Source: a virus
Virus record (IMG/VR): IMGVR_UViG_3300024518_001883
Coordinates: 1-26,391 of that record
Strand: one strand, 5' to 3'
Length of the DNA: 26,391 nt
Shown: in pieces, positions 1 to 26,391 of the stretch
How the letters are laid out: every line of letters starts with the position of its first letter
Position numbering within the stretch: the stretch's first letter is position 1
The notes under the pieces: model-generated
What the model was told of the DNA's origin: nothing
The model's input: the letters and a program-made list of their open reading frames with translations, nothing else
Database searches by the model: none
Translations under genes and position numbers: made by a program

Positions 1-428
1 CTATCAGAGAAATTGAGCATCCAGGGAATAGCGTCACTAACAATGTAGCTATTCAATCCGTTATTGCTGATCCAGTTTTCTTACCTGCGACTATTGATAT
101 TGATATAGTAGCGCCAATTAACCAAGGACAGGCTAGACTTGATTTTTTATCAAACGGTGAGCTACGCGGTAGTGATGGGGATGTGGGTTTTTACACGACT
201 ATTGTTGACCCAATAGGCGAATACTACGAGCTTCGAGCGACTAACCTTGTTGGCACACTGGACTTGGGCGAGGTTGGTGTGTGGTTGCCGTTGAGTGGGT
301 CAGGTGCGACTTACATATTAACTGCTGATGTCGATGAGGTTGTGACTTTTGATGTTGAGATACGCGAGATAGCAGATGTGCTAAATACTGCTTCTAGCGC
401 TGTTACGTTGACTGTTGATTTTGTTTAG
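1..428 (+). CDS. 3' end of a phage structural-type protein (partial)
   Basis: The reading frame that starts at base 3 is open from the window edge to the TAG at 426-428, giving about 141 C-terminal residues. The sequence is rich in Val, Ile, Thr, Asp and Gly with alternating hydrophobic residues, as in beta-rich phage tail or fibre proteins. An internal GTG at 183 could be read as a start, but the frame is open upstream with the same composition and has no ribosome site there, so I treat it as part of one longer gene. It ends just before a bidirectional terminator, so it is the last gene of a rightward unit. The structural role is inferred from composition and position only; no family is recognised. 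Confidence 0.7.
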   Translation, partial: IREIEHPGNSVTNNVAIQSVIADPVFLPATIDIDIVAPINQGQARLDFLSNGELRGSDGDVGFYTTIVDPIGEYYELRATNLVGTLDLGEVGVWLPLSGSGATYILTADVDEVVTFDVEIREIADVLNTASSAVTLTVDFV

Positions 429-435
429 TTGAATA

Positions 436-460
436 AAAAGCCCTAAACACTAGGGCTTTT
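436..460. terminator. Bidirectional rho-independent terminator
   Basis: AAAAGCCCTA (436-445) and TAGGGCTTTT (451-460) form a perfect 10-bp stem with a 5-base loop. U-runs occur on both strands, so it can end both the rightward structural gene and the leftward methyltransferase operon. The stop codon of the methyltransferase (443-445) lies inside the stem. Confidence 0.9.
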
Positions 461-1162
461 GTTTATTCTTTCTTTGGCAATGTTGAAATAACCCTCGTCG
501 AGTTCAATGCCTATGAAGTCACGGTTCAAGTTTTTAGCGGCTACACCTGTTGAACCACTGCCCATAAATGGATCGAGTATTGTTTGACCCTCGCTTGATA
601 ATATTGTGATCAACTCCTCCATCAGATTTAAGGGCTTTTGGTTCGGGTGTTTTCCGCTTTTCTTTTCGCTTTGCTTGGTTAGTGGGTAGTTAAAACATCC
701 CTTATGCAACTTATCAACGTTAAACTCATATTTCCCGCCATTTGTGCAATGCAAAAAATACTCTCGACCAGCAACGAACCTTCTACCCCATTCAGCAGGA
801 CAAGGGTTATTTTTCTGCCAGTGATTTAAACACTTAACCTTTATTTTATGCCCTCGTAACGCCTTGGCAATTTCGCCCATGTTCTCCCAATCGTTAAATA
901 TAATTAAATTACCGCCTTTTTTTAATATCTTTGGAATTCTCTCAAGCCAAGCGAACTGATCAAAGCCAACATCAAAGCCCATGCTTTCTTTTGATATACT
1001 TGCATTCTCTTGCTTTTCGCCTTGTCTAAACAAGTGAATATTTTTCCCGATTTTTTCAACAATGTTAAACGGCGGATCGGTAATTATCGCATCAACCTTT
1101 ATTCCGCTAGCTATTAACTTGTCCATGTTCTTTAGGCAATCGCCCTGTAATAAATTAATCAT
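443..1162 (-). CDS. Site-specific DNA methyltransferase, beta-class (N4-cytosine/N6-adenine type)
   Basis: A 239-residue S-adenosylmethionine-dependent DNA methyltransferase. The catalytic motif IV DPPF is near residue 29, followed by the target-recognition part, then HPNQKP near residue 175 and the SAM-binding motif I DPFMGSGSTG near residue 197. This motif order (catalytic motif first, SAM motif last) defines the beta class, which modifies exocyclic amino groups. The target sequence cannot be predicted. No partner restriction enzyme gene is adjacent, so a role as an orphan anti-restriction or regulatory methylase is inferred. It is the last gene of a leftward operon, and its ATG overlaps the stop of the upstream gene by 4 bases. 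Confidence 0.93.
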   Translation of the reverse strand: MINLLQGDCLKNMDKLIASGIKVDAIITDPPFNIVEKIGKNIHLFRQGEKQENASISKESMGFDVGFDQFAWLERIPKILKKGGNLIIFNDWENMGEIAKALRGHKIKVKCLNHWQKNNPCPAEWGRRFVAGREYFLHCTNGGKYEFNVDKLHKGCFNYPLTKQSEKKSGKHPNQKPLNLMEELITILSSEGQTILDPFMGSGSTGVAAKNLNRDFIGIELDEGYFNIAKERINKSPSV

Positions 1163-1380
1163 ATAACCCCCAATAAAACTTTTTTATCATCTTCACTAGC
1201 ATCAACAATACTACCTTTGTTTTCAAGTGTTGTATTCACCACAATATAGTTATTATACATTGCAGATAGAGCGACAACAGCGCTGCCACGGCGAACGCAT
1301 TTAACGTTTGCTTTGGTTAGCGTGTCGCTTGTGTTTATTGCGTCGTGTTCGCTTGGTAGTTGTATTTTTAGTATGTTCAT
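1159..1380 (-). CDS. Hypothetical phage protein, 73 aa
   Basis: A short soluble-looking protein of mixed alpha/beta composition, without cysteine pairs or a membrane segment; I do not recognise a family. It sits in a tightly packed leftward operon. Its ATG overlaps the stop of the small upstream ORF, and its stop overlaps the start of the methyltransferase by 4 bases, so translational coupling is likely. The residue pattern has an N-terminal beta strand, a helix with Asp/Ala/Asn, then strands, so it may be a small folded domain. Confidence 0.7.
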   Translation of the reverse strand: MNILKIQLPSEHDAINTSDTLTKANVKCVRRGSAVVALSAMYNNYIVVNTTLENKGSIVDASEDDKKVLLGVI

Positions 1381-1514
1381 AACTCAACCTTTCTATACGT
1401 GCATTTCGTGCAATGCTCGCTTGTTGGTGTTAGGTGGCGTATAGGGTTATCACGATTGCCCTCATGTCTAACTAATTCATGACCGCCTGTTAGCCAGCAT
1501 CTTAGTTTTGACAT
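1377..1514 (-). CDS. Small DUF1660-like phage protein, 45 aa
   Basis: The ORF starts at ATG 1514 and ends with TGA at 1377-1379, overlapping the next gene's ATG. The protein begins MSKLRCWLTGGHELV and ends with CTKC and a basic tail. The pattern Cys-x-(short)-Gly-His followed by Cys-x2-Cys about 25 residues later is that of the small DUF1660 prophage proteins, probably a single zinc site (Cys, His, Cys, Cys). It fills an otherwise empty gap between two operon genes with 4-base coupling, which supports it. Function is unknown. Confidence 0.65.
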   Translation of the reverse strand: MSKLRCWLTGGHELVRHEGNRDNPIRHLTPTSEHCTKCTYRKVEL

Positions 1515-1518
1515 TGGC

Positions 1519-1791
1519 TTATTTGTTATTTTTTTCATTGCGCTCATTCCTTACTAATTCACCCCATTTAGAAGAAAACCCAGCTATCCAACTATGGTAG
1601 GCATCTGGCCTACAATCTGAATATGGACATACAGCCCAACTTTTTACACCATAAGGCCAATCTAGTTTTGGCTCTTCGCCAAACCAGTGATTGACAGCAT
1701 GCAGCTCACCATCTTTAAATGCTTTTTTTATTTTGTGTTCGCCAGTTGGCCACGTTGGAATTTTTATTTCATCCGTGTTTATTGTAAGCAT
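1519..1791 (-). CDS. Hypothetical protein with RMF/CrpP-like C-terminal half, 90 aa
   Basis: This is the first gene of the leftward operon, about 30 bases downstream of the predicted transcription start. Residues 22-73 read AFKDGE...HAVNHW..., then CPYSDC...YHSWIAGF. This is reminiscent of the ribosome modulation factor (Rmf/CrpP) pattern, in which a short helix with Ala/Gly precedes CPY and a W-x-x-G-W/F motif. If the similarity is real, the protein could bind ribosomes or act as a small modulator of host functions. The match is from memory of the motif only. The N-terminal 20 residues (INTDEIKIP...) are unrelated to that family. Otherwise it is an unknown early phage protein. Confidence 0.65.
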   Translation of the reverse strand: MLTINTDEIKIPTWPTGEHKIKKAFKDGELHAVNHWFGEEPKLDWPYGVKSWAVCPYSDCRPDAYHSWIAGFSSKWGELVRNERNEKNNK

Positions 1792-1814
1792 TATGTGATG
1801 GCTCGCTCTGTTAT

Positions 1815-1858
1815 TTGACAGTAACCTAATATTAGTATTAATATGTTTACACTGTCAA
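1815..1858. promoter_or_regulatory. Symmetric overlapping divergent promoters
   Basis: Rightward: TTGACA 1815-1820, 18-base spacer, TAATAT 1839-1844, reading into the Cro-like gene. Leftward: TTGACA on the minus strand at 1858-1853, 18-base spacer, TAATAT at 1834-1829, reading into the methyltransferase operon. The outer arms TTGACAGT (1815-1822) and ACTGTCAA (1851-1858) are a perfect inverted repeat. Each start site lies in the other promoter's -35 region, so the two promoters cannot be occupied together. Confidence 0.85.
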
Positions 1859-1886
1859 GTTATTAGAGTAAATAAAGGGTTAAAAA

Positions 1887-2129
1887 TTGAACTTATTAGA
1901 AATACTGAAAGAATGTGAGCCTAATGTCTCACAGATAGCGCGTGATGCTCAGCTTGAACGTCAGGCGGTCTACTTATGGAAGGATGGCAGGGTGCCGCGA
2001 GAGTCCGTATTTAATCGCCTGTTAGCTATGGACAAATACAAGCCTGTGTTGGTTAAAATGAACTATAAAGAGTTGCGCGATAGTGCGCCGCTTGGCCGTA
2101 AAGTTGGGAGTGTGAAAAAGCCCTGTTAA
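1887..2129 (+). CDS. Cro-like helix-turn-helix regulator, 80 aa
   Basis: The start is a TTG at 1887, seven bases after an AAAGGG ribosome site; no ATG fits. Residues 13-40 (EPNVSQIARDAQLERQ, then AVYLWKDG) form a helix-turn-helix of the Cro/YdaS type: the short helix, the Ala-Arg turn and the Tyr/Trp recognition helix are visible. It is the only rightward gene in this region, divergent from the leftward early genes across a symmetric double promoter, as expected for a phage switch regulator. It probably binds the inverted repeat in that promoter. The basic C-terminal tail (GRKVGSVKKPC) may add DNA contacts. It ends inside a terminator loop. Confidence 0.8.
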   Translation: MNLLEILKECEPNVSQIARDAQLERQAVYLWKDGRVPRESVFNRLLAMDKYKPVLVKMNYKELRDSAPLGRKVGSVKKPC

Positions 2130-2136
2130 GGGCTTT
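2117..2136. terminator. Bidirectional terminator after the Cro-like gene
   Basis: AAAGCCCT (2117-2124), loop GTTA, AGGGCTTT (2129-2136), with A/T runs on both sides. The TAA stop of the Cro-like gene is at the loop/stem boundary. It serves both the rightward regulator and the leftward operon ending at 2141. The stem resembles the one at 436-460 (core AAAGCCCT). Confidence 0.85.
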
Positions 2137-2140
2137 GTTT

Positions 2141-2662
2141 CTATTGGTTGGTTTTGTATCGCGCCTTGAGGATGTGCGAAATCACTTTCATCGTCCAACC
2201 TTTGTGTTGCTTTTGAGTTCCCCATAAAACCTTGTTCATACAAGTCCTGTTTAGGTTGTTGTCCCGACAGAATTTTCTCATATTATACACCTCAACCACA
2301 TCTCCATCAGGGCTTATTACACTAAACGTTTTAGCCCCTGCTTTTTCATAGTTGTCAAAAGGAGACACGAACAAGCACGTGCTAGGGCCGTAAATCTTAT
2401 TTCCATTTACTTTTATGTCTTTATCAAGCTGCTTTCCATCAACGTAATTAACTGAAAACCACTTAGCAAAAACCTGAAAATCTAACCACTCATCGCAAAC
2501 ACTACACCCAATATAAGATGGAAATTTTAAGTGGTACTTCTCGCTGTAGCAACGCATCAGCATTGATTTCCATGTCGCATATGGCTTTGTGTGCTTCCTT
2601 CCTATGCTGGGCTTGAACTCTCCGCCGGAGTTAAATCCCATACCGTAAACTGTAGCTCTCAT
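2141..2662 (-). CDS. Homing-endonuclease-like phage protein with C-terminal NUMOD/HTH repeat
   Basis: The start is ATG 2662, preceded by GGGAGG about 7 bases upstream; a longer frame to 2686 has no ribosome site. The protein has 173 residues. The N-terminal part has Y-x2-W-x2-M-x2-RCY, then YIGCSVCDEW, FxxFxxWF, LDKDI, GNKIY and C-x-FV. This pattern is typical of free-standing phage homing endonucleases annotated as HNH or AP2 type. It is followed by an F-x-V-x-SPDG...FCRDNNLN...HKGW segment like the NUMOD DNA-binding repeats. The last residues (TMKVISHIL plus tail) match the C-terminus of the adjacent cytosine methyltransferase, so it looks like a mobile gene that captured or duplicated the end of its neighbour. 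Catalytic activity is not demonstrable from sequence. Confidence 0.75.
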   Translation of the reverse strand: MRATVYGMGFNSGGEFKPSIGRKHTKPYATWKSMLMRCYSEKYHLKFPSYIGCSVCDEWLDFQVFAKWFSVNYVDGKQLDKDIKVNGNKIYGPSTCLFVSPFDNYEKAGAKTFSVISPDGDVVEVYNMRKFCRDNNLNRTCMNKVLWGTQKQHKGWTMKVISHILKARYKTNQ

Positions 2663-2692
2663 GTAAAGCCTCCCAATTAAAAACACAGTATA

Positions 2693-2723
2693 CCACCATA
2701 TCCCACAAATGGGAATATGGTGG
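2693..2723 (-). other. Hairpin between methyltransferase and homing endonuclease genes
   Basis: CCACCATATCCCA (2693-2705), loop CAAA, TGGGAATATGGTGG (2710-2723) form a 13-bp stem with one bulge. In the leftward transcript it follows the methyltransferase stop. It is not directly followed by a U-run (a T5 run comes about 10 bases later), so it may be a weak terminator or an RNA-stability element marking the insertion boundary. Confidence 0.6.
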
Positions 2724-2729
2724 ATTATT

Positions 2730-4019
2730 TTATTTCATGTGAGACAAGATGTGAGATATAACCTTCATGGTAAACCCATTGCCACACATTTTATAAAGTT
2801 GCGAGTTGCTGATACCTGCATTTAAAAGCGTATCAATGTGATGCTCTGGCACTGTTTGCAATCTAAAGCATTCGCGCGGTGTTAGTTTGCGGTATTTGGG
2901 CGGGTCAATTACAAGTACGTCGTCTTTCTGTACCGTGGTTAAGCAACCGCTCTTTTCATCCGGTCTAGCTTCAAGACGCTGAACAATCTTAATGTCAGGG
3001 TTGTAATCGTCACGCTTTCCAGTTGTCGGGTTAATCTTGCGACCAACTACGCGACCAACTAATATCTTAGGCTCTCTATGACCTCCGCCCATAGTTGTAA
3101 CTGTTGGTGCCTTACCGGTTTCCGCATAAACACGCTTATTACTTTCGTTTGCGTTTATATCTGTTGCTGTTGCTACGTGGTGGCAAATAGCGCTTTCTAC
3201 TGGTGGTGTGTCGCGTAGCTCGCAAGGGCGCAATGAGTCACACGCTTCTTTATCAGGGAAAACCAACTGCCTGCGACTGCTTTTAAAGCAACTCTTTGGG
3301 TTACCGCCTTTGTGGTAATTGGCATCAATGCAGTATGACTTATCTCTATCTACAAACTCAGAGTCATCAATAACCATCTGGCGCATGGATTTTTCAAGAT
3401 ATCGCTTGGCCGTGGCTCCCGCAACTCGCGTTGTCACTGTCAATGATTTTTCGCGGTCAACCGTCCCACCTTCAACAATATCCTTGAGTAAAATACCCTC
3501 ATCTTCTGGTTGCTCAACAGGAAAGCTAGTCCAGTAATATCTATTACGATTCTGTGCAGATACTAACGCGCTATTAATTAAAATCTTATGTACTTTGCCT
3601 AGTGCGTTTTCAGTGTGAGTTGTAATGTATTCTTCAAACTCCTTTTTCATCTTCACGTTTTCAATCATAAAATCAGCGTTAGGATTGTGATATTTAACGT
3701 GCTTTATAATATCGAGCATCACCCAAAACAGCATACCGCGCTCGTCTTTATCGCCTAACTGTTTGCCTGCCATTGACCACGCCTGGCAAGGAAAGCCACC
3801 AGTAACTAAATCAATGCCCGACCAGTCAATATCCCAATCACGCCATTGTGTTATATCACCTAGTTGAATCGTGTCAGGGAATAACGCTTGCGTAGCTTGT
3901 ATTGCATATTTATCAATTTCACTGGAATAGTATTTATCAACTGTAACGCCAATATCTTCTAGTGCCATCATCCCAAAACTCATGCCGTTAAACAGGCTTA
4001 AAACATTAATTTTCTTCAC
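2730..4019 (-). CDS. dcm: DNA (cytosine-5-)-methyltransferase
   Basis: A 429-residue C5-cytosine methyltransferase with the full motif set: motif I LSLFNGMSFG (residues 7-16), motif IV GGFPCQAWS with the catalytic Cys near 78, motif VI ENV near 120, motif VIII QNRNRYYW near 156, then a long target-recognition domain, motif IX RKLTPRECFRLQ and motif X GNGFTMKVI at the C-terminus. The start is GTG at 4019, chosen because AAGGAG lies 8 bases upstream; the upstream small ORF overlaps it. With no restriction endonuclease beside it, it is likely a phage self-protection methylase. Its target sequence is not predictable. Its C-terminal nonapeptide TMKVISHIL recurs in the downstream homing-endonuclease gene. 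Confidence 0.96.
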   Translation of the reverse strand: MKKINVLSLFNGMSFGMMALEDIGVTVDKYYSSEIDKYAIQATQALFPDTIQLGDITQWRDWDIDWSGIDLVTGGFPCQAWSMAGKQLGDKDERGMLFWVMLDIIKHVKYHNPNADFMIENVKMKKEFEEYITTHTENALGKVHKILINSALVSAQNRNRYYWTSFPVEQPEDEGILLKDIVEGGTVDREKSLTVTTRVAGATAKRYLEKSMRQMVIDDSEFVDRDKSYCIDANYHKGGNPKSCFKSSRRQLVFPDKEACDSLRPCELRDTPPVESAICHHVATATDINANESNKRVYAETGKAPTVTTMGGGHREPKILVGRVVGRKINPTTGKRDDYNPDIKIVQRLEARPDEKSGCLTTVQKDDVLVIDPPKYRKLTPRECFRLQTVPEHHIDTLLNAGISNSQLYKMCGNGFTMKVISHILSHMK

Positions 4020-4132
4020 AATAAAAACTCCTTCACATCAAATGGACCAAATAGGTAAATCGCACCCATTACGAATAAAGAAACAGTGACAACGCCAACC
4101 GCTTCTAGTGACGCTAGTAAAATATTTTTCAT
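4016..4132 (-). CDS. Small single-span membrane protein, 38 aa
   Basis: It starts at ATG 4132 with AGGTGG upstream and ends with TGA 4016-4018. It overlaps the stop of the upstream gene by ATGA and the GTG of the methyltransferase by 4 bases. The protein begins MKNILLASLEAVGVV and continues with a hydrophobic run (VTVSLFVMGAIYLFG) that fits one membrane helix, ending in DVKEFLL. Its position and double overlap make it a credible gene that bridges an otherwise empty 110-base gap. No function is recognised. Confidence 0.6.
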   Translation of the reverse strand: MKNILLASLEAVGVVTVSLFVMGAIYLFGPFDVKEFLL

Positions 4133-4425
4133 GTTGCCACCTGCTCAAATATAACTTCAAGTTTAATTTTTCTAGCCAGTGCTAATTCAGCAACTGCTCC
4201 TTCGCTTTCTTGCCAGCCAATAAGCATGTAAATACATTGCGACGCCATTACCATAGGTTGGCAGATGCTCATGTATTGCAACTGAGTTAAGCCATCGGGC
4301 AAAGTGGCAGGGTTAAGCACGTTAAAACCTTCATCTGTTAGGATGTTAGATTTTTTATTGAACTCTGCGCGGTTGTAGTTTTCTCTTCCTGTCATTGGGC
4401 CGCTAATGTATATTATTTTAGGCAT
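4129..4425 (-). CDS. DUF4406 protein (nucleoside 2-deoxyribosyltransferase-like)
   Basis: 98 residues with IYISGPMTG at residues 5-13, AEFNKKSNIL and GFNVLNP, then a predicted strand and the acidic ESEGAVAELALA helix. This is the DUF4406 / nucleoside 2-deoxyribosyltransferase-like Rossmann fold common in phages: GPMTG is the nucleotide-binding loop, and the Glu in SEGA corresponds to the catalytic Glu of the family. The likely substrate is a nucleotide or deoxynucleoside, but whether it acts in phage nucleotide metabolism or base modification is unknown. It is coupled to the adenine methyltransferase upstream by an 8-base overlap, which hints at a shared role in DNA or nucleotide modification. 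Confidence 0.85.
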   Translation of the reverse strand: MPKIIYISGPMTGRENYNRAEFNKKSNILTDEGFNVLNPATLPDGLTQLQYMSICQPMVMASQCIYMLIGWQESEGAVAELALARKIKLEVIFEQVAT

Positions 4426-4966
4426 TTAAATACAGCTCCGATTTATTAATGTAACTTGTGATTCTTGCGCCAATTTTGAATGGGTTAAACACAAGAATCA
4501 TTTGTGGTTTATTATTACCGCCTTGTGGTTTCCCGTATCCATCAAGGAAGCCGATTCTGCCGCTAGCGTGTTTTGTTTTGCCTTCTGGTATTCCGTCACT
4601 AACAATAAAGCGAACTTCTGAAACGGTCTTTAACGCCTCGAAAAACCAACCCACAGAGCAATCGGCATTTAACAACATAACAACACCTAGCCCGTCTTTT
4701 TGCGCTTCCTGCGCCTTTTTGATCCACGGCATAGGGTTGCTGTAAGGGCAGTTAAGCCAAACGTAATTATTGTACAAGTCACGATCACCAATTGAATCTG
4801 CTTCATACTTCCAATCTAACGAAAGAGAGTCATCTTCCTCTGTAAAACCAACTTCACAAAGTTTATTTTCTTTGCTACAAGCCATATCTGCAACAAAGTT
4901 AAATTCACGATTAAGCGTGTTAAATACTTCCGATGGCGTTCGCCATAAATCATTCGCCATTACCAT
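4418..4966 (-). CDS. dam: Phage DNA N6-adenine methyltransferase (Dam family, PF05869-type)
   Basis: The protein begins M(VM)ANDLWRTPSEVFNTL. W-x-TP-x2-VF...F is the hallmark start of the phage Dam family related to T1 Dam. FVADMACS follows, and the catalytic region is YVWLNCPYSNPMPW near residues 69-81. Most relatives have NPPY; here the second position is Cys (NCPY). NPMPWIKKA and the later GRIGFL are also family features. The product is expected to transfer a methyl group to adenine N6, as anti-restriction or regulation of the phage cycle. The start is ambiguous between 4966 and 4960; neither has a clear ribosome site, and the gap to the upstream gene is only 14 bases. Confidence 0.88.
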   Translation of the reverse strand: MVMANDLWRTPSEVFNTLNREFNFVADMACSKENKLCEVGFTEEDDSLSLDWKYEADSIGDRDLYNNYVWLNCPYSNPMPWIKKAQEAQKDGLGVVMLLNADCSVGWFFEALKTVSEVRFIVSDGIPEGKTKHASGRIGFLDGYGKPQGGNNKPQMILVFNPFKIGARITSYINKSELYLNA

Positions 4967-4980
4967 TTACTCATAGTTAG

Positions 4981-5307
4981 TTAATCAATATCAACATCAG
5001 CATAACAATCGCCATGTTTAATTCTGCTTACCTGGCTTTGTGATATGCCTTTATTTTTTGCGATTTCGCTTATAGTTAAGCCAGAATAGATCAGCATCAT
5101 TTTGATGTCTTTAACTGCCTCAGCTGATAGGTTTATTTCTTCGCGTTTTAATTTGCATTTTTTATGCCCGTTTGCCATGCATCGGTGGCCTTTTTCGTCA
5201 TGGTAGACGCTAACACTGCCACACATTGCATTAGGCCCAATAACACCGGAAGAGGTGCAGATATACTTTCTATCTTTGAATTTATTTTTCTTGTTTACTC
5301 TTATCAT
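4981..5307 (-). CDS. HTH protein with N-terminal cysteine-rich segment
   Basis: The start is taken at ATG 5307, because AAGGA lies 8 bases upstream and overlaps the ATG at 5316; the protein has 108 residues. The N-terminal 60 residues contain Cys and His (CTSSG, MCGS, HRCMANGHKKC), a possible zinc-binding unit. Residues from about 75 on (LIYSGLTISEIAKNKG, then ISQSQVSRIKHG) form a clear helix-turn-helix like those of sigma-factor-like and small phage regulators. It overlaps the end of the upstream XRE gene in a different frame. It is probably an early regulator or DNA-binding accessory protein. Confidence 0.75.
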   Translation of the reverse strand: MIRVNKKNKFKDRKYICTSSGVIGPNAMCGSVSVYHDEKGHRCMANGHKKCKLKREEINLSAEAVKDIKMMLIYSGLTISEIAKNKGISQSQVSRIKHGDCYADVDID

Positions 5308-5524
5308 TGGCTTCATCCTTCAATAATTGAGCAGTAACAGCCAAAGTTTTAACGCTAACATTAAGAGCTTCTGCAGTCTTGATGATTGTGGTCCACTTTG
5401 GGTTAGATGCTGGTTTTAACAAGATTGTTAATTGAGAGGCATGTTTGAAGCCTAGCGCTTTTTGCAGTTCAACGTGTTTAATTTTTGCCGTTTCCATGTG
5501 CCACTTTATGCTTGAGCCGATCAT
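5282..5524 (-). CDS. XRE-like helix-turn-helix protein, 80 aa
   Basis: Residues 8-60 (WHMETAKIKHVELQKALG, SQLTILLKP, PKWTTIIKTAEALNV) have the five-helix spacing of Cro/CI (XRE) domains, with a basic C-terminal tail. The start ATG 5524 overlaps the upstream gene's TGA by 4 bases. It lies among other HTH genes in an early operon whose promoter carries a shared operator, so it is likely a transcriptional regulator. The assigned fold is from pattern only; the recognition helix (ASQLTILL) is less canonical than in textbook repressors. Confidence 0.7.
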   Translation of the reverse strand: MIGSSIKWHMETAKIKHVELQKALGFKHASQLTILLKPASNPKWTTIIKTAEALNVSVKTLAVTAQLLKDEANDKSKQEK

Positions 5525-5850
5525 GATAAATCCTTAGATTCTATAGCAAGCAGTTGTTGAATTTGGCCGTCGATGTTGTCTATTTTTTGTTGGCACTCGG
5601 CGCGTAGTTTAGATTTTATTTCTTCTAACCCTTCTATTTCTAAAGATGTGAAATCTATTTCTGAAATATCAGGTATTTGAATGATTACTTTCACAGTAGT
5701 TAAAAGTATTGCATTTCGGTATTGCGAGTCACTAGCATTATAAGTGGAAATATCTATTTCATACCCACTTCTAAAGGTTGCCTTTTCAGCATGTACAAAT
5801 AATTCTACTTCATGATCGATTAATTTAACTTCTTGATTGTTGATTTTCAT
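5521..5850 (-). CDS. Hypothetical early phage protein, 109 aa
   Basis: The start is taken as ATG 5850 because AGGAAG lies 8 bases upstream; an in-frame GTG at 5859 overlaps that site. The protein is acidic and beta-rich in its N-terminal two thirds (NNQEVKLIDHEVELFV...), followed by a charged helix (EIKSKLRAECQQKIDNIDG) that may form a short coiled coil. No family is recognised. It is the first gene of the unit driven by the promoter at 5885-5913, followed by the two HTH genes. Confidence 0.7.
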   Translation of the reverse strand: MKINNQEVKLIDHEVELFVHAEKATFRSGYEIDISTYNASDSQYRNAILLTTVKVIIQIPDISEIDFTSLEIEGLEEIKSKLRAECQQKIDNIDGQIQQLLAIESKDLS

Positions 5851-5876
5851 GATATTCACTTCCTGTTAGTTAGTAG

Positions 5877-5913
5877 GTGTAAACATATTAATCTATGTTC
5901 ATTTTAAATGCAA
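5877..5913 (-). promoter_or_regulatory. Leftward promoter with shared operator
   Basis: On the minus strand, TTGCAT (5913-5908), a 17-base spacer and TAATAT (5890-5885), followed at the expected start site by GTTTACAC. The 16-mer ATTAATATGTTTACAC (5892-5877, minus strand) is identical to the one at 1837-1852 (plus strand). A further copy-like site, TTAGTTTACATTA, lies upstream around 5916-5929. It likely drives the 5850-to-4981 HTH gene unit. Confidence 0.7.
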
Positions 5914-5930
5914 CAAATAATGTAAACTAA

Positions 5931-6146
5931 TTAACGATTAAACACAGCAAACTTTTTGCCTATGTAAATTCTCAACCGATTATTTGCAGCAAAGCGCGCC
6001 TTACCATCTTTACGATGCCTTAGTGGCTCCGCGTCATGTGCAAGATTAAACACTTCGTTATATTTAATAAGTGTTTGCCCCCTCATTGCTGGCGTAGGTA
6101 GTTTATTTAGTTGTTCTCCTACCCATTTTTTGTCATCATTATGCAT
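5931..6146 (-). CDS. Hypothetical basic phage protein, 71 aa
   Basis: The start is ATG 6146 with GGAGG 9 bases upstream; the longer frame to 6215 lies inside the upstream nuclease gene. Sequence features: MHNDDKKWVGEQLNKLP, then RGQTLIKYNEVFNLA, then HRKDGKARFAANNRLRIYI. The RHRKDGKARFAANNRLR patch is strongly basic and suggests nucleic-acid binding. The pattern recalls small uncharacterised phage replication-region proteins, but I cannot name a family. It overlaps the VRR-NUC gene by 8 bases and is the last gene of the helicase-nuclease unit. Confidence 0.75.
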   Translation of the reverse strand: MHNDDKKWVGEQLNKLPTPAMRGQTLIKYNEVFNLAHDAEPLRHRKDGKARFAANNRLRIYIGKKFAVFNR

Positions 6147-6561
6147 TGATCCACGCCTCCAACGCTTCAAAAAAACCATGGCAACCCAATGCCACGCAAG
6201 CGAAAGCCCCAGCATCTTGTGAGTTGATTAAGAATGTTTCCTGGTCATCGCTGATTTTTGACTTTGTTGGATCGCACTTCTTTAACTCGCATAAAAAAAC
6301 AGGCGAGCCAATGATAACAATATCGCTAAAACCTGCATTAAGACCCATTAGCGCATCCTTCTGAGCTTCGCCAATGGTTTTTTTACCCTCATTCTTAACG
6401 TGCGTAGCTAGCGTTGCTAACTCAGGGTAGTCACGGCGCAAGGCGTTAAAAATAGTTATCTGTTCGGCGTTTTCAGTAGGTGGCTTTTTCATGCGAACAG
6501 ATTCATCACCAAAAATTTTTATTCTTTTATCGAGTTTTGATAGCGCTTTGCTTTTGCTCAT
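6139..6561 (-). CDS. VRR-NUC domain nuclease
   Basis: 140 residues. After a basic N-terminus the core shows ENAEQITIFNAL, THVKNEGKK, LNAGFSDIVII, FLCELKK, ISDDQETFL and AGAFACVALG. These are the stepwise motifs of the VRR-NUC (PD-(D/E)xK superfamily) fold: Glu at ENAEQ, Asp in FSDI, Glu-x-Lys in CELK and the Gln of DDQ. Phage and prophage members act in DNA repair, replication-fork processing or Holliday-junction cleavage. It is coupled to the upstream helicase gene by a 4-base ATGA overlap, which suggests a helicase-nuclease pair working on branched or replicating DNA. Confidence 0.9.
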   Translation of the reverse strand: MSKSKALSKLDKRIKIFGDESVRMKKPPTENAEQITIFNALRRDYPELATLATHVKNEGKKTIGEAQKDALMGLNAGFSDIVIIGSPVFLCELKKCDPTKSKISDDQETFLINSQDAGAFACVALGCHGFFEALEAWINA

Positions 6562-8387
6562 GCCTCTACCTCTTCGGGTTGGTTATATGCAACAATATCA
6601 ATAAACTTTGCTTTAGGCTTTTTACTGCTCGTTATTGTAGTTGGTATGGTGCCTAGCCCTTGACGCATCCAGTCGATGAATTGATCAACACTGTTTGCAG
6701 TTGCTCCATTAAAGAACGCGTTGCAAAGTGGGACCCATAGCCATTGTTGGTTAGGGTTATAATAACTTTGCCATGATCTAAACTCTGTTTTCCAGTCTAT
6801 TTTTAATACTATATTGCCAGATTTTAACGCCTTGTGATGCTGCGCAAAACACTGCAAAACTTTGTCGCTGGTTGGTTCGTATGGTGATTTTTTAATCTTC
6901 TTGAATTCCAGCTTTAATTTATCATTTGGATCAATTAGCTCGCCTTTGCAGCTTGTGCAGTATCTTGCTGCTATATCGTTCTCTGCCTCACAGTGCGGGC
7001 ATCCTTTAAACGACCAGCGACCATTGCAACGCACAAAATTACCCTCTTGAAGCCCCTGGTATTTGCAACGGCGACCAAAGTGAGCGGGGAACGGCTTTTT
7101 TGTCTCGTCGTCAATGATTCGATTGTTCATTAAATCGACAAAATAACCATGCGCATCAACGGGGAAACTGTCAGGATTTGGCCTCCCTCCGAAATCATTA
7201 GTAAAACCGCAACACTCACATTTAGCTGATACTCTGAATTTTTCGGCTGTTGATACGTTTACTTTTATCACCGGCTTAAATAGCCCATCCTCTAAACCGT
7301 GGCGCTCTATGTTTTCGGCAAAATCTAATATTAAGCAATCAGATTTTTGATCATGTAATCGCAAGCCCCTGCCTATTATCTGCTGTAATAACCCTGCTGA
7401 TTCGGTGGCGCGAAGTATAGCAACCACATCAACGTGCGTTGCATCAAAGCCTGTAGTCAATACGCTAACATTTACAAGGTATTTAAACTGCATTGCTTTA
7501 AATTCTTTTATTATACTTTCACGCTCTTTCTTTGGCGTTTTACCTGTGATTATTTCGCTATTTTCTGGCGGTAAAGATCGCAATATCTCGCTTGCATGTT
7601 GGATAGTTGAAGCAAAGAACATGACACCCATTCTATTTACTGATGCTTCGATCACATTTAAAACGATATCGTGAGTCAGCCTTTCATCTTCGTTAAACAC
7701 TTGATCAACACTGTCAGATGTAAATTTACCGCCTTTCATCTCAAGATTTGAAGTGTTGTAATTTTGCTTTACTACTGTAGTGACTGGAGGAGTTAAAAAA
7801 CCTCTTGCGATCAAATGTTCCGCGGGCACTTTATATAGTAATTTCTTAAAGAATGGGCTGACAGCTTGATCACCTGTTGGCTTGTTGTCCTCATCCATTT
7901 CGTAGATAAACCCAGTGTTCATTCGGTAACAAGTCGCAGACAATCCCAACACGCGCAAATTCGGGTTTGCTGATCTCATTGACTCAATAATGTTTTTTAA
8001 TGTTGGCGTTATGCCATGCGCTTCATCAACGATAACCAATGAAAATTTATCATCAAACTTTTCAATGCTATTTGCTACCGTCTTAGGGGAACCGAATATA
8101 ACGCTATTTTTTAGGCACTTACCACCGGCACCTGCTGAAAATATAGATGCTGGCTCACCAAGTTCTAAATATTTTTCGCGGTTTTGCAATACTAATTCCG
8201 TCGAAGGGGCTAGGCATAGTATTTTTTTACCTGATATTTTTGCAATATGCTGTGCAACATAAGCAACTATTATGCTTTTGCCTGCACCAGTCGCTAAATC
8301 TAAAAGCGCAGAGTCACGGCATTTCATAATATGCTCAATTGATAGGTCGATGGCTTCTTGCTGGTAATCTCGTGGCAGGTACTTCAT
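6558..8387 (-). CDS. Superfamily II DNA helicase with zinc-ribbon C-terminal part
   Basis: The start is ATG 8387 (MKYLPRDYQQEAI), chosen for AGAGG just upstream; a frame extending to 8438 begins with TTG and lacks a site. Of 609 residues, the Q-motif-like YLPRDYQQEA is followed by Walker A ATGAGKS (32-38), DEAH (121-124), SAT (150-152) and motif VI QQIIGRGLR near 355. Two cysteine clusters follow: CECC near 405 and CPHC...CTSC near 475-495, likely zinc ribbons binding DNA. This is the Res/DEAD-type helicase of phage replication regions, expected to unwind or remodel forks and recombination intermediates. It is directly coupled to the VRR-NUC nuclease. Confidence 0.93.
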   Translation of the reverse strand: MKYLPRDYQQEAIDLSIEHIMKCRDSALLDLATGAGKSIIVAYVAQHIAKISGKKILCLAPSTELVLQNREKYLELGEPASIFSAGAGGKCLKNSVIFGSPKTVANSIEKFDDKFSLVIVDEAHGITPTLKNIIESMRSANPNLRVLGLSATCYRMNTGFIYEMDEDNKPTGDQAVSPFFKKLLYKVPAEHLIARGFLTPPVTTVVKQNYNTSNLEMKGGKFTSDSVDQVFNEDERLTHDIVLNVIEASVNRMGVMFFASTIQHASEILRSLPPENSEIITGKTPKKERESIIKEFKAMQFKYLVNVSVLTTGFDATHVDVVAILRATESAGLLQQIIGRGLRLHDQKSDCLILDFAENIERHGLEDGLFKPVIKVNVSTAEKFRVSAKCECCGFTNDFGGRPNPDSFPVDAHGYFVDLMNNRIIDDETKKPFPAHFGRRCKYQGLQEGNFVRCNGRWSFKGCPHCEAENDIAARYCTSCKGELIDPNDKLKLEFKKIKKSPYEPTSDKVLQCFAQHHKALKSGNIVLKIDWKTEFRSWQSYYNPNQQWLWVPLCNAFFNGATANSVDQFIDWMRQGLGTIPTTITSSKKPKAKFIDIVAYNQPEEVEA

Positions 8388-8509
8388 TTTAACCTCTTTA
8401 TCATTTAAGGTATTTATCAAAAAAGAAAAAGCCGCCAAGTAGCTGATAAGTTCTACATGTCCCCCGCTAAAGGTAAGGCGCTATAATTAGTTTACACTAA
8501 TTACATTAA
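8388..8509 (-). promoter_or_regulatory. Leader of the helicase unit with palindromic operator-like site
   Basis: A 122-base gap without a gene. ATTAGT (8486-8491), TTAC, ACTAAT (8496-8501) form an inverted repeat carrying the GTTTACAC core seen at other phage promoters. A weak leftward promoter can be drawn over it (TTAATG, 17-base spacer, TTATAG). The rest is an untranslated leader before ATG 8387. Confidence 0.5.
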
Positions 8510-8902
8510 TTAACCAGTGTATTCACTTCCGCCAATAGTTTGCGGATTGAATAAATCAACAATAAAACCGTTCCACATTGCTTTTGTAACAAACCCGTTA
8601 TGACTCGTTATGGTCACACCTGCTTTTAACAACTGAGCCTCAAAGGTGATTGTTTCTGGCATCCCGTTTGGGTGATCTTGGCGGTTTGAATAAAGAACAA
8701 TATCAATGTCTTTACGTTCACCTGTTCTATATAAAAGACCACCTGTTAAAGCAGGGTAAATGCCATGCATAACAAGAGCGTTGCGCAATTCCTGACAAAG
8801 CGCTATTCCATCTTGAATAACGGCCATTTTTACTGGAGTTTCTTGTGGCATGGGAACTTGTGTTTGTGTTTTTGTAAATGGCATGGTTTTTGTAAATGGC
8901 AT
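8510..8902 (-). CDS. Nucleotidyltransferase-fold protein, 130 aa
   Basis: The core is ALTGGLLYRTGERKDIDIVLYS near residues 50-72, followed by FIVDLF near 113-118. The pattern GG-x(8-12)-D-x-D plus a later Asp on a strand (VDLF) is the metal-binding signature of the minimal nucleotidyltransferase (pol beta-like) superfamily, so the three carboxylates appear present. The substrate is unknown: it could modify a nucleotide, a protein or RNA, and small phage members are uncharacterised. The N-terminus contains a tandem duplication (MPFTKT twice), giving two in-frame ATG starts; the first has AGGGG six bases upstream. It follows the coiled-coil gene closely. Confidence 0.75.
   Translation of the reverse strand: MPFTKTMPFTKTQTQVPMPQETPVKMAVIQDGIALCQELRNALVMHGIYPALTGGLLYRTGERKDIDIVLYSNRQDHPNGMPETITFEAQLLKAGVTITSHNGFVTKAMWNGFIVDLFNPQTIGGSEYTG
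8867..8902 (-). repeat. 18-bp tandem duplication at a start codon
   Basis: Two adjacent 18-base units beginning ATGCCATTTACAAAAAC differ only at the last base, so the gene starts MPFTKTMPFTKT. The repeat carries a second in-frame ATG. It looks like a recent slippage event. Confidence 0.9.
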
Positions 8903-8911
8903 AAATTACCC

Positions 8912-9832
8912 CTAAAAATTAATAACTACATTTTGAATTAAACCGGCGCGTGTTGCTTTTACAACTTTGATTGCATCATCTTCACTTATCCCACATTGGG
9001 CCATCAGTGATTCTTTTGCAGCCTTGCAAATCGCTATTACATGCGCTTGATTGGCTTCACGTTGCGCTTTTTCATCTGCAAGACGTTGCTGCTCTGCTTT
9101 TTGTTTGGCTTGCTCTTGTTGCTTTGCGCGCTCAATATCCGCTAATCTTTTGTTTTCTGCATCAATAAGATCTTGCGCAGCTTTCTTTTCTGCATGTATG
9201 CGGTCACGTTCCAACTTTGCAGCTAAATCAATTGCATCTTGCTTTTCTTTTGCGGCTTTAGTTTCTGCTTGCTCTAGATCGAACAAGCGTTTATTTTCTG
9301 CTAATTGTAGCGCTTGCTCATTATCTTTTTTAAGTTGCCTTTCTCGCTCAACTGCATCAATATTAGCCTGTTTAATAGCGTCAATGCGTATTTGCTCAAG
9401 TCGCGCAGCTTCTGCTTGCTGTGCTTCTTTACGCTCAAAATCACGCACTTTGTTTTCCATGATTGCATCGCCGTGATCAATTTCTTTTTGCGCTGCATCT
9501 TCCTTATCTTTTTTTGCTTTAAGGATAACGGCGCGTTGTGCTTTCCATTCATCAAGTAGTTCAGTGAATGGTTTGTTAGCAGCTTCTAATCGCGCTTTAA
9601 TGGCTACGGCTTCTTTTTCTACTTTATTTTTATAGTCTTTCGATAAATCAATGCGGGCACGCTCAACCTTTTTGATGATATCGGTGATCTCGCTAGATTT
9701 ATCTTTTATGAATTTGCGTTGCTCTTTATCTTCCATATCGCCATAAAAGCCAACCCATTTTTTTGCCTCTTCTTCAATGGCTAATAGTGCTGATTCAGTT
9801 GTGATTGCTTCAAATAAAATAACTTGTGACAT
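8912..9832 (-). CDS. Long coiled-coil phage protein (TolA-like / DUF1351-like annotation)
   Basis: 306 residues. A folded N-terminal region (about 1-95, VILFEAITTESALLAIEEEA...) precedes a very long Ala/Glu/Lys/Gln-rich helix (about 95-265) with heptad character, then a small globular C-terminus (ESLMAQCGISEDDAIKVV...VVINF). Phage databases often label such proteins TolA-like because of the Ala-Lys-Glu helix. This is only composition, and no membrane anchor is present, so a cell-envelope role is unlikely. It sits beside the SSB-like and ATPase genes, where coiled-coil proteins of phage recombination modules occur. A structural or recombination-accessory role is inferred. Confidence 0.75.
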   Translation of the reverse strand: MSQVILFEAITTESALLAIEEEAKKWVGFYGDMEDKEQRKFIKDKSSEITDIIKKVERARIDLSKDYKNKVEKEAVAIKARLEAANKPFTELLDEWKAQRAVILKAKKDKEDAAQKEIDHGDAIMENKVRDFERKEAQQAEAARLEQIRIDAIKQANIDAVERERQLKKDNEQALQLAENKRLFDLEQAETKAAKEKQDAIDLAAKLERDRIHAEKKAAQDLIDAENKRLADIERAKQQEQAKQKAEQQRLADEKAQREANQAHVIAICKAAKESLMAQCGISEDDAIKVVKATRAGLIQNVVINF

Positions 9833-9863
9833 AACAATTACCTATTGAGTGAGTGAAATAAAA

Positions 9864-9880
9864 GGCCACATATTGTGGCC
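9864..9880 (-). terminator. Leftward terminator after the SSB-like gene
   Basis: On the minus strand GGCCACA, loop ATA, TGTGGCC (plus-strand 9864-9880) is followed by TTTTATTT. A perfect 7-bp GC-rich stem with U-rich tail: a rho-independent terminator that separates the SSB/ATPase unit from the coiled-coil gene downstream. Confidence 0.8.
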
Positions 9881-9899
9881 GATTAATTAATAGTTATTG

Positions 9900-10550
9900 C
9901 TAGAATGGAATATCATCAGCTTGCAGTTGTTGAACTGGTTGCTGTGGTTGCTGTTGCTGTGGTGCCTGTTGAGCTTGTTGTTGTACGGGCTGTTGCTGTT
10001 GTGGTGCATTTTGCACATTTTGAACAGCTTGGTTAATTGCCTGCCCTTGGCTCATTACTTGCATTGGTTGCTGTTGCACCTGTTGTTGCTGCACTTGTTG
10101 AGCGCGAGATACTGCAACAATATGATTACCTTCGTTGCCACCGATACTCCAAACATCAACCATAAACATCATAGGGACATTGCATAGGGACATTGAAAGC
10201 ATCATATCATCAGGCATAACACCAGCAGCCATAACTTTCCCGCCTGCGTTTGCATCAACTGCAGCAAGCATTTGTAGGCCACGCTCTTTTTTGCCTTGAT
10301 CTTCACTTTGAACGTGTAATTTTTGGAACACTTTGCGGTTTTGATATTCACCCTCTAAAACCGACCAAGTGTTTTTAATGAAAGTTTGCGTTACCGGATA
10401 AGGTTCTTCATTTGTTGCTTCTGGCGTGTATGTTTCCCATTTTGACTCTTCAATCAAACCCTTTAAAAGTGTGCCTTTTGGGATGACTTGAATTGTCATA
10501 TCAAATGAGCCGTCTTGTGGTGCTACGATGTTACCAAAAAATGAATTCAT
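9900..10550 (-). CDS. SSB-like single-stranded-DNA-binding protein (DUF669-type)
   Basis: 216 residues. The N-terminal about 145 residues contain SWS.LEGEYQNRKVFQKLHV-type strands, as in DUF669 phage proteins that take the place of SSB. A glutamine/proline-rich linker (about 150-208, many QQQ and PQQ runs) follows, and the protein ends LQADDIPF. The DDIPF tail is the classical acidic SSB C-terminal tip that recruits partner proteins, and a Q-rich disordered linker is also typical of SSBs. It is adjacent to an AAA ATPase and upstream of nuclease and helicase genes, so it fits phage replication/recombination. The first 18 residues (MNSFFGNIVAPQDGSFDM) recur inside the primase-helicase. Confidence 0.85.
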   Translation of the reverse strand: MNSFFGNIVAPQDGSFDMTIQVIPKGTLLKGLIEESKWETYTPEATNEEPYPVTQTFIKNTWSVLEGEYQNRKVFQKLHVQSEDQGKKERGLQMLAAVDANAGGKVMAAGVMPDDMMLSMSLCNVPMMFMVDVWSIGGNEGNHIVAVSRAQQVQQQQVQQQPMQVMSQGQAINQAVQNVQNAPQQQQPVQQQAQQAPQQQQPQQPVQQLQADDIPF

Positions 10551-10553
10551 AAT

Positions 10554-11414
10554 TTACTCGCTTATATTTTGTTGTTGTGGTTGGTTAAAAAAACTAATGT
10601 ATTGTAATAATGGGTTTTCACCCTGGTTAAATGGTATTTCTGCCGGCATGTTATAGCGGTTTTTAGCGTGAACAAATCCCACCTTACCATCGCCCGTTGT
10701 AATTATCTTTCTATCACCAGTCTGGACAATTTTGCCCCATTTAGTGATCGCACCTTTTTTATCTACTACCTTACCCTTTACAAATTCATTCTTTGCGATG
10801 TAAAGAATAGCGTCAGAATAATTAACATAAACAGGTACGCTTTTTTCATTAATGTCTAATGAATAAACAGTGTAATCATCTTCATCAGGGCGGTTCTTTA
10901 ATCGCTGTATGCCTGTGTGACATAAGATAATAATTGTCATCCCGCGATTTCTTAGCATGTTTAAGATTTTCATTATTTCAAGGTGCCAATCAGCTAGCGC
11001 AATATAACCCTTATGAAAACCACCGCAAGAATCGGCAACGTTATCAACATTATCACGAACGCAAAGTTCATTTTCAAGCATTCTATGTAGCGCTGATGCA
11101 CTATCGATCACTAATGTTTGGTAATTGTGCTGTGTTGTTATCAGATAACGCAACTGGTCTTTAAATGACGCTCTTGTCGATACTTCCAATACTCCTTTTT
11201 TTGCCGCGTTACTTTTTGATGAAGGCAATAATGGAAACAAATCAGGCTTACTTTCTTCTGGCCATGAATCAAATACCGCGCCAGATTCTTCTGCTTGAAT
11301 AAATACAGGATTAGGAAACATTGCTGCAAGCGTTGTTTTACCTGTACCCGCTAAACCTACCAGTGTAATAATTGGCGGTTTACTTATCGGTTTTTGTGGC
11401 GTTAAATTTTGCAT
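10554..11414 (-). CDS. Phage AAA ATPase (AAA_24 / RecA-like, Sak4-related)
   Basis: The start is placed at ATG 11414 (MQNLTPQKP), though an in-frame TTG at 11429 is possible. About 286 residues: Walker A VGLAGTGKTT near residues 19-28, Walker B-like TLVIDSAS near 100-107, then MTIIILCHT (sensor strand) near 165. The family is the AAA_24 phage nucleotide-binding proteins, which includes Sak4-like single-strand annealing or recombinase ATPases. Together with the SSB-like protein directly downstream (3 bases apart), it likely forms an ATPase-SSB recombination pair. The C-terminal tail is QPQQQNISE. The gene start overlaps the small upstream ORF by about 35 bases. Confidence 0.88.
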   Translation of the reverse strand: MQNLTPQKPISKPPIITLVGLAGTGKTTLAAMFPNPVFIQAEESGAVFDSWPEESKPDLFPLLPSSKSNAAKKGVLEVSTRASFKDQLRYLITTQHNYQTLVIDSASALHRMLENELCVRDNVDNVADSCGGFHKGYIALADWHLEIMKILNMLRNRGMTIIILCHTGIQRLKNRPDEDDYTVYSLDINEKSVPVYVNYSDAILYIAKNEFVKGKVVDKKGAITKWGKIVQTGDRKIITTGDGKVGFVHAKNRYNMPAEIPFNQGENPLLQYISFFNQPQQQNISE

Positions 11415-11544
11415 TGTGTTCACCATCAATTTTGTATTGTGAAATTTGCGCCGCGAACGTTGGCATTAAATCCACCGGCACGCGCATCGTTTTTGTTTTG
11501 TAGGGTAGCTTTTTACGGCCTGCCCCTCGTGGGTTTTTTGTCAT
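11380..11544 (-). CDS. Small basic phage protein, 54 aa, overlapping the ATPase start
   Basis: The start is ATG 11544, with a clear AAGGAG about 8 bases upstream; the stop is TAA 11380-11382. Product begins MTKNPRGAGRKKLPYKTKT, followed by MRVPVDLMPTFAAQISQY. A conserved-looking pattern of a basic GRKK stretch, then an RVP strand and a helix, recalls small ribbon-helix-helix-like phage or plasmid proteins, but the assignment is tentative. It is the first gene behind the strong promoter at 11584-11612, and it overlaps the ATPase gene in another frame, so it may couple translation of the ATPase. Confidence 0.7.
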   Translation of the reverse strand: MTKNPRGAGRKKLPYKTKTMRVPVDLMPTFAAQISQYKIDGEHNAKFNATKTDK

Positions 11545-11579
11545 TTTTATTTGCTCCTTGGTTAGTGGTTAGTTGATAA

Positions 11580-11612
11580 ACAGATATTAATGCACATTAA
11601 TATCTGTGTCAA
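11580..11612 (-). promoter_or_regulatory. Strong leftward promoter covered by a 28-bp palindrome
   Basis: Minus strand: TTGACA (11612-11607), exactly 17 bases, TAATAT (11589-11584). The palindrome ACAGATATTAATG (11580-11592), CA, CATTAATATCTGT (11595-11607) has perfect 13-bp arms and covers spacer and -10, a likely operator. It drives the 54-aa protein, ATPase and SSB-like genes. The element ATTAATATCTGTTTATC at the start site resembles the ATTAATATGTTTACAC sites at 1837 and 5877. Confidence 0.85.
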
Positions 11613-11630
11613 TAAATAATTTAAATTAAC

Positions 11631-14156
11631 CTAAACTAATTCGTATTTGTTTTTACCACCCTTGGCTTTTGGTTCAATTACCTTAATCATGTTACTGGCA
11701 TAAAGGACTTTTAATATTTTTGTGCATGTTTGGTCATCTAGTGCGGTAATTCTGTTTACCATGCGCCCTTGTGTCATTCTGCCTTGCTTCTCAAGCGTTT
11801 TAATTACACGCTCCATTAATTCATCAGCTTTGTTGGTGCTTAGGTCCTCGTCATTTCCTTTGACCATATCTATTTTTGTTTCTACATCGCGACTAACGAG
11901 ATACTGCGCCCATTTAACATGCTCAAGCGTTCGCACTTTTCCATCACCCATTGCTAAAACTAAACTAACTTTTAATATAAGTTCAAATTGCCTGTTTATG
12001 ATTGGGTGCAAGCCGTCCGTTTCTGAATGCTCAATGGCCTGCGTTTCAATGTTGTATTGCAATGCATTAAGCCATTTTAGTGCATCTTGTGCCGTGGTAA
12101 CTTTTACTTTGTCGCCATAGTTTTGAGTTCGTCCGACTGTTATTGTTTTTTGATTGCCAATATTGAAAACTTTCTTTAACTCATGCGACAAGTTAAGAGG
12201 GAATTTATTGCCAGGCTTAAAACCATAGTTAGATCGTGGAACGTCATTATCTTCACGAAACATTAATGAACGACCAATAAAACCACTAAGCACGTTTTGC
12301 TTTGTTGCGATCTTGCTAAATAACTCTGGTGTAGTACAGCCAGAAATTGATAGAAAAGGGTTTATTAAAACGCCATGGTTTAAATTTTCCATAAATTGCG
12401 TTAATTTATCGATCTCTTCCTGGGCGGTCCCTGCTTTATCTTCGTTATCATCGATGCGCTTTGTTAGCATTGCAACTCGTTTTGATGTGCGCTCTTTAAT
12501 ATCGGTTAACTCGTCACCACCAAGATTTATTTTACCGTTGGCCTTACTGTACAAGCTCATTAACGTCCCAATAATACCCGTCATATAAGTTTCAGTTGAT
12601 GCTGTTATTTTCCCCAAAACTTCGCCAATTTCATCGATGTTGTAATAGGCTGCTTGCGAGTTGATAAGGTTTCTGTAAATTTCCTGCTCTGATTTAATCT
12701 TACCGAACATGCTATTTTTTATACCTGACTCGCTAATAATGTTATTTGCAGCCTGTAAAACCGCTTCTTTACCAGATCCCGACCCCGCGATGTTAAAGCA
12801 AAATAAGTTAGGTGTTGCACCATACTCAGCATCTTCATGGGACAATCCGCCGATCAACCCCAACGCAGATAACGCAGTGCTAACCGCTAGTGTTCGGCGT
12901 GGCTTACGTCCAACACTATTAATATAATCAATACACTCACCAACTAAACCAGGTGCAGCATAAAGATTGATACTTTCATCAACAGGCGTTGCAAATATAT
13001 GATCTGGCGTTCCATCATGCGCTTTTTCTGGTTGGTGGTCCTTTGGTGCAAATTGAACTGTTTTTAATACCTTTTGCACTGCTGTAGGTTCATCTCTTGG
13101 CATTTCATAACAGCCATCACTTGGCGCGGTTATGTTGCCAAAAAATGTATTTGCTTTTACTTCCTGCTTTTTTGCGAAAATATCAGCGAATTTTGCAAAG
13201 TCTGCATCATTATAAGCGGGTGCTTGTTCCTTACCTTCTGCAAACTCTTTTTGCTTTTGTTTGTTCCAGTCTTTTAATTCACCGTTAGCAAGTTGTAAGC
13301 ACATTTCTGCATCACTCATGCCTGCCATTAAAGCCGCGAATGCAAAGCCATCAACAGCCCCTAGCGCGTTGATTGGATCGGAAGTGTGAAAGGTACTAAA
13401 CAATTGTTTGCCATCGTCAGCAGTCCAAACAGAACCACCAGCAAGTTTTGAGGTTGCCGAAGGTGAAAGCCATTTTTTGCCTTTTTTCTTATAGCCGTTA
13501 GCTTGCAGTTCAAAGTCCCAATCCCACCGACTATTGAACTCTTCGATCATCGAGTCACCTTCATGTTTTTGAGATGCGCGTTTTTGCATAACTGGTTTTG
13601 GGCGTAACTGTGGCAATAGATTAAAATCGTGCTGGCCTGCTTCGTGAATATGGTGTTCATATTCGTGGTCTGGATATGTTGCAGGCTCGTAGCTAATCTG
13701 TCCGCGCTTATCCATACAGCAATCAGTGCCTAAACTTTCAGTTAATCGCTCTTGCAAGTTTTGCCATGTATCACAATCAACGGCAACAGCTAACGGAATT
13801 AAACATTTAAGTTTGTGAAAGTCTGCTCTATGGCTCCATGAAGTATGTATTACAAAAGTGTTAATACCGATATTAGTTAGGCTTTGTTTTAATGATTCGA
13901 TGGTGTAATCATTTTCATCACTATCAACACGTAAAAAATACATCTGATTGTGCTTGGTTATTTCATCGCGTGTTTTGCGATCACAATTATGTGCAGTAAT
14001 ACACTTCAATATTTCTTTGTTTGTTTCTCCTCGCTCGTTTGATTCCTGTTCAAATTGTCGAGGGTTAATGACCATCTCTTTAAGGCGTGGCCAGTCGCAA
14101 AAATCTTGACTTACTGCCTGTTTGTGTGTTTGGAATATTGTGCAAATTGCTGGCAT
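11631..14156 (-). CDS. Primase-helicase-like replication protein (DUF3987-type), 841 aa
   Basis: Large replication protein in two parts. The N-terminal region (about 1-190) has YFLRVDSDENDYT with a D-x-D-type carboxylate pair, FVIHTSWSHRADFHKLKCLIPL and a later Cys/Asp-rich stretch. This resembles the layout of archaeo-eukaryotic-type primase/PrimPol N-termini (metal-binding Asp residues, then a Ser/His/Arg-Pro-Leu strand), but it is tentative. The C-terminal part has Walker A NIAGSGSGKE near 452-461 and Walker B YYNIDEIGE near 505-512, then arginine-rich sensor-like segments (GRSLMFRED), typical of the DUF3987 phage/plasmid helicase family. It likely primes and unwinds at the nearby origin candidate. 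A 17-residue stretch near 336-352 repeats the SSB-like protein N-terminus. Confidence 0.85.
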   Translation of the reverse strand: MPAICTIFQTHKQAVSQDFCDWPRLKEMVINPRQFEQESNERGETNKEILKCITAHNCDRKTRDEITKHNQMYFLRVDSDENDYTIESLKQSLTNIGINTFVIHTSWSHRADFHKLKCLIPLAVAVDCDTWQNLQERLTESLGTDCCMDKRGQISYEPATYPDHEYEHHIHEAGQHDFNLLPQLRPKPVMQKRASQKHEGDSMIEEFNSRWDWDFELQANGYKKKGKKWLSPSATSKLAGGSVWTADDGKQLFSTFHTSDPINALGAVDGFAFAALMAGMSDAEMCLQLANGELKDWNKQKQKEFAEGKEQAPAYNDADFAKFADIFAKKQEVKANTFFGNITAPSDGCYEMPRDEPTAVQKVLKTVQFAPKDHQPEKAHDGTPDHIFATPVDESINLYAAPGLVGECIDYINSVGRKPRRTLAVSTALSALGLIGGLSHEDAEYGATPNLFCFNIAGSGSGKEAVLQAANNIISESGIKNSMFGKIKSEQEIYRNLINSQAAYYNIDEIGEVLGKITASTETYMTGIIGTLMSLYSKANGKINLGGDELTDIKERTSKRVAMLTKRIDDNEDKAGTAQEEIDKLTQFMENLNHGVLINPFLSISGCTTPELFSKIATKQNVLSGFIGRSLMFREDNDVPRSNYGFKPGNKFPLNLSHELKKVFNIGNQKTITVGRTQNYGDKVKVTTAQDALKWLNALQYNIETQAIEHSETDGLHPIINRQFELILKVSLVLAMGDGKVRTLEHVKWAQYLVSRDVETKIDMVKGNDEDLSTNKADELMERVIKTLEKQGRMTQGRMVNRITALDDQTCTKILKVLYASNMIKVIEPKAKGGKNKYELV

Positions 14157-14165
14157 GGGTTTTCC

Positions 14166-14645
14166 TTATTTAAAACCAAAAGATGATTGAACTTCACTAA
14201 CTGTTTTTTCCCACTCGACACTATTCTCTTTTTTAACTTTCTTGTAATTGGCTAACTCTTTTCCGCAATAACTAGCTACGTCTTTGTCACTTTCTATTTT
14301 TCTAGTTAGATCGTTTAATGTTGCCATTGTTAGTGGAGGATTATTTAACGCTGTTTCCATTGTGTTAAATGCAAATATATATTTTTCTTTCCATGCAGCT
14401 GCATATTTACCAGTAAAGCCCATACACAAAAAAGCAAATCCATCCCTGGTAATATCAAAACACTCAAGCGTTTTATTTTGCGGTGATAGGTAAGATGATT
14501 GCGCAAAATTGCGCACTCTAAAATCATCGCTGCAATCTAAATTTTTTATACTCCTCATAACGTCTCGGTGTATTTTTCCAAATGAATCAGCAATAACTTT
14601 TGATGTTGTTAAAAGCTCACCGCGCTTGTTTGTAACTAAATTCAT
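14166..14645 (-). CDS. rha: Rha-family phage regulatory protein
   Basis: 159 residues. The N-terminal motif LTTSKVIADSFGKIHRDVMRSI with HRDV is the signature of pRha proteins, followed by NFAQSSYLSPQNKTLECFDITRDGFAFLCMGFTGKYAAAWKEKYI...FN, all conserved Rha blocks. Rha proteins are lambdoid/P22-type phage regulators whose expression interferes with growth in some hosts; the biochemical role is unclear. The C-terminal 40 residues are a short helical, charged tail. It is the first gene of the leftward replication block, directly after the promoter at 14674-14701 and beside the origin candidate. Confidence 0.9.
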   Translation of the reverse strand: MNLVTNKRGELLTTSKVIADSFGKIHRDVMRSIKNLDCSDDFRVRNFAQSSYLSPQNKTLECFDITRDGFAFLCMGFTGKYAAAWKEKYIFAFNTMETALNNPPLTMATLNDLTRKIESDKDVASYCGKELANYKKVKKENSVEWEKTVSEVQSSFGFK

Positions 14646-14673
14646 AATTTACCCCTTTGATAGTGATATGTTA

Positions 14674-14701
14674 ATTATACACGTCTTGAAGTGAAAAACA
14701 A
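14674..14701 (-). promoter_or_regulatory. Leftward promoter of the replication block
   Basis: Minus strand: TTGTTT (14701-14696), a 16-base spacer, TATAAT (14679-14674), then the start region and ribosome site AAAGGGG before ATG 14645. The -10 is perfect, the -35 moderate. Expected to drive rha and the primase-helicase gene. Confidence 0.75.
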
Positions 14702-14725
14702 ACACATCCAGCTAAAGTCGTGTGA

Positions 14726-15099
14726 TTGACAGGATTAACGAATTGACGAGAGCTTTGACGAGCTAACCCGTCAGTGTTTTGTCAATGTTTACGGGGGCTG
14801 TGGGAGGCTTTGACGAAAATACGAGTTTTTCCTAGACAGACGGTTATATAAAATGACGGATACAGTCCTTACAGATTATTATTATTATATTATTATTATA
14901 AATATCTCTCTAAGGGGGGGTGTAACTATGTCAAAACACTCTTTTTTAATAACACTCTCTCTAGGGAATGGCTGTCATTTCGTCAAAACACACGCAACCT
15001 TAGTGACACTAAGGCTAGAGACTGACGAGTTGCTCGTCATTCCATTCGTCATTCCGTCAAGCGCTTTTATTCGCATTATTTTCATTTAATTAATTGACA
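14726..15099. other. Candidate replication origin: TGACG iterons around an AT-rich tract
   Basis: Within the 505-base gene-free stretch 14646-15151 there are about ten TGACG/CGTCA elements. Left side: TTGACGAG 14743-14750, TTTGACGAGC near 14754, CGTCAG 14769, TTTGACGAAA near 14809, TGACGG 14854. Right side: TTTCGTCAAA near 14978, TGACGAG 15023-15029 with CTCGTCA 15033-15039, TTCGTCA 15045, CCGTCAAG 15054-15061. Between them lies an AT-only tract of TTA repeats (about 14876-14904), followed by a run of seven G. CCTTAGTG-A-CACTAAGG (14998-15014) is a perfect palindrome. The arrangement, next to primase-helicase and rha, fits an iteron origin with a DNA-unwinding element. TTGACA -35-like hexamers occur at 14726 and 15094. 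Confidence 0.6.
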
Positions 15100-15151
15100 G
15101 GGCGTTGATTTGTGTTACTGTTATTAGCAACAAATACAGAGGTGGCTAACA

Positions 15152-15385
15152 ATGAATAACAAAATCAGAGTTCAAATAATCAAATTGGCTATTGAGCAAG
15201 GGCTAAAACATACAGTCGAGAATTATGAAGGACACGAACTCAATCACTACGAAGGAAAAGTCACTGTTAATTTTTGCGGTAGTGATTACGTAGTGATCGG
15301 AAGAACTGCTAAAAAACACGCAATGGCATTCACTAATGGTTATTGCTCGATCACACCAAAAACTATTGGAAGGGGGCTGTATTAA
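15152..15385 (+). CDS. Hypothetical phage protein, 77 aa
   Basis: The start ATG 15152 follows AGAGGTGG, 7 bases upstream, and TTGACA at 15094 provides a -35 for a rightward promoter with a weak -10. The protein begins MNNKIRVQIIKLAIEQGLKH and continues with an acidic/His-rich segment, then strands (KVTVNFCGSDYVVIGRTAKK). It is a mixed alpha/beta small protein without recognisable motif. It is the first gene of a small rightward group (15152-15936) likely expressed early. Confidence 0.7.
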   Translation: MNNKIRVQIIKLAIEQGLKHTVENYEGHELNHYEGKVTVNFCGSDYVVIGRTAKKHAMAFTNGYCSITPKTIGRGLY

Positions 15386-15386
15386 A

Positions 15387-15683
15387 ATGCGCAAACCAGT
15401 ATCAGAACTAGAATTTATAAAATCACTTCCAGCTGGAAGAAAGTTTACATTTTCAAACGTGACAAACTTACATGCAAAAATGACTAAAGCGAGTTTTTCT
15501 GCTCGTATATCGGCAATGGTTCATGATAGCTTAGTGACAAGGACGCTAAACAAACAGACGAAAGTTGCATCTTTTTTCATTGAAGAAGAAGCGAAGCTTG
15601 TAAAAATTACTGAGATTGAACAACCCGGTTTTATTGCCGCTACAAAAGAAAACATTCTTCACGACATGTTTATGAGAGCTTAA
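15387..15683 (+). CDS. Hypothetical phage protein, 98 aa
   Basis: The start is ATG 15387 (MRKPVSELEFIKSLP), directly after the stop of the upstream gene; an ORF from 15336 would run through that gene. AAGGGGG lies about 10 bases upstream. The sequence PAGRKFTFSNVTNLHAKMTKASFSARISAMVHDSLVTRTLNKQTKVASFF looks like a small winged-helix domain: a helix with Ser/Ala, then a strand-turn-strand (VTRTLNKQ...VASFF). That would fit a DNA-binding protein, but it is an inference. Confidence 0.7.
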   Translation: MRKPVSELEFIKSLPAGRKFTFSNVTNLHAKMTKASFSARISAMVHDSLVTRTLNKQTKVASFFIEEEAKLVKITEIEQPGFIAATKENILHDMFMRA

Positions 15684-15684
15684 C

Positions 15685-15732
15685 GTGGACGAACAAACAC
15701 AAAGCGACTTCGATCGTATTTTTGGTAAATGA
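15685..15732 (+). CDS. Tiny ORF, 15 aa (low confidence)
   Basis: GTG 15685 to TGA 15730-15732 encodes MDEQTQSDFDRIFGK. It begins 2 bases after the preceding stop and ends before the next gene's ribosome site. It has no clear ribosome site of its own, so it could be a gene remnant or chance; the charged, helix-friendly sequence is the only support. Confidence 0.25.
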   Translation: MDEQTQSDFDRIFGK

Positions 15733-15753
15733 TTTAACGGATAGAGGTGGATT

Positions 15754-15936
15754 ATGCAGATAGATGATTTTGGCACAGAGGTTAAAATAATTCAGATTTT
15801 ACTCACAGAGAACAATGCAATAACACAGGGGATGATTCTTGGCCTTGGTAGTGACGGCGTAGTGTATCACCAACATGGGCTGGATGGCGTAACTGGCTGG
15901 TCTGTTTACGTTGAAGATAAGTTCATCAAACTATAA
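15754..15936 (+). CDS. Hypothetical phage protein, 60 aa
   Basis: ATG 15754 follows GAGGTGG at good spacing. The short protein MQIDDFGTEVKIIQILL... has alternating strands and a GLGSDGVVYHQHG...GWSVYVEDKF part, like a small beta-barrel or SH3-like domain; no family is recognised. It is the last gene before a strong terminator, so it ends this small rightward transcription unit. Confidence 0.7.
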   Translation: MQIDDFGTEVKIIQILLTENNAITQGMILGLGSDGVVYHQHGLDGVTGWSVYVEDKFIKL

Positions 15937-15955
15937 CCCCGCCAGCCGATTAACC

Positions 15956-15981
15956 AAGCCAGTGTAAAAGCTGGCTTTTTT
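15956..15981 (+). terminator. Rho-independent terminator
   Basis: AAGCCAG (15956-15962), 8-base loop, CTGGCTT (15971-15977) with a following T-run. Ends the 15152-15936 unit. Confidence 0.9.
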
Positions 15982-15995
15982 GTGCGTGAAATATA

Positions 15996-16037
15996 TTGCA
16001 GATAAAATAAATTGCAATTAATTAATAATAAGTGTTT
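15996..16037 (+). promoter_or_regulatory. Possible rightward promoter
   Basis: TTGCAG (15996-16001), 17-base spacer, TAATTA (16019-16024), followed by AATAATAAGTGTTTAC (16023-16038). The last element resembles the ATTAAT..GTTTAC sites at the phage early promoters. It would serve the genes from 16107. Confidence 0.5.
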
Positions 16038-16106
16038 ACTTTCTAATTCATTCTGCTATTATTACTACATCGAAACGAAATACACTAACTCAAAGGAAGA
16101 AACATT

Positions 16107-16415
16107 ATGACTAACTTAAACAGCGCAACAGCACATGAAGCAATCAGCAACAAATTCAATATTACTTGCAAAAGCGTAAACGGGTGGGATAGCGCTCATT
16201 ATGTGATAGATGAGTCAGAATTCAACGCTTTAAGTGACAATGATGTGAATAACTTAATAGCTACGTGCATGAGCGTGAAAGATGTAAATTGCTTGTCGGT
16301 TGATTTGTCAGAGCATGGGGCTTTAAATGACAGATGCCTTAGATTGTCTTTTGTTACAGACACACAAATGGACTATGACGCTATGAGTATGCAATTAAAT
16401 ACAAGTGAAGTTTAA
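16107..16415 (+). CDS. Hypothetical phage protein, 102 aa
   Basis: ATG 16107 is preceded by AAAGGAAGAAAC, a strong ribosome site. The protein is acidic and Asn/Ser-rich (MTNLNSATAHEAISNKFN...) with repeated Asp-Asn and Asp-x-Asp patterns (SDNDVNNL, DVNCLSVDLSEHG). The length and mixed helix/strand pattern fit a small folded domain; no family is recognised. It begins the group that continues through 16417 and 16597. Confidence 0.7.
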   Translation: MTNLNSATAHEAISNKFNITCKSVNGWDSAHYVIDESEFNALSDNDVNNLIATCMSVKDVNCLSVDLSEHGALNDRCLRLSFVTDTQMDYDAMSMQLNTSEV

Positions 16416-16416
16416 C

Positions 16417-16578
16417 ATGAGATTACGCGATTATATTTTACAAAACTACAACGGGCGAAACGTCGATTTCGCAAGAGCTAATGAACTTACAGGCCAGCAG
16501 GTTGGCGTAATGGTTCAAAAAGGCATTTACTATATTTACGATGGCATGCTAATGATTGCACGTAAAGAAATTAAATAA
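16417..16578 (+). CDS. Small Cro-like protein, 53 aa
   Basis: ATG 16417 follows the preceding TAA by 1 base; the stop is TAA 16576-16578. Product begins MRLRDYILQNYNGRNV, followed by a helical segment DFARANELTGQQVGVMVQ, then KGIYYIYDGMLMIARK. The helix, Gln-Gln turn and trailing Ile/Tyr-x-Asp-Gly strand are like small Cro proteins, where the C-terminal strand follows the recognition helix. I consider it a plausible DNA-binding regulator. Confidence 0.6.
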   Translation: MRLRDYILQNYNGRNVDFARANELTGQQVGVMVQKGIYYIYDGMLMIARKEIK

Positions 16579-16596
16579 ACTAAACAGGTGAACATA

Positions 16597-17601
16597 ATGG
16601 AAAAATTAACAAGTAGTAATATTGAATGGCAAGAAGATGATGTGTGTGCGCTAATCGACAGCAAAACAAATGAACTGCTAGTTTCGTATGGCTACACACG
16701 CCAAAAGTTTGATGTAAATAGTCATTATATCGTAACCCGCGAAGCTGAGCCCGTTAAAACGGTGTTTGATGCTGTTTGTGTTGCTGTTAATGACAATTGC
16801 GGGGTTTGGCCTTTTGAGCTAACAGGCGCTGGATTCGTCGGCAGCCAGCGCGTTACACGCGAAGAATTTAACAAATGCGTCGATGACCTGGCTCTGTATG
16901 CAAACAGCCCCACGCCAACCGAACCAATGTACTACCACATCTACAAAATAGCATTTGCTGATATGCAACGACAAAAAGAAGAACAAACAAGCGAAGAAGT
17001 GCTACACGGTTTGTTTGATAAATCTCGCAGCCCTTGGGTCAACCTCGCTGCTTTGTGTAGTCAAATAGCTAAAGAACATCCCGTTGAAGCATTTGCTGAT
17101 AGTGAGCCACAAGCAAGAGGCGGTTTTCTGAAAGATGCGCAACAATCTTGTAAAGAGGCTGTAAGTATTGCAATTGATAATGCGATTCAACAGCAAAGCA
17201 AATCACCGTTAATGCATAGCGACCTAAAACCAGAGGTTGGTACTTTTACTTTTAAAAACAAACCAATCTACACCAAAACAATGAAAGATGCGGGTGAATT
17301 GCCTAGTGTGGGTATGGAGTGTGTGATTGCAATTCCGCATGACGATTGCGAGTCGGTAATTACATATATCGGCGATAAAGTCGGATGCGCTATAAACAAA
17401 TCGACAGGTCATGAATTTAATTTTACATGCGTCACTGGTGATTTTATTTTTCAACCAATCGACACACGCACACCAGAGCAAAAGCAGGTTGATGAAGTTA
17501 TTGCGTTTCTTTCCGGTGACAACGGGTGGCTAGCTAAGTCTCAAGCAAGTTGCTGCGCAGAGGATATGCAAAAAGCAGGCTTGTTACGGGAGCTAAAATA
17601 A
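16597..17601 (+). CDS. Hypothetical phage protein, 334 aa
   Basis: The start is ATG 16597 (MEKLTSSNIEW), chosen because AGGTGA lies 5 bases upstream; a GTG at 16588 is inside that site. No membrane segment or signal peptide. Segments seen: an N-terminal beta-rich part (residues 1-50), a region resembling a small domain with Trp/Cys (NDNCGVWPFELTGAGFVG), a helical middle (DMQRQKEEQTSEEVLHGLF) and a beta-rich C-terminal half. The patchwork of segments suggests a multi-domain early protein. No catalytic motif is recognised, so no function is given. Its stop overlaps the start of the broken zinc-ribbon ORF (TAATG). Confidence 0.75.
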   Translation: MEKLTSSNIEWQEDDVCALIDSKTNELLVSYGYTRQKFDVNSHYIVTREAEPVKTVFDAVCVAVNDNCGVWPFELTGAGFVGSQRVTREEFNKCVDDLALYANSPTPTEPMYYHIYKIAFADMQRQKEEQTSEEVLHGLFDKSRSPWVNLAALCSQIAKEHPVEAFADSEPQARGGFLKDAQQSCKEAVSIAIDNAIQQQSKSPLMHSDLKPEVGTFTFKNKPIYTKTMKDAGELPSVGMECVIAIPHDDCESVITYIGDKVGCAINKSTGHEFNFTCVTGDFIFQPIDTRTPEQKQVDEVIAFLSGDNGWLAKSQASCCAEDMQKAGLLRELK

Positions 17602-17897
17602 TGGAAATCCTATGCCTTAGCTGTATGCAAAACAAAGAAGAGTTTTAACGCTTCAAAAAATGGCGCACAGGCAAATCAAAATCACGGCGCTGTGATCACT
17701 GCGATGACGACAAAGCAGTAAAGAAAAAATTAGAGCTGTGCAAGTCAGAGCGAAAAGCGCGACAGGGAAGCAATAAAAACACGCCGTTATTTGTTGGATT
17801 ATCTAAAACTGAGCAATCAGCGGAAAAGTGCAGAGTACGTGATAGACTTGCTGATATCAAACAACAAAAGATTGATGATGACTTTATCGGTCTATAA
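17601..17897 (+). pseudogene. Zinc-ribbon ORF interrupted by an in-frame TAA
   Basis: ATG 17601 overlaps the previous stop. The frame reads MEILCLSCMQNKEEF, then TAA at 17646-17648, then continues open for 82 codons to TAA at 17895-17897. The continuation RFKKWRTGKSKSRRCDHC supplies the second Cys-x2-Cys of a zinc ribbon whose first pair (CLSC) lies before the stop. There is no good start after the TAA. So the frame looks like one 98-residue gene with a single nonsense codon (for example AAA or CAA changed to TAA). It could be a recent pseudogene, a sequencing error or a readthrough/suppressed gene. The downstream codons look protein-like and lysine-rich. It stands just before terS. Confidence 0.7.
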
Positions 17898-17918
17898 TTT
17901 GCATTAATTCGTTTACAG
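17872..17918 (+). promoter_or_regulatory. Putative late promoter upstream of terS with GTTTACA element
   Basis: TATAAT at 17893-17898 with a -35-like TTGATG 15 bases upstream (17872-17877), followed by ATTAATTCGTTTACAG (17903-17918). This 16-mer resembles the ATTAATATGTTTACAC operators. A second option is TTTACA (17912-17917), 18 bases, TACTAA (17936-17941), whose transcript would start inside the downstream hairpin loop. Confidence 0.5.
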
Positions 17919-17930
17919 TGCGACACTTAC

Positions 17931-17965
17931 CCCCATACTAATTAATTATTTTTATGGGGTTTTTT
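17931..17965 (+). terminator. Hairpin terminator abutting the terS start codon
   Basis: CCCCATA (17931-17937), 15-base AT-rich loop, TATGGGG (17953-17959), then TTTTTT and immediately ATG 17966. The GGGG in the 3' arm is the only candidate ribosome site for terS, so the stem could both terminate upstream transcription and hide the ribosome site. Confidence 0.75.
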
Positions 17966-18403
17966 ATGGCAAAAACTAAAGCCTTAACCAAAAAAGAAAA
18001 GTCTTTCGTAGAGGCGTATTGCGGTGAATGCAAATTCAATGGAAGCAAGGCTGCTATCATTGCAGGATATAGCGCTAAGACGGCTAGATCAAAGGCAAGC
18101 CAGTTATTAACAAAAGTAAACATACAGGAATATATTGAAATGTTTATGACGCAGGCCACCGAAAAAGCACTGTGTACAACAGAGGATGTTGTTAACGGGC
18201 TTTTAACCGAAGCGCAATGCAATGGTGAGGGTTCGAGTCAATCGGCACGCGTGAGCGCTTGGAAAGCGTTGGGCGATTATACAGGTGGGTTTGATAAGTC
18301 AGTTTCTAAAGTCGACCACTCAAGCAAAGACGGCTCAATGTCTCCAGCTTTCGATAGTGACAAATACAAAGATGCTCAAGATAAATTAAAGGATTTGGAT
18401 TGA
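17966..18403 (+). CDS. terS: Terminase small subunit
   Basis: The start is ATG 17966 (MAKTKALTKKEK); an upstream in-frame ATG at 17954 has no ribosome site. 145 residues. N-terminal basic start, then LTKKEKSFVEAYCG...NGSKAAIIAGYS...ARSKASQLLTKVNI: the characteristic Terminase_2 helix-turn-helix with AAIIAGY, which recognises the packaging site. The middle is the oligomerisation helix and the C-terminal tail is charged (DSDKYKDAQDKLKDLD), where the large subunit contacts. Followed by terL with a TTGA overlap. Role: site recognition for DNA packaging. Confidence 0.92.
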   Translation: MAKTKALTKKEKSFVEAYCGECKFNGSKAAIIAGYSAKTARSKASQLLTKVNIQEYIEMFMTQATEKALCTTEDVVNGLLTEAQCNGEGSSQSARVSAWKALGDYTGGFDKSVSKVDHSSKDGSMSPAFDSDKYKDAQDKLKDLD

Positions 18404-20088
18404 GCCTATTCAAAGAGCGTGAATGGTTAGACATGAGCTTCGAGGAACGGCTAGCAATAAAGACCCGCTCCGAGAAATCATTTCTTAACTTCACCCGCAT
18501 TTGGTTTGAGTTGATGCAGGGTGATGAGCTGGTAACCAATTGGCACCATCGCTATGCCGCCAACGAGGTTGACGCTGTTGTGCGTGGCGGTGACTCGTCC
18601 CAATCGCTTGCAATATGCTTTCCACCAGGCGGAACAAAATCAGAGTTCTTTTCTGTTCACCTTCCTGCATATACAAATATGCTTGTGAGCAATGGTACCC
18701 TAAAGAAATTCCGCAACATGAACCTATCTTTTGCTGATTCACTCGTAAAACGTAACAGCAGGCGCACAAAGGACATTATAGGTTCTAAAGAATACCAAGA
18801 GCTTTGGCCTTGCACGTTTGGCGTTAACCAGGCGGAAGAATGGCAAATAATAGATAACAAAGGCAAAGTAAAAGGCGAGACAGTATCGCGCGCAATGGGT
18901 GGCCAAATAACAGGTGGTCGTGGCGGCTTCTTCGGTGATGGCTTTAGCGGGTCAGTGTCGATGGATGACCCAGCCAAGCCCGAGGATATGTTTTCTAGCG
19001 TAAAACGTGAGGCGCTAAATCGTAAATTAAATAACACAGTTCGATCTCGCCGGGGCGACAAATCAAAGAAAAATTCAACGCCATTCTTCTTAATCATGCA
19101 GAGGTTGCACAAAGAAGATCCAGTTGGTTACTGTCTCGATGGCGGGATGGGTGTTAAATTTAAGCCGATCATAGTACCTGCGTTAATCACTAAAGATTTT
19201 CTATCTACATTGCCACCAGAAACAGCGGCCGACTGCTGGAGGTCTATTAAAGACTCGCAAAGTCGTGTCCGGGGCGGTGTTGAATATTGGTCATATTGGC
19301 CAGAAATGGAAGATATCGACCAGCTAATGGACTTGTGGGACAAGGATGAATACACGTTCATGTCTCAGTACATGCAAAACCCTGTTAGCCAATCAGGGGG
19401 GTTAATTGAAACGTCATGGTTCCCGAGATTCAGTAAGCTACCTGCAAACGTTGTGGGCGGCGCTGTTTATGTCGATACAAACTCAGGTAAGATAACCGAT
19501 AGAAACGATTATACGGTGTTCACGCTAGTGCTAGAGGATAGCGAGGGCAATCTATATGTGGTAGCCGTTAAACGTGGTAAATGGGACCCGTTAGATTTAT
19601 TAAAGCAAGCCGAGGAGCTTTGGAAGGAATGGAACGAAGTTATTCCTATCACCATGCCGTTTAAATTGCGCTATATGAGCGTAGAGGACAAACAGGCAGG
19701 GCAGGGTTTAATACAAACGCTAAAGACTAAAAATAAAATACCATTGCACCCTCAACAGCGTGGTACTGGCGAGAATAAATACGCTCGACACTGCAACACA
19801 CAGCCAACAATGAAACAGGGTAAAATTTTCCTTCCTGCAACATATACCGACGATGGTGTACCGATTGTTAATACTGTTTGGATTGGTGGCGAAACAGCAT
19901 ACCCGACCGATTGGGTGGTGCCATTCCTTAGCGAGCTAGATGCAGTAACTATTGGCGTGCTGATGGACCAGGAAAGCGGTTATGATGACCAATACGATAC
20001 ATTAATGGATGCTGTTCAAGATATGTTACTCAACGGGCAATCATCAATCACTAGCGTCCTATCTAAGCGCAGAGAGCGGAGGCGGTGA
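18400..20088 (+). CDS. terL: Terminase large subunit
   Basis: 562 residues; start is TTG 18400, overlapping the terS stop, with AAAGGA 6 bases upstream. ATPase half: a Walker A variant CFPPGGTKSE near 73-82 and Walker B-like SVSMDDP near 185-191; MQRLHKEDPVGYCLD near 233-247 is a family segment. Nuclease half: GAVYVDTNS near 354-362 carries the first metal Asp, SVEDKQAGQ near 427-435 the second acidic pair, and DDQYDTLMDAV near 529-539 the last. These are the conserved RNase H-like nuclease positions of large terminases. It cuts and pumps DNA into the prohead. Walker A differs from the strict GxxxxGKT form (PGGTKS), as in several marine phages. Confidence 0.95.
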   Translation: MSLFKEREWLDMSFEERLAIKTRSEKSFLNFTRIWFELMQGDELVTNWHHRYAANEVDAVVRGGDSSQSLAICFPPGGTKSEFFSVHLPAYTNMLVSNGTLKKFRNMNLSFADSLVKRNSRRTKDIIGSKEYQELWPCTFGVNQAEEWQIIDNKGKVKGETVSRAMGGQITGGRGGFFGDGFSGSVSMDDPAKPEDMFSSVKREALNRKLNNTVRSRRGDKSKKNSTPFFLIMQRLHKEDPVGYCLDGGMGVKFKPIIVPALITKDFLSTLPPETAADCWRSIKDSQSRVRGGVEYWSYWPEMEDIDQLMDLWDKDEYTFMSQYMQNPVSQSGGLIETSWFPRFSKLPANVVGGAVYVDTNSGKITDRNDYTVFTLVLEDSEGNLYVVAVKRGKWDPLDLLKQAEELWKEWNEVIPITMPFKLRYMSVEDKQAGQGLIQTLKTKNKIPLHPQQRGTGENKYARHCNTQPTMKQGKIFLPATYTDDGVPIVNTVWIGGETAYPTDWVVPFLSELDAVTIGVLMDQESGYDDQYDTLMDAVQDMLLNGQSSITSVLSKRRERRR

Positions 20089-20181
20089 TTAATTAGTTGA
20101 CATATACGCAATAGATGGTTAGGGTTAGGGTTGTAGTATTTAATGTGTTGTTAGTAATTGAATTAATTTTGGAGAAAGAAG
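20089..20181 (+). promoter_or_regulatory. Spacer after terL with TTAGGG-type repeat and -35-like site
   Basis: TTGACA (20097-20102) is present but no good -10 follows at 17-18 bases. GGTTAGGGTTAGGG (20117-20130) is a short TTAGGG repeat. GGAG (20171-20174) is the ribosome site of the next gene. No gene is seen here. Confidence 0.4.
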
Positions 20182-20355
20182 ATGGGCAAGTGGATTTTAT
20201 TTATAATACTTCTAATGGGTGCTACTAATGGTTTTTGGTACTGTGCAACACAACAGGAAACTATGTGGCAGACACCTGCGATTATAATACCTATGGTATG
20301 CAGTGTTGGTGTTGTGATATATATATGGGCGTTTATACAGATAGAGTGGGATTAA
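20182..20355 (+). CDS. Small two-span membrane protein, 57 aa
   Basis: ATG 20182 is 7 bases after GGAG. The product starts MGKWILFIILLMGATNGFWY, then a short polar hinge, then PAIIIPMVCSVGVVIYIWAF, ending IQIEWD. Two hydrophobic runs of about 17 and 19 residues fit two membrane helices. It is followed by three more small genes, two of them membrane proteins, so it belongs to a membrane cassette. It could be a lysis accessory or superinfection-exclusion protein, but the true holin and endolysin lie at 23691-24528; function unknown. Confidence 0.6.
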   Translation: MGKWILFIILLMGATNGFWYCATQQETMWQTPAIIIPMVCSVGVVIYIWAFIQIEWD

Positions 20356-20394
20356 TTCTTACTAACCCTCACGCCAGGGCGCATTTGCACAAAC

Positions 20395-20444
20395 TGGCCT
20401 TTATCGTTTATCATTAGTTATCAACTAATTTAACAATAAGGCCA
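20395..20444 (+). other. Nested hairpins that include a ribosome site
   Basis: Outer arms TGGCCTTTAT (20395-20404) and ATAAGGCCA (20436-20444); inner ATTAGTT (20413-20419) and AACTAAT (20423-20429). The AAGG of the outer 3' arm is the ribosome site of the ORF at 20448. A similar layout occurs at 17931 and 21206. Confidence 0.6.
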
Positions 20445-20447
20445 ATT

Positions 20448-20534
20448 ATGTTTATTACAGATAAACAACCCGACAGACCAGTGCGCCCAGAGAATGAAGA
20501 TAAGGCGTTCGCAACTAACCCGCAAAAGAAGTGA
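20448..20534 (+). CDS. Small hydrophilic peptide ORF, 28 aa
   Basis: ATG 20448, AAGG 6 bases upstream, stop TGA 20532-20534. MFITDKQPDRPVRPENED... is acidic and proline-rich with a lysine tail. It has a good start context, but its small size and unknown nature lower confidence. It is immediately followed by a membrane-protein gene and may be a leader peptide. Confidence 0.4.
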   Translation: MFITDKQPDRPVRPENEDKAFATNPQKK

Positions 20535-20539
20535 TAATT

Positions 20540-20986
20540 ATGGTAACGATTGTATTTATAATTGCAGCGATACTACTGAGGCGCAAACAAGGAGCTGTCT
20601 TAGCACTCGTCATAGCTGTACTAGCTGATTTTCTTAGTGGCATATCATTAACACTCACGCAAAACCTGAGCTCGACATACGTATACTATGCGACGCTATT
20701 CCTAATAGTTTTTGGCTGGTGGATTATCATGTGCAAACTAAAAATGATATCTAGCCAAATTGTTGCGGGTATAGCTTGCGCGTTTATGTCAGTAGCTGTT
20801 GTTGATTGCTATTTAGCAGATGGTTATGCAACAGTGATATCAGCGGCATTCCCATTTGTAATATTGGCGTTAAACGTTGCAACAATATGGGCGGCATGGA
20901 ATGATAGAAATTGGACTTATAGCGCTTATTGCAATAATTGGGGTGAGGATATTAATAAAAACAGCGGGGTTGATATCAGATGCTAG
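20540..20986 (+). CDS. Polytopic membrane protein, 148 aa
   Basis: The start is ATG 20540 (MVTIVFIIAAILL); a GTG at 20531 also fits the frame. About four hydrophobic segments are visible: VTIVFIIAAILL, VLALVIAVLADFLSG, YATLFLIVFGWWIIM and VAGIACAFMSVAVVDC/VISAAFPFVILALNVATIW. The C-terminal tail is hydrophilic. The last 86 bases overlap another small frame (20901). It could be a transporter-like or superinfection-exclusion protein; no family is recognised. Confidence 0.6.
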   Translation: MVTIVFIIAAILLRRKQGAVLALVIAVLADFLSGISLTLTQNLSSTYVYYATLFLIVFGWWIIMCKLKMISSQIVAGIACAFMSVAVVDCYLADGYATVISAAFPFVILALNVATIWAAWNDRNWTYSAYCNNWGEDINKNSGVDIRC

Positions 20987-21041
20987 AGAAAGTAATAGAC
21001 GCGACAGGGAAAAGCTCAATCGTAGCAATTCCCGCAAGTGA
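20901..21041 (+). CDS. Overlapping small single-span membrane ORF, 46 aa
   Basis: ATG 20901 to TGA 21039-21041, in a third frame overlapping both neighbours. MIEIGLIALIAIIGVRILI is a membrane helix and the rest (KTAGLISDARESNRRDREKLNR) is basic, like some small phage anchors. No strong ribosome site, so low confidence; included since overlapping frames of membrane/basic character are common in phage lysis cassettes. Confidence 0.35.
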   Translation: MIEIGLIALIAIIGVRILIKTAGLISDARESNRRDREKLNRSNSRK

Positions 21042-21195
21042 AGCGGCGAGCAAATTAGGCGTACTAATGGACGTTGGTACGTTTCAACTGATATCAGCGT
21101 GCGGTGTTGTAGTGTTGATTATAGATAGATGTATTAGGTTGTGGTGGGCAGCTAAAGACAGAAAGAAGCAGCATTTAAACAAATCAATTAAATAA
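20980..21195 (+). CDS. Small phage membrane protein, 71 aa
   Basis: ATG 20980 (MLEKVIDATGKSSIVAIPASEAASKLGVLMDVG). An amphipathic N-terminus precedes the membrane helix FQLISACGVVVLIIDRCIRL, followed by a positively charged tail WWAAKDRKKQ. The arrangement (short soluble start, one strong helix, basic tail) is that of small phage holin-like or anchor proteins. It is the last gene of the 20182-21195 membrane group, before a terminator. Confidence 0.6.
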   Translation: MLEKVIDATGKSSIVAIPASEAASKLGVLMDVGTFQLISACGVVVLIIDRCIRLWWAAKDRKKQHLNKSIK

Positions 21196-21205
21196 TATAC
21201 AATAG

Positions 21206-21232
21206 ACCCTATACACATTATAGGGTTTTTTT
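21206..21232 (+). terminator. Terminator abutting the portal start codon
   Basis: ACCCTATA (21206-21213), loop CACAT, TATAGGGT (21219-21226), T-run to 21232, directly followed by ATG 21233. The AGGG in the 3' arm sits 7 bases before the ATG and is the only ribosome site candidate, so folding would hide it. Confidence 0.8.
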
Positions 21233-22606
21233 ATGTCTAAAATAAACAGCATCAAGGCACGCTTAGGCCGCAACTCATTTGCTCGAACAGAATTAGGCTA
21301 CTCAGGCGTGCGCACAAAGGGCGAACTGTATCGCGGGCGCTCACTTAGAGCAGACCATAAGCGCAACATTGCAGAGCAGGCAGGTTATCCCGATATTATA
21401 AGTTTGCGCCAGCATTATGATATCGCATACAGAAACGGCTTGGGCAGTAACTTAGCGTTTGCAATTGTTGGAGATACTTGGCGAGTTGCGCCCGTTATTT
21501 ATGACGGTGAAGAAGATGCAGAGCGCCGCAAGGATAACCCTACCGAATTTGAAAAGGCAGTGGACGAACACTTTGAACGCCTTGAAGTATTTGAGCGCCT
21601 AAAAGGGCTAGACAAAGCGCAACGCCCCATGCGTTACGGTGCAATAATGTACGTAACAAGCGAAGGAGATAACGCAAAAGCTGACATGGAGCTGACCAGC
21701 CTTCCGCAAATGGACTACCTGGTTAAATTAAACGTATTCCATGAAGCGCAATTACCCGTTGAAACAGCTGTGCAAAACCCATCTAGCATCAACTATGGTA
21801 ACCCTGTTTTATACAATATCCGCACAAATGTTGCAGGCTCTACTAATGAGTGGAAAAGCTCAGGCTTTCAAGTGCATGCAAGTCGCGTATTTCCATTCGG
21901 CGAGGGTGCTTTAGATGGCTCAATGTACGGTGTGCCATGCAATGAAGGATGCTTTGAAGCGCTTATGGATTGCGCAAAGGTTCGTATGAGTGGCGCAGAG
22001 GGCTTCTTTCAGAATGCATCTAATAAGTACGCAAACACATTGCCAGAGAATGCAACACTCGCTGACGCTGACGCAATATTAGAATCAATGGAAGATTTCG
22101 ACAACGAATTACAGCGGAGTTTAATTACCGTTGGTGATGTGAAGATGCTGCAAACAACATTAAACGATCCTACTCACGCATGGACAATTGCTGTTAATGA
22201 ATGTGCTGCGCATCACGGCAAGCCTATGACCATATTAGTTGGACACCAAACAGGCGAGCGCGCAAGTGGTGAAGATATCGGCACTTGGAACCGTGTAATA
22301 ATGGATAGACAAGAGCAGGTAGCCAACAAAATGATTACCGGTTTACTTAATGATTTGATGGTTAAATTCAATTTCCCTGCACCTACTGACAAAATTAACA
22401 TTGTTTGGCGTGACTTGAATGAGTCAACAGCAGAACAGCAGGTAGACTTAGCCAAGAAACGAGCAGAGACAAATAAAATCAGCGTTGAGGGTCGAGGCTT
22501 GCCGATATACTCAACTGAATATATCCAATCAGAAGCAGGCGCACCTATTGAGGATGTTATTGTTCTTGATGATGGTGGTGAGGATAATAATAAGGGTCTT
22601 AAATGA
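21233..22606 (+). CDS. Portal protein (DUF1073-type)
   Basis: 457 residues. Seen: LGYSGVRTKGELYRGRSL, then an early helical part with IAYRNGLGSNLAFAIVGDTWRVAPVI, RYGAIMYVTSEG, HASRVFPFGEG, PMTILVGHQTGERASGEDI, and the DLNESTAEQQVDLAKKRAET helix. These fit the DUF1073/Acb1-like portal family (portal of some podo- and siphophages). The portal forms the head-tail vertex and the DNA channel through which TerL packages. The start ATG follows the terminator. The downstream gene overlaps by 4 bases (ATGA). Confidence 0.85.
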   Translation: MSKINSIKARLGRNSFARTELGYSGVRTKGELYRGRSLRADHKRNIAEQAGYPDIISLRQHYDIAYRNGLGSNLAFAIVGDTWRVAPVIYDGEEDAERRKDNPTEFEKAVDEHFERLEVFERLKGLDKAQRPMRYGAIMYVTSEGDNAKADMELTSLPQMDYLVKLNVFHEAQLPVETAVQNPSSINYGNPVLYNIRTNVAGSTNEWKSSGFQVHASRVFPFGEGALDGSMYGVPCNEGCFEALMDCAKVRMSGAEGFFQNASNKYANTLPENATLADADAILESMEDFDNELQRSLITVGDVKMLQTTLNDPTHAWTIAVNECAAHHGKPMTILVGHQTGERASGEDIGTWNRVIMDRQEQVANKMITGLLNDLMVKFNFPAPTDKINIVWRDLNESTAEQQVDLAKKRAETNKISVEGRGLPIYSTEYIQSEAGAPIEDVIVLDDGGEDNNKGLK

Positions 22607-23679
22607 ATCCAATTAGACCGGGTAGCCATAAATACCCGACCAATCAACGCCTCAACATCTCTTTAGCCTTTGCCGACAACAAAAACCGTTGGCAGCGCGC
22701 AGCGTTTCGCATCAATGAAATTATTGAGCGGATCCCACGCATAAAGCTAGATGTGCCAGATAACGAAGCGCCAAAGGTAACTAAAAAAGAAAAGCGCACT
22801 GCTACACTTGCGCGCAATAAAGCTGACACTGCTTATTTATTGGCGAATAGTGATTTTGAAGTGCCTGCTATAACAGTGTGCAAAGAACTTGCCATAATGC
22901 AAAACGCTGTGCGCTACGAATACAAACTAGACAGCACCATGATGGATGCGACAATGGATGCTATTCGCCGTATTTTAGTGGGTGATATTCTTAGTGGCTC
23001 AGAGTTTTGGACTACTCGATTCTTTCTTAATCCAAACCTTAACGAAGCTAGTAAAGATGGACTAACTGATAGTTTTATTTCAGCATTGCGCATAACCGAA
23101 GGAACGAGCGCAGAGGCATCACTAGCAACCCTCAGTGCAGAACAGCAACTTAGCCAGCCTGCTTACTTAGACCGTTTACGATTGGTTCACGGTCGAACGT
23201 TTGAAAGCATGAAAGGCTTAACCGATGATATGACCGCACAGTTACGTGTCACACTAACTGAGGGAATGGCGCGTGGTGTTGGTGTTCGTGACCTAAAAGG
23301 TATGATTAATAACCGCCTTGGGATCGGGATGGGTAGGGCTGAAAGGATTGCAAGGACTGAGATTAATAACGCTTACACTAATAGCTACATGCAAGAGTCC
23401 ATAGACTTGAACGAAACAGCGCTAAAGGATGACGAGTGGGTTATTAGGCAGGCTCACCGTAGTGCGCTATCACCAACAACAAGAAAGACTCACGCGGCAA
23501 GGCACGGCACAGTGTCAACAGTCGCGGCTCAATTGAATTGGTGGGCTGAGAATGGGCGCATAAATTGCCTTTGCTCGACTCTTGACGTATTGGTAAATAA
23601 AAAAACTGGCGAGATATTGCAAGATAAAATGATTAAGACTATGAAGATACAGAAAAAAGAATGGTTTCCTAGTAAATAA
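22603..23679 (+). CDS. Head morphogenesis protein (Mu gpF / SPP1 gp7-like)
   Basis: 358 residues. The C-terminal third has MGRAERIARTEINNAYTNSYMQES, followed by VIRQAHRSALSPTTRKTHAARHGTVS and ENGRINCLCSTLDVLV. These are the conserved block of the phage Mu F-like / SPP1 gp7 minor head protein family: R-x2-RTE, R-x-THAA-x-HG and W...INCLC. Such proteins are minor capsid proteins placed beside the portal and sometimes injected with DNA. The N-terminal part (about 1-200) is charged helical, with an ADNKNRWQRA segment. It directly follows the portal gene, as in other phages. Confidence 0.9.
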   Translation: MNPIRPGSHKYPTNQRLNISLAFADNKNRWQRAAFRINEIIERIPRIKLDVPDNEAPKVTKKEKRTATLARNKADTAYLLANSDFEVPAITVCKELAIMQNAVRYEYKLDSTMMDATMDAIRRILVGDILSGSEFWTTRFFLNPNLNEASKDGLTDSFISALRITEGTSAEASLATLSAEQQLSQPAYLDRLRLVHGRTFESMKGLTDDMTAQLRVTLTEGMARGVGVRDLKGMINNRLGIGMGRAERIARTEINNAYTNSYMQESIDLNETALKDDEWVIRQAHRSALSPTTRKTHAARHGTVSTVAAQLNWWAENGRINCLCSTLDVLVNKKTGEILQDKMIKTMKIQKKEWFPSK

Positions 23680-23690
23680 AAGAGGTAGTT

Positions 23691-24074
23691 ATGATACAAA
23701 CACAAAACTTTAACCCAATAAGCGATCCTAAGTTGCTTTGTACTTGCGGTCATCCTGATTGCGATAAGAGAAGTGTTAGCCAGTTAACGCTAAACTATGC
23801 GCAATCAGTTAGATGGAAAGTAAACCGATCACTAACTGTAACAAGTGGAGGGAGATGCCCGAACCACCCCAACGAAGTGCATAGAGACAAGCCAGCAGAC
23901 CACCAAAAACAAAAAGGTATTGATATAGCTTGTAATGGTGGTGCTGAACGCGGTGAGCTTGTGCGCGTAGGTATTGAATGCGGATTTAATGCAATCGGAG
24001 TTGGTAAAACCTTTGTTCATTTTGGTATTCGCGAAGAATTGCCAATGGGTCAAATTATGATGTGGAGTTATTAG
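23691..24074 (+). CDS. Endolysin, peptidase M15 family (D-Ala-D-Ala carboxypeptidase-like)
   Basis: 127 residues; AGAGGTAG ribosome site. Motifs: SGGRCPNHPN near residues 52-61, HQKQKGIDIA near 71-80 and TFVHFGIR near 107-114. The likely zinc ligands are His71, Asp78 and His110, spaced like the M15_3 phage endolysin domain. It cleaves peptidoglycan stem peptides or cross-links. The loop DHQKQKGID is a variant of the usual S-x-H-x-x-G-x-A-x-D motif. An N-terminal C-T-C-G-H-x-D-C pattern is an unusual short zinc-like unit. The holin follows after 1 base. Confidence 0.88.
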   Translation: MIQTQNFNPISDPKLLCTCGHPDCDKRSVSQLTLNYAQSVRWKVNRSLTVTSGGRCPNHPNEVHRDKPADHQKQKGIDIACNGGAERGELVRVGIECGFNAIGVGKTFVHFGIREELPMGQIMMWSY

Positions 24075-24075
24075 C

Positions 24076-24528
24076 ATGAGTTGGATAACAGAATTGTTTT
24101 CATCGTCAGTAGGTACGATAATCGAAAAGGCAGGCGGTGCAATTGATAGTCTTGTAACATCAGACGAGGAACGGCTAGCGCTAAAAAACGCACTACAAAA
24201 GATAGCTAACGACGAAAAAGCAGAAGCTAATCGACATGTGGAAGCGCAAGAAAAGGCTGTAACAGAGCGCCATAAAACAGATATGACGTCAGATTCATGG
24301 CTATCCAAAAACATTAGGCCGATGGCTTTGATATTTTTAACGGTTTCAGTTGTGGCGCTTGCTTACTTTACTGTTTTTTCTGACTCGATTAAGCAAGGCG
24401 TACTAGATAGTTGGATTGACTTGTTCACAGGCTTGTTAATGCTTGTATACGGCTTTTACTTCGGTTCAAGAGGTCTTGAAAAAATATTTGCCTTGATGGA
24501 AGCGCGTAAAACTAAAAATAAAAGTTGA
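24076..24528 (+). CDS. 3TM holin (GTA_holin_3TM family)
   Basis: 150 residues. N-terminal amphipathic segment with a weakly hydrophobic stretch (SWITELFSSSVGTIIEKAGG), then charged helix (SDEERLALKNALQKIANDEKAEANRHVEAQEK), then two strong membrane segments near residues 82-101 (PMALIFLTVSVVALAYFTVF) and 114-131 (WIDLFTGLLMLVYGFYFG), ending GLEKIFALMEARKTKNKS. This is the pattern of the 3TM holin superfamily found beside M15 or lysozyme endolysins. It would form the lysis pore that lets the endolysin reach the wall. Translation is probably coupled to the endolysin gene. Confidence 0.85.
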   Translation: MSWITELFSSSVGTIIEKAGGAIDSLVTSDEERLALKNALQKIANDEKAEANRHVEAQEKAVTERHKTDMTSDSWLSKNIRPMALIFLTVSVVALAYFTVFSDSIKQGVLDSWIDLFTGLLMLVYGFYFGSRGLEKIFALMEARKTKNKS

Positions 24529-24553
24529 CACTTTGGATTATTAAGAATATATT
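24525..24553 (+). promoter_or_regulatory. Consensus sigma-70-type promoter at the end of the holin gene
   Basis: TTGACA (24525-24530), 17-base spacer, TATATT (24548-24553). The -35 lies over the holin stop. It is one of the best promoters in the window and has no gene for about 500 bases downstream, so it probably makes an RNA starting near 24560. Confidence 0.8.
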
Positions 24554-24636
24554 TAAATCTCTTAACAGGCAGTTATCTTTCGTTTCTAGGTGGAGAATGT
24601 GACCATGGACTAACCGAATTAGATTTACCCGACAAG

Positions 24637-24748
24637 ACTGAGTAAACAGTAAATCCGTAAGCTTTGAATCGTGAAAGCGGTGCAGGAGGTGGCTGCCCTG
24701 GGCTTCGTAAGCCAAACTGAGTAACCCAAACTGAGTAAACAGTAAATC
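24637..24748 (+). repeat. 19-bp direct repeat in the non-coding region
   Basis: ACTGAGTAAACAGTAAATC occurs at 24637-24655 and 24730-24748, exact copies; a partial copy ACTGAGTAA is at 24716-24724. They lie in the 5' part of the structured region and flank two short hairpins (24661-24678 and 24701-24713). Confidence 0.9.
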
Positions 24749-25058
24749 AAGAAATAGTAATCTCTCTTACGTAAAAATAAGGAAGGTGATAAATCTCCCG
24801 CGCAGGGTTAAGCGTATGTTAAATGCGTTTGAATATAGGCGGTAGTTAGGTTCGACTCCTGTTTTAAGCTTTTACAGTTAAAATCTTACCAGATTTACCA
24901 GAGCGCACTGCAGATAAAGACGAAAGCGAGACTGCATAAATATCGCTAAAGGGCAAGGTTTAAATATTTCGATATCCCAAAAGAAAACCAAGACAAGGCG
25001 ACTCGCACACGCGAGCAACTACCATTAACTTTTAACTAAATGACAGGAATTAATTATT

Positions 25059-25280
25059 ATGAGAAAAATAAAAACAACAAAACGCCAACGCAAAGCAGTC
25101 AAAGGCTTAAACTCGGCATGTTTTCATAGCTTAAACCGCGGATCAGAGATTTTAATCTCAGGTGTCGAATACCTTGGTCAAACTCCAGTCTTTAAAGACT
25201 TAAATGCAAACGCTGCTGGCTTGCTCCCGAACTTCGTGAAGGTTCAAAAGGGCATTCCATTTGTTCGAGTAGCAGGTTAA
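25059..25280 (+). CDS. Hypothetical basic phage protein inside the structured region, 73 aa
   Basis: ATG 25059 has AGGAA about 9 bases upstream. The N-terminus MRKIKTTKRQRKAVKGLN is strongly basic; the rest SACFHSLNRGSEILISGVEYLGQTPVFKDLNANAAGLLPNFVKVQKGIPF looks like a folded beta-rich domain. It may bind the RNA in which it lies or be an unrelated small protein. It is flanked by two hairpins with the same loop (GCACACGC at 25014-25021... and 25298-25305). No family is recognised. Confidence 0.55.
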   Translation: MRKIKTTKRQRKAVKGLNSACFHSLNRGSEILISGVEYLGQTPVFKDLNANAAGLLPNFVKVQKGIPFVRVAG

Positions 25281-25754
25281 GCGTTGACCAAGTGACCGCA
25301 CACGCGGGTATTTTTAAGTGTGTTTACTGCCTTCGGGTTCGGTCACAGGCATGATGTAGAAGCCTGTTATAAAGGTAGCTTGAATCAACAAGCATTACGC
25401 AAACGGCCTTGTGAATACACTTAAAAATAACCACTCACACTCAATTATCAAGAGAGTGACACAGCGTATAGTAACTTTGTTGAGTGGTTACACTAAATAA
25501 CCCATAGCCCGTAACGGCTGAAAACTAGCAGCTCGCCCCAATGAGTTAAGCGACTACAGATAGAAAATAAACAAAGGCCATCATACATGGCACCGCAAGA
25601 CAGATAGCGGCTCCTCTTTGTTGTTGGCGGATTAATTACCCGCCTATTCTTACTGTTTTCGTATGCAAAAGGCAGAGTCCCGTTTCTGTATGTTTCAACG
25701 GGTATTGACTCTCATTAATGGTAGTGATGCCAGAGCCGAAAGAATCACGCAATT

Positions 25755-25778
25755 AAACCGCTCTTTTGCGGTTTTTTT
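25755..25778 (+). terminator. Strong rho-independent terminator
   Basis: AAACCGC (25755-25761), loop TCTTTT, GCGGTTT (25768-25774), T-run to 25778. It closes the structured region and separates it from the tail-fibre-like gene. Confidence 0.9.
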
Positions 25779-25823
25779 GTGCCTGTAATAAACTGTATGC
25801 TAATTTATAAAGAAGGAATTCAA

Positions 25824-26391
25824 ATGGCAGAGTATCCAGACCCACGCCCATCATCACAACCAGAGGGCTCAACAGCAATGGTTGTGGCCAAAGATAACTT
25901 GATCACACTTGATAAAATGGCGGTATCGTCCGACCCTACAGTTACTAACCGCAAGGGGCAGGTGTTAACTACGTTTATAGGAGCGTCTGACAAAATCGAC
26001 GCTGATGTACTGTTAGTTGACTCAGCAAAAGACCAAGCAATCATTGACATTAATGCAGATGTAGCCACTGTTGATAATGCAAAAGACCAAGCTTTAATTG
26101 ATATTGCGGAAGATGTTGCAGAAGTTAATGCTGCTGCGGTGGTTGCGGTGTCAGATTTTGAAGCGTTAGGCCAAGACGCTATTGATGACTTTAACGCTAA
26201 CGGCGATACTGCTCTAGGAGCTTTGGGCGGTGTCCACATCGGAGAATACTCAACAGACCCATTAATCACTGAGCGCAATCAATACGTAACATTCGGGGTA
26301 TCACCAACGGCCACACAGTGGAAAATAACAGGTTCAACATCTTTAAATTATCAGATTGATTCTACAACATACCCTGATCCAGAAAACGACC
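25824..26391 (+). CDS. Tail-fibre-like protein (5' part, cut by window edge)
   Basis: ATG 25824 with AGAAGGA 6 bases upstream. About 189 residues are visible, open to the edge. It starts MAEYPDPRPSSQPEGSTAM, then KDNLITLDKMAVSSDPTVTNRKGQ. Such an N-terminal pattern (short Pro-rich start, then TVTNRKGQ) resembles the adaptor regions of phage tail fibres or tailspikes. Residues 58-100 are helical repeats (VDSAKDQAIIDINADVATVDNAKDQALIDI... type, with repeated AKDQA-IDI units), compatible with a trimeric coiled coil. From about 135 on the sequence becomes beta-rich (YVTFGVSPTATQWKITGS). Function: host recognition, inferred. Confidence 0.75.
   Translation, partial: MAEYPDPRPSSQPEGSTAMVVAKDNLITLDKMAVSSDPTVTNRKGQVLTTFIGASDKIDADVLLVDSAKDQAIIDINADVATVDNAKDQALIDIAEDVAEVNAAAVVAVSDFEALGQDAIDDFNANGDTALGALGGVHIGEYSTDPLITERNQYVTFGVSPTATQWKITGSTSLNYQIDSTTYPDPEND

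Follow-up and report, generated by a model that had tools for sequence, protein, structure and literature searches.

A candidate family of large structured phage RNAs with a conserved 3′ core and exchangeable 5′ inserts

Introduction

What does a tailed marine phage make from about 1.2 kb of DNA that begins at a promoter, ends at a terminator and separates a holin gene from a tail-spike-like gene? The question arises from a viral record of 26,391 bases, IMGVR_UViG_3300024518_001883, which we analyzed whole and call the window. Its gene content is that of a tailed phage: replication genes lie on the minus strand and are followed on the plus strand by genes for terminase, portal, head morphogenesis, endolysin and holin. 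The unit, at 24525–25778 on the plus strand, has the holin gene (24076–24528, plus strand; phrog_3427 holin, E 8.7e-28) on its 5′ side and the start of the tail-spike-like gene (25824–26391, plus strand) on the other. A sequence-only reading had proposed that the unit encodes a large structured noncoding RNA (ncRNA), possibly a GOLLD or ROOL RNA. Of the bacterial and phage RNAs for which we know of no function, GOLLD and ROOL rank with the largest.

The claim that this is a large structured phage ncRNA is supported by synteny, by conservation of the promoter and terminator, and by strong compensatory change. We put a probability of about 0.6 on the region being the gene of a new family of such RNAs, trans-acting and of the GOLLD/ROOL functional kind.

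Results

The unit occupies an equivalent place in related phages. Eight relatives were found, five through synteny or protein similarity and three through a short motif scan. The head-morphogenesis protein led to viral contigs L087 and L088 (77–78% identity), after which L106 and then the Vibrio phages LP.1 and pYD21-A were added; scanning with a core motif of ~20 nt returned L120, L136 and L127. The sequence-only reading had called for such a homologue search, and in all eight relatives the unit lies directly upstream of a tail-spike-like gene. The N-terminus of the window's tail-spike-like protein is conserved in relatives, as its alignment with L087 and the pYD21-A tail spike shows. Wherever upstream genes were inspected, the unit comes after head and lysis genes, and synteny is kept in the window, L087, L088, L106, L120, L136, L127 and pYD21-A. 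LP.1 holds a minimal form of only ~280 nt, comprising promoter, core and terminator with the entire 5′ region absent, so a member of the RNA family need not be large.

Broader searches added no further relatives. The region had no match to phage records by DNA similarity, and a search of genomes for the tail-spike N-terminus found none. Matches of L088 and pYD21-A to other phages were confined to tRNA genes; Vibrio phages 115E34-1 and 1.060.A, matched through a tRNA only, were set aside. An exact 16-mer of one strand of the long-range helix described below occurs in 85 viral contigs, which we take as chance, and the contigs fetched among these had no blastn match to the region. Scanning genome contigs with the core motif gave eight matches, none of which held the core on inspection. 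Across 395 genomes of one order, model R3 found no full core and gave four weak matches of 20–25 bits, of which three contain the pseudoknot module.

The conserved part of the unit is a structured 3′ core. It spans 25528–25750 on the plus strand, ~220 nt with about ten helices, among them a hairpin and a three-way junction, and a terminal pseudoknot, and it aligns end to end between the window and all eight relatives. Five sequences were aligned by MAFFT, variable loops were trimmed by hand and the structure was drawn with these sequences already in view; changes on both sides then affected 27 of 50 pairs, against 4–9 for slid strands and 0 of 500 shuffles. In all nine sequences 38 of 49 named pairs changed on both sides and 93% of cells pair, against 34–47% when slid, in an alignment (A9) that was fitted to the structure and is therefore circular in part. 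The nulls are slid strands, swapped strands and shuffles, computed without a tree. Such counts bear out the compensated pairing noticed in the single sequence. The three-way junction picked out at 25570–25622 also stands, as it appears in the minimum free energy (MFE) fold and is backed by covariation.

A covariance model recovers the core in sequences held out of it. Model R1, built from five sequences, scores the window at 185.4 bits. The held-out L120, L136 and L127 score 119.4, 110.8 and 107.8 bits, these three having been chosen by the ~20-nt motif inside the core, and LP.1 scores 52.7 bits; the structure of the held-out sequences had already been looked at before model building. For LP.1 a sequence-only model gives 18.3 bits, so this relative is recovered clearly only because structure was used. 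The five-sequence count and the held-out scores are less circular than A9 or the hand-picked helix strands used below. The MFE fold of the window core alone recovers most of the same nested helices, including the three-way junction. Folding energy alone is weak evidence for a structured RNA here, with a modest z = -1.66 for the core and z = -3.0, from only 20 shuffles, for the upstream part. On the comparative evidence, the nine loci show a structured RNA element that is selected for its fold and whose place, promoter and terminator are conserved.

The core closes with a covarying pseudoknot. In the window (25719–25748, plus strand) the loop GTGAT of a hairpin at 25719–25732 pairs with ATCAC at 25744–25748, and the pseudoknot is present in 9 of 9 sequences. 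All four counted pairs have double changes, with 97% of cells paired; own strands pair at 46 of 46 positions against 51% when swapped, the strands for this and the later helix swap test having been hand-picked after viewing the sequences. The strands themselves differ among phages: GTGAT/ATCAC, ATGTC/GACAT, TCTAC/GTAGA, ATGAC/GTCAT, CTGTAA/TTACAG, ATTGC/GCAGT and GGTTC/GAACC.

The pseudoknot motif also recurs outside the relatives. A search of 395 genomes from one order finds it in 8, against 0 for a reversed control pattern; 24 viral contigs also have it, the relative L120 among them. Most such records (L155–L165, L167, L169–L171, L173–L175, L177–L186 and L188) hold it in a compact element just 5′ of early prophage genes, which mostly starts CGTCTGGTATATGCG and contains GAAATATACAAGCC. 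In L155 and L157 the element lies 3′ of an ORF read as RdgC-like; six such records were searched and have one copy each, and no Rfam match was obtained where tested. The environmental phage contigs L168, L172 (4740–5460) and L176 have a tRNA-Trp directly upstream of a shorter RNA in which CTTGCT, GCC and the terminal pseudoknot recur, with terminase genes downstream of it in L172 by ORF reading. Either homology or convergence could account for the module in both prophages and the core. A new phage-RNA superfamily with a portable 3′ pseudoknot module (GGTARTnnCGCCnnnGGCGAMAGAG...) as its common basis is an unlikely extension; the module would then be the core of cargo-bearing marine-phage RNAs, whose large forms would assemble into tRNA/ribosome-carrying particles at lysis, as well as a compact element before early prophage genes.

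A promoter and a terminator bound the unit. The sigma70-like promoter TTGACA-17-TATATT (24525–24553, plus strand), as first read, matches the consensus at 11 of 12 positions, is the top such site within 23500–26391 and overlaps the 3′ end of the holin gene. Matches of 11/12 recur in L087, L088 and LP.1, with 10/12 in L106 and a weak 9/12 in L120, L127, L136 and pYD21-A. The intrinsic terminator at 25755–25778 (plus strand) has the stem AAACCGC-6-GCGGTTT and a T-run as described earlier, and a hairpin with T-run lies at the equivalent place in the relatives (9 of 9 sequences in all, the L106 hairpin read by eye). Consensus scans alone are near chance, at 7 promoters against 5.1 expected and 3 terminators against 2.9 expected, so these calls carry weight because they are conserved in relatives.

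The same layout raises the possibility of a cis-acting leader, in which the promoter would start a tail-spike/capsid operon and the folded RNA would control read-through of the terminator. In lambda, pR′-6S RNA-tR′ with Q is a leader whose terminator read-through is controlled; a nascent-RNA antiterminator such as HK022 put, which acts on RNA polymerase in cis, is another precedent. The order promoter, core, terminator and tail spike holds in 9 of 9 sequences, and the short LP.1 form carries nothing else. In pYD21-A capsid and tail genes come after the tail spike, downstream of the unit, which makes a leader a serious reading, and the copies of the pseudoknot module that lie shortly before early prophage genes look cis-acting. 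Against it, TATAAT-like boxes 3′ of the terminator in LP.1, L120 and L136 suggest a possible separate promoter for the tail-spike gene. Inspection by eye revealed no alternative partner for the terminator stem that is conserved, and a riboswitch-like terminator/antiterminator switch was set aside on that ground. HK022 put and lambda 6S do lie, as this RNA would, between a phage promoter and terminators, but neither has tRNA or ORF inserts, and a 1.2-kb unit with both kinds is unlike them. Put has two stem-loops in ~70 nt (PMC9378689), far from a ~220-nt core of about ten helices and a pseudoknot. We regard a leader as the chief alternative, though a tentative and somewhat unlikely one on this balance.

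Upstream of the core, the unit varies in length and content. The variable 5′ region (24554–25300, plus strand) has short blocks common to some relatives. At its end, just 5′ of the long-range helix, is a small hairpin, CCGC-ACAC-GCGG (approximately 25296–25307, plus strand), with CCGC/GCGG in six sequences and CCCT/AGGG in L088. The 13-bp long-range helix, in which 25309–25321 pairs with 25417–25429 (plus strand), is exactly as first described and lies inside an inverted repeat of 22 nt with 86% complementarity. It is present in seven of nine sequences, where own strands form 110 of 111 pairs against 62% when swapped. An optional second helix, AACCACTC...GAGTGGTT (25432–25490, plus strand), is also found in L127, L087 and L088, with a compensatory change in an alignment read by eye.

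Between these helices and the core lies a place for tRNA insertion (25497–25527, plus strand). L088 has a tRNA-Met (CAT) there, L120 a tRNA-Trp and L087 a degenerate tRNA-Leu-like gene; the window, L106, L136 and L127 have none. pYD21-A has a tRNA-Gly upstream of the core, and the tRNAs of L088, L120 and pYD21-A have an encoded CCA. The earlier hint of a tRNA element thus holds for the family, four of eight relatives having a tRNA or tRNA-like gene, and fails for the particular T-arm-like site on which it was based. That site, at 24846–24862, forms four of five stem pairs, has no counterpart at the equivalent position of L088 and L127, the relatives nearest to the window in the 5′ part, which excludes it as a conserved part, and would arise once in such a stretch by chance about 7% of the time by our estimate. 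Extra T-arm-like hairpins outside annotated tRNAs occur in L120 (~base 190 of the RNA), pYD21-A (L090, ~10590) and L176 (~720), and are possibly tRNA remnants.

Small ORFs occupy a similar cargo position. The sole plus-strand ORF of at least 60 aa inside the window's unit is, as noted before, a 73-aa ORF, here at 25059–25280; it is basic, has the Shine-Dalgarno sequence AGGA and had no relatives in viral contigs, phage records or a family search. In L088 its leader and start are conserved and the ORF body differs. ORFs with ribosome-binding sites are 73 aa in the window, 67 aa in L088 and 31 aa in pYD21-A; none was found in L087, L120 or LP.1, and they differ among the other relatives, leaving no conserved ORF. 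Hydrophobic peptides of 43–56 aa stand in the cargo position in L106 (11873–12043), L136 and L127. The L106 and L136 membrane peptides are homologous (48% identity), L127 has a similar one, and the L106 peptide had no match in Pfam or PHROG. Across the nine loci, the comparison establishes that the core is structured, that its place, promoter and terminator are conserved, and that inserts are exchanged.

Such inserts would also suit a tRNA/small-protein operon with a structured 3′ UTR. The tRNA or the peptide would then be the useful product, and the role of the core would be limited to 3′-end protection or transcript maturation. The encoded CCA of three tRNAs and the homologous membrane peptides favor it. 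Against it, L087 has only a degenerate tRNA-like gene, both kinds of insert are missing from LP.1, and conservation of the core does not depend on the insert; we judge such an operon improbable.

A further block of the 5′ region, ATAAGGAAGGTGATA (24778–24792, plus strand), is complementary to the 3′ end of 16S rRNA and has no well-placed start codon. It is the same in L088, L127 and L120, with a variant in L136, and its duplex energy is matched by 7 of 200 shuffles in the window and 0–3 of 200 in L088, L120, L127 and L136. That it binds the ribosome is a guess from complementarity.

The unit resembles known large phage RNAs in layout and matches none of them in detectable homology. GOLLD has a conserved 3′ region, a variable 5′ region and tRNAs sometimes in the linker (PMC12286853). 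GOLLD RNAs are of phage origin, exceed 800 nt, contain pseudoknots and sometimes have a tRNA inside or near (PMC12286853), and here the core at 25528–25750 is conserved, the 5′ region is variable and absent in LP.1, and tRNA or tRNA-like genes occur in four of eight relatives, though not in the window. ROOL is likewise a large structured phage RNA, often near tRNAs. However, the Rfam covariance-model search that the sequence-only reading had proposed did not support its suggestion of membership: GOLLD and ROOL models gave no match at E up to 5 in the window, up to 10 in the 1.26-kb region and up to 1 in the loci of five relatives. GOLLD's 3′ region is also about 410 nt, against about 220 nt for the core, and the 5′ and 3′ regions of ROOL are described as intertwined, whereas here the 5′ region is dispensable (LP.1). 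A further trait of GOLLD is its homo-oligomeric nanocage. Despite the shared layout and setting and the nearby tRNAs, a divergent GOLLD, ROOL or other catalogued large RNA missed by the models is highly improbable given the lack of matches at permissive thresholds in window and relatives. No Rfam family convincingly matches the window, the isolated region or, tRNA genes apart, the relatives.

Other phage RNAs share the setting. The transcript that Vibrio phage ICP1 makes most abundantly is an ~800-nt ORF-less RNA encoded next to its lysis genes (PMC7567579). Its Vibrio-phage origin, position and lack of an ORF are points of resemblance, but it differs in having no tRNA and no Rfam match above the gathering score, and model R3 reached 5.4 bits at best with filters off, so it was rejected as a relative of the core. 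In the Vibrio/Shewanella phages 1.076.O and 1.210.O a 750–930-nt gap (L102:5319–6066 and L103:5922–6851) adjoins a tail-spike-like gene. It contains a single tRNA (Trp, Pro), a terminator, a block complementary to 16S rRNA, and a hairpin plus TATTTTTAAG stretch similar to ours. The orientation of their spike-like gene differs, however, and R3 with filters off finds no 3′ core, which rules them out as core relatives. These gaps carry a different 3′ domain and a strong 16S-complementary block, CGGGAGGTGATCA (0 of 200 shuffles). A literature search found no description of the RNA family, most subscription journals and bioRxiv holdings being outside its coverage. The best reading of these comparisons is a new RNA family that would have GOLLD-like anatomy and no detectable kinship.

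Discussion

A new, trans-acting ncRNA best accounts for the unit as a whole: it has compensatory changes, its own promoter and terminator, and no conserved ORF. A sigma70-like promoter at the end of the holin gene would start an RNA of ~1.2 kb, probably one late transcript acting as RNA, that ends at the intrinsic terminator ahead of the tail-spike gene. Its 3′ 220 nt would fold into a multi-helix core closed by the pseudoknot, a stable scaffold perhaps serving late in infection. In the variable 5′ part, tRNA genes and small ORFs would replace one another as inserts, held in part by the long-range helix. As proposed for GOLLD and ROOL, the RNA may work in trans and, instead of coding for protein, hold or present a cargo of tRNA, small mRNA or perhaps ribosomes; the tRNAs may also be passengers. 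This trans-acting reading is weakened because the core sits directly before the terminator and tail-spike gene every time, as a cis leader would.

Two members, LP.1 with its minimal form and the isolate pYD21-A, would make the RNA family experimentally testable, and the alignment and covariance model are a starting point for an Rfam entry. An unrelated family with the layout of GOLLD and ROOL would mean that phages have reached such a design more than once.
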